Of a DNA stretch of 64,000 nucleotides, positions 1-64,000 are shown in pieces. The stretch comes from Nodularia sp. LEGE 06071. GTDB lineage: Bacteria; Cyanobacteriota; Cyanobacteriia; Cyanobacteriales; Nostocaceae. The notes beneath the pieces are model-generated. The model made no database searches and was not told where the DNA came from. It saw only the letters and a program-made list of their open reading frames with translations. The stretch is taken from the NCBI RefSeq assembly GCF_015207755.1, contig NZ_JADEWH010000013.1:62001-126000 (forward strand), in the 5' to 3' direction. The position numbers and the translations under genes were made by a program. Each line of letters opens with the position of its first letter. Position 1 is the stretch's first letter.

Positions 1-1
1 C

Positions 2-253
2 GGGAATGTAGGGAAATGATGTGGGGCGGTAGGCTAATGAAGTTTCTACGACTTGCAAATCAGGAAAACTCAGCACTGCAACTGCTGCACGGCTAATAGT
101 GCCATTGGACTCAAAACCCATATCTACACCAGCTACGTATTGGACAGGTTGTTTGAGTTGATCTGAGCTAATTACCTGATATCGTAAACGTTCTTGGATA
201 GCGATCGCTTCTTCCACTGTCACAGGCCAAGGATGATGTTGATAAATCTTCAT
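2..253 (-). CDS. nfi: Endonuclease V (deoxyinosine 3'-endonuclease), N-terminal part
   Basis: Open reading frame on the minus strand starting at ATG 253 and running off the left edge, about 84 codons visible. The translation contains GVDMGFE, matching the GADVGFE segment of E. coli Nfi with its catalytic aspartate, followed by SRAAVAVLSFPDLQVVE and an SFPYIP segment like MPYIPG of the family. Endonuclease V cuts the second phosphodiester bond 3' of deoxyinosine during repair of deaminated adenine. The gene is divergent from the SPFH gene. The remaining catalytic residues and the C-terminus lie outside the window. Identification rests on family motifs read by eye. Confidence 0.85.
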   Translation of the reverse strand, partial: MKIYQHHPWPVTVEEAIAIQERLRYQVISSDQLKQPVQYVAGVDMGFESNGTISRAAVAVLSFPDLQVVETSLAYRPTSFPYIP

Positions 254-414
254 ATTTAAACTGGAAATTAAAAGTGTGCTTTTCCGAAATGTTGATTAGT
301 AACGGTGTATCTAAGATTTAAATGAATTTGCGAATTTTTGTAGCCTTTGAGAAAATTTCCGTTATTTATGGCTCAATAATTAGCAACCATAACCATTTAT
401 TTTCGGAGAAAAAT

Positions 415-1257
415 ATGCGTAGCGTTAGTAGTAATCTTGATCACAGATTTCAGTATGGATTTTATATCGCCGGAGGAATATTTATCTTATTTTTGGCAAT
501 GACCATCCGTCCTTTTGCCATTATAAATGCTGGTGAACGGGGTGTAATCATGAAGTTTGGCAAAGTTCAGGATCAAGTTTTAGGCGAAGGGCTACATCCA
601 ATTATGCCAATTGTCACATCAGTTAAAAGGCTCAATGTTCGCGTTCAACAAAATACTTTTAAATCTGATGCAGCTTCCAAAGACCTGCAAACAATCACGA
701 CAGAATTAGCTGTAAACTGGCATCTTGACCCGCTACAAGTAAATAAAATTTTTCAACAAGTGGGAGATGAGAAACTAATTATTGATGGCATTATTACTCC
801 GGCGGTTTCGGAAGTCCTGAAAGCAGCTACTGCTAAAAAAACAGCCGAAGAAGTCATTACGAAAAGAACAGAATTAAAGCAAGAAATGGATAATCATCTG
901 AAAACCCGTTTAGCATCTTACGGTATTATTATAGATGATGTTTCTTTAGTGAACTTCTCCTTTTCTCCAGAGTTTAGTAGAGCAATTGAATCGAAACAAA
1001 TAGCTGAACAAGAGGCTAAACAGGCGGAATTTATTGCTCAGAAAGCGACTCAAGAAGCCCAAGCAGATATCAACCGCGCTAAAGGTCAAGCCGAAGCACA
1101 AAGATTACAACGGCTAACTTTAACGCCAGATTTATTACAAAAGCAAGCCATAGAAAAATGGGATGGTCGTTTTCCCACAGTGATGAGTGGTAATGGTGCG
1201 TTGCCTTTAATCAACATTAATCCTAGTAGTTTAACAAGTGAAAATAAGAAACAGTAA
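415..1257 (+). CDS. Prohibitin-like SPFH/Band 7 membrane protein
   Basis: A protein of 280 aa. Start chosen at ATG 415 because GGAG lies at 405-408 with ideal spacing; the reading frame stays open further upstream but without a ribosome site. A single transmembrane segment (about residues 15-36) is followed by an SPFH domain (NAGERGVIMKFGKV onward) and an Ala/Glu/Gln-rich coiled coil (about 200-250), the order seen in prohibitins. Such proteins form large membrane-bound rings that scaffold proteases or lipid domains; the exact role in cyanobacteria is not settled. A second, different SPFH protein (paraslipin type) is encoded at 43641-44642. The gene appears monocistronic and divergent from nfi. 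Confidence 0.85.
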   Translation: MRSVSSNLDHRFQYGFYIAGGIFILFLAMTIRPFAIINAGERGVIMKFGKVQDQVLGEGLHPIMPIVTSVKRLNVRVQQNTFKSDAASKDLQTITTELAVNWHLDPLQVNKIFQQVGDEKLIIDGIITPAVSEVLKAATAKKTAEEVITKRTELKQEMDNHLKTRLASYGIIIDDVSLVNFSFSPEFSRAIESKQIAEQEAKQAEFIAQKATQEAQADINRAKGQAEAQRLQRLTLTPDLLQKQAIEKWDGRFPTVMSGNGALPLININPSSLTSENKKQ

Positions 1258-1414
1258 TTATGAACTCTTCTTTATAGCTTTGCGTCTTTGCGCCCTTCTC
1301 CCAAAGGGAGAGGCTAGCGCCAATGCGTGAGCTTTTTATATACTCATTTAGGTAGATGTCTCAGAGCAATTGTCCTTCGCTAAGATAAAAGGAGCAATTT
1401 CGCCGCAGCCAATC

Positions 1415-2368
1415 ATGATAAAAAAGCAAACACGGCGCAATTTTATAATTACCAGTGTTGCGGTAGCTGGTGGTATGACAGCAACTACTGCCTTTCCACA
1501 GGCTGCAAAACCAACAGCAACTATGCCAGAACGAGTCCTGGGAAGCACTGAAGTAAATTTACCTATTTTCGGGTTGGGAGGTGCAGGACAAACGCCGCTA
1601 TCCTGGTATGACAGAGAAGGTGATGCTGAAGCAATTATTCAAAAAGCGTTGGAACTGGGTATCCGCTACTTTGATACGGCTGCTAATTATGGTCCTAGTG
1701 AAGATTATTTAGGAAAAGTGCTGCCACCCCATCGTTCTGGGCTGTTTCTAGCCAGCAAGACTGATCAAAGAGACTACGATGGTGCATGGCGAGAATTGGA
1801 GCGATCGCTTAAACGTCTGAATACAGATTACCTTGATTTGTGGCAGTTGCATCATGTGTCTTTTGCCTCAGAACTCGACACTATCTTTAGTGCATCTGGT
1901 GCAATTACAGCTTTAGAAGAAGCTATACAGCAGAAACTTGTCCGCTTCGCAGGTATTACCGGACATCATGACCCAGAGATAATTGCCGAAGGACTGCGCC
2001 GCTATCCCTTTCACGCTACACTGATTCCTGTGAATGCCGCCGACCAACATCATCCACGTCCTTTTCTTCCGGTAGTTCTGCCGATAGCGCAAGCCAAAAA
2101 CGTGGGTGTAATTGCCATGAAAGTCCCGGCTTATGGTCGGTTGTTTAAACCCGGTGGTTTGGCAGGTATGCAGCAAGCTTTAGGATATACGATGTCTCAG
2201 CCTGGGGTTCATTGTTGCGTAATTGCGGCTGAAGACACAGCACAATTAGAGAATAATATCAAGATAGCTCGTGATTTTCAACCCCTGAGTCAACAAGAAT
2301 TAAATGCGATCGCTCAACGTACTGCTAATATCTGGGAAGATAGTACATTCTTCCGGGCTTGGACTTAA
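1415..2368 (+). CDS. Aldo/keto reductase with predicted Tat signal
   Basis: A protein of 317 aa of the NAD(P)H-dependent aldo/keto reductase superfamily. The catalytic tetrad is visible: D87 and Y92 in YFDTAANYG, K115 in LASKTD and H146 in QLHH. Start placed at ATG 1415 because this gives an N-terminus MIKKQTRRNF plus a hydrophobic stretch, a twin-arginine (Tat) signal; a TTG start at 1370 would bury it. Export of an aldo/keto reductase would be unusual because NADPH is cytoplasmic, so the signal may be vestigial or act as an anchor. The substrate cannot be deduced. The 3' end lies 2 bp from the end of the convergent methyltransferase gene, leaving no room for a terminator. Confidence 0.85.
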   Translation: MIKKQTRRNFIITSVAVAGGMTATTAFPQAAKPTATMPERVLGSTEVNLPIFGLGGAGQTPLSWYDREGDAEAIIQKALELGIRYFDTAANYGPSEDYLGKVLPPHRSGLFLASKTDQRDYDGAWRELERSLKRLNTDYLDLWQLHHVSFASELDTIFSASGAITALEEAIQQKLVRFAGITGHHDPEIIAEGLRRYPFHATLIPVNAADQHHPRPFLPVVLPIAQAKNVGVIAMKVPAYGRLFKPGGLAGMQQALGYTMSQPGVHCCVIAAEDTAQLENNIKIARDFQPLSQQELNAIAQRTANIWEDSTFFRAWT

Positions 2369-2370
2369 TT

Positions 2371-3744
2371 TTATTCGCAATTTGGATAATTTTGTACATC
2401 TGCTGTAAAAACTTGATCAGCAGGAAGCAATTTATTGATATTTAATTTTCTGACTCTAGGCTCTATAGTATGCGGATTCACTTGGAAGTATTTAGCGGCT
2501 TGCGTCATCCCAAAACTTAGTAAAACATCATCTCCTAAATGTTTGATAGTTGTGGGTTGATCTAAGTTTATATCTAAACATTTAATAATTTCTAAGGCGA
2601 CGGCTTTAGCTAATAAAGGAGGAACAGAATTTCCTATTTGTCGAAATCCATGCCATTTTGTAACATGGAACCTAAACCAATCTGGATAAGAATGTAAACG
2701 CGCCGCTTCACGCACAGTAATACATCTGGGTATCAACGGATGAATTGGTCTAGGGGAAGTAAAAGCTCCTCGATTACTAGGAGTTCCGGCTCTGAGAGTA
2801 TTACAAATTCCGTCCGGGTCAAGTTTATGGAAGCGACTAATTCTTTCCGTTTTACCATAAGCTGTAGCTGCAAATCTGGTAATAGATTCTAAATTATGCT
2901 TTGTTCTTAAACTTGAGGTCAGGATTCTAGAGTCATACTGACGTTGATATGAATAGTCATTATCTGTAGAACTCAGCCCACGAAGTAGCCGACCATAATC
3001 ACTGGGCTTACCAAAATCTGCAACTACCCAATCACGTTGATATAATTTCCGATATTTTTCTATTTTGGGCAAGTCTTGAAGTGCATCCCAAACCGTAGGA
3101 GTTAAAGTCAATTCTGTAGCTCTTGTACTGAGGGTAGCCGAAGCAAGTGGGGATTTATTTTGTTTAGCAGGTTTAGTAATTATATCTGGGTAATTTGGTA
3201 ATTCTAAGCCTTGACGGCAACCCAAAATAAATAATCTTTCCCGATTTTGTGGTACTCCAAAATGAGCAGCATTTAAAATTTGGTATTTTTGCCGGACTTG
3301 GTAACCATTGCTGGCAAATTTATTAATTATTTCTGCAATAAATTCTTGATGTTTTCCGGAAACCATTCCTTTAACATTTTCAATAACAAAAAATTTGGGC
3401 TGTAGTTCTAATACTAATCGAATATAATGAAATACCAGAAAATTTCTAGGGTCGTCAAAAGAACGTTTACCTATTAATGAAAAGCCTTGACATGGGGGAC
3501 CACCAAACACGACATCAATTTCGCGATCGCCAATCGATGATTTTTGTCTAATTTCTTGACTGGTAATTTCTTCAACAGGCTGGCACAAAACGCTCCAAAA
3601 AGGAAAATTAAACTCGTGCGTTGCACAGTGGATGGGGTCTATTTCTACAGATGCAAGTACATCAAAACCTGCTTGTTCAAAGCCCAGGCTCATCCCACCA
3701 GCACCAGCAAATAAATCGACAGCGATAGGTCGTTGTTTTCTCAT
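2371..3744 (-). CDS. DNA (cytosine-5-)-methyltransferase, solitary
   Basis: A protein of 457 aa with the ordered motifs of m5C methyltransferases: motif I DLFAGAGG (10-17, AdoMet binding), motif IV GGPPCQGFS with catalytic C85, motif VI ENVKG (about 122-126), motif VIII QNRERLFILG (about 166-175) and motif X RQIGNSVPP near residue 368. The target-recognition region lies between VIII and X. After motif X there is an extra C-terminal tail of about 70 residues; TQAAKYFQVNPHTIEPRV there reads like a helix-turn-helix. No restriction endonuclease gene is adjacent, so it looks like an orphan enzyme. It lies 34 bp downstream of lpxB on the same strand. Specificity cannot be read from sequence; cyanobacterial enzymes of this class include M.Ssp6803I, which methylates CGATCG in HIP1. 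Confidence 0.9.
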   Translation of the reverse strand: MRKQRPIAVDLFAGAGGMSLGFEQAGFDVLASVEIDPIHCATHEFNFPFWSVLCQPVEEITSQEIRQKSSIGDREIDVVFGGPPCQGFSLIGKRSFDDPRNFLVFHYIRLVLELQPKFFVIENVKGMVSGKHQEFIAEIINKFASNGYQVRQKYQILNAAHFGVPQNRERLFILGCRQGLELPNYPDIITKPAKQNKSPLASATLSTRATELTLTPTVWDALQDLPKIEKYRKLYQRDWVVADFGKPSDYGRLLRGLSSTDNDYSYQRQYDSRILTSSLRTKHNLESITRFAATAYGKTERISRFHKLDPDGICNTLRAGTPSNRGAFTSPRPIHPLIPRCITVREAARLHSYPDWFRFHVTKWHGFRQIGNSVPPLLAKAVALEIIKCLDINLDQPTTIKHLGDDVLLSFGMTQAAKYFQVNPHTIEPRVRKLNINKLLPADQVFTADVQNYPNCE

Positions 3745-3778
3745 CTACCTGACCACCTTTTCAATTCCTCCCTACTCC

Positions 3779-4948
3779 CTACTCCCCAACACCCGGTAGC
3801 ATTTGCAAAATTTCTTGAGCCACGCGATCGCATACCCCTAGTTCTCCCAAAAGCTGCCGCATTTCGGCATAATCAGCCATAGTTTGCGCTCGAACCTCAG
3901 AATTTAGCAGTAATTCCATCGATGCTTGCACAATATTCTCTGCTGTAGCTTGCTCTTGTAATAACTCCGGTATAATTGCCCTCATTACCACTAAATTAGG
4001 TGGCGAAGCAAAAACTATAGACCCTTTCAGAATTTTTCGCGCAATCCAAACAGTAATAGGATTGAGGCGATAAACTACAACTTGCGGCACATTTAATAAA
4101 GCCAGTTCCAGATTGACCGTACCAGATTTACTGATAGCAAAATCAGCTGCGGCAAATACTTCTTTTTGTTGACCAGATAAAACTGTCGCCCGCAAACCAT
4201 AACTTTGAATTGCGGCTTCGATTGGCTCTCTGTAAACTTCTAACGACAGGGGAATCCAAAAATGAACTTCTGGTAATTTAGCTTGAATAGTTTGAGCAGC
4301 TGCAAAAATGACTGGTAAAAGATATTTTAGCTCTTGACGGCGAGAAGCGGGAAGCAGTGCGATCGCCTTTTGTTCTGGTGGAATTTGCAATTGAGCGCGG
4401 GCGACTGAGCGACTGGGTGCGTCTTGCATCCGGTCAACAAGGGGATGACCAACCCAGCTAACTTCTGCGCCGTTCTCGCGAAAATAACGGGCTTCTTCGG
4501 GGAAGATAGCCAAGAGTTTATCTGTAAAACCGACAATTCGGGATGTATTACGCAAACCCATTGACCAAGCCCATTCTTGGGGAGCGATGTAATAAACCAC
4601 TGGGACTTGTGGCAGATGCTTTTGCATATAAGTGCCAATACCCAAGTTTGGCCCCATATAATCAATTAGTACCACTAAGTCAGGGGGATTGTCTTTGAGA
4701 AAAGCGATCGCTCGTCGTTGTACCTGAATAGTCGGGAAAATATAAGGCAGAGATTCTATCAAACCCATCGAGCCAATACCACTAGTTTTACCCAAAATAG
4801 TGGCTCCAGCTGCTGCCATTTTTTCTCCCCCCAGCGCCACAATTTCTAATTGCAAACCAGCCGCAGCAGCTTGACGCTGGATAGCTGTAATTAGCAATGA
4901 ACCTTGCAAATCGCCAGATACCTCGCCAGTGCTGATAAATATCCGCAT
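3779..4948 (-). CDS. lpxB: Lipid-A-disaccharide synthase LpxB
   Basis: A protein of 389 aa, normal for LpxB, a GT19 glycosyltransferase. It condenses UDP-2,3-diacylglucosamine with lipid X to form the lipid A disaccharide at the inner face of the cytoplasmic membrane. The N-terminal STGEVSGDLQG is the family signature, and the C-terminal half carries KSGTVNLELAL, typical of the nucleotide-sugar binding region. It is the last of the lpxC-fabZ-lpxA-lpxB series on the minus strand, 88 bp after lpxA. ATG 4948 is the only sensible start because the conserved N-terminus begins at residue 1. Confidence 0.95.
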   Translation of the reverse strand: MRIFISTGEVSGDLQGSLLITAIQRQAAAAGLQLEIVALGGEKMAAAGATILGKTSGIGSMGLIESLPYIFPTIQVQRRAIAFLKDNPPDLVVLIDYMGPNLGIGTYMQKHLPQVPVVYYIAPQEWAWSMGLRNTSRIVGFTDKLLAIFPEEARYFRENGAEVSWVGHPLVDRMQDAPSRSVARAQLQIPPEQKAIALLPASRRQELKYLLPVIFAAAQTIQAKLPEVHFWIPLSLEVYREPIEAAIQSYGLRATVLSGQQKEVFAAADFAISKSGTVNLELALLNVPQVVVYRLNPITVWIARKILKGSIVFASPPNLVVMRAIIPELLQEQATAENIVQASMELLLNSEVRAQTMADYAEMRQLLGELGVCDRVAQEILQMLPGVGE

Positions 4949-5036
4949 TTTATAATTACTAAAAATTAAAATTTAATTCATTAAAAGTTAGCGCTCAAGC
5001 TTTTGTAGAGACGCGATTTACCGCGTCTTTACTAAT

Positions 5037-5855
5037 CTAGGACTCATCACTCCCGCCTGGTTTTTTCCTTCCTGGAATCAAGCCACGTCTTCCTGGCATT
5101 TGAGAAAGTAGCAAAAAACGACGCAGGTATTGCAATTGTTCCGTTTCTCCCAGCTGTTCGAGCTGTTCCAAAGCCTCCTTAAAACTTAAGCCAGATCGAT
5201 AGAGAATCCGAAACGCTTTTTTGAGAACTTGCAAGTCGGTTGAGTTCATCCCAGAACGTTTGAGGCCCACTAAATTCAGGGTTCTGACCCGTGCTGGATT
5301 TCCCTCCACCAACATATAAGGAGGCACATCCCGGTCAATACGTGCCATACCCCCGACCATTGCGTGTTGACCAATGCGGACAAATTGATGCACACCTAAA
5401 ACTCCACCCAGGCGGGCGCGTGACTCTATGTGGACATGACCTGCCAAAGCGACTGAGTTAGGAATAATTACGTTGTCTTCAATTATGCAGTTATGAGCTA
5501 CGTGGACATAAGCCATTAAAAGGTTATTGTTGCCAATCACCGTAGCTTCACCAGCACCAGTAGCGCGGTTAATCGTGACATACTCACGAATCAAGTTATT
5601 GTCACCAATTTTGACCCAAGTCGGTTCTCCCACAAACTTTAGATCCTGGGGTTCCATACCGATAGCTGCGCCTGGAAAAATTTGATTTCGCGCCCCAATC
5701 TCACAAGGACCTTCTAGCACTACATGAGCGCCAATAATTGTTTCCAGACCGACTTTGACATGAGCTCCAATCACAGCATAGGCACCGACTTGTACTGTAG
5801 GGTGGAGTTCCGATTTAGGATGAATTACAGCAGTTGGATGAATAAGCGTCTTCAA
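5037..5855 (-). CDS. lpxA: UDP-N-acetylglucosamine O-acyltransferase LpxA
   Basis: A protein of 272 aa made mostly of left-handed beta-helix hexapeptide repeats (for example VGAYAVIGAHVKVG and IIEDNVIIPNS), followed by a C-terminal helical domain. HVAHNC holds the catalytic histidine of the LpxA family. It performs the first committed step of lipid A synthesis, transferring a 3-hydroxyacyl chain from ACP to UDP-GlcNAc. In this cluster it follows fabZ, which supplies related hydroxyacyl-ACP chemistry. The gap to fabZ is 217 bp, longer than elsewhere in the cluster, so a separate promoter is possible. Confidence 0.95.
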   Translation of the reverse strand: MKTLIHPTAVIHPKSELHPTVQVGAYAVIGAHVKVGLETIIGAHVVLEGPCEIGARNQIFPGAAIGMEPQDLKFVGEPTWVKIGDNNLIREYVTINRATGAGEATVIGNNNLLMAYVHVAHNCIIEDNVIIPNSVALAGHVHIESRARLGGVLGVHQFVRIGQHAMVGGMARIDRDVPPYMLVEGNPARVRTLNLVGLKRSGMNSTDLQVLKKAFRILYRSGLSFKEALEQLEQLGETEQLQYLRRFLLLSQMPGRRGLIPGRKKPGGSDES

Positions 5856-6072
5856 GGGTGAATCTCCAGAACTTTTTTAAGTGTAGAGACGCGATAAATC
5901 GTGTCTGTACGATCAGTGGCCGAAAGTGTCGAGTCAAGCAAGTTATGTGTAAGGGCGACGAAAATCTAGAAATTATAAAATGCTGTTGTGGATAGTTTTT
6001 TATTGCTATTCTTAATTTAGGTGTAAGTTCAAAGTAAATCACGGCTTTACCCACCAACACCACAGCAAATTA

Positions 6073-6582
6073 TTAGTTAATCAGAGAAAACATTAATTCG
6101 CCTTCAGCAGCGAGTTGACCGTCAACCTCAGCACGGGCTTGCATTTTACTGAAACGACGTTGTTTTATCCACAACAGTTCCACTGTCATCACTAGCTGAT
6201 CTCCTGGAACTACTTGGCGGCGGAAGCGCACTTTATCGATACCAGCAAAAACGAATAGTCCATTTCCCAACTCAGAGTGTTGCTTGAGAACAATACCCCC
6301 AACCTGTGCCATAGCCTCCACAATTAGCACTCCTGGCATCAGTGGCTGTTCTGGGAAATGTCCTTGAAACTGGGGTTCGTTGACAGAGACGTTTTTAACG
6401 CCTACAGCCAATTTTCCTGGCACATAGTCAATTATTTTATCTACAAGTAAAAATGGGTATCGGTGGGGGAGCAATTTATGAATTTCTTCAGAGGAAAATG
6501 TGGTTTTAATTTCAGTAATCTGTTCGGCGGTAGATGTAGGTACAGTAGTATCGGGACTATTCACTTCAGTGACGATTGCCAT
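6073..6582 (-). CDS. fabZ: 3-hydroxyacyl-ACP dehydratase FabZ
   Basis: A protein of 169 aa with a hot-dog fold. The catalytic pair is visible as the histidine of [12 protein letters not shown]-like text and [20 protein letters not shown] with its glutamate. It dehydrates 3-hydroxyacyl-ACP in fatty-acid elongation and competes with LpxA for the same hydroxyacyl-ACP pool, which explains its conserved place beside lpxA and lpxC. A stretch of about 28 residues precedes the core and looks unstructured. It lies 69 bp downstream of lpxC on the same strand. Confidence 0.95.
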
Positions 6583-6651
6583 TAGCGGTATGTTGATTTT
6601 TAATTGATAAATGAAGTAGGCAGGGATGAAAACCTGTCAAGAATTGAGATT

Positions 6652-7485
6652 TTAGACTTTAGCCTGCAATTCTAAAATTTTCCGAGCCAGTTGAATGTGT
6701 AAATTATGGCTGGCTTTATACGCTAAAAAATGAGCTTGCGGAAAAGTTCCCAATAAACTCAAATCTCCTACTAAATCTAATATTTTATGACGAACTGGTT
6801 CATTTTCAAATCTTAGTGGTGGATTTAGCCAACCTTCAGATCCACAAACCAAGGCATTATCCAAGTTACCACCTTTAATTAACCCGGTTTTTTGTAAGTG
6901 TTCGATTTGGTGCAGTAAACCAAAAGTCCGAGCCGGGGCAATTTCTTCCGCAAAACTGGCACTCAGTGACCAACTATGCCATTGGTTACCAATAGCCGAT
7001 AGCTCAAAATCAATTTCGTAACTAAAACGGGTTTTTGATGCGGGGAGGGCGCAAGCAAAAGCATCATTTTCATAAATCCATATCGGCTCTTTGACAACCA
7101 AAGGAACTGGGTTGTTCATTGCTTGTGATAAGCAGCCAACTTGAGCAATACTCTCCGTCCAAATCTTTGCGGAACCGTCTAATAGTGGTACTTCTGAGCC
7201 ATCAATTTCAATTCGGGCGTTATCCACCCCCATACCCACAAGTGCTGCTAATAGATGCTCTACTGTGCGAATGCAGGCTTCACCCTCACCTAATTGAGTA
7301 GAGAGCAGAGTTTGATTTACGGCGGACACTTGGGCGGGAATGATTGGTAAATCTGGCAAATCCACCCGCACAAAGTAGCGCCCAGTATCTGGTTCAGAGG
7401 GTAATATCCGGACATTGGTAATCACACCACTATGCAGTCCCACTCCAGTTTGGGTGATTTCCCCTGCTATGGTGTGCTGTGGCAT
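6652..7485 (-). CDS. lpxC: UDP-3-O-acyl-N-acetylglucosamine deacetylase LpxC
   Basis: A protein of 277 aa. ATG 7485 ([20 protein letters not shown]) is preferred over a TTG two codons upstream; no clear ribosome site is seen for either. The zinc-enzyme motifs are present: TVEHLLAAL with a zinc histidine, [11 protein letters not shown], and [11 protein letters not shown] carrying the second histidine and the aspartate ligand. LpxC catalyses the committed deacetylation step of lipid A synthesis. It lies 281 bp downstream of bamA on the same strand, with an STRR-rich spacer between them. Confidence 0.95.
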
Positions 7486-7642
7486 GAGCAAAAAATTAAT
7501 ATATTTTGATTTGTATGATTCATTTGAAGTTTCGCCAAAGACCCTGACTGATCTGCAAAATACAACTGCTTCTTTTGCCTTTATGGAAACAGTATTCAGG
7601 CAAATGTGACAATTAGCAAGTACCTAGCACCGCAGGGCGTTC

Positions 7643-7763
7643 GTCAAAAGTCAAAAGTTTACCCTGAGCGACTCGTACTGAGCGGAGCCGAGGTAAGTCG
7701 AGGGGTCAAAAGTCAAAAGTTCAGTCACAAATGACTGATGACCAATGACCAATGACCAATGAC
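7643..7763. repeat. GTCAAAA and CCAATGA heptamer arrays between bamA and lpxC
   Basis: GTCAAAA pairs at 7643-7658 and 7705-7720, then three CCAATGA units at 7742-7763. They fill most of the bamA-lpxC spacer. Confidence 0.9.
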
Positions 7764-7766
7764 TAT

Positions 7767-10094
7767 TTAAAACCTTTCACCAATACCAAAATTGATGCGA
7801 CTATCGCCATCATCGTTAATGCCGTAGTCAATCCGAATGGGGCCTAGGGGGGATTGTACACGCACACCGAGTCCATAGCCGTAGCCAGTACCGTTTTTGT
7901 TTAATACTTCAGCAGGTCTGGTTGTGGTTCCTAGATCACTACCGACATCAAAAAACAGTGCGCCACTGACTACTGAGAAAACCGGGAAGCGATACTCAAC
8001 AGATGCTTGTACGTAACTACGTCCACTGGTTAATGCTCCTTCTTCATAACCCCGAATTGAGTTGCTACCGCCAAGGGTAAAAGCTTCGTAGGGAGGCAAG
8101 TCACCGAGTACTGTACCCCCTTGCAGGTTAAATGCTAGGGTTTGTGGCCCTGGGGCGAAGTTAGTAAAACTCACGGGTAAGTATTGGCTATAGTTACCTC
8201 TGACTCTAGTCAGAAAAATGCTACCTAGTCCTACTGGTACGGACTGATCGACCCCCAGGCGGAGGAAGGAACCGCCGGTTGGTTGTAAGGGGTTATTCCG
8301 CAGGTCGCGCTGTGCGCCTACTTGTAATAGCAGCAAATCATCTTCACCTTCACCTGAGAGGCTCAGGGGGACTCGTTCTCCGGGTACTCCATCCACGAAT
8401 ACGGCTCCTTCTGGTGTGACATTACCATCGGCATCACGGGTGGAAATTCGTTGATACTGCAATCCGGCGGAAGCTGTCCATTCTGATCTCTTATAGGGAT
8501 CGGGAGATAGGGGACGGGTAAAAGTCACACCACCGCCTAGCCGGAGAACACGGGGGCGATCGCCATCTGTCTCCTCTGGTTGAAATGTCCTAATGTCACC
8601 ATCTTGTCCATCAAAAATCAATGAAATGGAACTGCGGCGAAACAGATTAGTTGTATAAGAAGTTCTGTAGGGATCACCTGCAATCCAGGGGTCTGTAAAC
8701 CGGAGGTCAAACAGCAGTTCTCGTTGTCCTACCTGTACTTCTGCGCCCAGGTTTTGGTTTCTTCCTGCGAGGTTTTGCTGCTGATAACTCACAGTCCCAA
8801 ATAATCCACTGGCAGAACTAAACCCGGCTCCAGCCGCAATCGAACCGGTACTACGTTCGGCTACATTCACCACGACATCAACCTTACTAGGGTCTGTACC
8901 AGGGTCAAGGGATACGTTGACATCTTCAAATAACCCTAGTCCAAATACCCTTTGTAGGTCTCTTTGTACGATGTCGCGGTTAAATACTTGTCCTGGCTTT
9001 AATTCTAGTTCTCGCGTGATTATATATTCCTGTGTCCGACCCCGAATTGGTTCTCCTTTTTCGTCTGTCTCCTGACCTTCGCGATCGCGGAATCTGACTT
9101 TGAGATTTTCTACTACTCCTTCGGCTACTTGCAGAGTCACCACCCCAGTTTCCGCGATTTGTGGCGAGCCAATGACGTTTGCTAGTACGTAACCTTTTTC
9201 TTGATACTGCTCAGTTAACTTCTTGATGCCTTCTTGCAATTCCCGCAGGTTGAGGACTTGACCATATTGCTCGCGAAAGACTTCATCCACAGTACTAGCA
9301 GGCAGTACAGAAGGAACATCAGTTCCAGGATTAGCTTGCACTTCTACCTTCGTCAGCACGGGGTTGGGTTGGACAATAAAGCTCAACCGCACACCCAAAG
9401 GTGTATCTTCTGGCACTGCCTGAACGTTGGCGAAGAAGCCAGTACCAAAGATGGCGTTAATATCTTCTTGCAGTTGAGAGCGCGTTGTTGTCCGACCTGC
9501 TTGGGTCCGAATTACTCTGTAAACTTGGTCTTCCAGTTCCTTTGTTAGTTGTCCCGTCTCAGGTCTGACAACTACTTCTGATATCAGTACGCGAGGTTCC
9601 TCAGCATTTGGGGTGGGGGTGGGAGTATTGAAATTTTCCAGATTTGGAGTAGTTTCAGGCGTTGGTGAGGGTAGCGCCTGGCTAGGTACGGGAGGTGCAG
9701 TGTCTGGAACAGAATTAGACTCTTGGGTGAGAAAAATTGCGGTTTTCTCAGAAGAGTTTTGACCAACTTTCGGCGTTGTCAAGGAGGGAATTATGACATC
9801 TGATGTTGTCTTCTGGGCTGGTTTAACTGGGGGAAGTGTGACCACAGACTCAACCGCTTCTGATGTCGTCTTCTGGGCTGGTTTAACTGGGGAAAGTGTG
9901 ACAACAGACTCAACCTCTGTGGAGTTGGAGTGAAATTCTAAACTTTCACTTGCTGGAACCGCTTGATTAATCTCAGGTACGAAAACCTCTGCTGTTTGTT
10001 CTGAACTATTAATGGTTTGGGCATTTGCACTGGGCGAGCCGCCTAATGGCGCTGCAATTGCTACAACTGCTACCCATACGGGAGATAAACGCAT
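7767..10094 (-). CDS. bamA: Outer-membrane assembly protein BamA/Omp85
   Basis: A protein of about 775 aa. ATG 10094 is chosen because it starts a clean signal peptide (MRLSPVWVAVVAIAAPLGG, then SANAQ) and has GAGGA upstream; the frame also extends to a TTG at 10139. Order: signal peptide, a Pro/Thr/Ser-rich region of about 150 residues, POTRA domains (about 170-440), then a 16-strand-type beta-barrel ending in INFGIGERF with the C-terminal phenylalanine. Omp85 inserts beta-barrel proteins into the outer membrane. The proline-rich N-terminal extension is a cyanobacterial feature. Inside it a 20-aa unit (SVVTLSPVKPAQKTTS and variant) occurs twice. It heads the lpxC-fabZ-lpxA-lpxB series. Confidence 0.95.
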   Translation of the reverse strand: MRLSPVWVAVVAIAAPLGGSPSANAQTINSSEQTAEVFVPEINQAVPASESLEFHSNSTEVESVVTLSPVKPAQKTTSEAVESVVTLPPVKPAQKTTSDVIIPSLTTPKVGQNSSEKTAIFLTQESNSVPDTAPPVPSQALPSPTPETTPNLENFNTPTPTPNAEEPRVLISEVVVRPETGQLTKELEDQVYRVIRTQAGRTTTRSQLQEDINAIFGTGFFANVQAVPEDTPLGVRLSFIVQPNPVLTKVEVQANPGTDVPSVLPASTVDEVFREQYGQVLNLRELQEGIKKLTEQYQEKGYVLANVIGSPQIAETGVVTLQVAEGVVENLKVRFRDREGQETDEKGEPIRGRTQEYIITRELELKPGQVFNRDIVQRDLQRVFGLGLFEDVNVSLDPGTDPSKVDVVVNVAERSTGSIAAGAGFSSASGLFGTVSYQQQNLAGRNQNLGAEVQVGQRELLFDLRFTDPWIAGDPYRTSYTTNLFRRSSISLIFDGQDGDIRTFQPEETDGDRPRVLRLGGGVTFTRPLSPDPYKRSEWTASAGLQYQRISTRDADGNVTPEGAVFVDGVPGERVPLSLSGEGEDDLLLLQVGAQRDLRNNPLQPTGGSFLRLGVDQSVPVGLGSIFLTRVRGNYSQYLPVSFTNFAPGPQTLAFNLQGGTVLGDLPPYEAFTLGGSNSIRGYEEGALTSGRSYVQASVEYRFPVFSVVSGALFFDVGSDLGTTTRPAEVLNKNGTGYGYGLGVRVQSPLGPIRIDYGINDDGDSRINFGIGERF
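9801..9915. repeat. In-gene 60-bp tandem duplication in bamA
   Basis: Two near-identical copies at 9801-9855 and 9861-9915, offset 60 bp, differ at only a few bases. On the minus strand they encode two copies of a 20-residue Pro/Thr-rich unit in the N-terminal linker of Omp85. The duplication keeps the reading frame and probably just lengthens a flexible periplasmic linker. Confidence 0.9.
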
Positions 10095-10260
10095 TTTATT
10101 TAAATTCCTCTTCACGTCCACACACCATTCCCTTGGCAATTATGCTCTGATGCCAAAGATATTAGGTCAAAATAAAGTTGGTTGCTATTGCCTATCTACT
10201 TTATAAGTCACAAAGCATCAGTCAAAAACCATGTATTCTTACCTTTTTGTTTTGACAAAT

Positions 10261-10998
10261 TCAAGTTTTAGTTTCTACTGCTTGTAGCACTCGTTGTAAA
10301 ACCTCCTGGTAAGCATTCTCTACATTCCCCAAGTCACGGCGGAAACGGTCTTTATCCATGACTCTCAAGTTAGGATCAGCTTCGGCTGTGTTCCACAAGC
10401 GGCAAGTATCAGGGCTAATTTCATCTGCCAGCAGTATCTGCTGTTGTGAATCCAAACCAAATTCTAGTTTGAAGTCTACGAGGGTAATACCGCATGAATG
10501 CCAAAAGCCACGAAGAAACTCGTTGACTTGCAATGCTAGATTGCGAATTACATCTACTTGTTCCGGTGTAGCTAGTTCGAGCAGAAATAGGCGATCGCTT
10601 GTTAACAGTGGATCTCCTAATTGGTCGTTTTTGTAATAAAACTCTACCAAAGGTTGTTTCAGCACTGTACCCACTGGTAATCCTGTTTGCTGAGACAAAC
10701 TACCAGCAGCAATATTTCTGACAACCACTTCTAGCGGCAAAATCTTTACAGCCTTGACTCGCATTTGATGCGGATTAGGGCTATCAATATAGTGGGTTTT
10801 TATACCATATATTTCTAACTGCTGAAATAGGTGGCTAGAAATGGTACAGTTAATTTTTCCCTTGTCGATAATACTGCCACGTTTTTGGGCATTAAAAGCA
10901 GTGGCATCGTCTTTAAAATCAGCCAACAAGACTTCTGGATCGTCTGTTGCATAGAGAATCTTAGCTTTGCCTTCGTATAGCTGGGAATAAACAGACAT
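10261..10998 (-). CDS. purC: SAICAR synthetase PurC
   Basis: A protein of 245 aa, typical size for PurC (phosphoribosylaminoimidazole-succinocarboxamide synthase), which joins aspartate to CAIR in the eighth step of purine synthesis. The start MSVYSQLYEGKAKILYATDD is the family N-terminus with the ATP-binding EGKAKI, and LVDFKLEFG with LLADEISPDTCRLW forms the rest of the active site. ATG 10998 is the only reasonable start. It is upstream of bamA on the same strand, with about 165 bp between the purC stop and the chosen bamA start. Confidence 0.95.
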   Translation of the reverse strand: MSVYSQLYEGKAKILYATDDPEVLLADFKDDATAFNAQKRGSIIDKGKINCTISSHLFQQLEIYGIKTHYIDSPNPHQMRVKAVKILPLEVVVRNIAAGSLSQQTGLPVGTVLKQPLVEFYYKNDQLGDPLLTSDRLFLLELATPEQVDVIRNLALQVNEFLRGFWHSCGITLVDFKLEFGLDSQQQILLADEISPDTCRLWNTAEADPNLRVMDKDRFRRDLGNVENAYQEVLQRVLQAVETKT

Positions 10999-11731
10999 GA
11001 TGTGAGGTAAGGTTTTAGGCAGTTGGCAGCTTTCGCCCTTTCAGGCTTAACTATTTTATCTTTAGTTATTCAATATCCGCTATTGGTGCTGAGTTTGCTA
11101 TGTTTCTCAGCTAATATCAAGCAGCTACATTTTAGCAGGGCGAGAGTCAAGGTAACTTGTCGGCAGAAGTAGAACTGAAATCTAACCCTTGATAGAAGAC
11201 AATGATATTTAGTGTATGGTATTTTTTATGGCTTGGATGTAATTATTGGGGTGGGGAAAAATTCTCAAATCATTGAAAAAATACATATTCATGCAGTATG
11301 AATGGAAGTTTTTACACGATGAATTATATTGGCAAGTGGAAAAAAGTAGATTATTATCTAATGACATAAATTAGCAAGAGTCAAAATATCAACATATCAT
11401 ATTTTGTCAATTAAGTAAATTAATTCTTGATACTGCTTGTTGTCAAAGGATTTTAGGTTTGATCCTGATCCTTTAGATTCCCAGTCACAATTAACTATTT
11501 CTCCCATAAACCTACCAGAATGAAAGTGTTGCTCTCAATTGTTTGGTCTGGCAAAAAAGATTAAGGGAGTTAATTATTCAATTATATTCAGGGACTTCCC
11601 AGCAAAAAACCCGATCCCTTGAGACAAGGGAGACAAAGAGAAATAAGTTGTCTGGGATATGGAAGTTGGAAAATTTGTTTCTGGGAAATTTCTAAAATAG
11701 GTGCAATATTTAGATAAATGCTAAAAAAATA
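10999..11731. other. 733-bp non-coding stretch upstream of purC
   Basis: AT-rich spacer between divergent purC (minus) and the small gene at 11732 (plus). I found no convincing gene, tRNA, hairpin with a T-run or long repeat. Reading frames here are short and lack starts with ribosome sites. It must hold the promoters of both neighbours. Confidence 0.6.
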
Positions 11732-11992
11732 ATGAACAAAGACGATTTTCTCTATCCTCGTGGACGCTACTATGGTCATGTAAAGCCGGAAAACTTGGTT
11801 TTTAATGCAAATTTGCAGGAATTTGCTCAACGTATTAGTTATATCTGTAATTTAGAAACAGGTGGAAAGTTAACTCCAGATGAAGCTTACGAACAAATCA
11901 AGGCTTTGTGGAAACAGTTGAAAAAAACAAAAAAACAACTGCAAATAGGTGAAAGTCCTTTTCAAGATGATGATGGAGAAAGTGCAAGCTGA
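11732..11992 (+). CDS. Small conserved cyanobacterial protein (DUF7219-like)
   Basis: A protein of 86 aa, soluble and charged, with no membrane segment. It starts MNKDDFLYPRGRYYG and contains NLQEFAQRISYICNLETGG, a pattern I associate with a small cyanobacterial family of unknown function (DUF7219). The C-terminal third (KALWKQLKKTKKQL) is a basic helix followed by an acidic tail. It is a single gene with its own terminator hairpin at 12035-12070. No function can be assigned. Confidence 0.75.
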   Translation: MNKDDFLYPRGRYYGHVKPENLVFNANLQEFAQRISYICNLETGGKLTPDEAYEQIKALWKQLKKTKKQLQIGESPFQDDDGESAS

Positions 11993-12034
11993 GAGAGTAC
12001 AAATAGACGAAAGTCTTTTTTCCAACCATTCTCT

Positions 12035-12070
12035 AGACACCATCCCCAAACTTTGGAGATGGTGTCTTTT
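12035..12070 (+). terminator. Rho-independent terminator of the 86-aa gene
   Basis: GACACCATC (from 12036) pairs with GATGGTGTC (12058-12066) across a loop of about 13 nt and is followed by TTTT. Orientation fits the plus-strand gene ending at 11992. It also separates that gene from convergent sqdX. Confidence 0.8.
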
Positions 12071-12139
12071 GGTAATTATCAGCGCCTTCTATGTGGATAT
12101 TAACCGCTTGTTCTGGCTGAATAGAGTTTCCTATCCTAT

Positions 12140-13276
12140 TCAAGCTACTGTGGTCAGTTTTTCGGAAAATATCACCTTTTGATAGTAATCTTGCAGCTGA
12201 CAAGTAGCAGATGACCATCCCCATTTTTCTGCTTCCTGACGGGCATTTTGACGGATCACCTCTCGTTCTTGTTGTTGTTGCAGAAGGCGGAAAGTAGCAT
12301 TAATGGCATCTTGAATATCTGCTGTGGGGTCAAAAAGATAGCCATTTACACCGTCTGTGACAATATCAGGAATCCCCCCAGAACGGGCTGCTACTACTGG
12401 ACAGCCAGCGGCCATTGCTTCTAATAGAACTAAGCCTAGTGTTTCTGTCCGAGAAGGAAAAATAAAGGCATCAGCACTAGCAAAGGCAGAACCTAACTCT
12501 TGTCCTGTAAGATACCCGACAAAATGAGTGTCAGTGCCTGCAAAATGTTTTTCCAATTCTTGACGGTGGGGGCCATCACCGACTAATGCCAATCGGGCAT
12601 GAGGAATTGCCTCTAGGATGGGCTTGATGCGCTCAATTTCCTTTTCGGCGGAAAGACGGCCGACATACAGCAGTAAGGGACTTTCTGGGTGATTTTGGGA
12701 TAGACGCGATCGCATTTCCAAACTAGCTAAATCAGGATGAAAGAATTCTGTATCCACACCCCTCTGCCAAACCTTCACTCGTTCAATACCGTGTCCTGAG
12801 AGTTCTTCCATCATCACTGTGGAGGTGCAAAGGTTCAAAGCGGCTTGATTATGAGCGCCTTTGAGCAATTCCCACAGAAAACCTTCGAGCATTCCCAAAC
12901 CGTAATGCTGGAGATATTGAGGTAAATGAGTATGGTAAGATGCAACTAACGGTATTTTAAGCATCTTGCTATAAAAAATCCCAGCCAGTCCTAAAACAGC
13001 TGGATTCACTACATGAATAATATCTGGCTGAAATTCTTCTAAAGCATAACCAATGGCCGGGCGGGGCAAAGCCATTTTTAACTCTGGATACAATGGCAGA
13101 GGAAAGCCAGTAACGCCGTAAACTTTGGCTCCTTTATGTTCAGTAATCCCGCCATCAGGGGCAAAGACTAGTACTTGGTCACCATTGCGTTGTAGATGGT
13201 CAACGGTATGGCGCAGGCGTGTGACTATGCCGTCAATCTTGGGAAGAAAGGTTTCAGTAAATAGGGCGATTCTCAT
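12140..13276 (-). CDS. sqdX: Sulfoquinovosyl transferase SqdX (GT4)
   Basis: A protein of 378 aa of the GT4 glycosyltransferase family. MRIALFTETFLPKIDG at the N-terminus and LLYVGRLSAEKEIER with SRTETLGLVLLEAMAAG in the C-terminal Rossmann lobe are the donor-binding motifs. SqdX transfers sulfoquinovose from UDP-sulfoquinovose to diacylglycerol, giving SQDG, an anionic thylakoid lipid. The assignment over other GT4 enzymes is supported by sqdB immediately upstream on the same strand. The gap to sqdB is about 224 bp. Confidence 0.9.
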   Translation of the reverse strand: MRIALFTETFLPKIDGIVTRLRHTVDHLQRNGDQVLVFAPDGGITEHKGAKVYGVTGFPLPLYPELKMALPRPAIGYALEEFQPDIIHVVNPAVLGLAGIFYSKMLKIPLVASYHTHLPQYLQHYGLGMLEGFLWELLKGAHNQAALNLCTSTVMMEELSGHGIERVKVWQRGVDTEFFHPDLASLEMRSRLSQNHPESPLLLYVGRLSAEKEIERIKPILEAIPHARLALVGDGPHRQELEKHFAGTDTHFVGYLTGQELGSAFASADAFIFPSRTETLGLVLLEAMAAGCPVVAARSGGIPDIVTDGVNGYLFDPTADIQDAINATFRLLQQQQEREVIRQNARQEAEKWGWSSATCQLQDYYQKVIFSEKLTTVA

Positions 13277-13394
13277 AAAAAACTAGATAAGCAGATAATC
13301 CCAGATTCTTTTACATTGCAGTCAATTACTAGCAGATGGTCAGTCTGAGGCTATACATACAGGCTCTATGGTAAGTCCGCCTTGCTAGGTAGAA

Positions 13395-13411
13395 GTGGGC
13401 ATATTGCCCAC
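13395..13411. repeat. Short inverted repeat between sqdB and sqdX
   Basis: GTGGGCA-TAT-TGCCCAC, a perfect 7-bp inverted repeat in the sqdB-sqdX spacer. There is no T-run, so it is not a standard terminator. It resembles the many small palindromic repeats of Nostocales genomes. Confidence 0.6.
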
Positions 13412-13500
13412 CCCAGAAAATATATAGTTGATGCTCAACAAAAATTAACTGTCCATCATGTTTTGCTAAGACATGACGAACAGTTTCCAGCAGGCTTGAT

Positions 13501-14667
<1,167 letters not shown>

Positions 14668-14791
14668 TTACTCGCTGATAGCTAAATCTATCAGGTTTCT
14701 GTACCCTCTTCACCATCATTCTTTGAAAAATTGCTGACTCTGGGCTGGGAAATGACGACAATGAGGATGATTAGGGGGATCAGGAGTCAAA

Positions 14792-14873
14792 GAATTTTGG
14801 ATTTTGGATTTTGGATTTGGGATTGATTCCACAGATAAATCTGGGGGCTTGTACCATCAAGTCACTATTGGTG
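14792..14873. repeat. Dispersed repeat, copy A
   Basis: A run of GGATTTT units followed by a CAGATAAATCTGGGGGCTTGTACC-type core and ending in TATTGGT. A second copy lies at 20567-20636 with the same order of blocks. The GATAAATC core and the flanking C-rich and G-rich blocks give a potential hairpin. It lies just upstream of sqdB and is probably a non-autonomous dispersed repeat. Confidence 0.75.
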
Positions 14874-14915
14874 ATCATAATTTTTCAATAGACTTCCCCA
14901 CTCCCTCACCTCGTC

Positions 14916-15440
14916 CTACTCCCGAATCCGGTACTGGTAGGCCATGTAATAGAACAAATGATAATAATCTGAAAATTCTTGATTCTGGCTGCGCGCCTGC
15001 CAGTAATATTGGACTTCATCCTGAGTTAGGCTCAATGTCATTGAGCTGATTTGCTGATCAATTTCCACAAGTAGCACTCCAGATACACCTTGATCTGTCT
15101 GAAAGTTAGGTTTGCTCGTTGTTTTGCTATTTTGTTCTATTGACTCAGGTAGCTGATGAGCCGCCCATGCCCGAATTTCCACAGAATTATTTTTGGGTGA
15201 TAGCAAAACAATCCCATCATTATTTGCTTTAGCTGGTGAGGCATTCCAATTACTGGGATATGGAAACTCAAAGCCATAGCGAGAATTGTTATAAGTATTC
15301 CATGTCACCCTAGAAGGCAGCAAATTGCTGGCAGTACAACTCCACAGGCTCAATAACAGGGCAGTCTGTCCGCCAATGGTTTTAATTTTAGTATAAATTT
15401 TTAGTTTTAAACTACAGGTTTTTACTGTAGTGATAGACAT
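14916..15440 (-). CDS. Predicted exported protein, possible lipoprotein, unknown function
   Basis: A protein of 174 aa from ATG 15440; a GTG eight codons upstream is also in frame. The N-terminus has basic residues followed by a hydrophobic segment ending LLLSLWSC, which could be a lipoprotein signal although the box is not canonical. The remaining 130 residues begin with RYGFEFPYPSNWNA, the kind of text seen at the start of PsbP/Mog1-like domains, followed by alternating beta segments. I do not recognise a specific family. It stands alone between sqdB and the RHH gene. Confidence 0.6.
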   Translation of the reverse strand: MSITTVKTCSLKLKIYTKIKTIGGQTALLLSLWSCTASNLLPSRVTWNTYNNSRYGFEFPYPSNWNASPAKANNDGIVLLSPKNNSVEIRAWAAHQLPESIEQNSKTTSKPNFQTDQGVSGVLLVEIDQQISSMTLSLTQDEVQYYWQARSQNQEFSDYYHLFYYMAYQYRIRE

Positions 15441-15652
15441 GATTATATTTTTAACTAAAGTCACTTATCTTTCAAATTTACCAGATATAGCGATTTTCAT
15501 CAATAAATTGACATATTTTTACTCTGACTTGATTACATGAGCATAAACGGGCAACTGTTGCATAAATGACTCACTTTCACAACTATTTTTTTCCTCAACA
15601 CCAAAAAATGTAAATAAATGTAACAAAATTGCCGTCAAAACGCTTTAACGTC

Positions 15653-15681
15653 TTGACATCTGACAAAGTAACCGATAACGT
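15653..15681 (+). promoter_or_regulatory. Possible sigma-70 promoter of the RHH gene
   Basis: TTGACA at 15653-15658 is a perfect -35 hexamer; 17 nt further is TAACGT (15676-15681), a weak -10. The start codon follows at 15718. No other promoter-like pair in the 250-bp spacer is as good. Confidence 0.35.
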
Positions 15682-15717
15682 AATATACATACCCGGGTAA
15701 GGCCGTCAAAGAGTTAT

Positions 15718-16065
15718 ATGCAAACTAAGCAAAAGGTTACTTTATATCTGTCGCCAGAACTTCACAAAAAACTGAAGATTCGTTCAGCTATTGATTCAGA
15801 ACCGATGTCAGAGCTTGCCGAACGCGCCCTAGTCTTCTACCTTGCTAACTCAGAACTAGTTGAGGAAGTCGAAGCTTCTGCCTATGGACGAACGCACAGA
15901 ATTTACTCCTGTCCAGAATGTGAGAGTTCATTAGTCTTACGTGATGGAGAACTGATTGCCATGAGCCATCAATCAGGAATAGGTTCTCAAGAGCATCTAT
16001 CCATTGACGAAATGGAAAAAGATGAAACTCATCCCAAGGGTGAGGAAGAATTGGTTCCTTGCTAG
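15718..16065 (+). CDS. RHH-type regulator with small zinc-ribbon-like segment
   Basis: A protein of 115 aa. Residues 1-45 (KQKVTLYLSPELHKKLKIRS onward) read as a ribbon-helix-helix DNA-binding domain of the CopG/Arc type. Residues near 62-70 contain CPEC, half of a zinc-ribbon knuckle; the matching second pair is missing apart from a C-terminal Cys. The tail is acidic. It could regulate the adjacent ycf46 or itself. No toxin gene is next to it, so a type II antitoxin role is less likely. Start ATG 15718; no strong ribosome site. Confidence 0.7.
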   Translation: MQTKQKVTLYLSPELHKKLKIRSAIDSEPMSELAERALVFYLANSELVEEVEASAYGRTHRIYSCPECESSLVLRDGELIAMSHQSGIGSQEHLSIDEMEKDETHPKGEEELVPC

Positions 16066-16155
16066 GTAAGAATGATGAATAAACCATTCATGATTCGGTT
16101 GCCACAACCAACAAACGATGTCTTTACTGTATAAGGTCTCCAGCAGGTCGATTGT

Positions 16156-17667
16156 ATGAAAGAAGAGCTCAATATTCTAATTCAAGCTCAATATCCTCTA
16201 ATCTACCTTGTGACCTCCGAGGAAGAACGGGCGGAACAGGCAATTTCCACAATCGCCCAATTATTAAAGCCCCAACGCCGCGTATACGTCTGGACAGTAA
16301 CTCACGGCATCGTGGAATATGGGCAACCCCGGAACGTCACCCAACACAATACTGTTTCGCCAGAGGCGGCTATTGAGTGGATCATCCGGCAGAAAGAACC
16401 TGGTATATTTATTCTTAAAGATTTACATCCGTTTATTGATGCGCCTGCGACAACAAGATCCTTACGTGATGCGATCGCTAGTTTCAAGGGAATGCATAAA
16501 AACATCATTTTGATGTCACCGATGCAGCAAGTTCCCATTGAATTAGAAAAAGAAGTTGTCGTTCTTGACTTCAAATTGCCAGATATGGCTGAGTTAAACA
16601 AAGTCCTAACTTACCATTTAGAGCAAAATCGAGGCAGACGGCTCACCACTGAGGCGCGAGAAAAGCTTCTCAGAGCAGCTTTAGGTCTAACTAAAGATGA
16701 ATCTGAAAAAGTATACCGTAAAGCACAGGTAACAACTGGACGCTTAACGGAAGATGAAGTAGATATAGTTCTATCTGAGAAAAAACAACTCATTCGGCGC
16801 AATGGTATTTTAGAATACATCGAAGAAGATGCAACCATTGATGCTGTAGGTGGCTTAGAAGAACTAAAAAGGTGGCTCAAACAGCGCTCTAATGCCTTTA
16901 CAGAAAGAGCGAGAGAGTATGGTTTGCCCCAACCCAAAGGAATGTTAATACTTGGTGTTCCAGGTTGTGGTAAGTCACTAATTGCCAAGACTACCTCCCG
17001 ACTGTGGGGTTTGCCATTACTACGCCTAGATATGGGGCGAGTATATGACGGCTCAATGGTGGGACGAAGTGAAGCCAATCTACGTAATGCCTTAAAAACA
17101 GCAGAATCCATCTCTCCAGCGATTCTGTTCATAGACGAGTTAGATAAATCCTTTGCAGGTAGCTCAGGTTCATCTGATTCCGATGGTGGTACATCAAGTA
17201 GAATCTTTGGTTCTTTCCTAACTTGGATGCAAGACAAGAAATCTCCCGTATTTGTCATGGCAACCGCGAACCGAGTGGAACGCTTGCCTGGAGAGTTTCT
17301 GAGGAAAGGACGCTTTGATGAAATTTTCTTTGTGGATCTGCCCACAGCCGAAGAAAGGCAGGATATATATAATATCCACCTCACCAAACGTCGTGAAGAC
17401 ATTTCCCGATTCGACCTTGAGCAATTAGCCAAGATGTCTGACGGCTTCTCTGGGGCAGAAATTGAACAAGCACTTGTGGCGGCAATGTATGAAGCCTTCG
17501 CCCAAGACCGCGAGTTCACCCAATTAGATATTATTGCTGCACTGAAAGCAACTCTGCCGTTGTCACGTACCATGCAAGAACAGGTAACAGCCCTGAGAGA
17601 TTGGGCCAGACAGCGCGCAAGACCCGCCGCAGCCTCCGTCGCTGAATATCAGCGCATGGAGTTTTAA
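16156..17667 (+). CDS. ycf46: AAA+ ATPase, Ycf46 family
   Basis: A protein of 503 aa. Residues 1-190 form the Ycf46-specific N-terminal domain; residues about 225-470 form an AAA+ module with Walker A GVPGCGKS (267-274), Walker B ILFIDELD (323-330) and an arginine-finger region RKGRFDEI (about 383-390). Ycf46 is conserved in cyanobacteria and some red-algal plastids; the Synechocystis homologue Slr0374 has been linked to inorganic-carbon use. ATG 16156 is the conserved start. It is followed by ycf35 on the same strand. Confidence 0.9.
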   Translation: MKEELNILIQAQYPLIYLVTSEEERAEQAISTIAQLLKPQRRVYVWTVTHGIVEYGQPRNVTQHNTVSPEAAIEWIIRQKEPGIFILKDLHPFIDAPATTRSLRDAIASFKGMHKNIILMSPMQQVPIELEKEVVVLDFKLPDMAELNKVLTYHLEQNRGRRLTTEAREKLLRAALGLTKDESEKVYRKAQVTTGRLTEDEVDIVLSEKKQLIRRNGILEYIEEDATIDAVGGLEELKRWLKQRSNAFTERAREYGLPQPKGMLILGVPGCGKSLIAKTTSRLWGLPLLRLDMGRVYDGSMVGRSEANLRNALKTAESISPAILFIDELDKSFAGSSGSSDSDGGTSSRIFGSFLTWMQDKKSPVFVMATANRVERLPGEFLRKGRFDEIFFVDLPTAEERQDIYNIHLTKRREDISRFDLEQLAKMSDGFSGAEIEQALVAAMYEAFAQDREFTQLDIIAALKATLPLSRTMQEQVTALRDWARQRARPAAASVAEYQRMEF

Positions 17668-17674
17668 AAGCTTT

Positions 17675-17755
17675 CCCCTGCTAATACCAGGGGCAAAGGC
17701 TAGCCCCCAAAGCTAGCAGTTAAGAGAAAAAGCCGCATTTCCATCAGCGCGGCTT
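17675..17755 (+). terminator. Two hairpins between ycf46 and ycf35
   Basis: CCCCTG/CAGGGG (17675-17680 with 17688-17693) and AAGCCGC/GCGGCTT (17730-17736 with 17749-17755) are perfect inverted repeats. Neither is followed by a clean T-run; an A-run follows the second. They may attenuate or stabilise the ycf46-ycf35 transcript rather than end it fully. Confidence 0.45.
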
Positions 17756-17808
17756 CCCGAAAAAAAACCGTTGTCTTTTTCTCACTCTTCTCACTGGAGG
17801 AAACCCAA

Positions 17809-18159
17809 ATGTCTCATTTTAGCACACTGCGTACCAAAATCACCGATGCTGAAATCCTCAAGTCTTCTTTGCGCGACTTAGGTATTAGCGTGAAGACTGA
17901 AGCGGATGTTCGTGGTTACAATGGTCAGCGCGTTCGTTCCGACATCGTAGCTGTTTTGGAAGGTGAATACGATCTAGGTTGGTCTCGCAATAGCGATGGT
18001 TCCTTTGACCTCATCGCTGACCTGTGGGGCGTTGCTAAGAAGCACAATCAAACCGAGTTGATCAACTCCATCAACCAAAAGTATGCAGTTAACAAAACCT
18101 TGTCTGAAGTAAAACAGCGCGGTCTGCAAAACGCCAATGTCAAGTTGGTATTGCAATAG
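17809..18159 (+). CDS. ycf35: Ycf35 (DUF1257) protein
   Basis: A protein of 116 aa beginning MSHFSTLRTKITDAEILKSS, the signature of DUF1257/Ycf35, a family conserved from cyanobacteria to some plastids with no settled function. GGAGG at 17796-17800, 8 nt before ATG 17809, is a strong ribosome site, suggesting good expression. A strong terminator follows. It lies 141 bp after ycf46, and the two may be co-transcribed. Confidence 0.9.
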   Translation: MSHFSTLRTKITDAEILKSSLRDLGISVKTEADVRGYNGQRVRSDIVAVLEGEYDLGWSRNSDGSFDLIADLWGVAKKHNQTELINSINQKYAVNKTLSEVKQRGLQNANVKLVLQ

Positions 18160-18188
18160 AATTTTCTCAGCGCGTTCCCAAAGCTGAA

Positions 18189-18227
18189 CGGGTTAACCAC
18201 TTCATTAGCGGTTAGCCCGCTTTTTTT
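18189..18227 (+). terminator. Rho-independent terminator of ycf35
   Basis: CGGGTTAACC (from 18189) pairs with GGTTAGCCCG (one G-U pair) across a loop near 18199-18209 and is directly followed by seven T. It sits 30 bp after the ycf35 stop. Confidence 0.9.
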
Positions 18228-18480
18228 ATTGGGACTGGGATTTATTTCTCAGTCCCCCATTTTTTTGTTGCACTGATTTTCAAGCACAAGCTATGTGTGG
18301 GTAAAATAAATGTGTTGACTTTTTTACATCCATATATGCTCTCAAACGACCTGAAAAGAAGAATCATTAACAGAATGGGGTGTTAAACAAATCACCACAA
18401 AGGGTTTTAGTGTCAATTCAGTAGGGTGGGTTAGCGTCAGCGTAACCCACCATTAACCATGAAATTTGATATGTTTGGCA
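18228..18480. other. Spacer before the VapBC-like module
   Basis: About 250 bp without a gene, part of the 321-bp gap after ycf35. It contains the GGTGGGTTA palindromic repeat listed separately and otherwise only AT-rich sequence, including the promoter region of the antitoxin gene. Confidence 0.5.
18424..18452. repeat. GTGGGTTA palindromic dispersed repeat
   Basis: GTGGGTTA (18426-18433) and TAACCCAC (18443-18450) form a perfect 8-bp inverted repeat. Related sequence recurs at 53563-53675, inside a longer palindromic element. It is a dispersed Nostocales-type repeat. Confidence 0.75.
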
Positions 18481-18705
18481 ATGGAAGTTTTAAAACTTAC
18501 GACGACGATTGATGAATCAGGATATTTGCATCTGAATATTCCCACGCAGTTAGCGGCTGGTGAAGTAAATATTGTAGTTGTATTGAATCCAGTTTCGTCA
18601 AACGAGGAGCAGAAACACAGATATGATTTCTCTGATTTGCTAGGAAAGTTAAATTGGAAAGGAGATGCGGTAGCGATACAAAGAACTCTACGCGATGAGT
18701 GGTAA
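18481..18705 (+). CDS. Antitoxin of a VapBC-type module
   Basis: A protein of 74 aa starting MEVLKLTTTIDESGYLHLNI; an upstream TTG at 18466 is in frame but ATG 18481 fits the family start. The beta-rich N-terminus and short C-terminal tail resemble the small antitoxins that accompany PIN toxins in cyanobacteria. The assignment rests mainly on context: its 3' end overlaps the start of the PIN gene by 11 bp, so the two are translationally coupled. Confidence 0.75.
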   Translation: MEVLKLTTTIDESGYLHLNIPTQLAAGEVNIVVVLNPVSSNEEQKHRYDFSDLLGKLNWKGDAVAIQRTLRDEW

Positions 18706-19126
18706 TAGCTACTTGCTCGATACGAATGCAATTGTGGCTCTACTACAAGGAAATTCTCAACTTATTCAATTACTCCAAGATACTGATTGGATAGGGGTTT
18801 CAGTTATTAGCCAAATTGAATTTCTGGCGTTTGCAGGTCTAAGTCAAGCAGATATCTTGCTTTTTCAACAATTCCTTCAGCGAGTGGAGGTTGTTGGCTT
18901 AATAGTGGGTGATACAGTATTAATTGCAAAAATCATTGAAATTCGACAGCAATATAGGTTGAAATTACCCGATGCGGTGATTGCTGCAATGGCAATCCAA
19001 AATTCAGCAAGTCTGATCACGGCTGATCAAGAGTTTGCCAAGGTGACAATTTTAACTGTAATTTTACCTATATTTCTTTGCCCCAATTTTTCTATTCCTA
19101 TGGGGGGATTTTTAACAGTTAGATAA
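18695..19126 (+). CDS. PIN-domain ribonuclease toxin (VapC-like)
   Basis: A protein of 143 aa with the four acidic residues of PIN nucleases: D9 in LLDTNAI, E42 in SQIEFLAF, D93 in LPDAVIAAMA and D111 in ITADQEF. VapC toxins cleave specific RNAs, often initiator tRNA or rRNA, when free of antitoxin. The last 25 residues (after AKVTIL) are hydrophobic and longer than the usual VapC ending, which may reflect a late frameshift or stop-codon loss, but the catalytic core is intact. Start ATG 18695 lies inside the antitoxin gene. Confidence 0.85.
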   Translation: MSGNSYLLDTNAIVALLQGNSQLIQLLQDTDWIGVSVISQIEFLAFAGLSQADILLFQQFLQRVEVVGLIVGDTVLIAKIIEIRQQYRLKLPDAVIAAMAIQNSASLITADQEFAKVTILTVILPIFLCPNFSIPMGGFLTVR

Positions 19127-19188
19127 TCCTATATATGTATCTTTAATCTAAGATCAGCAAAAACAGCATTTATACGGTTACAATTAAA

Positions 19189-19230
19189 TTAATAAATATT
19201 TACATTTACTTAATAAATATTTACATTTAC
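19189..19230. repeat. 21-bp tandem direct repeat upstream of the PATAN-REC gene
   Basis: The unit TTAATAAATATTTACATTTAC occurs twice in immediate succession (19189-19209 and 19210-19230), about 100 bp before the response-regulator start. The period is two helical turns, as expected for tandem operator sites, though a simple AT-rich duplication is equally possible. Confidence 0.75.
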
Positions 19231-19329
19231 ACTGCCCTGATTTCTCAAGTATAAATCAAAGGTTTCGAGTAATTACCAAGAGCTATATAGCTAGTTTGAG
19301 GGTTTGAAGGATAAAGGAACAAACTACGT

Positions 19330-20556
19330 ATGACCCGCACGGCACTGATGATATCGAATAATATACTTGATGAGTTTAAAACTTGTACTCAACTGCAATA
19401 CAATGGCTGCTTAAAGGTTAGAAGTAGCAAAGGACACCAATGGACTTTTTTCTATCGTCTAGGACGGATAGTTTGGGCGGAGGGAGGAAGTCATCCTTTC
19501 CGGCGCTGGCGGCGAAATATGGCTCAATACTGCCCTCAAATTGATATAGATCAGTTAAATTTACGTAGAGAAGACCTAGAAATCAATCACTGGGATTATC
19601 GCATCCTGGAAATTCTCTATAAAAAACAGCAAATTCAACGAGAACAAATTCACGCTGTTATAGAAAGCACAATATCACAACTGTTGTTTGATTTAGCTCA
19701 ACAAACAAATTTTGTGGCTGTAAGTTGCGATCGCACCCAGGAATTTATCATAGAAACACCAGTGAGTTTCACAAGTGCAGATGTCTTTATGAAAAAGATG
19801 CAAGACTCGTGGAAATTTTGGTCAGATGCTGGTTTGGCTAATTTTTCTCCCGACTTAGCACCAGTTGTGCGAAAACCAGAACAACTCGCGCACCATGTAA
19901 GTGAATCTGTCTACAAAAAGTTTGTAAATTTGCTCAAGGGTAAATACACTCTGCGAGATTTAGCAGCAAAAATGAATCAGAGTATTGTTCCTTTGACCCG
20001 TTCATTGCTTCCTTATATTATCTCAGGGGTCATTGAACTGGTAGAAGTACCTGATTTACCTTTGTCAGTTGCAACAGTCAAAAACAATTCTGTTTCCAGC
20101 CCAGCTACAACATCAACTGCGCCACTGATAGCTTGCGTAGATGATAGTCTTCAGATTTGTAATATGGTAGAGAGAATTATCGTCTCACATGGACTGAGAT
20201 TTATCAAAATTCAAGATGCTATACAAGCTTTACCAATCTTGATTCAAAGTAAGCCAGACCTGATTTTTTTAGATTTGATTATGCCTATTGCTAATGGTTA
20301 TGAAATTTGTACTCAGGTGCGCCGAGTTTCATCCTTTAGTGACACACCTGTAGTGATGTTAACGGGAAATGATGGTCTTTTTGATCGAGTCCGATCTAAG
20401 TTGGTCGGTGCAACAGATTTTATGGCAAAACCCGTAACAGCAGATAAAATCATGGGTGTAGTAGGGAAATATTTACCCGTACAGACTCAACCTCAAGTCC
20501 AAAAGACACTAGTACAGCACGGTGTAAATAAGCCGACTATTCTTTGGAATAATTAG
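19330..20556 (+). CDS. PATAN-REC response regulator (PatA/PixG-like)
   Basis: A protein of 408 aa. Residues 1-160 read as a PATAN (DUF4388) domain of PatA-type proteins; residues 265-385 form a CheY-like receiver with the acidic pair in ACVDDS, phospho-acceptor aspartate in FLDLIMP, the threonine in VVMLTG and the lysine in AKPVT. Such proteins act in heterocyst patterning (PatA) and phototaxis (PixG). The partner kinase is not adjacent. AAGGA about 12 nt before ATG 19330 is a plausible ribosome site. Which PatA subgroup it belongs to cannot be decided by eye. Confidence 0.85.
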   Translation: MTRTALMISNNILDEFKTCTQLQYNGCLKVRSSKGHQWTFFYRLGRIVWAEGGSHPFRRWRRNMAQYCPQIDIDQLNLRREDLEINHWDYRILEILYKKQQIQREQIHAVIESTISQLLFDLAQQTNFVAVSCDRTQEFIIETPVSFTSADVFMKKMQDSWKFWSDAGLANFSPDLAPVVRKPEQLAHHVSESVYKKFVNLLKGKYTLRDLAAKMNQSIVPLTRSLLPYIISGVIELVEVPDLPLSVATVKNNSVSSPATTSTAPLIACVDDSLQICNMVERIIVSHGLRFIKIQDAIQALPILIQSKPDLIFLDLIMPIANGYEICTQVRRVSSFSDTPVVMLTGNDGLFDRVRSKLVGATDFMAKPVTADKIMGVVGKYLPVQTQPQVQKTLVQHGVNKPTILWNN

Positions 20557-20566
20557 GTCAAACAAT

Positions 20567-20636
20567 TTGGAATTTTGGATTTTAGATTGACCCCACTGAT
20601 AAATTTGGGGGCTTGTACCATTCAGGAAGTATTGGT
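20567..20636. repeat. Dispersed repeat, copy B
   Basis: Same block order as the repeat at 14792-14873: GGATTTT units, a CCCCA-GATAAAT-TGGGG potential hairpin, GGCTTGTACCAT and a terminal TATTGGT. It begins about 10 bp after the response-regulator stop codon. Confidence 0.75.
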
Positions 20637-20721
20637 CAGTAAGTAGGTAGATAGTTTATTGTAGGTAAGTTGTTAGTTAATCAAGATTTAGCCAGTAGTA
20701 ATAGCATATAAAAAATTTTAA

Positions 20722-20741
20722 GGGTGGTTATAAAACCACCC
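20722..20741 (-). terminator. Possible terminator downstream of ndhD
   Basis: GGGTGGTT (20722-20729) and AACCACCC (20734-20741) form a perfect 8-bp stem with a 4-nt loop. On the minus strand it is followed by a T-rich tract (TTAAAATTTTTT). It lies about 200 bp after the ndhD stop. Confidence 0.5.
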
Positions 20742-20943
20742 CTATATTCCAATACGGTTCAGTAAAGGAACCAAATTGTTTGTCACAGTAATTTTTTTTA
20801 ACGTTCGCGTAGCGCATACCGCAGAGGCACAGAGGACACAGAGAGTTAAGAAAGAGAAGAAAAATTTGCTTAACTGAACTGTATTGCCCTATATTCCCCT
20901 CTTATTTAGAATTTACTTGCTATACCCAATCAGGGTATTATAT

Positions 20944-22557
20944 TTACTCTGAGAGATTAACTACAGTATCAACTTGAGATGAAGCTAAGGTTGGTGCAGT
21001 GAAGATAGTCGAGTACAGACTTGCTGGTTGCTGACGTGCGAATACTGGTAGGACTTGACGCGCATGGGCTGCTAATTCCACTGCCTTCACATCGTAAGTC
21101 TGCGTAACCAACTTGGGATAGAAACCAATACCGATGATGGGAATGATCAAACAAGCTGTGATAAACAATTCACGGGGTTTGATGTCAGCAACTACAGCAT
21201 CTAGATGTAATTCTGCGTTTTGTTCACCGTAGAATACTTGGCGCAACATTGATAGTAGGTAAATTGGAGTTAAAATCACGCCAACCGCCGACAACACGAT
21301 GACTACAATTTTGAAGCTGGAACTGTAAACATCGCTGGAGGCAATACCGAGGAACACCATCAACTCACCCACAAAGCCACTCATTCCGGGTAAAGCGAGA
21401 GAAGCCATTGCACCAATTGTAAATACGGCGAAGGTTCTGGGCATTACTTTAGCCATACCGCCCATTTTGTCCATCATTAAGGTGTGGGTACGTTCGTAAG
21501 TTACACCAGATAGGAAGAACAAGCTAGCGGCAATCAAACCGTGAGAAACCATCTGTAATACAGCACCGCTAATCCCAATCTCTGTATAAGAGGCAATCCC
21601 AATTAAGACAAATCCCATGTGGGCAATTGAAGAGTAAGCCAAGCGGCGTTTGAGATTTGTTTGGGCAAAGGCGCAACAAGCACCGTAGACTATGTTAACT
21701 ACACCTAGTACTGCGAGAACTGGGGCAAAGTAAACATGGGCATTGGGCAACATTTCAACGTTGAAGCGGATGAGTGCATAACCACCCATTTTTAACAACA
21801 CACCAGCCAAAATCATGGAACCAGGTGCAGATGCTTCACCGTGGGCATCAGGTAGCCAAGTGTGTAAGGGGAAGATGGGCATCTTCACACCGAAGGCAAT
21901 CAAGAAACCTGCATAAGTTAATAATTCTAAAGCTTTGGGGTATTGCTTCATTCCCAGAGTTGCCATGTCGAAGGTGACAGTATCTCCTGAGAATGCCATT
22001 GCAAAACCAGCTACCAAGATAAATATTGAGGCTGCGGCTGTATAGAGAATAAATTTAGTCGCTGCGTAACGGCGGTTTTGTCCTCCCCAGATGGAAATCA
22101 GCAGGTACACAGGTACTAACTCGATTTCCCACATTAAGAAGAACAACAGCAAGTCTTGGGCGACAAATACGCCAATCTGGGCGCTGTACATCACTAACAT
22201 TAAGGCATAAAACAATCGCGGCTTAGTGGTTACTTTCCAAGCCGCGAAGATTGCCAGTGTGTTAATTAAGCCGGTTAGTAGGAGTAAGGGCATCGATAAA
22301 CCATCAACACCAACAGACCAGTTTAAACCTAACTCTGGAACCCAAGCATAGTTTTCTACGAGTTGCAGTGTGGGGTTTTGGAAGTCGTAGCTATACCAAA
22401 AGGCAGAAATTATCAGGGCAAAATCAGCGATCGCAACTCCTAAACCATACCACCTAACGGTTTTTCCTTCTTTATCTGGGATGAAAGGGATGGCTAAGGC
22501 AGCCACCAGGGGCAATAAAATTATGGCTGACAGCCAAGGAAATTCAATGGCATTCAT
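20944..22557 (-). CDS. ndhD: NDH-1 subunit NdhD (chain 4)
   Basis: A protein of about 537 aa, a polytopic membrane protein with around 14 hydrophobic segments, homologous to the Mrp antiporter-like NuoM subunit. [17 protein letters not shown]-type text (here [18 protein letters not shown]) and the lysine-bearing helices of proton channels are present. NdhD is the distal proton-pumping subunit of thylakoid NDH-1. The start [10 protein letters not shown] at ATG 22557 matches the family start; a TTG four codons upstream is in frame. Similarity to NdhD1/D2 suggests the respiratory NDH-1L form rather than the CO2-uptake forms. ndhF is not next to it, also consistent with D1/D2. Confidence 0.93.
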
Positions 22558-22808
22558 TAGTTCTGACAATCGATTTACCTTTTTGGTTATGATTTCATTA
22601 TATGAAGGAATTTGTACTTTTGTAAATGTTATTTATCCCTAGTATCTACTTTTTGAGTAAATTTTAGGAATAAATACTCATCAATTCCTTTCAAAACCAT
22701 TCTAATTGTAAACTTTTGCAACGTCAATACAAAAAATATATAAAAAAAGTGACTAAAGTCACCAATTTAAGTTATTATATTTAACATTTTCGACAGATAC
22801 GCACAATT

Positions 22809-23321
22809 TTAGACAATTCGATTCACAATCGTCCAAACTTCCCCATCTGAGCGCACATAGGGAACTGAGATGGTCTTAAACCCTGTAATAAAAGGCTTAT
22901 AGTAGACTTGCCAATACATGGGACTCAAATAATCAGCACAAGATTTCAGCAGACGGATTTCTGTGGATAGTTCCGCCGCTAGTTGATTAATGCGTTCGGC
23001 ATGAACCTGGGCTACTTCTCTGGCTTGTTCTAATTCCTGCTCTTGGGTAAGCTGTTGGGATTTATTTTGCCAATGTTCTAATTCAGCCTGTTTGTATTGT
23101 CGCTGTATTTCCAGCGCGGCGATCGCATCGTCGATGCCTTTGAGTTCTACAGATAATTGGGCATTTTCTCTGGCTTGGCGGCGACAAGCTTCCACCATTG
23201 CTGAGGGTGAATCATTCTTGCCAGATAATACATTATTAATACTCAGCGTCGCCCGTTCTTGCTGGAGTGCCTGTATTTCTGAGTTGAGGGTGGTGATTTC
23301 TGTATGAATTTGGTTAATCAT
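22809..23321 (-). CDS. Coiled-coil protein of unknown function
   Basis: A protein of 170 aa; residues 1-125 are almost continuous heptad-type coiled coil rich in Glu/Gln/Ala, and the last 45 residues (YLSPMYWQVYYKPFITG onward) form a small aromatic C-terminal domain. No signal peptide. It lies only 6 bp after thrB, so it is almost certainly co-transcribed with it. The link to threonine synthesis is unclear. I do not recognise a family. Confidence 0.7.
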   Translation of the reverse strand: MINQIHTEITTLNSEIQALQQERATLSINNVLSGKNDSPSAMVEACRRQARENAQLSVELKGIDDAIAALEIQRQYKQAELEHWQNKSQQLTQEQELEQAREVAQVHAERINQLAAELSTEIRLLKSCADYLSPMYWQVYYKPFITGFKTISVPYVRSDGEVWTIVNRIV

Positions 23322-23327
23322 TACGGT

Positions 23328-24245
23328 TTATCCTTGGTAGCTTGCACCTTGGGTATCCAGAGAAAGCGATCGCACTGTGGCTGTAATTCCTGTTGATTGC
23401 CAAGCTGATAACATCGCCGCTTCTACAGCCTGAGAATGCAACTTATCTACTAAAGCTAACAGTGTCGGCCCTGCACCACTAATTACCATGCCATAAGCAC
23501 CGGCTTTCATTGCAGCTGCATTCACAGCATCGTAACCAGGAATCAAAGCTTGGCGATATGGTTGATGCAATCTATCTTGTAAAGCTGTGCTTAACCATTC
23601 TCCCTTACCTGTTTGCAAACCGCGTAACAATAACCCCAAATGTGCTGTGTTGAAAATTGCATCTGCACGACTCACCTGAGTAGGTAAAACTTGCCGGGCT
23701 TCACTGGTGGAAAGCTCAAAATCAGGAATAGCTAGGACTGGGACAATATTTTCATTCCAGGGAATATCACAAATCTCCCAATTATCGGCACTGGTAGCAG
23801 CGAGACGACATCCCCCCAATAGGGCTGGTACGACATTATCAGGATGTCCTTCCATTGCGATCGCTAATTCCATCACCTGTAATTGAGTCAAAGGCGCACC
23901 CGCCAGTTGATTAGCACCAACCAACCCGCCGACAATGGCTGTAGCTGAACTACCCAAACCTCTCGCCAATGGTACACCAAGCTGAATTTCCATTTTTACC
24001 GATGGCGGTGTCTGTCCTATATATTGATAGAACTTCACAAAAGCCTGATAGAGTAGATTACTTTCATCGGTTTGCACCCGTTCAGCTTCTGCACCTGTGA
24101 CATCAATAATTAATCCACCCTCATCTAAGCGAGTGAATTTGAACTTGTTGTACAGCGTTAAAGCTGCACCGATACAGTCAAAACCAGGCCCCAAGTTAGC
24201 TGTAGTGGCAGGAACGGTAATAGTGATACTAGAAATAACAGACAT
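23328..24245 (-). CDS. thrB: Homoserine kinase ThrB
   Basis: A protein of 305 aa of the GHMP kinase family. [16 protein letters not shown] at the N-terminus and the ATP-binding loop [16 protein letters not shown] are diagnostic. It phosphorylates homoserine on the way to threonine. ATG 24245 is chosen because [17 protein letters not shown] is the usual start and GGAGAG lies just upstream; the open frame continues 31 codons further without a conserved sequence. It is followed by the coiled-coil gene. thrS, at 26119-27963 on the same strand, is close but separated by unrelated genes. Confidence 0.93.
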
Positions 24246-24412
24246 CTGCAAATACTCTCCAATCATCAACCAGCATCTCATGTTAAGGGTTGATTTGCTC
24301 ATGAGTATTGCTAATTGCGGCCAGGTGTGGTTTGTCAAACAGAATATATGAGCAAGCGATCGCTTATAAATTCTTTAACGAACTTTCTCAATTATGTGTA
24401 AAACTGCTTTGA

Positions 24413-24745
24413 ATGAGTTTAATTGACCGTGAACTAACTCTCGACACTAAACACGTTGCCAAGCATCTCCCAGATACTCCTCAAATGCAACAGCTACTGC
24501 AAAAAGAAGGAAGCGCTCATATATTTATTGATGAAGCGACAATATATATAGTTGCTCAAGCAATCATAGAGCAAGGAGAATTTACAGGGATGATTCGCGG
24601 ACATGAACGCTATGGATTATACTTTGCCGAACCAATTGGATATCGTCTCAGTATTGATGGCGGTAAAATCCCACTTTATTACGCTGAAATGAAAGTAAAA
24701 GGAAACAAATACCATGTTATCCCACGCACAAAACCTAGTAGATAA
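24413..24745 (+). CDS. Small protein of unknown function (DUF6972-like)
   Basis: A protein of 110 aa, no membrane segment. It contains GEFTGMIRGHERYGLYF and ends IPRTKPSR. The His/Arg-containing beta-rich C-terminal half resembles small toxin-like domains of polymorphic systems, but this is only an impression. Its 3' end overlaps the next gene by 32 bp, so the two are translationally linked. No start signal beyond ATG 24413. Confidence 0.6.
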   Translation: MSLIDRELTLDTKHVAKHLPDTPQMQQLLQKEGSAHIFIDEATIYIVAQAIIEQGEFTGMIRGHERYGLYFAEPIGYRLSIDGGKIPLYYAEMKVKGNKYHVIPRTKPSR

Positions 24746-24962
24746 TTGGGAATTTTCGGAGTTATGGATAGATCCCACTGCTTCACCTCCATACGTTCTG
24801 ATTTTATTAAGCGACAGTTCCGGTAAAAGCTGTGTTTACGATCCAAATCAGAATTATCAGTTGGCGTTTTCTAGTGACAGCTACGAAGAAGCAAAACTTT
24901 GGCTACTTGAAGATGAATATGAACGAGTCGAAGGAAGATTAACAGCTTCAGTTGCAGCATGA
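24714..24962 (+). CDS. Small acidic protein overlapping its upstream neighbour
   Basis: A protein of 82 aa, strongly acidic in the C-terminal half (EEAKLWLLEDEYERVEGR), starting within the previous gene (overlap 32 bp). The acidic character and tight coupling would suit an inhibitor of the upstream protein, for example an immunity or antitoxin role, but no family is recognised. A weak hairpin (GGGTGAG/CTCACCC, 24994-25012) follows. Confidence 0.6.
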   Translation: MLSHAQNLVDNWEFSELWIDPTASPPYVLILLSDSSGKSCVYDPNQNYQLAFSSDSYEEAKLWLLEDEYERVEGRLTASVAA

Positions 24963-25021
24963 GAAGCGTCTTGCTAGAGTTTGCCAACTTAAAGGGTGAG
25001 TATTGCTCACCCTACTTTCTG

Positions 25022-25140
25022 CTAGAAGTTCTCGAAGTTAGCGATCGCTTTGAGAATATCTGGATAATTTGCAGTCCTTGGGGGTTAAGATGATGAAGAC
25101 AAATGAGTGCTTTTGACAGGTCTTCAACTATTGCGCTCAT
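25022..25140 (-). pseudogene. Short ORF apparently broken by a 1-base deletion
   Basis: On the minus strand ATG 25140 starts MSAIVEDLSKALICLHHLNP and reaches QGLQ. One base later the +1 frame continues NYPDILKAIANFENF and stops at 25022-25024. Adding one A in the short A-run near 25069 would join both halves into a 39-aa peptide. The C-terminal AIANFENF closely copies the C-terminus of ThrRS (AIANFDNF) encoded at 26119-26145. It could also be two unrelated reading frames. Confidence 0.35.
25024..25048. repeat. 25-bp direct repeat, left copy (flanks the Rpn gene)
   Basis: Differs by one base from 26121-26145, which is the 3' end of thrS. Both end in a GCGATCGC palindrome. The two copies flank the Rpn nuclease gene in direct orientation, 1097 bp apart. 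Confidence 0.8.
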
Positions 25141-25155
25141 CTAGGAACATCTTTC

Positions 25156-26019
25156 ATGCGCCGAGATTCCATATTTTATCAACTATTTCAACAATCACCG
25201 ACTTTATTATTTGAACTATTGACAAATCCGCCAGCAAATGCTGAGGCATATCGCTTTGATTCGGTGGCTGTCAAAGAACCTAAATTTGAAATTGACGGGG
25301 TATTTTTACCACCAGAAAATGAAAGTCCAGGTGTGGTGTATTTTTGCGAAGTGCAATTTCAAAAGGACGAAAAACTCTATGAAAGAGTATTTGCTGAATC
25401 CTCATTATATTTCTACCGCAACAGTGACAGATTTAGTGATTGGCAAGCAGTAATAATTTATCCATCACGCAGTATTGAACAAAGTAATATTTATCCCCAT
25501 CGTGGCTTCCTGAATGGTAACCAGGTGCATCGAGTGTATTTGGATGAATTGGGAGATATTCGTCAATTACCTTTATGGGTAGCATTGATGGTATTAACCA
25601 CTGTAGACTCAGAACAAGCACCCTCTGAGGCTAAGTATTTACTTGAACGTTCCGCTTGTGAGGAAGCAGAAACCGCAAGTAGCGCCATAATTGAATTAGT
25701 TACCACAATCATGGTGTACAAGTTTGAAAAATTAAGCCGCAGGGAGGTTGAAGCGATGCTAGGAATCACACTCAAAGAAACGCGAGTTTACCGGGAAATC
25801 AAGGAAGAAGGTCGGGAAGAAGGTCGAGAAGAAGGTCGAGAAGAAGGATTACAAAGAGAAAGATCACTCATCTTAAGACTCCTAACTCGACGAGTGGGAG
25901 AATTACCCCCAGATGTGCGTCAGCGTGTGGAAACTCTCTCTTTAGAAGAATTAGAAAATCTGGGTGAAGCCTTGCTTGATTTTAGCAGTATGGCTGATTT
26001 GCAGTCGTGGTTAGACTAG
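25156..26019 (+). CDS. Rpn-family recombination-promoting nuclease (DUF2887 + DUF4351)
   Basis: A protein of 287 aa. Residues 1-215 match the PD-(D/E)XK Rpn/DUF2887 type: FEIDGVF followed by YFCEVQFQ supplies the D...E-x-Q core. Residues 220-235 are a Glu-Gly-Arg repeat (EEGREEGREEG) from a 12-bp tandem repeat, and the C-terminal 50 residues match DUF4351. Rpn proteins are transposase-related endonucleases that stimulate RecA-independent gene transfer. AGGA at 25143-25146 precedes ATG 25156 at good spacing. Flanked by 25-bp direct repeats. The 3' end is followed by GTCAAAA repeats. Confidence 0.85.
   Translation: MRRDSIFYQLFQQSPTLLFELLTNPPANAEAYRFDSVAVKEPKFEIDGVFLPPENESPGVVYFCEVQFQKDEKLYERVFAESSLYFYRNSDRFSDWQAVIIYPSRSIEQSNIYPHRGFLNGNQVHRVYLDELGDIRQLPLWVALMVLTTVDSEQAPSEAKYLLERSACEEAETASSAIIELVTTIMVYKFEKLSRREVEAMLGITLKETRVYREIKEEGREEGREEGREEGLQRERSLILRLLTRRVGELPPDVRQRVETLSLEELENLGEALLDFSSMADLQSWLD
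25807..25848. repeat. 12-bp tandem repeat within the Rpn gene
   Basis: Three to four copies of a GAAGAAGGTCGA unit encode EEGR repeats linking the nuclease and DUF4351 parts. Such repeats are common in this family and prone to copy-number change. Confidence 0.85.
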
Positions 26020-26033
26020 GCCGCAAGGCGGAA

Positions 26034-26061
26034 GTCAAAAGTCAAAAGTCAAAAGTCAAAA
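26034..26061. repeat. GTCAAAA heptamer array (x4)
   Basis: Four uninterrupted copies of GTCAAAA between the convergent Rpn and thrS genes. A typical STRR (short tandemly repeated repetitive) sequence of filamentous cyanobacteria. Confidence 0.95.
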
Positions 26062-26118
26062 GGCTTGTTCTATAGGCTTTTGATTTATTTCCGCCGTGCT
26101 GTACTAGCCTATTGATGG

Positions 26119-27963
26119 TTAGAAGTTATCGAAGTTAGCGATCGCATTCTTCATTTTATCCACCACTTCATCCACAGGAATAGCTCCCAATTCCCCAGAA
26201 GCACGGGTACGGATACTCAAGCTGTTAGATTCAACTTCTTTAGCTCCGATCACCGCCATGACTGGGATTTTTTGCTTCTCTGCATTGCGGATGAGTTTAC
26301 CCAAGCGATCGCCACTGGTATCCACTTCTGCACGAATACCTTCAGCCACCATTTTCGCGGCGACATCCTTAGCAAAATCTAGCTGTGCTTCACCCACTGG
26401 TAACAATCTCGCTTGCACAGGTGCTAACCATAAAGGAAAATCACCAGCGTACTCTTCAATCAAAATCCCAATCAGCCGTTCTAAAGAACCAAACGGCGCA
26501 CGGTGAATCATCACAGGACGTTGGCGGGAACCATCTTCAGCCACGTATTCCAAATCAAAGCGTTCTGGTAAGTTGTAATCTACCTGAACCGTTCCTAATT
26601 GCCATTCTCGTTCTAAAGCATCACTAAAGATAAAATCTAGTTTGGGGCCATAAAACGCCGCTTCCCCAATCCCCTCAAAGTAATTCATTCCCAACTTTTC
26701 CACCGCGCGGCGAATTGCACCTTCGGCTTTATCCCAAATTTCATCAGAACCAATATACTTATCACTGGCTGGATCGCGGAAACTGAGTCTAGCTTTAAAA
26801 TTCTTCAATTGCAGACTCTTAAACACCGACAAAATCAAGTCCACCACATTGAGAAATTCATTGTCTAGCTGTTCGGGAGTGACAAACAGGTGCGAATCAT
26901 CCACAGTAAAACCGCGCACTCTGGTTAAACCACCCAATTCTCCTGATTGTTCGTAGCGGTAAACAGTACCAAATTCGGCAAATCTAATTGGTAATTCCCG
27001 ATAGGAACGTAACTCATTCTTGTATATTTGGATATGAAAGGGGCAATTCATCGGCTTGAGGACAAAACCTTGCTCTAAAGCTGCGGCTTCCTCATCGTCC
27101 GACATCAGGGGAAACATATCTTCCTTATACTTCTGCCAGTGTCCAGAAGTTTTAAATAAATCGACTCTCGCAATGTGCGGCGTGACTACAGGTAAATAAC
27201 CCCGTTTGAGTTGTTCCTTTTTGAGGAAATCTTCTAACACACTCCGCAACAAAGTACCTTTAGGAGTCCACAAGGGTAAACCCGGCCCCACTTGCTCGGA
27301 AAATATAAATAATCCCAGTTCCTTACCAAGTTTACGGTGATCTCTTCGTAACGCTTCTTCTTTGCGCCGCTTATACTCAGCCAGTTGTTCTGGAGTTTCC
27401 CACGCAGTCGCATAGATGCGTTGTAACTGCGCCTTGGTTTCATCCCCACGCCAATAAGCACCGGCTACACTTTCTAATTCAATAGCTTTGGGGTTTAATT
27501 CGCTGGTATTTTCTACATGAGGTCCCGCGCACAAATCCCACCATTCATTCCCCAGATGGTAAATTGTGATCGGTTCTTGTTTAATATCTCCCAGGATTTC
27601 GAGTTTGTAAGGTTCCTGAATTGCTGAAATCCTTTTTTCGGCTTCTTCCCGGCTGACTTCTTCGCGCAGAACTGGTAATTTGCGATTAATAATCTTCACC
27701 ATCTCTTTCTTGATGGCTTTCAAATCATTTTCGCTAAATGGTTCTGGACTATCGAAGTCGTAGTAAAAACCGTTTTCAATCCAGGGACCGATTGTAACTT
27801 GCGCTTTAGGAAACAGCTTTTGTACCGCCATTGCCATTACATGGGAAGCTGTGTGGCGAATCTGCTTTAATGTTTCCGATTCGCTGGTACGAGGTAAATA
27901 AATTTTTTCAGGTTGTTCTGATGGATTGAGAGTTGAATTTGGCGACATCGGCTGCTGAACCAT
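26119..27963 (-). CDS. thrS: Threonyl-tRNA synthetase with editing domain
   Basis: A protein of 614 aa, a class II synthetase. The N-terminal TGS domain of the E. coli enzyme is absent: after about 28 residues the editing (N2) domain begins with HTASH (37-41) and later DLCAGPH, the HxxxH...CxxxH site that removes Ser-tRNA(Thr). The catalytic core shows GGLTRVRGFT (motif 2) and RAPFGSLERL (motif 3); the anticodon-binding domain fills the C-terminus. Anabaena has two ThrRSs, and this looks like the editing-proficient housekeeping form. Start ATG 27963. The 3' end carries one copy of the 25-bp repeat. Confidence 0.95.
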   Translation of the reverse strand: MVQQPMSPNSTLNPSEQPEKIYLPRTSESETLKQIRHTASHVMAMAVQKLFPKAQVTIGPWIENGFYYDFDSPEPFSENDLKAIKKEMVKIINRKLPVLREEVSREEAEKRISAIQEPYKLEILGDIKQEPITIYHLGNEWWDLCAGPHVENTSELNPKAIELESVAGAYWRGDETKAQLQRIYATAWETPEQLAEYKRRKEEALRRDHRKLGKELGLFIFSEQVGPGLPLWTPKGTLLRSVLEDFLKKEQLKRGYLPVVTPHIARVDLFKTSGHWQKYKEDMFPLMSDDEEAAALEQGFVLKPMNCPFHIQIYKNELRSYRELPIRFAEFGTVYRYEQSGELGGLTRVRGFTVDDSHLFVTPEQLDNEFLNVVDLILSVFKSLQLKNFKARLSFRDPASDKYIGSDEIWDKAEGAIRRAVEKLGMNYFEGIGEAAFYGPKLDFIFSDALEREWQLGTVQVDYNLPERFDLEYVAEDGSRQRPVMIHRAPFGSLERLIGILIEEYAGDFPLWLAPVQARLLPVGEAQLDFAKDVAAKMVAEGIRAEVDTSGDRLGKLIRNAEKQKIPVMAVIGAKEVESNSLSIRTRASGELGAIPVDEVVDKMKNAIANFDNF

Positions 27964-28026
27964 TAGCGAAGTGATTACAAAAAGATAATTTTAGTAGTTG
28001 AAAGTCAGAAAAATCTACCCAGGGAT

Positions 28027-28050
28027 TGGGAAGAGGCAGGGGGCAGGGGG
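28027..28050. repeat. GGCAGGG-type STRR
   Basis: GAAGAGGCAGGGGGCAGGGGGG block upstream of thrS. The same GAAGAGGCAGGGG text recurs at 34875-34951 and 44699-44730. Confidence 0.8.
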
Positions 28051-28457
28051 GAAAAAAACTTACTCAGCACTTTCCAGTCTGCTTCAAATATAACGAGTTT
28101 ACTGACTTTCATTACTGCCAAGTTAACTTTAATATTTCTCTGGAATCAACCCTTTTCTCATAAATCGCCACAAATGAGTGTTAAGGACTCAGTTTCCAAC
28201 TAAGAAATTATGCACTGTTGGCTGAAGATACTTACGGTGAGATACGCTCATGCTTTGCCGAAAATACTTTATATCTGGATAGCTTTTTTTCTATTCTCAA
28301 TTTTAGATAAACCTTACGGCAATAATGATTATAGTCTATTTCGTAGCCATGATTACAGATTTTTCCACAATCTATCTGAGGAAAGAGGATAGAATTATGT
28401 TAAAAATTGTAAAAAACGTTAATATTAGTGGAGAAGTTAGCAATATACTTTTTATTT

Positions 28458-28793
28458 ATGCGAGACTCGAATTTACCAGGGGCTGAGATGCTGAAAACGG
28501 TATTAGAACCTCTGCTGGAGGATTTTAATTATTGGTTTGCGCGATCGCGTGAATTGTTGGAAACCGGGCAACTCTCATTTATGAGTCACGAAGAGCAATC
28601 AGATTTACTTTTGCGAGTCAAGCAAGCGCAAGATGAACTAAACGCAGCAAAGATGCTATTTACCGCCACGGATGGACAAGTCGGGATTGAAATGACCACC
28701 TTAATACCTTGGCACCGCTTGGTAACAGAATGCTGGAATCTATCAATGCGCTCTCGTCAGGCACATTCAGTCTCAGATTTTGCTGCTGGTTGA
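28458..28793 (+). CDS. DUF2605 cyanobacterial protein
   Basis: A protein of 111 aa, helical, from ATG 28458 (MRDSNLPGAEMLKTVLEPLL); a GTG at 28428 would add ten unconserved residues. LLEDFNYWFARSRELLET and FMSHEEQ are features I associate with DUF2605, a cyanobacterium-specific family of unknown function. The next gene on the same strand encodes a DUF2973 protein, the usual partner, which supports both assignments. Confidence 0.8.
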   Translation: MRDSNLPGAEMLKTVLEPLLEDFNYWFARSRELLETGQLSFMSHEEQSDLLLRVKQAQDELNAAKMLFTATDGQVGIEMTTLIPWHRLVTECWNLSMRSRQAHSVSDFAAG

Positions 28794-29051
28794 TTTCAGC
28801 AGACTGGATTGGCATCAGAACAAGACACTATACAAGTCGCATTAAAGATTCAAATTCCTTAACATTATTTTTATTAACAAATAATGTGTCCCATGTTACT
28901 TTAGTTTGAATAGATTAACAAATTTTTCCATAAAAGTATAAACGCGCCAAGCGTGCGTTAGATATTCATCTTCGCCGGATCTGACAATATAGGCGAAGCA
29001 AAAGGTTACCGAATAAAGTTTTAAAACTTGCTGCTCTTAGAGGAAAATCCG

Positions 29052-29372
29052 ATGTTACACCTACTTTACATTCTGGCTTTTACAATTCTTGCTTCTTTAG
29101 CCGTTGCTAACTTAATCCGCAACTTGATTATGTTCAGTTTTGATCGAGAGCGAGTTTATCCAGGTAAATATTCATCAACCGATAATCAAGGCTATCTCTC
29201 TTCCAGAAAACAATTTATTCCCCACCCAGAATTATTAGACAACGCGGGTAACTTAATTAAAGAACCTTTGTTAGTCATGCGTTCCGTCAACGTTGAAGAT
29301 GCTCGTCAACAGTTAGATGCTCTTTATGAATCTTCTCCAGGACACAAAAGCGACCGTCAAGAAGAAGGTTAA
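29052..29372 (+). CDS. DUF2973 cyanobacterial membrane protein
   Basis: A protein of 106 aa starting MLHLLYILAFTILASLAVAN, one N-terminal membrane helix, then a soluble tail of about 75 residues ending in a charged segment. GAGG at 29039-29042 supports ATG 29052. It matches the DUF2973 pattern and follows the DUF2605 gene by about 260 bp. Function unknown; restricted to cyanobacteria as far as I know. Confidence 0.8.
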   Translation: MLHLLYILAFTILASLAVANLIRNLIMFSFDRERVYPGKYSSTDNQGYLSSRKQFIPHPELLDNAGNLIKEPLLVMRSVNVEDARQQLDALYESSPGHKSDRQEEG

Positions 29373-29407
29373 TTTTCGACAGTCATAATTTAGTATTTGT
29401 AGCATTG

Positions 29408-29434
29408 GGGGTTGAGCATTAATTGTTCAACCCC
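29408..29434 (+). terminator. Hairpin after the DUF2973 gene
   Basis: GGGGTTGA (29408-29415) pairs with TCAACCCC (29427-29434) over an 11-nt loop, 36 bp after the stop codon. No T-run follows, so termination activity is uncertain. Confidence 0.45.
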
Positions 29435-29545
29435 TATAACTACTGAAATTACTCCTGAACATGAGCTTTAGATTTGGGAAACCAGTTTTCATCATAGGGG
29501 TCTAAATATAATTAAACCCCTAAAATTTTGTTACCTATTCCCTGG

Positions 29546-31825
29546 TTACGCTTCAATAACCACCCGGAGATTACCCCGTTTCTTCACTACCCGACAAGCA
29601 GTAGTACTACCAGAGCGCTCGAACTCCAAATCCAGTATAGTAGGGCCAACTTTCAAATTATGAAATGACAGACGATTAATTGATTCTGGTAAAGTCGGAT
29701 CAATAATTCGCAAGCAATTATTTTGAGCGTCAGGGACTAAATTAACCACCATTTGCAGCAGTTGAAATATAGTCCCGGTAGCCCAAGCTTGTGGTGTACA
29801 AGCCACTGGATACTGTACAGGCGCATGGTCACCATTGCGTTCGTAACCGCAGAAAAGTTCTGGCGGACGTTGATATGGTTGCTGACTAGTCATATCAAAC
29901 AAACCTTGGAACACTTCTAAAGCTTGATCGATGAGACCGAGCGATCGCAATCCCATTGCAATGAGAGAATTATCGTGAGGCCAAACTGAACCAATGTGAT
30001 AACCCATTGGATTATACGCTGGTGACAAACTGCTCAAAGTCCGAATCCCCCAGCCATTAAACATATCTGGCGCTCGTAATCGTTCCGCCACACTGTAGGC
30101 TTTTTCCGGTGTAAAAATCCCTAAATTCAAACAGTGACCAGGATTAGATGTAATACTTGCGACTTGCTTCCCGTCTCCATCCAAAGCTAAGGCGCAGAAA
30201 TCTTGGTCTTTGATCCAAAAATCTTGATTAAAACGCACCTTGAGGTGTCTAGCCTCATCGAGCCACCGTTCTGCTAAGTCTAGGCGCTTCTTCATCTTAG
30301 CTATTTCTGCTAGGTTAATTTTAGCTGCGTAAACGTAAGCTTGCACTTCACTCAAAGCAATGGGGCCATTGGCTAACTCACCCTTATTGTCTACGATACA
30401 GTCGCCAGAATCTTTCCATCCTTGATTAGCCAGACCCCGTTTTGATTTACGGTAGTAAGTCAAATAGCTACTTTGTTTAAGATGACGATCAATCCATTCC
30501 ATCGCTGCTAGAGCATTCGGCCACAGTTTCTCTAGAGTTTCTTGATCGTGAGTCCAAGCGTAGTATTCAGCATACAACATCAACCACAGGGGAGTAGCAT
30601 CAACTGTGCCGTAGTAGGGTGTATGGGGAATTTCTTGACAACGCGCCATTTCCCCAAATCGTAACTCATGTAAAATTTTCCCTGGTTCTTCTTCACGCCA
30701 GTCATCCACAGTTTTACCTTGGTATGACGCTAGAATCATCAGGGTTTCTTTGGCAATTTCGGGATTTAGCATCAGGGTTTGGGACGCTGTAATTAAAGAA
30801 TCTCTGCCAAATAACGCTGAAAACCAAGGAACACCGGCGGAAACAGTTTTATACTTCCCAAAAGACTGACGCAACAAATACATATCTTGCTCAGCTCGTT
30901 CAATTACACGATTGAAGATACTTTTATCTGATCTAATCTGTGTAATTTGCTGTATCCATTCTTGCTCTTCCATCAACTCAGCCGCTTTGGCTTGTACTAA
31001 GGTAAAAGCTGCACTCACCGTAGAACTGGGTTGATTGTTAGTCAACATATTGATTCGGTAACCCAGCTTTTGAGTTTCGTGAGAAGCCAAATCCAACCGC
31101 CAAATAGCAGTGTAACCCTGAAAATCGTCTGGTTGGCGATACTGGAATTGGATACGGGATTCCATTAATAAGCCATCCAAACCCTGATAGGCTAAGGTCA
31201 AAGATTTTTCTCTTGGTGGATGTACAGACGCAACGCCATGACCAGCAAAAGCTGCTTTTTCTTCAGATGTCGATTCTACTAAGCGTAAAATTTTACCCCG
31301 TTGTTCTCTTTCAACACCGCGAACTTCAAATAAATCAACAAAATCTGCATCGAAGCTGATACTTAATTCAAAGCTGACATTTGTGGTGCTGTAATTAGAT
31401 ATTTCAATTTCTTCAAATAGCGCCCCATTGAGGACAATTTCTCGGCGAACACCAACAGTTTCTGCTTTCAAGTGTTCGTCAATATTGGGGTTAGTACACA
31501 GAACGGAAATTGAAAATCCTTTTTCAGCAGTACTGCTCAGAAGGATAGGCGATCGCCCGGCAATTTGCAACTCTAGACGATTGAGAAATCTGGTGTCAGA
31601 GCAAAATAGTCCCACGTTGGGGTTACCATCCTGAAGGGAACAACCAGAAATGTTCCCCATTGTATCCGTCACTAAAAATAAATCATCATCTTTAACCGTC
31701 AGAGTTGGTTGTGGTCTTTCACTCACAACACAAGGCCATTCCGGTATAGGTAATTGTGCTGCGGGAGTAAAAGTTTTACCATCCAAAGAAATTTTTTCCG
31801 GGGTCGTCAGTGTATCCGGTGTCAT
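29546..31825 (-). CDS. Amylo-alpha-1,6-glucosidase-type glycogen-debranching protein
   Basis: A protein of 759 aa. The N-terminal half (about 30-280) is beta-rich and matches the GDE_N_bis domain; the C-terminal half (about 300-720) is an alpha/alpha barrel with WFSALFGRDSLITA and GVWPHDNS-like text (here IGSVWPHDNSLIA), typical of GH15/GH63-like debranching enzymes. It probably hydrolyses alpha-1,6 branches of glycogen or a related glucan in the cytoplasm. No signal peptide. It is monocistronic and faces a 1-kb gene-free region at its 5' end. Confidence 0.85.
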   Translation of the reverse strand: MTPDTLTTPEKISLDGKTFTPAAQLPIPEWPCVVSERPQPTLTVKDDDLFLVTDTMGNISGCSLQDGNPNVGLFCSDTRFLNRLELQIAGRSPILLSSTAEKGFSISVLCTNPNIDEHLKAETVGVRREIVLNGALFEEIEISNYSTTNVSFELSISFDADFVDLFEVRGVEREQRGKILRLVESTSEEKAAFAGHGVASVHPPREKSLTLAYQGLDGLLMESRIQFQYRQPDDFQGYTAIWRLDLASHETQKLGYRINMLTNNQPSSTVSAAFTLVQAKAAELMEEQEWIQQITQIRSDKSIFNRVIERAEQDMYLLRQSFGKYKTVSAGVPWFSALFGRDSLITASQTLMLNPEIAKETLMILASYQGKTVDDWREEEPGKILHELRFGEMARCQEIPHTPYYGTVDATPLWLMLYAEYYAWTHDQETLEKLWPNALAAMEWIDRHLKQSSYLTYYRKSKRGLANQGWKDSGDCIVDNKGELANGPIALSEVQAYVYAAKINLAEIAKMKKRLDLAERWLDEARHLKVRFNQDFWIKDQDFCALALDGDGKQVASITSNPGHCLNLGIFTPEKAYSVAERLRAPDMFNGWGIRTLSSLSPAYNPMGYHIGSVWPHDNSLIAMGLRSLGLIDQALEVFQGLFDMTSQQPYQRPPELFCGYERNGDHAPVQYPVACTPQAWATGTIFQLLQMVVNLVPDAQNNCLRIIDPTLPESINRLSFHNLKVGPTILDLEFERSGSTTACRVVKKRGNLRVVIEA

Positions 31826-32892
31826 GAGCCAAAGTTCCAGTTACAGGTGTATGTCAATGGTGTCAACAGGGAAAAGTGCTTCTACAAGGCGATTTCCATC
31901 TTTGGGAGTCAAATCAAGAGTCACATATTTTTGCCAAGGGAGTAGACAGGAAATTGATCACAAATCTTTATAAGAGTATATTGTCTATATCTAAAGTCAA
32001 GGCTGAAAAATGGTGATTTTCAGCTAATTCATCTCAGTCTCAACCTTCTCAGACCTCATGGAAAGAGAATACTTAGGCAAGATACTAAATTTGCCAATGG
32101 TGACAATTTTATTGGGAATTAAGTCCAGAAATACGATGAAATTGTTTGAATAATTTTTGTATATTATTAAATAATAATGTGTAAAATTCAGCTTTAATAC
32201 AACGAATTTAATTTATCATTAATAATTACTAAATTAAAATCTATACAGCGATTTAAAATCCTTCACATCATGATTTTTGATTATTTTGATCAGAATGGGC
32301 AATTTTTTGTGTTTATAGCAGTTCTCTGAGGAGGAATTTGATGAATCGGGGTTGGAGAAATAGGAGTAATTAATTAACCATAAATGAACACAGAAAAATT
32401 TGTATTTAGCAGATTAGGAAATGCTATAAACTGTGAGAAGTATAACTACTCAAAGATTTGCCAAAAACTTGATAAAATTAGCGGCTGAAAAAAGTTTAAG
32501 CTGGCTTTGTTTGCATTTATGGGCGATTTTAGGCAAATAAACTTTAGCTCAGGCTGATATCAAAGGGGTCTGTTGAATGTATATTGAGCTTAGTAGCTTA
32601 TAATTTTCAACCTGACGATGCCAGCAAATGGATCAAAAAAACTTAAAAATAAATATCAAGACAAATGTCGCAAACAACTCTTATATCCCAGGATACGTCC
32701 CATAAATATCCTATTTTTGTTGGTCTAGTTCTGGAGATTTTTTCAACACTGTCACTACCTTTGTGAAAAGTGGTGTTCAAGATTCTTTACATATTTCAAC
32801 TGTCTGCTGCACTTGAGAGTCCGTTGTAATTTGTACAATGCAGCTATGACTTGAATCTTTTTTTGTGATTGGGCTTTTCTTTAACGATATTC
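31826..32892. other. 1.07-kb gene-free region
   Basis: Large AT-rich spacer between the divergent debranching-enzyme and histidine-kinase genes. I saw no open frame with a credible start, no tRNA-like sequence, no strong terminator-type hairpin and no STRR array. It may hide an unannotated small RNA or complex promoters, but nothing visible proves it. Confidence 0.6.
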
Positions 32893-34959
32893 ATGAGCAT
32901 TTCGTCTTCCGTGCTGAGTGATCTGCTACAATCTATACCCTACCTGCGACCCCAGCTATATTTCAAGGCTTCACTAACAGCCCTTTCCCACGCGATGGAA
33001 GATCAGGTTCTGGCGGCAACTTTGGAGCAGCCCTTGGTAATTGCTAGCTTCCAAAGAGAGCGATACTATCGCCAAGAAGCTCATCGCTATCAGCGTTTGG
33101 CTATGCGGAGTAATCAAATATACGTCTTATCCGCACCAGAGACGGACTTTGCCAACAGTTCGGAATATTATGAGAAGGTAGCCTTTGAGCCAGAAGATGC
33201 CTTGAGTCAAGAATGGCATTTGGTGGTAGTTGCGGATAACTATGCTACTTGTTTGGTGTGCCGAGAAAGTCTGGGTTCTATTGCCAAAAACCAGCAGCTA
33301 CCAGAATTTAGCCCTAGTCTAGATATGGACACGGCGCGGAGGTTTGAGGGAATCTGGACATCAGAACGGGGAGTTAGCCTCAAAGCAGCTGATTTGCTAT
33401 TAGACAGAATTTCGGTTTACAGGCCAGACCTGGGAGACAAAATTAAACAGGCTCGCCAGAGGTTTGGCATCGGGGAAACCAGAAATTATTCCCCAACAGA
33501 ACAAGTGACTGAATTTGCTTGTGACATTGACACTGACCCCTTTGTGCAGCGCTTGGTGACTTATCTGCAAGCTAGCCAGTACAAATTGCATAAAGCCTAT
33601 CGTTCCATCACTGCCCAAGCCCGAAAAGAGCGTTTAGTCAACTCTATTAGTACAGCGATTCGGCGATCGCTTGACCCCCACGAAGTCCTACAAATAGCTG
33701 CACAAGAACTAGGACAACATTTAGGGGCTAGTCGCTGTTTAATTTACCGCGCTCAAGCTACAGATGCCCAGGCAGATATTAAACATGAGTTTTTGATTCC
33801 TGGTGTTTTACCTGTGGGTGGGCAAATTTGGCAGTTAGATGAAAATCCTTTATTTGAAGAAGCAATCCAAAACGGTGAGGGCGTTTGTGTCGCTGATACG
33901 CTGAGTGATCCTCGTGTGACCAAATCCAAGAAACTGTCCGCAATTGCCCAAAAATTTGCTATTCGTTCTTGGTTAATCGAACCAGTATTTTTTCAAGGAC
34001 GATTGTTAGGCATTGTGGAATTGCATTATTGCTGTTTACCGCCCCACGAATGGCAACCAGGAGAACTAGATTTGGTAAAAGCGATCGCCACCCAAATGGG
34101 CGCAGCTTTAATCCAAGCAGAGGCTTACGCTAACCTAGAAGACCTCAACCAGCAGCTAGAAGCCCTAGACCGCACCCGCAGCAACTTAATCGCCATCACA
34201 GGTCACGAACTCCGCACGCCCCTATCCACAATTCAGGTGTGCTTGGAAAGCCTCGCTAGTGAACCCGATATGCCTTTAGAGTTGCAGCAGGTAATGTTGA
34301 GTACTGCACTTTCCGACTCAGAACGAATGCGGAAACTGGTGCAAGATTTCCTCACCCTTTCTAACCTTGAAAGCGGACGGGTACAATGGCATCCAGAATC
34401 TCTGACTTTACAAGAATGTGTGGATTTAGCTCTCAGCCGACTTCGCACCCGGACTTCAAGCGAGAAACCCCCCCAAGTCAAAACTGAAATTGCCGAAAAT
34501 CTACCTTTGGTGAGAGCTGATGGTGATTGGCTGGTGGAGGTAATCGCCAAACTGATCGATAATGCTTGTAAATTTACACTGCCTGACGGCAAGATTACAA
34601 TTACAGCCACCCAAAACAGCAATCAGATGGTGGAGGTGACCGTGGCTGACACTGGACGTGGTATTGAACCCAATCGCCTAGAAATCGTGTTTGACCGTTT
34701 CTATCAAGAAGAAGGAGCGCTGCGGCGTACCACTGGCGGGACTGGCTTGGGACTGGCAATTAGCCGCCAAATTGTCACTGGCTGGGGGGGAGAAATTTGG
34801 GCAGAATCAAATGGTAAAGACCAAGGTAGCCAGTTTCATTTCACGATTCCTGTTGCTCAAGTGAGTCACGAGGAGAAGAGGCAGGGGGGCAGGGAGCAGG
34901 GTGCAGGGGAGAAGAGGCAGGGGGGCAGGGTGCAGGGTGCAGGGGGGAAAAAATTGTAA
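32893..34959 (+). CDS. Sensor histidine kinase: DICT-GAF-HisKA-HATPase
   Basis: A protein of 688 aa from ATG 32893 (MSISSSVLSDLLQSIPYLRP). Residues 1-140 read as a DICT domain, about 250-415 as GAF, then HisKA with phospho-acceptor histidine in ITGHELRTPLST and a HATPase with LIDNACKF (N box), VADTGRGIEP (G1), FDRFYQ (F) and GGTGLGLAI (G2). No membrane segment, so it is a soluble sensor. No response regulator gene is adjacent. The last 30 residues come from a 36-bp STRR that extended the frame: EKRQGGREQGAG is repeated twice. Confidence 0.88.
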   Translation: MSISSSVLSDLLQSIPYLRPQLYFKASLTALSHAMEDQVLAATLEQPLVIASFQRERYYRQEAHRYQRLAMRSNQIYVLSAPETDFANSSEYYEKVAFEPEDALSQEWHLVVVADNYATCLVCRESLGSIAKNQQLPEFSPSLDMDTARRFEGIWTSERGVSLKAADLLLDRISVYRPDLGDKIKQARQRFGIGETRNYSPTEQVTEFACDIDTDPFVQRLVTYLQASQYKLHKAYRSITAQARKERLVNSISTAIRRSLDPHEVLQIAAQELGQHLGASRCLIYRAQATDAQADIKHEFLIPGVLPVGGQIWQLDENPLFEEAIQNGEGVCVADTLSDPRVTKSKKLSAIAQKFAIRSWLIEPVFFQGRLLGIVELHYCCLPPHEWQPGELDLVKAIATQMGAALIQAEAYANLEDLNQQLEALDRTRSNLIAITGHELRTPLSTIQVCLESLASEPDMPLELQQVMLSTALSDSERMRKLVQDFLTLSNLESGRVQWHPESLTLQECVDLALSRLRTRTSSEKPPQVKTEIAENLPLVRADGDWLVEVIAKLIDNACKFTLPDGKITITATQNSNQMVEVTVADTGRGIEPNRLEIVFDRFYQEEGALRRTTGGTGLGLAISRQIVTGWGGEIWAESNGKDQGSQFHFTIPVAQVSHEEKRQGGREQGAGEKRQGGRVQGAGGKKL
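34875..34951. repeat. 36-bp STRR inside the kinase 3' end
   Basis: GAAGAGGCAGGGGGGCAGGG occurs at 34875-34894 and again at 34911-34930, with related GTGCAGGG units after each. It is translated as the C-terminal tail of the histidine kinase. Confidence 0.9.
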
Positions 34960-34963
34960 CTTC

Positions 34964-34992
34964 CCAATGACCAATGACCAATGACCAATGAC
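34964..34992. repeat. CCAATGA heptamer array
   Basis: Tandem CCAATGA units immediately after the kinase stop and before psaD. The same heptamer array is present at 7742-7763. Confidence 0.95.
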
Positions 34993-35080
34993 TAAAAACT
35001 GTTACAGTCTATGACGCGATCGCCATATGATCATGTTGGCAGTGTTAGGATGCCGTAAAAACGTTGAGAGAGACACCTTT

Positions 35081-35500
35081 ATGGCAGAAACACTTTCTGG
35101 ACAAACTCCGCTATTTGGTGGTAGCACTGGCGGTTTGCTGACCAAAGCAAAAGAAGAAGAAAAGTACGCTATCACTTGGACAAGCCCCAAAGAACAAGTT
35201 TTTGAAATGCCTACAGGTGGTTCAGCCACTATGCTCAAAGGCGAAAACCTGCTATACATAGCTCGTAAAGAATATGGTATCGCATTGGGCGGTCAACTCC
35301 GGAAGTTCAAAATCACAGATTACAAAATTTACCGGATTTTACCCTCTGGAGAAACCACTTGCATTCACCCGGCTGATGGTGTCTTCCCAGAAAAAGTCAA
35401 CGCAGGACGCGAACAAGTACGTTTTGTACCTCGCAGCATTGGGGAAAACCCCAGTCCCGCAAAACTTAAGTTCAGTGGTAAAGCTACCCACGATGCTTAA
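35081..35500 (+). CDS. psaD: Photosystem I subunit PsaD
   Basis: A protein of 139 aa, the ferredoxin-docking stromal/cytoplasmic subunit of photosystem [40 protein letters not shown] and the basic [14 protein letters not shown] are highly conserved. ATG 35081 is the family start; the frame is open upstream for 18 codons without conservation. It is a single gene with STRR DNA on both sides. Confidence 0.97.
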
Positions 35501-35510
35501 ACGCTAGAAA

Positions 35511-35634
35511 GTGGGGAGTGGGGAGTAGGGAGTAGGGAGTAGTGAAAAGAACGGTACAAATTTGATACCCAGTTTTCCATTCTCCATTCTCTAATTTCCC
35601 CATTCCCCATTCTCTAATTTCCCCATTCCCTAAA
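35511..35634. repeat. STRR cluster between psaD and trpE
   Basis: GGGAGTA/GGGGAGT units (35511-35544), then two copies of CCATTCTCTAATTTCC (35586-35634 region). Nothing else occupies the psaD-trpE gap, so the trpE leader is made largely of repeats. Confidence 0.85.
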
Positions 35635-35638
35635 TTCT

Positions 35639-37153
35639 ATGATGTTTCCCGATTTTTCTGATTTTTCTCAGCTCGCTTTACAAGGTAATTTTGTTCCGGT
35701 GTATCAGGAATGGATAGCAGACCTCGATACGCCTGTCTCAGCTTGGTATAAAGTTTGTGCTGGTCAGCCTTATAGTTTTTTGCTGGAATCGGTGGAAGGT
35801 GGGGAAAAAATCGGACGTTATAGTTTACTCGGTTGCAATCCGCTATGGATTTTATCAGCCAAGGGTGACACTACAACTCAGACACATCGAGACGGTTCGC
35901 AAGTTGTGTTTACAGGTGACCCCTTTACAGCTTTAGCTGAATGTTTGGAACCTTTTAAACCGGTGACTTTACCCCAGCTACCGCCAGGAATTGGGGGATT
36001 GTTTGGATTTTGGGGCTATGAATTGATTCGGTGGATTGAGCCACGTGTGCCAATTCATCTACCAGATGAGCGTAATATTCCTGATGGATTATGGATGCAG
36101 GTAGACCACCTGTTGATTTTTGACCAGGTGAAGCGGAAAATTTGGGCGATCGCCTACGCAGATTTACGTGACCCAGAAGTGAATTTGCAAGCAGCTTATG
36201 AACAAGCGTGCGATCGCGTCACACAGATGCTGTGTAAGTTATCTTTACCAGTGTCACCGCAAAAAACTATTTTAGAATGGACTCCCCCAGGAACGCAGAA
36301 TGTAGGGGGAATAGAGGAATATACCAGCAACTTCACCCGCCCAGAATTTTGCGCCAGTGTGGAAAAGGCGAAAGAATATATTAAAGCTGGTGATATTTTC
36401 CAAGTAGTAATTTCTCAGCGTTTATCCACAGAATATACAGGCGACCCCTTCGCCCTTTATCGTTCCCTGCGCCAGATAAATCCTTCGCCTTACATGGCTT
36501 TCTTTAACTTCCAAGATTGGCAAATTATCGGTTCCAGTCCAGAGGTGATGGTCAAAGCCGAACGCGATGCAGATGGTGGGGTATTAGCCACAGTCCGCCC
36601 CATTGCGGGGACACGTCCACGGGGTAAAACTACCAAGGAGGATGAAGCCTTTGCAGAGGATTTACTCCAAGACCCCAAGGAAACTGCGGAACACGTCATG
36701 TTAGTTGATTTAGGGCGGAATGATTTGGGGCGGGTTTGTGAAAGTGGTAGTGTCAAAGTTGACGAATTAATGATCGTTGAGCGTTATTCCCATGTCATGC
36801 ACATTGTCAGTAATGTGGTGGGTAAGTTAGCACCAGATAAGACTGCTTGGGATTTACTCAAGGCTTGTTTCCCTGCGGGGACTGTGAGTGGTGCGCCTAA
36901 AATTCGGGCGATGGAAATTATCAATGAGTTAGAACCGAGTCGCCGGGGTGTTTATTCTGGTGTCTATGGTTATTATGATTTTGAAGGACAATTGAATAGT
37001 GCGATCGCAATTCGCACAATGGTATTGCAGAATAATACTGTAACTGTCCAAGCTGGTGCAGGTTTGGTGGCTGATTCTGAACCAGAGAAGGAATATGAGG
37101 AGACTTTGAATAAGGCGCGAGGGTTGTTGATAGCAATTCGTTGTTTACAGTGA
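35639..37153 (+). CDS. trpE: Anthranilate synthase component I (TrpE)
   Basis: A protein of 504 aa. The N-terminal LLES (48-51) is the tryptophan feedback-binding motif, and the C-terminal chorismate-binding domain shows IAGTRPRG, RNDLGRV and FPAGTVSGAPKIRA. It makes anthranilate from chorismate and glutamine-derived ammonia with TrpG, which is not encoded nearby. PabB is the alternative, but LLES and the overall fit favour TrpE. The gene begins with two consecutive ATG codons (35639 and 35642). No transcription attenuator was recognised upstream. Confidence 0.93.
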   Translation: MMFPDFSDFSQLALQGNFVPVYQEWIADLDTPVSAWYKVCAGQPYSFLLESVEGGEKIGRYSLLGCNPLWILSAKGDTTTQTHRDGSQVVFTGDPFTALAECLEPFKPVTLPQLPPGIGGLFGFWGYELIRWIEPRVPIHLPDERNIPDGLWMQVDHLLIFDQVKRKIWAIAYADLRDPEVNLQAAYEQACDRVTQMLCKLSLPVSPQKTILEWTPPGTQNVGGIEEYTSNFTRPEFCASVEKAKEYIKAGDIFQVVISQRLSTEYTGDPFALYRSLRQINPSPYMAFFNFQDWQIIGSSPEVMVKAERDADGGVLATVRPIAGTRPRGKTTKEDEAFAEDLLQDPKETAEHVMLVDLGRNDLGRVCESGSVKVDELMIVERYSHVMHIVSNVVGKLAPDKTAWDLLKACFPAGTVSGAPKIRAMEIINELEPSRRGVYSGVYGYYDFEGQLNSAIAIRTMVLQNNTVTVQAGAGLVADSEPEKEYEETLNKARGLLIAIRCLQ

Positions 37154-37288
37154 TGTTTTTTTCTCACGCAGAGGCGCAGAGGCGCGGAGAGTAAGAGATG
37201 AGAAGAGTGGAGTTTGTCTTTGGCATCGGGAATACCTTAATATACTAATTTTAATCAATGTACGTTTTTCGCCTTCAAGATACTTTTA

Positions 37289-37840
37289 CTAATTGGAAAC
37301 TGGTCGAGATGACTTAATAGTGACAATTAGATGAGAATACCAAGCAGTGAAAGATTCAATTATATATTTGTATGTTTGAGGTTTTAATCTGACTTCCTTA
37401 ATAGTTTGAGAAACTAACTCTTTCCAAATAAATCTTTCTTCTTCTTCTCCTTCAATAAGGAATGCTATTTCTCCATCAAATGCTTCAGAGAAACCAGGAC
37501 ATATACAGAATTTTCTATATTTTTGCTCCCGTTTTGCTAAATGCGAATAAGATGCCATATTATCATCGGAGTTATCACCGTAAATTGCAGAATTAAGAAA
37601 TTCCCAAACTTCTCCGGGAGTCATTTTCATCAAATTTGAATCTTGCCTTTTTCCGCATTCTGTTAAAGATATCTTAAAATTACTGTAAGGCAAATCTAGG
37701 ATTACTGTCTGTGAAAAATCTCCGATCACAAATCCTCCAGCCCAAAGAACAATATTTCCCAATAAGTAATCTTGTGGATCGCTTTCTATTTGATCTAACA
37801 AGCACTCTAAAGCCAATTCTTGTTTAACTCCGAATAACAT
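37289..37840 (-). CDS. Third gene of the unknown 3-gene unit; Imm42-like N-terminus
   Basis: A protein of 183 aa. The start MLFGVKQELALECLLDQ, followed by GNIVLWAGGFVIGD, resembles the first strand-helix-strand of Imm42-type immunity proteins, which begin M-hydrophobic-FG...A-hydrophobic-E. The rest is acidic with several aromatic residues and has no membrane segment. It follows the 247-aa gene by 25 bp and is probably in the same transcript. If it is an immunity-type protein it might neutralise one of the two upstream products, but this is inference. Confidence 0.65.
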   Translation of the reverse strand: MLFGVKQELALECLLDQIESDPQDYLLGNIVLWAGGFVIGDFSQTVILDLPYSNFKISLTECGKRQDSNLMKMTPGEVWEFLNSAIYGDNSDDNMASYSHLAKREQKYRKFCICPGFSEAFDGEIAFLIEGEEEERFIWKELVSQTIKEVRLKPQTYKYIIESFTAWYSHLIVTIKSSRPVSN

Positions 37841-37865
37841 AAATTATCTCTTACACCTAGCCCTA

Positions 37866-38609
37866 TTAAATTTTTTCAACCTTATATTTAAAAGCTGTGA
37901 AATAGTCTGTTAAACCTGGCGAAAAATCTAAACCCAAAGAATTGGTATCAATACTCAAGCTAGAAAATACACTCTTAGAACGAATATAGTTAACATCCCG
38001 CATTAATAAGCGGCGAATAATTTCCACATAATCAATATTTTGGATATCTTCGTCGGTGTGAATGGAAAAAACCGATAAATCAAGACACAAAACCCGATAC
38101 TTGCGCCGATATTTGATCAAAATTAAAGTATCAGCGTTGAGAAAATCACCTTTCGCTTTATATTTACTAATATACTTAGCAGCATTTTCTAATTTATCAA
38201 ACTGGGAAAGAACATCTTTAAACCATTGCGTCTCATCGGTTTGATAAGTTCCAATACTGTTATCACCTTGAAAGCAGCATTGATAATATAAAATTTCCAA
38301 ATGTCGGAAGTTCTCTGGTTTATCGCATCCCACAGATGTGAGATATTCGCGAAAGAAATTTAATCCCGATAAAAATCCCTTTTGAACAAAAAATTGACAC
38401 CAAGTATCAGCTATGTTTTTTTCTAGTTTACTGACTACTTTATCAACTATTCTATCTCGAATTTTAGAAAATCTCAGATATTTAAGTTCGTTGCGATATA
38501 AGTTTCCAAATTTTTGCTTGATTTGGTTTTGGTGAATGTAAGATAAAATCCCAATATTAAATCCTACTTCAAATAATCTTCCTAAGTCATCAGCTATTTT
38601 TGCTGTCAT
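37866..38609 (-). CDS. Second gene of the unknown 3-gene unit
   Basis: A protein of 247 aa, mostly helical in the first 150 residues. Residues 157-180 (LNADTLILIKYRRKYRVLCL then DLSVF) give a D160-(16)-D177-x-S pattern that loosely recalls a PD-(D/E)XK nuclease core with the last residues altered. No family is recognised. It lies 127 bp after the 1008-aa gene; that spacer contains a GC-rich dispersed repeat and an AGGACTAAAGTCCT palindrome. It is conserved in tandem with the third gene only by position. Confidence 0.65.
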   Translation of the reverse strand: MTAKIADDLGRLFEVGFNIGILSYIHQNQIKQKFGNLYRNELKYLRFSKIRDRIVDKVVSKLEKNIADTWCQFFVQKGFLSGLNFFREYLTSVGCDKPENFRHLEILYYQCCFQGDNSIGTYQTDETQWFKDVLSQFDKLENAAKYISKYKAKGDFLNADTLILIKYRRKYRVLCLDLSVFSIHTDEDIQNIDYVEIIRRLLMRDVNYIRSKSVFSSLSIDTNSLGLDFSPGLTDYFTAFKYKVEKI

Positions 38610-38637
38610 TTTAATTTATTCTATTATTTTTGTTTAA

Positions 38638-38735
38638 ACGAACCGCCAAGTCGCCCGCGCGCAGCGATGCCCGCAAGGGCTGTAGTACGCCAAGAAGGAA
38701 AGAAGAAAGGAAGTTATGAGAGGACTAAAGTCCTG
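38638..38735. repeat. Repeat fragment inside the 3-gene unit
   Basis: A GC-rich stretch containing CGCGCAGCGATGCCCGCAAG, in contrast to the AT-rich genes around it, plus the palindrome AGGACTAAAGTCCT. This is the kind of dispersed repeat found between genes elsewhere in Nostocales. Confidence 0.55.
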
Positions 38736-38736
38736 A

Positions 38737-41700
38737 CTACGAAGTTTGTTGCGGGGTTTGGAGGATGTCTCTGATGTAGGTTAAAAATGCTAAGGAGTTA
38801 AATTCTGCTGTTCCTCGACTATGTTTAAATAAAGCCAGTTCACCAATTGATTCATCTCCGATGAGATTTTGATAAGGATCTAATTTCAGTTCGATTTTAC
38901 CCGATTTTTCATAACGGGAAAAATGAAATAAGGTTAAGCATTGCAAAATCTCATTTTTTAACTGGCTTTGGTTGGAAATTAGTCCTCTTCTAATATCTTC
39001 GTCATCCAGTATACCTTTATAAATGTTCAATAATGTTGCGTAAGACATCACACCGTTATAGTTATTATCTTTAGAAACTGCGATTCCATTAAACAAGTTG
39101 AAAAATATCACAGATTGTTTATTGCTATCTTCTGCTAACTCGGTGAGTTCGATGGTATCTTGAATATATAATGATGTTGAGTTGATATTGTCTCCTACTT
39201 TGACTGCATAATATTTGTCAAAGAACATGGGATAAATTTTAATATCATCTCGTTCTGTTCTTAAAGCTGTAATCACATTTTTGGACATAAAAAATAGTCC
39301 ATCATCTTCGGTTTGAGTAATATGTAATGTGCTGCTGTAAGGAACTTTCGCTATATAAATAAAATGTCTATATCCTTTTTTATACAGTTTATCTACATTC
39401 TCGACTATGACGCTGGGATATTCAAACATATCTTGATGATCATCATAGTTCTCTGAGAATGTTTTTAATAATCTCAATTTCACTGTTTGCGGTTCAATTT
39501 GGAAATCTATAATTTCTCCCATCAGGTTAGATTTTTTTGTTTCGGTTCCCCATCTACTATCGCTGACTCGACTGGAAACTACAATAATCGCTAGTTTATC
39601 TAGTTCTTTAAATTCAAATTTATCTGGATTCTGTAAAGTAAATTTTTTGGGTAAGACAGAATACAAGGAACTTAAAGTGTTGAGAATTTTAAATTTATCC
39701 TTTGCAAAGGAAAACTCACTAATATCTATTCCCTGGGAGTTACTCCGAGATTTTTCGTTAAATAAATGGGATAATACACCAGTCAAGGAAATTATGAATT
39801 TTTCTATGGGTGCATCATCAGTTTTGTTTTTGAGGTGTATCTTCAACATGGGAATAAATAACTTTGACTGTTCTTCTAGCAAGACATACAAACAAACATA
39901 TGCTAGTAAACTGTAGGTGATTTTGTAAATAAACTCTTGATGAGAGTCTAGTTTTTCAGTTTCTGATTGATAAGGAAATATTAGTAAGTTACGCTGTGGA
40001 AAGTTGGCGTTATAAAATTTTTGGCATTTTTCATTTTTTGTTGGTAAAAATATTACGGGTAAAACACCAATATTCTGTTGTATATCATATTCGATGTTAA
40101 AGGTTTCTCTGTCATCAGTCTCTAAAAAGTTAATTTCGCTGATAGTCATTTTGGCTTGGAGACTGACAAGGGAGTTTGTCTGGGTGGTTGCTTCTCCTAA
40201 GTTGATGTATTTGAGACAATCTTTAGGATTTTTTTCTAACCCAGTTTTAAATAATGTATTTCTACCATCAATAGTATCGATATCATTTTCTAAAATACTA
40301 TATTTCACAGAAATATGTAGCGGATATTCTCTGCTAGGAAATTGAGTTTTACACTGGATGAGGTTTTGTAATACTTTTTTGAGTGTGTCGATTTTCTGTT
40401 GAACATTTACTTTCTTGAAACCTGCTATCCAACTTCTAAATAAATTTTCCTTCGCTTCATCATTACCACCCTGCAATATTGGTAGGATATCTTTTTCAAA
40501 TTTCTCCCTGGGATTATAGTTTAATTCATTTTGGGGGTGATAATTTTCATCTGAGGGATTTTCACGAGATGCAAATACAAAATAATACAATAATGCTATC
40601 TTTAAAACTTTATTAGCAAATATGGAGTTTCTAGATTCGTCTGCTATCTCTTGTTTATGTTCGTCACTATCTGGATTTAACAGATTGAGATTATAATCAA
40701 AGACGGTTCTACCTCCATAGGCTTGAACTTTACCATCAAATTTCAACTTGATACCAAAGACAAATTCTACTTTTTCTCCATATTCATCTTCTGTTTCTCC
40801 TAAGTAACCTGCGATAATAGGGATAATCGGAAGCATATCAAATGCTTCACTCCGAGAAAATATATTTTGGTAATTAACTTGTGTTTCCTGATAGTTAACT
40901 AAATATTCACCGTCTGCTTTACTGCTATCGTTAATGAAATCATCCAACAATTTCAATCTTCTGATTAAATCTGCTAAATATATTGTTCCTTTAAAGTTTT
41001 CATCACTAGCATTTTCGTTAACATTTTCGGAAAGAAATTCTAAATATCTAATCTTGGCTAGCCTTTTTAATTTACCTAATGTTTCTTGGTTAACCAGATT
41101 TTCTAATTTGTAGATATCAGAGTTACTATTCTCCTTTAAATTATCTAAAATATATTCTATATCTTCCCTCTCTGTGGAACTTGCAGCCACAAATTCCTTC
41201 TCTATATAGTTATTAATTCCCTCTAATAATTGTGAAGTAAAATCACGGGGTTTATCTACTGAAATTTTGAGTTTATGCGCTTTTAGTAATTGTCTTTGTT
41301 TGCCGTCATCTTTTTTAAGTGTTAATCGCTGTTTTTGTAAGTTTTCACTTTTAGGAAAGCTATATGTTAGGTTAAATTTTTCCGGTTTTCCGCGAAATGT
41401 CTGCAAATCACTGATGAGTTGTTTAATTAATGCAAATCTATCTGGAGAATCTGTCTTCTCAGAAATCTTGGTTAAGCTGTTCTGAATACAAGCGGTAATT
41501 TCTCTAATTTGTGCTGGAAATTTTTCTTGAGAACCAGAACTAAAGTTAAGGGTAGCTGTTTTGACTGATTTAGCGTTTCCTAAAGGACTGTCTACTTGTA
41601 AAGCAGCTATTTGAGTGGCTATTTTATTAATATCAATTAGTAGCCATTTATTGTTGTTACGGATTTCAAATATCTGTTCGTTTTTTAAAGCTTGTAATAT

Positions 41701-41763
41701 CTTGGTTAATAAATCAGTATAATCCACATTGGCTAAGTCGGGATTTGTTGTTATTTTATTCAC
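38737..41763 (-). CDS. Large protein of unknown function heading a 3-gene unit
   Basis: A protein of 1008 aa from a GTG start at 41763, about 36 nt after the likely transcription start. Residues 1-340 are charged and helical; residues 340-700 are mixed. Residues 722-1008 alternate strands and helices (AIIVVSSRVSDSRW, GYRHFIYIAKVPYSSTL, SVIFFNLFNGIAVS, LTLFHFSRYEKSG) as in Rossmann or RNase H/Piwi-like folds, but I find no DEDD/DEDH set, P-loop, DEAD box, HNH or zinc cluster. No signal peptide or membrane helix. It starts the transcript with a near-consensus promoter. Function unknown. Confidence 0.75.
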   Translation of the reverse strand: MNKITTNPDLANVDYTDLLTKILQALKNEQIFEIRNNNKWLLIDINKIATQIAALQVDSPLGNAKSVKTATLNFSSGSQEKFPAQIREITACIQNSLTKISEKTDSPDRFALIKQLISDLQTFRGKPEKFNLTYSFPKSENLQKQRLTLKKDDGKQRQLLKAHKLKISVDKPRDFTSQLLEGINNYIEKEFVAASSTEREDIEYILDNLKENSNSDIYKLENLVNQETLGKLKRLAKIRYLEFLSENVNENASDENFKGTIYLADLIRRLKLLDDFINDSSKADGEYLVNYQETQVNYQNIFSRSEAFDMLPIIPIIAGYLGETEDEYGEKVEFVFGIKLKFDGKVQAYGGRTVFDYNLNLLNPDSDEHKQEIADESRNSIFANKVLKIALLYYFVFASRENPSDENYHPQNELNYNPREKFEKDILPILQGGNDEAKENLFRSWIAGFKKVNVQQKIDTLKKVLQNLIQCKTQFPSREYPLHISVKYSILENDIDTIDGRNTLFKTGLEKNPKDCLKYINLGEATTQTNSLVSLQAKMTISEINFLETDDRETFNIEYDIQQNIGVLPVIFLPTKNEKCQKFYNANFPQRNLLIFPYQSETEKLDSHQEFIYKITYSLLAYVCLYVLLEEQSKLFIPMLKIHLKNKTDDAPIEKFIISLTGVLSHLFNEKSRSNSQGIDISEFSFAKDKFKILNTLSSLYSVLPKKFTLQNPDKFEFKELDKLAIIVVSSRVSDSRWGTETKKSNLMGEIIDFQIEPQTVKLRLLKTFSENYDDHQDMFEYPSVIVENVDKLYKKGYRHFIYIAKVPYSSTLHITQTEDDGLFFMSKNVITALRTERDDIKIYPMFFDKYYAVKVGDNINSTSLYIQDTIELTELAEDSNKQSVIFFNLFNGIAVSKDNNYNGVMSYATLLNIYKGILDDEDIRRGLISNQSQLKNEILQCLTLFHFSRYEKSGKIELKLDPYQNLIGDESIGELALFKHSRGTAEFNSLAFLTYIRDILQTPQQTS

Positions 41764-41805
41764 TTTGATAACCCTGATAATTTAAATTAATTCAATTAAT
41801 AATTG

Positions 41806-41834
41806 AGTATAAAATAGAGGAATTAATAAGTCAA
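41806..41834 (-). promoter_or_regulatory. Near-consensus sigma-70 promoter of the 3-gene unit
   Basis: On the minus strand TTGACT (41834-41829), a 17-nt spacer and TATACT (41811-41806). Each hexamer has one mismatch to consensus and the spacing is ideal. It lies 43 bp before the GTG start at 41763. Confidence 0.7.
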
Positions 41835-41891
41835 TAACAGTAAAATTACTGCTAAGTAAAATATTTTGATAACTTGATGTTTAGTAGTCAT

Positions 41892-41917
41892 AAAAAAAGT
41901 CCACTTGCGCGGACTTT
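41892..41917 (-). terminator. Rho-independent terminator of purSQ
   Basis: AAAGTCC (41896-41902) and GGACTTT (41911-41917) form a perfect stem with an 8-nt loop; on the minus strand a run of seven T follows. It lies 30 bp after the purQ stop and insulates the downstream 3-gene unit from purine-gene transcription. Confidence 0.9.
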
Positions 41918-41946
41918 GATGCAGTTTAATTTGTAGAAAAATAAAG

Positions 41947-42624
41947 TTACGCCAAGGCTGCTATTTTCTCTAACAACCCTTGAAATAATCTCAACCCGTC
42001 ACTACACCCCAGCGCGGCATCTGATGCCCTTTCTGGGTGCGGCATCATGCCTAAAACGTTGCCTTGTCGATTGCAAATGCCGGCGATGTTGTTGAGTGAA
42101 CCGTTGGGATTTTCTCCTGCATAGCGGAAGACGACTTGCCCATGATCTTCAATGGCTGATAAAGTTGCTGGATCAGCATAAAATCGCCCTTCACCGTGGG
42201 CAATGGGTAAAGTGATAGTTTCACCTGTTGTATAGGATTGCGTCCAATTGGTGTCGGTACGCTCAACTTGCAAGGGGACGCGATCGCATATAAAATGCAA
42301 ATCCCGATTCCTCGTTAATGCCCCTGGTAACAACCCTGCTTCAGTTAATACCTGAAAACCATTGCAAATACCAAGAACAAACTTACCTTGTTTAGCATGG
42401 TTAATCACCTGCTGCATCACAGGCGAGAACTGAGCGATCGCACCACAGCGCAGATAATCCCCGTAACTAAAACCACCAGGTACAATTACCACATCCACAT
42501 CAGCGATGTCTGTTTCTTGATGCCAAACCATGCGAGTCGGTTGACCCAGCAAGTCTCTGGTCACATAAGCCACATCGCGATCGCAATTAGAACCCGGAAA
42601 AACCAAAACCCCAAATTTCATCAT
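41947..42624 (-). CDS. purQ: FGAM synthase glutaminase subunit PurQ
   Basis: A protein of 225 aa, class I glutamine amidotransferase. [10 protein letters not shown] at the start, [13 protein letters not shown] with the nucleophile cysteine and [10 protein letters not shown] with the catalytic His-Glu are present. PurQ supplies ammonia to PurL in the fourth step of purine synthesis, bridged by PurS. It follows purS by about 100 bp with a GGGAGTG repeat array in between. Two ATG codons in tandem (42624, 42621) could serve as start. Confidence 0.96.
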
Positions 42625-42654
42625 TTAGTCAGTAGTCATTGGTCATTAGTCAAT

Positions 42655-42684
42655 GGGAGTGGGGAGTGGGGAGTGGGGAGTGGG
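42655..42684. repeat. GGGAGTG heptamer array (x4)
   Basis: Four GGGAGTG units between purS and purQ. Related arrays lie at 35511 and 51470. Confidence 0.95.
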
Positions 42685-42725
42685 AAATTCATCTTCTCCC
42701 GTTCTCCCTCATTCCCCAACCCCTG

Positions 42726-43004
42726 TTAAATGACTCCCGTTTGTGTTTCCACCTCTATCAAATCAAAGCGATAATTTTCAATCACCGGATTTGCTAGCAT
42801 TTGGTCACAGATACGTTCAAGGTCTTGACGCGCTTTAATCTCTTCAGTCGAAGTGATGGTTAGTTCAATGTACTTACCAATCCGCACCTGTTCAACATTG
42901 TTGTATCCCAGCTGCTGGAGACCGGATTGTACAGCCACACCAGCAGGGTCTAGAACTGAAGGACGAAGCGTCACGAAAATTTTAGCTATATACTTCCTTT
43001 GCAC
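42726..43004 (-). CDS. purS: FGAM synthase subunit PurS
   Basis: A protein of 92 aa beginning from GTG 43004 (MQRKYIAKIFVTLRPSVLDP), with the PurS signature VTLRPSVLDPAGVAV. PurS is the small bridging subunit of the PurL-PurQ-PurS complex. It precedes purQ on the same strand; purL is not in the window. GTG is preferred because the conserved N-terminus begins here. Confidence 0.95.
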   Translation of the reverse strand: MQRKYIAKIFVTLRPSVLDPAGVAVQSGLQQLGYNNVEQVRIGKYIELTITSTEEIKARQDLERICDQMLANPVIENYRFDLIEVETQTGVI

Positions 43005-43149
43005 AGGCTTTTTGCTGAATGCTGCGATCGCTATACTATAACTTTCTGCCCCAACTGAGTGAAAATAAGATGATGAAGCGGTTACAGTTAAGTAATTAGT
43101 TAGCCAATATAACAGCTTCTACTACAGTGGCGAATTTAAATAATTATCT

Positions 43150-43557
43150 ATGAGAGCCATACACACCCGCAGTCAAGAGCGGATTTTGAGCCTACTGAAA
43201 ACCATCCAACAAGGTATTTCTGCCCAAGATATTTACGTAGAATTACGGAATCGAAATCAGAGCATGGGTTTAGCAACGGTTTACCGCTCCCTAGAGGCCT
43301 TAAAACTAGAAGGTATGGTGCAGGTCAGGACTTTGGCTAACGGTGAAGCCCTCTATAACCTAGCCCAACAAGACAAACACCACCTCACTTGCCTCCAGTG
43401 TGGCGTTTCAATTCCGATTAATCAATGTCCCGTTCATAACCTAGAAGGCGAGTTGGAATCCAGCCACAAGTTTAAAATTTTTTACCACACACTGGAATTT
43501 TTTGGTTTGTGTAGTCAATGCCAAATCAATCAAACTGCTGGTGTAGGTGTACATTAA
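43150..43557 (+). CDS. zur: Fur-family regulator, Zur/FurB-like
   Basis: A protein of 135 aa. Residues 1-75 form the winged helix (LATVYRSLEALKLEGMVQVR), and residues 80-130 form the dimerisation domain with CLQC and CSQC, the structural Cys4 zinc site. HHLTCLQCG and the following histidines are the regulatory metal ligands. The short N-terminus and high similarity in the recognition helix suggest the zinc regulator Zur (FurB) rather than FurA or PerR. Zur represses zinc-uptake and zinc-sparing genes. It is divergent from purSQ. Confidence 0.8.
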   Translation: MRAIHTRSQERILSLLKTIQQGISAQDIYVELRNRNQSMGLATVYRSLEALKLEGMVQVRTLANGEALYNLAQQDKHHLTCLQCGVSIPINQCPVHNLEGELESSHKFKIFYHTLEFFGLCSQCQINQTAGVGVH

Positions 43558-43567
43558 AAAAAATTAT

Positions 43568-43608
43568 GAGTTAAAAGTTATTAATTGCAAAATTTTAACT
43601 TTTAACTC
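43568..43608 (-). terminator. Long hairpin terminator between zur and the SPFH gene
   Basis: GAGTTAAAAGTTA (43568-43580) and TAACTTTTAACTC (43596-43608) form a perfect 13-bp stem. On the minus strand it is followed by eight T a few bases later, so it terminates the SPFH gene. It may also act on zur transcripts. Confidence 0.85.
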
Positions 43609-43640
43609 TGTTTATGACAGACGTGATTGATCACGCTTTT

Positions 43641-44642
43641 TTAGCTTGAACGTTTCTGATTTCCCCCTGATGCCTCACCGCCAAACAAAGGGTTAGCAGA
43701 ACCATCAGAAACAATAGAACGCATCCCTTCTAAAGTAGCAGGAATACTGCGGGGGTCCATAAACATCACCTTACTGCTGTCACTACTGCCAATCTTCGTA
43801 CCCATTTCCAAATAATTTTGGGCAAGTAAAAACTGTAATGCTTCTTGTGCGCCTGGTTCAGCATTCAGAGTTTTGGTAATGATTTGCAGTGCTTCTGATG
43901 TTGCTTGTGCCTTCAGAACCTGTTGCTGACGTTCAGCTTGAGCTTGCAATACAATAGATTTTTGTTGCGCTTCAGCATGGAGAATCGTGGATTTTTGCCG
44001 AGCTTCAGCGTCCAAAATTTGCGCCTCAGCCTTACCCCTAGCGCTATTAACAGCAGATTCCCGTTCACCCTCGGAAGTGAGAATTGCCGCCCGTCTGCGC
44101 CGTTCTGCCGCCATTTGCAACTCCATTGATTCTCGCACCGTCTGGGATGGCACAATATCTCGCAATTCCACCCGCGTGATTTTTACGCCCCAAGGATCAG
44201 TCGCAATATCTAACTCACGCAATAACATTTCATTGATTTGAGAACGGGCGGTAAAGGTTTTATCTAACTCCAGTTGTCCCATTTCCGAGCGAATTTGAGT
44301 TAGCACCAAGTTCGTCATGGCTGCGTGCAGATTTTCTACCTTATACCAAGCTTTTGCCATATCTACAATCTGCCAGTAAACCACCGCATCAACTTCAATA
44401 CCCACGTTGTCGCGAGTAATACATTTTTGGGGAGGAATATCTAAGACCTTTTCGCGAATGGTTTGTTGGTAGACGATTTTATCTAAAAAAGGGATGACAA
44501 AATTCAGCCCTGGCCCCAGCTTTTGGTTATAGCTACCCAATCTTTCTACTAAGACTTCATTACCTTGATTGACAACTTTCACAGATCCTGCAACCGCAGA
44601 ACCACCAAGCGCCAAGAAGATGAGTAATATAAATTGCTCCAT
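43641..44642 (-). CDS. Paraslipin/stomatin-type SPFH protein
   Basis: A protein of 333 aa. An N-terminal membrane helix (residues 3-22) is followed by the SPFH domain ([20 protein letters not shown]) and a long Ala/Gln/Glu coiled coil ([20 protein letters not shown]). The pattern [20 protein letters not shown] is typical of the paraslipin (SLP-2/QmcA) class. The upstream gene encodes an NfeD protein, the classic partner, giving an nfeD-stomatin pair that supports membrane microdomains. They are separated by 325 bp. Confidence 0.92.
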
Positions 44643-44967
44643 TTATTTATTCTCCTAATTTCTGAGTAATACCTATGAAACAGGGAATGGGGACTTGGAA
44701 GAGGCAGAGGAGCAGGGGGCAGGGTGCAGAGGGGAGTAAATTGGACTTGTACCAAAATCCTTCTCCCTTTCTCCTCCTCTTCTTCTATACACAGTCCTGC
44801 CTGTCTGCCTTTGAGCCTGTTTTGCCCCCTAAATTCCCCTAGTTTGGGGGACGAGTGAAAATTCTTGTTCCCCCATAATTGGGGGTTAGGGGGCGATTCG
44901 ATCACTTGTGTGTACACCGTAGCTCTTCTTCTAGGGACTGGGGACTAGGATTTTTGACTCAGCACAC
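44643..44967. other. Spacer between the SPFH and NfeD genes
   Basis: 325 bp filled with low-complexity repeats: GAAGAGGCAGAGGAGCAGGG-type STRR at 44699-44730 and C-rich/G-rich blocks (TTTGGGGGAC, CCCCCATAATTGGGGG) further on. No coding signal is visible. Confidence 0.7.
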
Positions 44968-45405
44968 TCAACGCAAGAGATAATCTGGCATCACAATCAA
45001 GGTAGTGCCTTCTCTTCTGACTACATAAACTCTTTGATTGGGTGCTACGCTGAGTTGTTCGTCGTCACATTGTGCGCGCCAAGAATTGCCCTCGTATAGT
45101 ACCCGCCCGGATTGCCCAGCCGGGATTTCTGTTAAGGTTTCGGCTAAAACTGTATCCTGCATTTTCGACTTGCGCCGGCGCGGTTGCAAAAACTTCCGAG
45201 AAAGCAAAATCAAAGCTGTGGAAAGCAGTAACCAAACCGCAACTTGCAGCCATAAATTCCCCAAACCCACTACAGACAGTAGCGCCACGATCAAGGCACT
45301 AATTCCCATCATGAATTCGACAAAAGCCGATGGTAAGAACAGTTCTATTAAGCACAGAACAGATCCTGCCAGTAGCCATATTAAGGTATAACTTGGCATA
45401 GGCAT
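44968..45405 (-). CDS. NfeD-like membrane protein (short form)
   Basis: A protein of 145 aa with two or three membrane helices (residues 5-70) and a C-terminal OB-fold-like domain of about 60 residues (GQSGRVLYEGNSWRAQ). It lacks the N-terminal ClpP-like protease of long NfeD. These short forms partner with stomatin-like SPFH proteins, here encoded downstream on the same strand. ATG 45405 or 45399 could be the start. Confidence 0.9.
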   Translation of the reverse strand: MPMPSYTLIWLLAGSVLCLIELFLPSAFVEFMMGISALIVALLSVVGLGNLWLQVAVWLLLSTALILLSRKFLQPRRRKSKMQDTVLAETLTEIPAGQSGRVLYEGNSWRAQCDDEQLSVAPNQRVYVVRREGTTLIVMPDYLLR

Positions 45406-45638
45406 AGCGCCATCCTAGACTCTACATTCATCTAAATGTATTTCTGAGATTAGATACACCCAGACTGTGACCGTTTACGGAAAATCAAACTTGATCTTTT
45501 GAGGATCATGTTTGATTAACTTCAGTAACAAGCTGTAATCATGGGTACAGGAATCCAGTCTATTCTAGCGTTCACCTCTTTGAAACTTAAATTTAATCGA
45601 AATTCACAAGTTGGTTTATTTTTTGACTTTATACATTC

Positions 45639-47591
45639 ATGATTTCGACACAGCGAATAATTTATTGCGTCAATCCAGGCTGTACTCACCCCATTAATCC
45701 TGTGGGGGAGAGTGTTTGTGCAAGTTGCCAAACTCCTTTAGTTCACCGCTATCTCTGGGCTAGTGGTTCCTTAGCAGCTGCCATTTTACCCAAAACTAAA
45801 GTGCTAGATAGGTATGAGGTGATCACACCGCAGGTTTGGTTAGATACTCAGCCGGGGTTACCGCCAACAGTTCCTGAAGAGTTACCAAAAGAGGTTATCC
45901 CTTATTTAAGGCTATACCAAGAGCGTTTGCACCTACCGGAAGTGTATGGCTTGGTTTACGCCGCAGAAGCAGGTGCAGATGATATCCTCTTGCTGGAAAA
46001 TGTGCCGATAGATGAGACAGGAAATCTTTACCCCAGCATTGCGGAAGCATGGGAAAAAGCCACGGCGGTGAGACAAGTTTACTGGCTATGGCAAATTCTC
46101 CAACTGTGGAAACCTTTATCAGAGTTAGGAGTTGCCCATAGTTTACTGATGCCAGATAATTTGCGATCGCAAGGTTGGTGTGTCCGACTATTGGAACTTC
46201 ACCACACAGCAGCTACTCAGAAACCGAGTTTGGCTGATTTAGCTCAATCTTGGCAGCCTTGGGTGGCATCTGTAAATACCCCAGTATCCCAAGAATTAGA
46301 AAATATCGTGCAACAGATGTGTAGCACTGAGATAGAGTTAAAAACCATTTCTACTCAACTCAATACCTTATTACTTGCAACGGCGGCAGAATTACCATTC
46401 AGCCTGAAAGTGGCAGGGGCAACCGATGTTGGACCCCAATTGCGGCAAAATGAAGATAATTGTTATCCGATGGCTACTAGCGACCTAGATGACCCCATAC
46501 TGCCACGATTGACGATTGTTTGTGATGGCATTGGTGGACACCAAGGCGGTGAGGTTGCTAGTCAATTGGCTGTACAGTCACTGAAATTGCAAATCCGGGC
46601 GTTGTTAACGGAAGTAGAAGCACAAACTGAACCAGTTCCGCCTGATTTATTCCAAGAACAACTAGAAGCCAGTTTGCGGGTCGTGAATAACGTCCTATGC
46701 GCTTGTAATGACGAACAGAAACGCCAAGGCAGAGAACGCATGGCCACAACCCTGGTGATGGCAGTACAAGTGCCGCAACGAGTGCCAACGACCTCTGGAT
46801 GGCAATCAGATAATGCCCATGAACTTTATTTAGCTAATATTGGCGATAGTCGTGCTTATTGGATAACTCCCAACTACTGCCAGTTACTAACAGTAGATGA
46901 TATTGTGGCGACGCGAGAAGTGCGTTCTGCCCGCAGTCTATATCGTCCAGCGCTAGAGAGAATAGATGCAACTGCCCTCACCCAAGCATTGGGGACAAAA
47001 GATGCCGAATTTCTACACATTGTAATTAAACGCTTTATTGTGGAAGAAGACGGAGTATTGCTGCTGTGTTCGGATGGTTTAAGTGATCATAATTGGGTAG
47101 AAAAATCTTGGCAGGATTATGTCATCCCTGTATTAGCAGGTCAAATTTCAGTTGCAGATACTGTCAGCAATTGGATTAATTTCGCAAATGAGAAAAATGG
47201 TCATGATAATACTTCTGTCGTGATGACTCTTTGCCGAGTATCCAGAGAATATTTAGTGCCAGTCACTCCATTATTGCTTCCTGAAGAACCTGAAAAACTT
47301 GAAGAACTTGAAGAACCTGAAGAAGAATCTTCCTTGGCGGAAAGTTCCCAAGCACTACTGGATTTGGATTTGACACTTGATAATCTGCCAGATTCACCCA
47401 TCCCTACCCCAGTCAAATCACCAATTCAGCGTAAACCTGTGGTGCTAATTGGGGGATTATTGGCTGTGCTGGTAGCGGCTACAAGTCTGGGATTATTGGC
47501 TTGGTGGGAAGTTAATCCGCAAGGATTTCAACAGATATGTCGGCAACTTCCCCAAAGAATCCAACCAATATGTCCCAAACCAAGTAAGTAG
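45639..47591 (+). CDS. PP2C-type phosphatase with zinc-ribbon and kinase-like region
   Basis: A protein of 650 aa. Residues 10-30 carry CxxxxC...CxxC (C10, C15, C27, C30), a probable zinc ribbon. Residues about 55-245 read as a degenerate protein-kinase-like domain: LLLENVPID and GVAHSLLMPDNLR sit where a hinge and catalytic loop would be, but the catalytic aspartates are missing. Residues about 255-505 form a PP2C domain with RQNEDN, CDGIGGHQGGE, IGDSRAYW and CSDGLSDH metal ligands. A Glu-rich linker and one membrane helix (about 602-622) follow. It is likely a membrane-anchored Ser/Thr phosphatase. Substrate unknown. Confidence 0.88.
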   Translation: MISTQRIIYCVNPGCTHPINPVGESVCASCQTPLVHRYLWASGSLAAAILPKTKVLDRYEVITPQVWLDTQPGLPPTVPEELPKEVIPYLRLYQERLHLPEVYGLVYAAEAGADDILLLENVPIDETGNLYPSIAEAWEKATAVRQVYWLWQILQLWKPLSELGVAHSLLMPDNLRSQGWCVRLLELHHTAATQKPSLADLAQSWQPWVASVNTPVSQELENIVQQMCSTEIELKTISTQLNTLLLATAAELPFSLKVAGATDVGPQLRQNEDNCYPMATSDLDDPILPRLTIVCDGIGGHQGGEVASQLAVQSLKLQIRALLTEVEAQTEPVPPDLFQEQLEASLRVVNNVLCACNDEQKRQGRERMATTLVMAVQVPQRVPTTSGWQSDNAHELYLANIGDSRAYWITPNYCQLLTVDDIVATREVRSARSLYRPALERIDATALTQALGTKDAEFLHIVIKRFIVEEDGVLLLCSDGLSDHNWVEKSWQDYVIPVLAGQISVADTVSNWINFANEKNGHDNTSVVMTLCRVSREYLVPVTPLLLPEEPEKLEELEEPEEESSLAESSQALLDLDLTLDNLPDSPIPTPVKSPIQRKPVVLIGGLLAVLVAATSLGLLAWWEVNPQGFQQICRQLPQRIQPICPKPSK

Positions 47592-47597
47592 AGAGTC

Positions 47598-47622
47598 TGA
47601 CAAATGACAAATGACAAATGAC
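47598..47622. repeat. TGACAAA/CCAATGA heptamer array
   Basis: Mixed heptamer repeat directly after the PP2C stop, related to the CCAATGA arrays at 7742 and 34964. Confidence 0.85.
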
Positions 47623-47721
47623 CAATGACTATTTGTTGTAGAATTAAATTTGTCGTCGAAGCGCACAGCAAAACAAAAGCGGGTTTTTAACTATCCGAAT
47701 GTCGCTGACTAACCACTATTA

Positions 47722-47741
47722 AAGCCTGCATGGGCAGGCTT
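47722..47741 (+). terminator. Possible terminator after the PP2C gene
   Basis: AAGCCTGC (47722-47729) and GCAGGCTT (47734-47741) form a perfect 8-bp stem with a 4-nt loop. The following GGTTTG is only weakly T-rich. Confidence 0.5.
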
Positions 47742-47906
47742 GGTTTGTATAGCAGTTACAGAGGCAGAGGCGTAAAACAAAGCTTCTGTCCCTATGGGAG
47801 CTTAAAATTTACTGTTACAAACAGTTGATTTTTCAAGAAAGCAGTTCAGTGAGGAATGCAGGTGGAGATGCTTGTGGAACAGCAAAAGCTAGATATAAAT
47901 GTTGCT

Positions 47907-48128
47907 ATGAAAGTTGGCGATCGCGTCCGTGTTAAAGAGTCGGTTGTAGTATATCATGAGCCTGATCATCGCGGTCAGGCTTGTGACATCAAAGGTACAG
48001 AAGGTGAAGTCATCGGTATTGCTACTGAATGGCAAGGTAGACCAGTCAGCGCTAATCTGCCAATTTTAGTCAGGTTTACTAAAAAATTTAAAGCTCATTT
48101 ACGTGAAAATGAGCTAGAAGTCATTTAA
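47907..48128 (+). CDS. ftrV: Ferredoxin-thioredoxin reductase variable chain FtrV
   Basis: A protein of 73 aa from ATG 47907 (MKVGDRVRVKESVVVYHEP), the usual family start. In-frame ATGs at 47856 and 47868 would add 17 or 13 residues; neither has well-spaced ribosome signals. EWQGRPVSANLPILVRF and FKAHLRENELEVI are strongly conserved. FtrV is the small heart-shaped subunit that stabilises the Fe-S catalytic subunit passing electrons from ferredoxin to thioredoxin. The gene for the catalytic chain is not in the window. Confidence 0.93.
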   Translation: MKVGDRVRVKESVVVYHEPDHRGQACDIKGTEGEVIGIATEWQGRPVSANLPILVRFTKKFKAHLRENELEVI

Positions 48129-48133
48129 ATGAC

Positions 48134-48355
48134 TCACGAGCGGCGAAACCACTGGAAAATATTTAGTTCGCCGCGCATTTTTTCCAAGTCTTGGCGATGC
48201 TGTTCTGCCGTTATTTCATACCACTGGCAATAATTCTCAAACTCTGAGCGGGTGTGAACTTCTTGGTAGAATTGATAAGTTATGTGGTAGTTAGCAAAGG
48301 TTTCCTCAACTTCAAATTGAGGCGCTGGCATAATATAAGGTAAATTTTTAGACAT
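48134..48355 (-). CDS. Small conserved hypothetical protein
   Basis: A protein of 73 aa, aromatic-rich (FANYHITYQFYQEVHTRSEF), ending IFQWFRRS. It is convergent with ftrV with only a 5-bp gap. I think it belongs to a short cyanobacterial family but cannot name it. No membrane helix or metal motif. Confidence 0.6.
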   Translation of the reverse strand: MSKNLPYIMPAPQFEVEETFANYHITYQFYQEVHTRSEFENYCQWYEITAEQHRQDLEKMRGELNIFQWFRRS

Positions 48356-48434
48356 ACTTTTAATATTTATCAGCTATTTAATGAAATTATAGACTGGACA
48401 AAATCCTTGCACAGAAGCAATGAATCGCGTCTTT

Positions 48435-49226
48435 TCACAGCCAACCGCGCCAACTATAGACAAAACTGCCAATGTATTCTTTGAGGGCGCTAGTAAATTG
48501 ATGTAGGTTATTGGTGTCAGGTAATAAATTGAGGATAGCGGCTTTGGGAGTACTGCTGAGTTCTTGCAGTTCACCTTGACTGACGAGAAAATCAGTAGGA
48601 GCAGCAATCACATCCATACCTAGACGCTGGAAAATTTTCAGCGATCGCGGCATATGCATTGCCGAAGTCACTAATAATACTTTACCAATTCCACGAGATG
48701 CTAAAATTTTCTGGACATTTACCGCATTTTGATAAGTATTCAGAGATTCCGGTTCCTGGATAATTACCTCAGAGGGAATACCAAGAGATGTGAGGATATC
48801 TGCCATATCTGCCGATTCTGGGTTACCACCACCACGCCAATCGATACGTCCTCCACTGAGAATAATCATGGGGGCTTTCTGTTGGCGATATAACTGCGCT
48901 GCATAAATGACGCGATCGCCTGCTTCACTTAAATCCACAGTCGGCCGGGGCGGATAGGCTGATTTCGTCGCCCCACCTAAAACGACAATGGCCTCTGCAT
49001 TCGGGACTGGGCTAGGAGGGAGATGTTGCCATTCCAGCGATCGCACCAAGGATTTCGCCACCCAACCATTACTGGAAACCAGCAATAAAGTTAAAGCCAA
49101 AGAAATAGCGATCGCTGCTATGCGTGGTCGTTTCCACAACGTTACCAAAGCCACAATCAAGCTGATACTCACTACTCCCAGAGGATAAAAAAATAGTGGT
49201 AGTAACTTAGAAAAATATAAAAACAT
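48435..49226 (-). CDS. YdcF/ElyC-family (DUF218) membrane protein
   Basis: A protein of 263 aa with two N-terminal membrane helices (residues 8-55) and a DUF218 domain: AIVVLGGATKS, IILSGGR and LLVTSAMHMPRSLKIF. ElyC/SanA-type proteins act in envelope integrity and peptidoglycan-precursor lipid metabolism; YdcF binds AdoMet. The precise role here is unknown. It is preceded by a GAATTAC repeat array. Confidence 0.85.
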   Translation of the reverse strand: MFLYFSKLLPLFFYPLGVVSISLIVALVTLWKRPRIAAIAISLALTLLLVSSNGWVAKSLVRSLEWQHLPPSPVPNAEAIVVLGGATKSAYPPRPTVDLSEAGDRVIYAAQLYRQQKAPMIILSGGRIDWRGGGNPESADMADILTSLGIPSEVIIQEPESLNTYQNAVNVQKILASRGIGKVLLVTSAMHMPRSLKIFQRLGMDVIAAPTDFLVSQGELQELSSTPKAAILNLLPDTNNLHQFTSALKEYIGSFVYSWRGWL

Positions 49227-49248
49227 ATTCAGTATCAGGTTTTTGCTG

Positions 49249-49287
49249 TAATTACGAATTACGAATTACGAATTACGAATTACGAAC
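49249..49287. repeat. GAATTAC heptamer array (x5)
   Basis: Five perfect tandem heptamers in the 66-bp gap between two minus-strand genes. STRR class. Confidence 0.95.
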
Positions 49288-49292
49288 TATCC

Positions 49293-49796
49293 TCACCTTT
49301 CCCAAAACCTAAAATTGACACTTCCCGAAGCTCGACGATAACGACGAGTCAGTTTTCTTCTCTGCTGTTTGGTGATCCTTTCTCTAGGAGTTTCATTTAT
49401 CTCTATGTCTAAAGCTTCCAGTGGTAGCTGAGTTTGCACTGCTTCCTTGCTTCCCCACCAAGCCGTAATCCAGCCGCCACCAACAGCCGCGATTGCACCC
49501 AGCAAGATACTTAAGGGTGGAGAATAGCCCAAAAATACAAAGCCTAACAGAAAAAATAACCAGTATTTTAGTCCTGCGTCGATACCATCAGATGAGGCTA
49601 CAGTCGTTTCCTGGGCGCTATTTTTACTGGAATTTGTGAACCAACCTAAGAAGAAACCAGCAATAATGCCGAGGAAGATACTCAGGGGTAGTGAAAACCC
49701 CGCCAGCATCAATATTAATACTAAAAATCCCCCAAATATGAGTTGAGAAAAGAATTCTGGCGAGATGGGGGGTAAACCTTGATTGTTTGGTGCCAT
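49293..49796 (-). CDS. Membrane protein with two duplicated helical pairs, unknown function
   Basis: A protein of 167 aa. Two similar hydrophobic blocks, one in residues 20-55 (FSLPLSIFLGIIAGFFLGW) and one in residues 75-112 (YSPPLSILLGAIAAVGGGW), indicate an internal duplication of a helical hairpin. The C-terminus is strongly basic (KQQRRKLTRRYRR). It lies between the APH-kinase gene upstream and ydcF downstream, all on the minus strand. Family not recognised. Confidence 0.7.
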   Translation of the reverse strand: MAPNNQGLPPISPEFFSQLIFGGFLVLILMLAGFSLPLSIFLGIIAGFFLGWFTNSSKNSAQETTVASSDGIDAGLKYWLFFLLGFVFLGYSPPLSILLGAIAAVGGGWITAWWGSKEAVQTQLPLEALDIEINETPRERITKQQRRKLTRRYRRASGSVNFRFWER

Positions 49797-49820
49797 AAGG
49801 TCATAAATACTATGAAGTAC

Positions 49821-51350
49821 TTATTTTAGTTGTGTCTGTGGTGGTTGAGTTGTATCCCAAATTTGCACATAGGGTTTTTCCTCTGCGGTAAATGCTTCGG
49901 CTTGCTGAAGTTGCGATGTTAATAAATCGACTGTAGCATCAGCAATATCACCCGTGCGTTTAGCCAGACGCTCTTGCACAACTTCTAAAGGTGCTGTGCA
50001 GTAAATAATTTGCAGGGGAAGCTGAGATTTTTCTGCTTGAGCGATCGCTTCTTGTCTCAGTTGTTCCTTATCATACTTGGCATCTAAAATTACATTAAAA
50101 CCTTGCTTCGCCAGCATAATACCCAAATCCAGCAATCGGGCATAAGTTTTTTGGGTCATCTCAGGGGTATATAAATCATCCCCACCACGTTCCCAAAGAG
50201 AAATTCCCCCCAAATGTTTCCGCACTGCATCGGAGCGAATTTGAATAGCCTTGAGTTCACGGGCTAAATATTTAGCCGTGGTAGACTTTCCAGAACCCGA
50301 CACCCCAGACATTAAAATCAGTTTTCCGGCTTTGGGTTTAGTATACTCCCAAGCCTGGTGGTAATATTCTGCCGCCGTTTTTGCCGCCTCTGCCTTAGCT
50401 GTTGCTGGCACACCGGGGTCATCTAACAGAAATGAAGTCACCTTTGCCCTCACATAAGCCTGACGGCTTAAATACAAAGGTAGTACCTGCAATCCTTCCC
50501 AATCGCCAGTTTGCTCAACGTAGGTATTCAAAAACGCATTAGCCAAATTAGGGCTGTGTCGCGCCTCTAAATCCATCACCGTAAACGCCACATCATACAT
50601 GACATCGACAAAGCGAAACGGCTCGTTAAACTCAATGCAGTCAAAAAGGGTAATTTTATCATGCCACAGAGCAATATTTCTCAGGTGTAAATCACCGTGA
50701 CATTCGCGAATATAGTTATTTTCAACTCTGCTGGTGAATAATTCTGGACGCTCTAAAAAAAAGTTGTCTGTATATTGCTTTGTTTCCTGAAACTGTTTCT
50801 GTGTTTGAGGGCCACCAATATACTTTTCAGTTTGTTGGTAATTCTCATCAATTGCTGCCCGTACCTGCGGCACTTCGCCAAAACTGCGAATATAATCATC
50901 AGTTGCAGATTTCCCGTGGTATTGCGCCACGACTTGCCCCAAATCCTCTAGGTGAGTCTCATTTAACTTACCTTGCTCAAATAGTGTACTAAATAGCAAC
51001 TCTTGGGGAAACTGGCGCATTTTCAGGGCATATTCCACAGCCTTTCCGGCTCCCCCTAGATGATGTTGCTCATCGACCATCGTCACAGGCAATACTTCCA
51101 AATACAGTTCAGCAGCGCCGCGTTGATTCAACCGCAATTCTTCCTGACAAAAATGTTTGCGTTTCTCTAAGGTGGAAAAATCCAAAAAGCCAAAATTTAC
51201 TGGTTTTTTCAGCTTATAGGCGTAATCTCCCGTGAGTAATACATAGGAAATATGAGTTTGAATCAGTTGAATTGGTTCTGTAACTGCATGGGGATAAAAT
51301 CCCGGCTGTAACATCTGCTGAATTAAAACTGGAAGATTTACTTCTGTCAT
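49821..51350 (-). CDS. Two-domain protein: APH-like kinase plus P-loop kinase
   Basis: A protein of 509 aa from ATG 51350; the frame is open 18 codons further but conservation starts at MTEVNLPVLIQQ. Residues 30-330 form an aminoglycoside-phosphotransferase-like domain with CHGDLHLRNI (catalytic loop) and LFDCIEFN (metal aspartate). Residues about 335-500 are a P-loop kinase with GVSGSGKSTTAKYL, resembling gluconate or zeta-toxin kinases. This fusion is widespread in bacteria, but its substrate is unknown. It is 24 bp upstream of the membrane-protein gene and probably co-transcribed with it. Confidence 0.87.
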   Translation of the reverse strand: MTEVNLPVLIQQMLQPGFYPHAVTEPIQLIQTHISYVLLTGDYAYKLKKPVNFGFLDFSTLEKRKHFCQEELRLNQRGAAELYLEVLPVTMVDEQHHLGGAGKAVEYALKMRQFPQELLFSTLFEQGKLNETHLEDLGQVVAQYHGKSATDDYIRSFGEVPQVRAAIDENYQQTEKYIGGPQTQKQFQETKQYTDNFFLERPELFTSRVENNYIRECHGDLHLRNIALWHDKITLFDCIEFNEPFRFVDVMYDVAFTVMDLEARHSPNLANAFLNTYVEQTGDWEGLQVLPLYLSRQAYVRAKVTSFLLDDPGVPATAKAEAAKTAAEYYHQAWEYTKPKAGKLILMSGVSGSGKSTTAKYLARELKAIQIRSDAVRKHLGGISLWERGGDDLYTPEMTQKTYARLLDLGIMLAKQGFNVILDAKYDKEQLRQEAIAQAEKSQLPLQIIYCTAPLEVVQERLAKRTGDIADATVDLLTSQLQQAEAFTAEEKPYVQIWDTTQPPQTQLK

Positions 51351-51469
51351 AAAAAGTTGGGATTGGATACTTACAGATATTGAAATAAATCCCGCAGGAT
51401 TCACGCATTGTACAAGGTCACAGACAAACTTATAAACCCATCGTCTGACGCTTATATCGCTGTGGAGTA

Positions 51470-51492
51470 GAGAGTAGGGAGTGGGGAGTGGG
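51470..51492. repeat. GGGAGTG heptamer array
   Basis: Three related units (GAGTAGG, GAGTGGG) in the spacer between rplY and the APH-kinase gene. Confidence 0.85.
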
Positions 51493-51560
51493 TTAAAACC
51501 CTTTTGGTGTCTAAGTTTGATTATCCGTTGATGTCTTAACCTCCTTGGCGGTTGCTATAA

Positions 51561-51586
51561 CAAAAAACCAGGGTTTAACCCCTGGT
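51561..51586 (-). terminator. Rho-independent terminator of rplY
   Basis: ACCAGGG (51567-51573) and CCCTGGT (51580-51586) form a perfect stem; on the minus strand TTTTTTG follows. It lies about 60 bp after the rplY stop. Confidence 0.9.
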
Positions 51587-51644
51587 ATAATCAACAATTA
51601 TCACAAATTTTTAAGTTGCGAGAAAGACAAATTCAACGTCTGTA

Positions 51645-51944
51645 TTAGTCTTTAGGAGATGCAAAAAAGCTCAGATGGTAGATAAAGCCTTTAGCTGGAT
51701 GGGATTGAACTTCTCTGAGTACAGTGGTACCTGTCCATTCCAGTTCAGGGATATTCAGTTCAATCTCTGTTTTGTTAACATCAGCTTGTTTGAGCATACG
51801 CTCAACGGTTTTAGCGTCAACTACTAGAGAAATTGATTCGGCACCTTTGTGACCGTACAAATTGGCAGGGATAAAACCAGAACGGCGTAAAGCATTGGGC
51901 TTACTACCTTCTGGTCGCTTTTGAGATTCGACTTTAATAGCCAT
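51645..51944 (-). CDS. rplY: Ribosomal protein L25 (short form)
   Basis: A protein of 99 aa. The N-terminus [20 protein letters not shown] and PANLYGHKG are the bL25/Ctc signature; the protein binds 5S rRNA. It is the short form without the C-terminal TL5 domain. It follows purA by 45 bp with TTATCAG-type repeats in the gap, so they may be co-transcribed. A strong terminator follows. Confidence 0.92.
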
Positions 51945-51946
51945 AC

Positions 51947-51978
51947 AAGTTGTTAGTTATCAGTTATCGGTTATCAGT
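51947..51978. repeat. GTTATCA heptamer array
   Basis: Four imperfect units (GTTAGTTATCAGTTATCGG) between purA and rplY; STRR class. Confidence 0.8.
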
Positions 51979-51989
51979 TGTCAGCACAT

Positions 51990-53797
<1,808 letters not shown>

Positions 53798-54427
53798 ATG
53801 ATAGCTGTGAAAAATCGAGCCGATAGAGTCGTACTTTACAACATTAGCTGGCAACAGTTTGAAAACCTTTTGCAGGATTTAGGAGAAAGTCGTGCAGCCA
53901 GAATAGCTTATGATTGCGGAACTTTGGAAATTATGACCCCTTTACCAGAACACGAACACTATAAAGAAGTAATTAGTGATTTAGTTAAAGATATTGCTGA
54001 TACCCTTGATTTAGATTATGAAAGTTATGGTTCAACTACCTGGAAGCGAGAAAGCCGCATGGCTGGTTTAGAACCAGATAATTGTTTTTATGTCCAAAAT
54101 GAAGCAGCGATTAGGGGTAGGTTAGATTTAGATTTACGCCAAGACCCGCCCCCAGATTTAGCATTAGAAATTGATGTTACTAGTAAATCTTTAAATCGAT
54201 TTCCCATTTATGCGCGGTTGGGTGTTCCTGAAGTTTGGTGTTATGACTCAGGAGAATTGAAGATTTATCTCTTGCAGAATGACGAATATATAGAATCTCA
54301 AACAAGTTTAGTTTTTCCTAGTTTACCAATTCGGGAGTTACCCAGGTTGATTGAAGAACATCGCACCGAGGGGAGAAGGGCGATGAGAAAAGCGGTAAGA
54401 AGATGGGTAAAATCTGTGTCAGATTAG
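53798..54427 (+). CDS. Uma2-family putative endonuclease (DUF820)
   Basis: A protein of 209 aa from ATG 53798, with AGGAG at 53783-53787. The Uma2 pattern is clear: ARIAYDCGTLEIMTP, HEHYKEVISDLV and PDLALEIDVTSKS, giving a PD-(D/E)XK-like core. These genes are very abundant in cyanobacteria, often near mobile DNA; their natural role is not established. The C-terminus is basic (RRAMRKAVRRW). Confidence 0.88.
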   Translation: MIAVKNRADRVVLYNISWQQFENLLQDLGESRAARIAYDCGTLEIMTPLPEHEHYKEVISDLVKDIADTLDLDYESYGSTTWKRESRMAGLEPDNCFYVQNEAAIRGRLDLDLRQDPPPDLALEIDVTSKSLNRFPIYARLGVPEVWCYDSGELKIYLLQNDEYIESQTSLVFPSLPIRELPRLIEEHRTEGRRAMRKAVRRWVKSVSD

Positions 54428-54461
54428 ACGCTAAAACGTGAATTGACCAGAGAATATTTTG

Positions 54462-55649
54462 TTAAGGCAATTTATAATCATCTGGATTTAAACCTAATTC
54501 TTTTAAAGGCTTTAATCGAAGCGATTCTTTTAGATTTAAACGAAGGTCTTCAGTTATAGGTTTTATTAACTTATCCAATTCTGCAAAAGTTATTAACTTA
54601 TCCAATTCTGCAAAAAGTAAACGGCTTGGTTCAGTTATAGGGGTTCTTAACTTATCCAATTCTGCCAAAAATAAAGGGCTTGGTGCAGTTATAGGACTTA
54701 TTAACTTATTTAATTCTGTTATATTTAAACGACGTGCTTCTGATATCAGATTGACATAATTTGTATTCTGTTCCCTAATTTCTCTAGCTTCTTCAATGAC
54801 TTCTGGCTGTTCTGGAAGCTTTAAAAAGTCTTCTGCATATTCTAAAAATTTATCAGATTGATACATATAAAATTTAACGCCAGCTTCAGTTAGCATTTCT
54901 TGTACTAACTCTGGTCGGGGACTGATAGTTTTCCCATTATGCTCTAACCACCAATCTTCCTTTTTATCATCTGTCACAAAAATGATAGATTTGTTCTCGG
55001 TTTTTGCATGGTCAATTAATTGTAACCAAAGTATAGGATCGCCATATCTATCTGGTATTGGTTTATCCTTAATATCTTTATAACCTGGAGGTATTAAATC
55101 TTTAAATCTCTGTTCGGCTTGTTTATAAACCTCCTTTAATTTATCTTGGCAATATGGTTTACCAACCCTACCATCTATAATGTCTATTAATTTATTCCAC
55201 AATTCTTCATCTTTTACCAAATCTGGATGTTCTTCTTGTGTGACTTGCAAATCTTTTTTAACTTTAGCTATTGCGACTTCAATAGTTTCTATAATTTGAC
55301 TTACATCAATATAAGGATGATTTTTATAATTTTTAACTAATTGATCTTTTAATGAGCCTATATTTAAATTACCATCCAATATCTTTTGGATTTCTTTGTA
55401 AGCTCCAAACTGTTTAGATATCACAGTTAACTTGTTTTTATGGATTTCATAAGCAACTTGATGAGGAATCCATATCCTTTCCTGAAGCTTTTGGAGAATA
55501 TCAAATAATCTTTCTCTAGTTTTAGGAGAGTATCTATAGATATGAAGCAAAACGTTGGTATCAAAGGAAAAAACACATTCCTTCCATAGTTCAGTAAAAT
55601 CTTCCTCTGTAGGTTGATAATAGCCAGGGAATAAATCACGTACATTCAT
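54462..55649 (-). CDS. PIN-like domain protein with C-terminal repeats (DUF4935-like)
   Basis: A protein of 395 aa. Residues 25-275 read as a large PIN-like nuclease domain: FSFDTNVLLH (first aspartate), IPHQVAYEIH, YGDPILW and VTDDKKEDWW (acidic cluster). Residues about 300-385 carry repeats of AELDKL followed by PIT(A/E)PS, leucine-rich and amphipathic. No antitoxin gene is adjacent. It might act as a stand-alone RNase in stress or defence. It is convergent with the Uma2 gene (34-bp gap). Start ATG 55649. Confidence 0.78.
   Translation of the reverse strand: MNVRDLFPGYYQPTEEDFTELWKECVFSFDTNVLLHIYRYSPKTRERLFDILQKLQERIWIPHQVAYEIHKNKLTVISKQFGAYKEIQKILDGNLNIGSLKDQLVKNYKNHPYIDVSQIIETIEVAIAKVKKDLQVTQEEHPDLVKDEELWNKLIDIIDGRVGKPYCQDKLKEVYKQAEQRFKDLIPPGYKDIKDKPIPDRYGDPILWLQLIDHAKTENKSIIFVTDDKKEDWWLEHNGKTISPRPELVQEMLTEAGVKFYMYQSDKFLEYAEDFLKLPEQPEVIEEAREIREQNTNYVNLISEARRLNITELNKLISPITAPSPLFLAELDKLRTPITEPSRLLFAELDKLITFAELDKLIKPITEDLRLNLKESLRLKPLKELGLNPDDYKLP
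54549..54725. repeat. In-gene tandem repeats in the PIN gene
   Basis: Imperfect direct repeats built on TTAACTTATCCAATTCTGC and GTTATAGG occur four to five times near the 3' end of the PIN-domain gene, encoding the AELDKL-PIT repeats. Confidence 0.8.
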
Positions 55650-55677
55650 TTTTCAAGAATCACTTAAGCTATTTTTA

Positions 55678-55717
55678 AAGTTGGGTGCGTATCCATACAA
55701 GGATAACACGCAACCTT
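55678..55717. repeat. Imperfect inverted repeat
   Basis: AAGTTGGGTGCGTATCC and GGATAACACGCAACCTT form a long imperfect hairpin with a 6-nt loop between two minus-strand genes. No T-run; probably a dispersed palindromic repeat rather than a terminator. Confidence 0.6.
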
Positions 55718-55795
55718 AAAAATAGAAGTTCTGCGACAATTCCTCTTTTTCGCTCATTCCTTTACGTTTCTTTATGAGAATGTAATCAAACACTT

Positions 55796-57007
55796 TTAAG
55801 GTACTGGAACCCACACACCAGAATCTAAAAACCGAATATCATTGCCCGCCAGATTCACATTATAAAACCAGGCAGCACTTGCCCATGAAGGATTTCCACT
55901 AGGAACATTACCGCCAAAAACATTAACTTCCCATCCGGCTTGAATTGACTGGCGACAACTTAAGTTTTGGTTATCAATATTCAAACAACCATCAAAAAAT
56001 TTGGGAGTTGTCGAGTGCAGACCAGTCATATTTTCTGAGACCTTTGCCCGTTTAGCTGCCTCTTTATTGATGGCAGTTACTAATGAATTAGATAAACTCT
56101 GCATTCCATCAGGTATGGGGGAAAAATTGGGGTTTGAAATTGCGGGTTTATGAATATAGTAAACATAGCGATTAGCACCGCTAATAACAATCATTTGCCA
56201 ACCTACTTGTTCTATATCTTGACAAATCCCCATTTCTGGTCTTGTCGGTCTTATACCTGTACCCTGACACCAATTCCATTTTATAGCCTTAATACTTTCA
56301 ACTCGCAGGTTAGAATTTAAATTATCATGGCGACTCACAACATCTTCTAACACCTTCTCGCCAATATTTCGGGGCATTTCTGCTGTTTCTGAGGGCAGAA
56401 ACAAACTTAAATTTCCATAATTCAAATCTTGTCCATCAAGTCCCAGAAAGAATGGTTTCTCTCTACCTTTTACAAGAATACGCCATCCTAAAATTGACTG
56501 GACTTTGCAAGTAGTATTGATAGGACAGGCCGGAAGACCTTTGCTTAGTTGTGCGGCAATAATAGAAATATTGTTGGGTTCTAGGGATAATCTTGTGGAT
56601 AAAGCTGAGAGAATAGTTTGATTTAAACTGGCAGTGGCATCCAGGGTAATAAATCCATTATTAGTCACATAATAAACCCAATTTTCACCTTGACCATTCA
56701 TCGTTACACGCCAGCCAGAATAGGATTTAGCTGAACAAAGTTGAGTCGGAATCACGCCTGATTTATCAGTTAAACAGTCTTCCCAAGTAGCTATTTCAGA
56801 TTTTGTTAGTTTGAGGAGTTCGCTGTTAATTTCCAATTGCTGCGCCATTTTCTCCCGCACTGCGGTTTCTAGGTTTTGAGGGAGATTTTTTGGCGTAGTA
56901 GCCACCTCTGCTTTAATAGAATTCTGGGGCTGTGTTGTTGCGTGAAAAATTAGGCTGCTGATGCCAAGTAATCCCAACACACCACATAAAAGTATTTTGG
57001 CTTTCAT
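55796..57007 (-). CDS. Exported protein of four degenerate Cys-pair modules
   Basis: A protein of 403 aa with a signal peptide (MKAKILLCGVLGLLGISSLI). The rest is four modules of about 80-95 residues, each with a helical start, two cysteines and a GWxV/GWxI element followed by an aromatic strand: WEDCL...LCSAKSYSGWRV, LPACP...CKVQSILGWRI, WNWCQ...ICQDIEQVGWQM, FDGCL...SCRQSIQAGWEV. The paired cysteines suggest one disulfide per module in the periplasm. Function unknown. No operon partner. Confidence 0.8.
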   Translation of the reverse strand: MKAKILLCGVLGLLGISSLIFHATTQPQNSIKAEVATTPKNLPQNLETAVREKMAQQLEINSELLKLTKSEIATWEDCLTDKSGVIPTQLCSAKSYSGWRVTMNGQGENWVYYVTNNGFITLDATASLNQTILSALSTRLSLEPNNISIIAAQLSKGLPACPINTTCKVQSILGWRILVKGREKPFFLGLDGQDLNYGNLSLFLPSETAEMPRNIGEKVLEDVVSRHDNLNSNLRVESIKAIKWNWCQGTGIRPTRPEMGICQDIEQVGWQMIVISGANRYVYYIHKPAISNPNFSPIPDGMQSLSNSLVTAINKEAAKRAKVSENMTGLHSTTPKFFDGCLNIDNQNLSCRQSIQAGWEVNVFGGNVPSGNPSWASAAWFYNVNLAGNDIRFLDSGVWVPVP

Positions 57008-57178
57008 GAATTTTGCGGTAAATAAACGGTAATCACCTAAATTTAGTGACTTTGTGATTAATTTGACTCAATTTAGCCGATTTATGTTTCTGATACCCAA
57101 AAATTAGTACAAAGTAGAGATTTTTTTATTTATGGCTTTTGTTACAATTAATGAACTTTATATTTACAAAATACCATT

Positions 57179-58222
57179 ATGGCGTTATATGCTGAGTTAC
57201 ATAGACATCTGGGGGGTTCCGTTGTTCCCCGCGTTTTGTGGCGATACTTTGAGCGCCATGCGACCGATTTAATTTCTCGTTTTGCTGAATATTCAGACTT
57301 TGAGGACTTTTACACCCGTCCTCGCAATACTTTAGATGAGTATCTAGAATTACATACTTTAGTAGAAAGTGTCCAAACTGTAGAAACTTTACCCTACTTT
57401 ATTTATCGCTTGTTGCGCGGTGCTTATATCTTTGAAAATTTGGCATATTTAGAATTACGCTATACACCATACTTACGGACACCAGAACATCTGAGTCAAA
57501 CCCAAAGAATTGACAAGATGGCAGAAATTGTGGAGGTGGTAGGAAAAGCTAGTCATTTACCAGAATATCCCATTGTGACTAGCCAAATTCTCTGTATGCA
57601 CTCGCGTTTACCTTATGAGGTGAATCGGGCAATAATTGAGTTGGCGGTGCAGAATAAACAGTACGTTTGTGGGATTGATGTGGCTGGTGGCGATCGCTAT
57701 TATGAAGAACGTCTAGAAGAATGGATTAGCTTGTATGATTATGCGCGATCGCAGGGCATCAACACAACTGGACACCTTTACGAAACCACAGATGGCTGTT
57801 ACCCCAGACTCTTACCCTACCTGATGCGAATTGGTCACGGTATCCAAATTCCCCTGTTATCTCCAGAATTATTAACAGATATAGCTAGACGGGGACAGTG
57901 TTTGGAAGTTTGCCCCACAACTTACCTGAAAACAGGTACTTTACAGGATATCCGGCAACTGAAATTAGTTTTTGATCGTTGTTTTGCAGCTGGGGTAGAT
58001 ATTGCGATTTGTACTGATAACGCTGGACTGCATAATATGCGCCTACCCTTTGAGTACGAGAATCTCTTGACTTACGACATCATTAATTTTGAACAACTGC
58101 AAGCTTGTCAAAATGCAGCTTTCCGTCATGCTTTTGCTTGGCCTCACAATCAACCACCTGCATCTATATTAAACAGACTACTGAAACCTGAACTTCCGAA
58201 AGTTTTAGCAATCACAGATTAG
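57179..58222 (+). CDS. Adenosine-deaminase-like amidohydrolase
   Basis: A protein of 347 aa. ELHRHLGGS gives the HxH metal pair (H8, H10), TGHLYE (H199, E202) the third ligand and catalytic glutamate, RIGHGIQ (H220) the catalytic histidine and CTDNAG (D280) the last ligand. Classical adenosine deaminase has HAGE and STDDP here, so the second aspartate of the pair is asparagine (N281). It may deaminate adenosine or a related nucleoside. Start ATG 57179 gives the conserved MALYAELHRH. Single gene. Confidence 0.85.
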   Translation: MALYAELHRHLGGSVVPRVLWRYFERHATDLISRFAEYSDFEDFYTRPRNTLDEYLELHTLVESVQTVETLPYFIYRLLRGAYIFENLAYLELRYTPYLRTPEHLSQTQRIDKMAEIVEVVGKASHLPEYPIVTSQILCMHSRLPYEVNRAIIELAVQNKQYVCGIDVAGGDRYYEERLEEWISLYDYARSQGINTTGHLYETTDGCYPRLLPYLMRIGHGIQIPLLSPELLTDIARRGQCLEVCPTTYLKTGTLQDIRQLKLVFDRCFAAGVDIAICTDNAGLHNMRLPFEYENLLTYDIINFEQLQACQNAAFRHAFAWPHNQPPASILNRLLKPELPKVLAITD

Positions 58223-58530
58223 GTTACAAAAATTAAGTTATTTATTCTGTGGGGTGAGGATGCTTATCCCACAATTAAACTTTGGATATTTTTAAGTCCT
58301 AAATAAATTCGGCGTTGCTGAGTCATGTCATTAAAAGAGGTCTTTTCCACAGTTAAGGATATGGCAAAGTTTTAAACGCAGAGTTACGCAAAGTTAACGC
58401 GGAGGTACGCAGAGTTTTTTTGAGTATTCACAGTATGTGTTCATTCAATCTGGCAATTTCTCCTGGACGACACTGATACGTCAGAGTAAGCTAGGTTACA
58501 ACAGACTTAGATTAGAACTCTCTACGTCAT
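58223..58530. other. Spacer upstream of the duplicated genes
   Basis: 308 bp. The right part (from about 58375) belongs to the 1231-bp tandem duplication: ACGCAGAGTTACGCAAAG-type STRR followed by a promoter region that recurs before the second copy. The left part shows nothing. Confidence 0.6.
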
Positions 58531-59607
58531 ATGAAAATTATTCAAGAAAATGATAGTCAGATGACTCTGCGCCTACGTCCCTGGCTCCTGTGGATTTTTG
58601 GCGTTATCTTAACTAATATTGGTTTGTCAGGAGCAGTTTTATGGCCAAAAGTACATACTTTCACTTGTCGCCGTGACACCACTGCACCAGCAATTTGCCA
58701 AAGTTATACCACAGGTTTATCTTCATCAGACCAACAAGTTGTATCATTAAAGGATATTCAAGGCACAAAAATTCACACTGTCAAAGGTAGTAAAGGCAAG
58801 CGGAGCTATCGGTTACTGTTATTAACAAACAAAGGTGAAATTTCCCCTATCTCCATAGATATTTCTGACCAGAGAACAGTCAAAAACTGGGTAGAAGAAA
58901 TAGAAGTGTTCCGCAAAGATACTCAGAAACAGAATCTATTAATTGAATATGATAATCGGTTTTCTGATTATTTATTTGCTGGTCTATTTACATCTTTGGG
59001 TTTGGTCTTAGGACTTGTGTTAGGAAAAGTTTTTGTTTGCAAGATAGACAAGTCATTAGGAAAATTAACTTTAGAACAATATGGGTTACTAGGTAATTCT
59101 CAAGCAGAATATAGCACTAGTCAAATTCGTGGCGTAACTGTACAAAAAACAAAGAGTAGCAAAGGTAGTAGAACCTATAGAATAGCTCTGTTTATGTACT
59201 CAGGGGAGTATATACCATTTACTTCTTACTACACTTCGGGATTCCGTTATCACCAGCAAATAGCTGATCGCATTAGCGAGTTTCTTGATTTAGAACCTAT
59301 GAGAGAAAATGACGATATGATGTCATTTAAAAAAGTATTTTCCACAGTTCAAGAAATATCAAAAATGGTATTCATGACTCGTCAAAAACGTGAGGCTGAA
59401 CTTCCCAGTTTACAACAGGCAGTCATGAATAATCGCAATGATGCTGAAGCGAATTTTCAGTATGGTCTTTCTTTATATATTCTAGAGAGATATCAGGAAG
59501 CGCAACCTTTTTTAGAAGAAGCAAAACGACTTTTTGTTTTGTCAGGTCAATACCAGAGAGTTGACAAAATCGATGGTTTTTTACAATCGCTCAATCGAAA
59601 ATTATGA
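58531..59607 (+). CDS. Membrane protein with C-terminal TPR, copy 1 of a tandem pair
   Basis: A protein of 358 aa. A hydrophobic helix at residues 17-38 is followed by a beta domain, a second membrane segment (about 148-172), another beta domain resembling a PH-like fold and a C-terminal TPR-like stretch (NNRNDAEANFQYGLSLYILERYQEAQPFLEEA). The conserved TCRRDTTAPA segment near residue 46 carries a cysteine. The next gene is a paralogue. No known function. Confidence 0.75.
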   Translation: MKIIQENDSQMTLRLRPWLLWIFGVILTNIGLSGAVLWPKVHTFTCRRDTTAPAICQSYTTGLSSSDQQVVSLKDIQGTKIHTVKGSKGKRSYRLLLLTNKGEISPISIDISDQRTVKNWVEEIEVFRKDTQKQNLLIEYDNRFSDYLFAGLFTSLGLVLGLVLGKVFVCKIDKSLGKLTLEQYGLLGNSQAEYSTSQIRGVTVQKTKSSKGSRTYRIALFMYSGEYIPFTSYYTSGFRYHQQIADRISEFLDLEPMRENDDMMSFKKVFSTVQEISKMVFMTRQKREAELPSLQQAVMNNRNDAEANFQYGLSLYILERYQEAQPFLEEAKRLFVLSGQYQRVDKIDGFLQSLNRKL

Positions 59608-59761
59608 GTTGTTAAATGCAGAGTCAACCTGGAGGTACGCAGAAGTTTTTTGAGTATTCAAAGTTTGAGTTGATTGAATGTTGCAATTTCTCCTGGAAAA
59701 CACTGGTGACATCAGCGTAAACTAGATTACAATAAATTTAGAATACAACTCTATATCTAAT

Positions 59762-60841
59762 ATGAAAGTTGTTCAAGAAAACCATAGTCAGATGACTCTA
59801 CGCCTACTTCCCTGGTCTATGTGGTTATTCGGTGCTTTCTTAACTAGTGCTGGTTTGATATTCGCAGGTTTAGGAGTAACAGAAGAAACTTTTAGCTGTC
59901 GCCGTGACACTACTGCACCCGCAACTTGTCAACTTTCTAGCAAAGGTGTACTGTGGTCAAACCCAAATTACGACGTTTTCCCTCTAAAGGATATTCAAGG
60001 AACAAAAATTGATAATTTTACAGATTATGAAGATCAGCGTAGATATCGGTTACTCATATTAACAAATAGCCGCGAAATTTCCCCTATTAATACAGATTTT
60101 TCTGCTCAAAAAAGAGTTAGAGAATGGCAAGAAGACATTGAGTTATTCCTCAAAGATACTCAGAGACAGAATTTAGTAATTGAATATAATAATCGATTTT
60201 ATATTTATGTGATTGCTGTTGTCCTCACAGTTGCGGGTTTGGTAATTGCAGTTATATTCAGCAAAGTTTTTCTTTGCAATATAGACAAAACATTAGGAAA
60301 ATTGACTTTAGCCAAATATGGTTTAGTAAGTGGTTCTAAAGCAGAATATAAAATCTTTGATATTCGTGGCATAACTCTACAAACACCAGAGGACAATAGC
60401 GAAGGTATTGCAGCCTATAGAGTGGCTCTAGTTATGAAATCTGGGGAGTATATACCAATTATTTCTAACTACAGTTTCGGTGCGAAAATCCTTCAACAGC
60501 AGCAAATAGCTGATCGTATTAGCCAGTTTCTCAATTTAGAATTTATTCAGGTGATGTCAGTCCCAGAAATATTTTCTACACTTGAGGATATACCAAGACT
60601 GTTATCAATGAATCAGGAAGAATGTGACGCTAAACTTGCATATTTGCAACAAGCGATTATGAATAATGGCAATGATGCTGAGGCAAATTATCTGTATGGT
60701 TTGGCTTTGGGAGCATTACAGCGATATCAGGAAGCTCAACCTTTTTTAGAAGCAGCAAAACGACTTTTTGGTTGGGAAGGGAAAAAGCAGAGAGTTCAAG
60801 AAATCGATTCTCTTTTAACTTCGCGAAGTCAAAAATTATGA
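59762..60841 (+). CDS. Membrane protein with C-terminal TPR, copy 2 of a tandem pair
   Basis: A protein of 359 aa, paralogue of the upstream gene with the same layout: helix, TCRRDTTAPA-equivalent SCRRDTTAPA, second membrane segment, TPR-like NNGNDAEANYLYGLALGALQRYQEAQPFLEAA. Start-to-start distance is 1231 bp. Upstream 130 bp is also similar to that of copy 1. Divergence is greatest in the middle domain, so the copies may have different ligands. Confidence 0.75.
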   Translation: MKVVQENHSQMTLRLLPWSMWLFGAFLTSAGLIFAGLGVTEETFSCRRDTTAPATCQLSSKGVLWSNPNYDVFPLKDIQGTKIDNFTDYEDQRRYRLLILTNSREISPINTDFSAQKRVREWQEDIELFLKDTQRQNLVIEYNNRFYIYVIAVVLTVAGLVIAVIFSKVFLCNIDKTLGKLTLAKYGLVSGSKAEYKIFDIRGITLQTPEDNSEGIAAYRVALVMKSGEYIPIISNYSFGAKILQQQQIADRISQFLNLEFIQVMSVPEIFSTLEDIPRLLSMNQEECDAKLAYLQQAIMNNGNDAEANYLYGLALGALQRYQEAQPFLEAAKRLFGWEGKKQRVQEIDSLLTSRSQKL

Positions 60842-60904
60842 GTTGGGAAAAGGGGGAGGTACGCAGAGGTTTTTCAATTTAGAACTTATGCAGTCGTGGC
60901 AGTT

Positions 60905-61240
60905 TTAAGCAGCTACGCCTTCTGTAGCACCACCAACTGTTTTCCAGGCTGTTAAACCGCCTCTGAGTACACTGGCATTAATAAACCCAGCTGCTCGTAA
61001 TAATTGCACAGCATAGCCTGCTTGTGTGTCGATATCCCCATAGATGTAAATCTCGCGTTCCTTGTGTAGTGCAGATTTAGCGCGTTCTACTAACTCATCT
61101 AAGGGAATTGGGATAGCCCCAGTGATGCGATTGTGATTGTAAGTGTGGCGATCGCGCACATCTATGATTGTAAACGCTGGTTGACCCCATTCCAGACGAG
61201 ACTTTAGATCATGAACTTCAGCAACTAGATCACTACTCAT
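60905..61240 (-). CDS. Rhodanese-like protein lacking the active-site cysteine
   Basis: A protein of 111 aa with a rhodanese fold: IIDVRDRHTYNHNRITGAIP and VLRGGLTAWKTVGG. The catalytic loop, normally YC followed by small residues, reads IYIYGDIDTQAG with glycine at position 68 instead of cysteine, so sulfurtransferase activity is unlikely. Probably a binding or regulatory module. It is divergent from mutL. Start ATG 61240. Confidence 0.88.
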   Translation of the reverse strand: MSSDLVAEVHDLKSRLEWGQPAFTIIDVRDRHTYNHNRITGAIPIPLDELVERAKSALHKEREIYIYGDIDTQAGYAVQLLRAAGFINASVLRGGLTAWKTVGGATEGVAA

Positions 61241-61389
61241 AAACTTTTCTCGCTGATAACCTCACAAGCAATCTATCAAGAATTCCCAGAGAATCTGAGT
61301 TTCTTTACAATTAATCAAAAATTCTCTGCAAGTGTAAATAAAAATGCTTATCCTATGCAGTGGTTGGCTATTAGCCTAAACTGTAATTT

Positions 61390-63072
61390 ATGGCATCTAC
61401 TATTCAAGCTCTACCGACAGAAGTCGTATATCTGATTACAGCTGGAGAGGTAATCGACTCTTTAGCTTCTGTGGTGCGGGAATTGGTGGAAAATTCCCTA
61501 GACGCAGGCGCAACCCGGATTGTAATTTCACTTTGGCCGCAACAGTGGCGCATTCGCGTTGCAGATAACGGTTGCGGAATGGACGAATATGATTTGCAAC
61601 AAGCCGCCCTGGCCCACAGTACCAGTAAAATTCGCTCTAGTGAAGATTTATGGAAGATTCACAGTTTGGGGTTTCGCGGTGAAGCGTTGCACAGTTTGAC
61701 AACTTTGGCAGAATTGGAGATTTTGAGCCGTCCACCGGGCGGAAACGTGGGCTGGCGAGTTGTTTATGGTGATGGTGGTAAAGCTGTAGAATTTGAAGCA
61801 ACTGCGATCGCACCTGGTACAGTAGTCACAGTTTCTCATCTCTTCGGTGATTGTGTCGTGCGTCGTCAAGGTTTACCCACAGCCGCCCAGCAAATGAGAG
61901 GCGTACAATTAGCAATTCAACAAATAGCCCTGTGTCACCCTGATGTGACTTGGCAAGTTTGGCAAAATGACCGCCAATGGTTCACCATTTCCCCCGCCGC
62001 CTCAACTGGACAACTCCTACCGCAAATTCTCCCCCAGGTGCGACAAGGTGACTTAAACGAAGTCAAACTAGAAGTACCCAACCCCCAAAATTCAGAACTC
62101 CCAACTTCCCACGCAGCACTCAATTTAGTGGTGGGATTACCTGATAGATGTCATCGCCGCCGCCCTGATTGGGTACGGGTAGCGATTAATGGACGCATGG
62201 TAAAATCGCCAGAATTAGAGCAAACGATTTTATCAGCATTTCACAGAACATTACCACGCGATCGCTATCCTGTTTGTTTATTAAATCTGGACATTTCCCC
62301 TGACCAAATTAACTGGAATCGTAATCCCGCCAAAAGCGAAATTTACCTCAATGAAATTGGTTATTGGCAAGAACAAATTACCCAAGCAATTGACCAAGCA
62401 CTCCGCATCAGTTCAGCGAATCTCAAAGAATCTGTCCACACAACCAGAGTGAGTAAATTACTCAAAGCCGCAGAAGCCAAAGGCGGTTATCACGTTAATT
62501 CTGAGAATACCCCTGAAGATCATAATACTCAGCATTCATTAAAGGCGATCGCACAACTGAGCAACACCTATATTGTGGTAGAACATCCAGGTGGGATGTG
62601 GTTAGTAGAACAACATATCGCCCATGAGCGAGTTTTATATGAGCAAATTTGTGACAATTGGCAACTTGTACCCATTGAACCGGCAATCATTCTTTATCAA
62701 CTGTCATCAGCGCAAGTATCACAACTGCAAAGAATTGGTTTAGATATAGAACCCTTCGGCGAACAACTTTGGGCAATTCGCACCATACCCGCACTTTTGC
62801 AACAGCGAGAAGACAAAGCAGACGCAATATTAGAACTCAGTTGGGGAGGAGACTTACAAGTAGCCCAAGTAGCCGTCGCCTGTCGCAGTGCTATTCGTAA
62901 TGGTACACCGATGAATATGCCAGAAATGCAGACATTATTAGATCAATGGCAACGGACTCGCAACCCCCGCACTTGTCCCCACGGTCGCCCCATTTATTTA
63001 TCCTTAGAAGAACCAGCTTTAGCCCGATTTTTCCGGCGTAATTGGGTAATTGGTAAAAGTCATGGTATTTGA
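61390..63072 (+). CDS. mutL: DNA mismatch-repair protein MutL
   Basis: A protein of 560 aa. The GHKL ATPase motifs are ELVENSLDAGA (E34), DNGCGMD (59-65) and GFRGEAL (94-100). The C-terminal dimerisation domain contains EQHIAHERVLYE (407-418), ACRSAIRNG and CPHGRP. In nicking MutL the first motif is DQHAxxExxxxE; here aspartate is glutamate and alanine is isoleucine. The linker is short (about 35 residues). It works with MutS in mismatch repair. ATG 61390 fits the conserved N-terminus. Confidence 0.95.
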   Translation: MASTIQALPTEVVYLITAGEVIDSLASVVRELVENSLDAGATRIVISLWPQQWRIRVADNGCGMDEYDLQQAALAHSTSKIRSSEDLWKIHSLGFRGEALHSLTTLAELEILSRPPGGNVGWRVVYGDGGKAVEFEATAIAPGTVVTVSHLFGDCVVRRQGLPTAAQQMRGVQLAIQQIALCHPDVTWQVWQNDRQWFTISPAASTGQLLPQILPQVRQGDLNEVKLEVPNPQNSELPTSHAALNLVVGLPDRCHRRRPDWVRVAINGRMVKSPELEQTILSAFHRTLPRDRYPVCLLNLDISPDQINWNRNPAKSEIYLNEIGYWQEQITQAIDQALRISSANLKESVHTTRVSKLLKAAEAKGGYHVNSENTPEDHNTQHSLKAIAQLSNTYIVVEHPGGMWLVEQHIAHERVLYEQICDNWQLVPIEPAIILYQLSSAQVSQLQRIGLDIEPFGEQLWAIRTIPALLQQREDKADAILELSWGGDLQVAQVAVACRSAIRNGTPMNMPEMQTLLDQWQRTRNPRTCPHGRPIYLSLEEPALARFFRRNWVIGKSHGI

Positions 63073-63202
63073 ATTTGGGAATTGTGTGAATGACCGCACA
63101 GAGTAAAGTCTCTGAGTTTGAAATAGATTAACCTGCAAGCTGCTGTAAATCCTGGCTTGTTCTAAAAAAGATCCAATATGGCTTTTATCCTTTTATCCAG
63201 CC

Positions 63203-63529
63203 TTATAGCGATATCACAGTTTCAGCAGTCTGGTCTGGCGTGTGACGAGAACGAAGATGTAAGGTGATTTCCGTATCGAGTCGCTTGAGGAAAATGAGGA
63301 GTTTGCCCTCACTGAACCGTTGAAACTCTCCTTTCATCAAATGAGATACTTCTGGCTGGGGAATACCGAGAAGTTCGCTGATTTCACGCTGTTTCAGGTG
63401 GCGTTGTTTCAGAAGGCGCAGTACCTGAATCCCTATTTTGCCCCGCGTAAAAAGTTCATCCGCATCTGACAAACCGAGGTCAGCGAATACATTGCCACTG
63501 CTTTCTTCAAAAAAGGGTTCCTGTGTCAT
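63203..63529 (-). CDS. HigA-like XRE antitoxin
   Basis: A protein of 108 aa with a helix-turn-helix: LKQRHLKQREISELLGIPQP then EVSHLMKG. XRE antitoxins of HigBA-like modules bind the toxin and repress their own promoter. Its start overlaps the toxin stop by 4 bp (63526-63529), indicating translational coupling with the toxin first, the usual higBA order. Confidence 0.85.
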   Translation of the reverse strand: MTQEPFFEESSGNVFADLGLSDADELFTRGKIGIQVLRLLKQRHLKQREISELLGIPQPEVSHLMKGEFQRFSEGKLLIFLKRLDTEITLHLRSRHTPDQTAETVISL

Positions 63530-63900
63530 TGTTGTTTCTCCCTTGCCACTGCGTCCTTATAGCGTTGTTTAATCAGGTCAACATCAGCCTGTGGGGTTTT
63601 AATTCCTTGCTTTGATTTTTTCTGAAAAGCGTGCAGGACATAGATTTTCTCTCCAATCTTTACCGCATAGACTGCCCTGTAAGTATCCGTATCGTAACGT
63701 TTGACGATTTCATACACGCCACTTCCAACACCTTTAAAAGGCTTGGCATCGATTGGTGTTTCCCCTGCTTGCACCAATTGCAGCGCATAGCCTACTGATG
63801 CACGCACGAATTCAGGAAATGAGCGGATATTTTTGAGAGAGTCTCCCATCCAAACCAAAGTTCGTAAAGGAATTTCTATAATATCCTCATCATTGTCCAT
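63526..63900 (-). CDS. HigB/RelE-like toxin (Gp49-type)
   Basis: A protein of 124 aa. FPEFVRASVGYALQLVQAG, AKPFKGVGSGVYEI and YRAVYAVKIGEKIYVLHAFQ with KKSKQGIKTP are the markers of the phage-derived Gp49/HigB toxin family, ribosome-dependent mRNA interferases. It precedes the antitoxin in the operon. The module sits between mutL and the right edge of the window. Confidence 0.87.
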   Translation of the reverse strand: MDNDEDIIEIPLRTLVWMGDSLKNIRSFPEFVRASVGYALQLVQAGETPIDAKPFKGVGSGVYEIVKRYDTDTYRAVYAVKIGEKIYVLHAFQKKSKQGIKTPQADVDLIKQRYKDAVAREKQQ

Positions 63901-64000
63901 CTTATATGAAATTTCCTATAAAACCAGTTAGACAATAGCATGAAATGTCCCCCGCGCGACCTCAGAGGTAAGTTTTATGTCCAGTTAATTTCGGTATAGA

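What the first reader, a model, noticed from the sequence alone, without database searches (positions are those of the whole stretch)
37289..41763. Three-gene unit of unknown function between trpE and purQ
Minus-strand genes of 1008, 247 and 183 aa share direction, with gaps of 127 and 25 bp and their own promoter. Neither of the two larger products shows a family I can name, in a window where nearly every other gene is recognisable. A very large protein, a mid-size protein with a faint nuclease-like pattern and an immunity-like small protein is a layout common among conflict or defence systems. The role is inference; the gene arrangement is seen.
Basis: partly seen in the sequence, partly recalled or inferred. 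Interest (0 to 1): 0.75.

Follow-up and report, generated by a model that had tools for sequence, protein, structure and literature searches.

The report
Broken Argonaute-like plus helicase gene pair
What looked like a three-gene unit is an old two-gene system of filamentous cyanobacteria, an Argonaute-like protein plus a helicase, whose helicase gene has been cut short here and patched with an unrelated immunity gene; intact copies are probably an uncharacterised guard against foreign DNA.

Summary
The three ORFs and both gaps are exactly as described, but they are not a three-gene unit.

(1) The 247-aa ORF is the first 243 codons of a ~1200-aa SF2 helicase ("B") that is intact in three sister genomes; its distal 958 codons are missing here.

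(2) The 183-aa ORF is an Imm42 immunity protein (E 2.2e-11) that came with the DNA replacing the lost part of B. Its best relative sits just behind an eCIS-core toxin-type gene in another genome.

(3) The 1008-aa protein ("A") has no significant family match by sequence. Its AlphaFold model matches Argonaute/PIWI proteins: by title, 34 of the first 35 Foldseek rows and 47 of 50 VIA rows.

A and B are a near-strict pair, often fixed behind purQ or pheT, also on conjugative plasmids. A distant A'B' pair lies intact elsewhere in this genome and on proteobacterial plasmids.

Best reading: an Argonaute-like/helicase system against mobile DNA, working like ApsAB or pPIWI-RE but laid out differently. 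Function is untested; this copy is probably dead or reduced.

The parts
38737..41763 (-). Gene A: 1008-aa Argonaute/PIWI-fold protein, apparently intact
   Evidence: ORF; family of homologues; AlphaFold2 pLDDT 78.7, pTM 0.68; Foldseek/VIA matches to Argonautes, most of them over about residues 546-998
37882..38609 (-). Remnant of gene B: codons 1-243 of a ~1200-aa SF2 helicase (N-terminal, possibly nuclease-like domain only)
   Evidence: 94-96% protein identity to residues 1-243 of B in the three sister genomes; DNA homology ends at 37882; B model and motifs
37866..37881 (-). Last codons and stop of the 247-aa ORF, contributed by the inserted DNA
   Evidence: Homology to the Imm42-bearing DNA of L096 begins at about 37890; alignment
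37289..37840 (-). Imm42 immunity-protein gene, probably an orphan (no cognate toxin beside it)
   Evidence: Pfam PF15593 E 2.2e-11, 44.9 bits against cut-off 27.2; 64% identical relative in G077 beside a toxin-type gene
37209..37881 (.). Replacement segment standing where three sister genomes have codons 244-1201 of B
   Evidence: Collinearity breaks at 37208 (L074, L075; 37204 in L076) and at 37882
38610..38736 (.). 127-bp spacer between A and the B remnant; holds a stretch of about 28 bp with no match in sister L074

Best explanation
The locus is a damaged copy of a two-gene system. Protein A has the MID plus RNase-H-like (PIWI) fold of Argonautes, and protein B is a large SF2 helicase with an N-terminal domain that carries a possible PD-(D/E)XK-like signature. 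Inferred mechanism: A holds a guide or target strand of incoming DNA, B is recruited, unwinds or translocates along that DNA, and the DNA is cut or degraded by B's N-terminal domain or a host nuclease. The result is loss of plasmids or other mobile DNA, as reported for ApsAB and proposed for pPIWI-RE. In this genome B lost its helicase part when a segment carrying the tail of a toxin-type gene and its Imm42 immunity gene replaced it, so this copy cannot work as the intact pair does. Shown here: the pairing, the truncation, the likely origin of the third gene. Predicted: the Argonaute fold, the helicase fold. Inferred only: nuclease activity, guide use, anti-plasmid or anti-phage role.
Confidence: 0.6

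Rival explanations
1. One reading: a self-contained three-gene conflict system of a large effector, a mid-size nuclease and an immunity protein.
For: Shared strand and short gaps; the third gene is a real immunity family.
Against: B runs to about 1200 aa in the sisters and in most relatives; Imm42 matched 4 of 150 genomes, this one included, and in the stretches looked at around the other three (L096, L097, L087, the last only 2.6 kb) no A or B lies beside it.
Confidence: 0.02
2. A and B form a housekeeping DNA or RNA maintenance pair of filamentous cyanobacteria (repair, replication or RNA processing) with an Argonaute-like scaffold; no defence role.
For: Fixed chromosomal position in two large groups, the purQ-linked rows forming one clade with 100/99 support; best SF2 fold matches include RNA helicases such as Brr2; purifying selection on A.
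Against: Absent from many genomes (94 of 150 relatives lack A; 249 of 291 across the phylum lack any B match); many broken copies; copies on conjugative plasmids; a distant pair on proteobacterial plasmids near nuclease, WYL and toxin-antitoxin genes.
Confidence: 0.2
3. A's Argonaute resemblance is only a generic alpha/beta plus RNase-H arrangement; A is an unrelated RNase-H-like or scaffold protein working with helicase B.
For: Low TM-scores, no profile match, catalytic residues not fully conserved.
Against: Nearly every top match is an Argonaute family member, the match covers the MID and PIWI regions in order, and a Q-G pair followed by a Lys is conserved in the region of the MID domain.
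Confidence: 0.15

Closest known systems
ApsAB anti-plasmid system (E. coli ST38; PMC11096173, passages read)
   Same: Two-gene operon of an SF2 helicase/nuclease protein and an Argonaute-like protein; the ApsB MID motif Y[X]3K[X]nQG[X]nK has its Q-G and a following Lys in A (Q677 39/40, G678 40/40, K706 40/40); the paper says ApsAB-like systems also occur in some cyanobacteria, and reports that apsAB was often inactivated in evolved lines.
   Different: In ApsA the nuclease motif is C-terminal (D...DVK), and the Argonaute-like gene was looked for downstream of apsA. Here the Argonaute-like gene comes first, the putative nuclease-like domain of B is N-terminal with D...(D/E)xS, and A has an invariant His (H666) but no Tyr-x3-Lys in the stretch before Q-G. 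ApsB was reported to lack the PIWI RNase H fold; the model of A aligns there with Argonautes.
DdmDE plasmid defence (known here only through the ApsAB paper's passages)
   Same: Helicase/nuclease protein plus Argonaute-like protein.
   Different: Not compared directly. That paper found no sequence similarity between ApsB and DdmE and no MID-like motif in DdmE.
pPIWI-RE gene triad (PMC3702460, passages read)
   Same: PIWI-type protein with an SF2 helicase and a restriction-endonuclease-fold partner.
   Different: The triad is three genes in the order REase, DinG-type helicase, PIWI. Here there are two genes with the PIWI-type gene first, and no pPIWI-RE Pfam model matched A or its relatives.
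Imm42 immunity proteins of polymorphic toxin systems (Pfam PF15593)
   Same: The 183-aa ORF is a member by profile score; its relative in G077 follows an eCIS_core protein.
   Different: No toxin gene beside it here; the G077 protein's C-terminal 294 aa gave no match in this genome (a search without a positive control).

Membership tests
Argonaute/PIWI superfamily (protein A) | MID plus RNase-H-like PIWI fold | tested here: met
Argonaute/PIWI superfamily (protein A) | Recognisable by sequence profile (Pfam) | tested here: not met
   No Piwi-type Pfam model at E up to 10 for A, nor at E up to 1 or 0.1 for relatives.
Argonaute/PIWI superfamily (protein A) | RNase H catalytic residues (strand 1, strand 4, final helix) | tested here: inconclusive
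   D735 near the end of strand 1 is 40/40 and H947 is 40/40, but no acidic residue is conserved at the end of strand 4 (residues 803-807). No structural superposition of active sites was possible.
pPIWI-RE system | REase, DinG helicase and PIWI genes as an ordered triad | tested here: not met
   Two genes, A before B, in 38 of 39 loci that hold both.
pPIWI-RE system | Conserved R and E of the PIWI beta-sheet extension; match to pPIWI-RE Pfam models | tested here: inconclusive
   No pPIWI-RE model matched A or relatives; R/E positions could not be mapped. The genome-wide search with PF13032 rang nowhere, controls included.
ApsAB system | SF2 helicase with C-terminal PD-(D/E)XK (ApsA) | tested here: inconclusive
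   SF2 core found; the nuclease-like pattern is N-terminal (E14, D156, D/E173-x-S175). The C-terminal 280 residues are poorly modelled and were not tested alone.
ApsAB system | Argonaute-like ApsB with Y[X]3K[X]nQG[X]nK MID motif | tested here: inconclusive
   QG and a following K conserved in A's own family; Tyr and first Lys not seen in that spacing.
Zorya (ZorD) | Full-length ZorD match | tested here: not met
   Only 45-46 residues of the 247-aa ORF at E 0.0061 and 0.032, 12.1 bits against cut-off 1500.
Imm42 | Pfam gathering score | tested here: met
   44.9 bits against 27.2.
Polymorphic toxin-immunity pair | Toxin gene next to the immunity gene | tested here: not met
   No toxin ORF beside it in the window; a toxin-type gene is present beside the G077 relative.

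The most novel reading that the evidence does not exclude
A and B are a separate, unnamed lineage of Argonaute-like/helicase defence: a long Argonaute-fold protein with a remodelled guide pocket and an incomplete RNase H site that hands targets to a helicase with its own N-terminal nuclease-like domain. It is held for long evolutionary times at fixed chromosomal sites in filamentous cyanobacteria while being repeatedly broken, and a sister lineage (A'B') travels on proteobacterial plasmids. In the window's genome the resident pair is broken while a distant intact pair, absent from the four other genus members searched, sits elsewhere.
Probability: 0.45. Interest if true: 0.75.

Novelty: new variant of a known kind. 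Interest (0 to 1): 0.6.

Why it matters
If the reading holds, many filamentous cyanobacteria carry an unrecognised Argonaute-type system that the sequence libraries searched here miss. It would give a further layout, beside ApsAB/DdmDE and pPIWI-RE, of an Argonaute-like protein joined to a helicase with a nuclease-like domain. It may also bear on why some of these bacteria are hard to transform, which can be tested by deletion. The locus is also a worked example of how a truncated gene plus a captured immunity gene can look like a new three-gene defence system.

Tried and rejected
Rejected: a three-gene system. Rejected: ZorD/Zorya membership (short, weak hits). Rejected as chance: SoDot-IcmSS on A (16.6 bits against cut-off 25); the mad8 and DinG hits on B, which fall on the P-loop ATPase region; Cas11a on A' (E 0.075). 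Searches that found nothing or chance only: A in phages; A against PDB sequences (none; profile A1 best E 0.14; C-terminal profile A5 best E 0.011 to a designed TIM barrel over about 30 residues); the 247-aa ORF against PDB (best E 0.26, ribosomal proteins over 18 residues); B profile against PDB (best E 0.052, RNA helicase MSS116); B N-terminal profile against PDB (none); pPIWI-RE PF13032 in this genome (controls silent, so uninformative); toxin C-terminus in this genome (no positive control). A recurrent third partner gene was sought in 27 loci: A recurs in 27, B in 25, and the next families are, by my reading, mostly neighbours of the pheT/bcp site. Enrichment near defence genes was not scored: no control set was run, so plasmid neighbours (DISARM near the pair in L098, HNH/WYL in L121, DUF4011 helicase in L119) are anecdotes. 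DdmD was not seen among the 50 VIA rows for B, which excludes nothing. Literature: seven searches were answered; no title or abstract start that they listed describes this pair under the terms used, and ApsAB came up. Supplements were not readable.

Full report
WHAT IS THERE. I call the first A. Gene names such as trpE, purS, purQ, pheT and bcp below are recalled from the sequences, not from a tool. The window is G000:C13:62001-126000 of a 5.58-Mb genome; the nearest named relatives of A come from Nodularia (90%) and Nostoc (75%) genomes.

THE MIDDLE ORF IS A STUMP. The 247-aa protein is 94-96% identical over residues 1-243 to the start of much longer proteins in the three sister genomes that have them. 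In those genomes (G001, G002, G004) the gene, B, is intact at 1201 codons; the fourth, G003, matches neither A nor B. DNA collinearity with the sisters holds up to window 37208 (37204 against G004) on the trpE side and resumes at 37882. Codons 244-1201 of B are therefore missing here and about 673 bp of other DNA stand in their place.

THE THIRD ORF CAME WITH THE PATCH. The 183-aa protein is Imm42 (44.9 bits against a cut-off of 27.2). Only 4 of 150 related genomes, this one included, have a match. In G077 a 64% identical copy follows, 16 bp behind, a 517-aa protein with an eCIS core domain (E 1.1e-27). The window DNA from about 37890 to 37319 is 77% identical to that stretch, and the similarity starts in the last codons of the toxin-type gene. 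So the patch is the very end of such a gene plus its immunity gene, and even the last residues of the 247-aa ORF come from it. The G077 protein's C-terminal 294 aa has no match in this genome (no positive control); one other eCIS_core protein is present on contig C5. The immunity gene is probably an orphan.

A AND B ARE A PAIR. Of 150 related genomes, 56 match A and 66 match B. Of the 56, 53 also match B and the other three (G034, G039, G069) have only fragments of A. Of the 13 B-only genomes, eight (G028, G029, G074, G076, G086, G093, G110, G140) have the distant type described below. The other five have partial pieces: G040 and G130 short stretches, G050 the end of B, G087 the end of B at a contig edge (so undecided), G133 a copy with stops. 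In loci L031-L073, 39 of 43 hold both genes; in 38 of the 39 A comes first on the same strand, L042 being the exception, and in L039 and L059 the two are 5.7 and 9 kb apart. The four without B are L033, L046 and L048, where the contig ends near A, and L064, where about 3.5 kb downstream of A has no B and counts against strict linkage. In 11 loci A and B overlap by 4 bp (L049, L051, L054-L058, L062, L063, L071, L072).

WHERE IT SITS. In 19 of 40 loci from the named-genome search the order is purS-purQ-A. In the tree of A (42 rows), a group of 19 purQ rows is one clade with support 100/99; it holds 17 of those 19 loci (L046 and L065 were not in the alignment) plus the window and L031, whose contig ends before purQ and which I placed there as a sister. 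In 9 of 40 loci, Microcoleaceae or unnamed relatives, pheT lies upstream, and in 8 of these 9 bcp lies downstream; three of them, and L054, have a second A behind B. A is also on six conjugative-plasmid records, five of them 46-47% identical and one 31%. Across 291 genomes drawn evenly from the phylum, 42 match B, 41 of them in the same order. The chromosomal copy is thus old and largely vertical, with a mobile branch.

IT BREAKS OFTEN. Besides this window, damaged copies include G079 (B keeps 86 codons, A has a stop), G017 (A and B with many stops), G069 and G034 (pieces of A), G133 (B with stops), G050 (end of B only), G136 (B in two pieces), G241 (B joined from 1-308 and 980-1202) and the similar L067. 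A itself still looks constrained here: dN/dS against sisters is 0.245-0.281, compared with 0.146-0.238 among sisters, and its distance to the outgroup G067 is no larger than theirs (dN 0.1496 against 0.1497-0.1527). Either the break is recent or A keeps some role.

A DISTANT SISTER PAIR. This genome also has an intact distant pair on contig C4: A' of 1062 aa and B' of up to 1338 aa. A' matches A in profile comparison (probability 94.9, E 4.7e-08, 19% identity). A' is in 13 of 150 genomes; the 11 with near-complete A' are the same 11 with the distant B match, and the other two (G032, G051) have fragments. Of the five genus members searched only the window's genome has it. The same pair, A' then B', is on plasmids of Cupriavidus, Acetobacter and two Acinetobacter, at 22-44% identity and in some only over part of the length. 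In the Acinetobacter records it is followed by a DUF4011 helicase matching PDC-S37, or by HNH and WYL genes.

HOW IT PROBABLY WORKS. Shown: pairing, truncation, patch. Predicted: Argonaute-like A, SF2 helicase B. Inferred: A holds a guide or target strand, B unwinds and B or another nuclease degrades invading DNA. The closest tested relative in kind is ApsAB: helicase-site mutations in ApsA and a MID-motif mutation in ApsB abolish plasmid destabilisation, a nuclease-site mutation has a partial effect, and no effect on eight phages was seen (PMC11096173, passages). The layout differs: gene order, position of the nuclease-like domain, MID motif. pPIWI-RE is a three-gene triad (PMC3702460, passages). 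I therefore say it works like these and do not file it as a member of either. The main rival is a housekeeping role, suggested by the fixed chromosomal sites.

LIMITS. Function is untested. The fold of A rests on one prediction. The ApsAB paper mentions cyanobacterial homologues that I could not check, so part of this family may already be listed there. The break in the window rests on one assembly.

Noticed in passing
L088:6800-14476 (G000:C4, about 295800-303475): Intact distant A'B' pair elsewhere in the window's own genome, absent from the four other genus members searched.
   Followed up: partly
L096:5087-7169 (G077): An eCIS_core toxin-type gene directly followed by Imm42, the likely kind of source for the patch in the window.
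   Followed up: partly
L119:14001-27199 and L121:11751-21351 (Acinetobacter plasmids): A'B' pair followed by a DUF4011/MTES_1575 helicase (PDC-S37 match) in one plasmid and by HNH endonuclease and WYL genes in the other; may be third partners.
   Followed up: partly
L098 (Nostoc plasmid pNPM2, 40000-70000): A divergent A-B pair about 9 kb from a DISARM cluster, with an integrase and other genes between.
   Followed up: no
L049, L051, L054, L058: Tandem A-B-A or A-B-A-B arrays whose two A copies fall in different branches of the tree.
   Followed up: partly
L067 and G241:C40: B with an internal deletion of about 670 codons removing the helicase core but keeping frame; similar end points in both.
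   Followed up: no
window 38656-38683: Short stretch in the A to B spacer that has no match in the sister locus L074.
   Followed up: no
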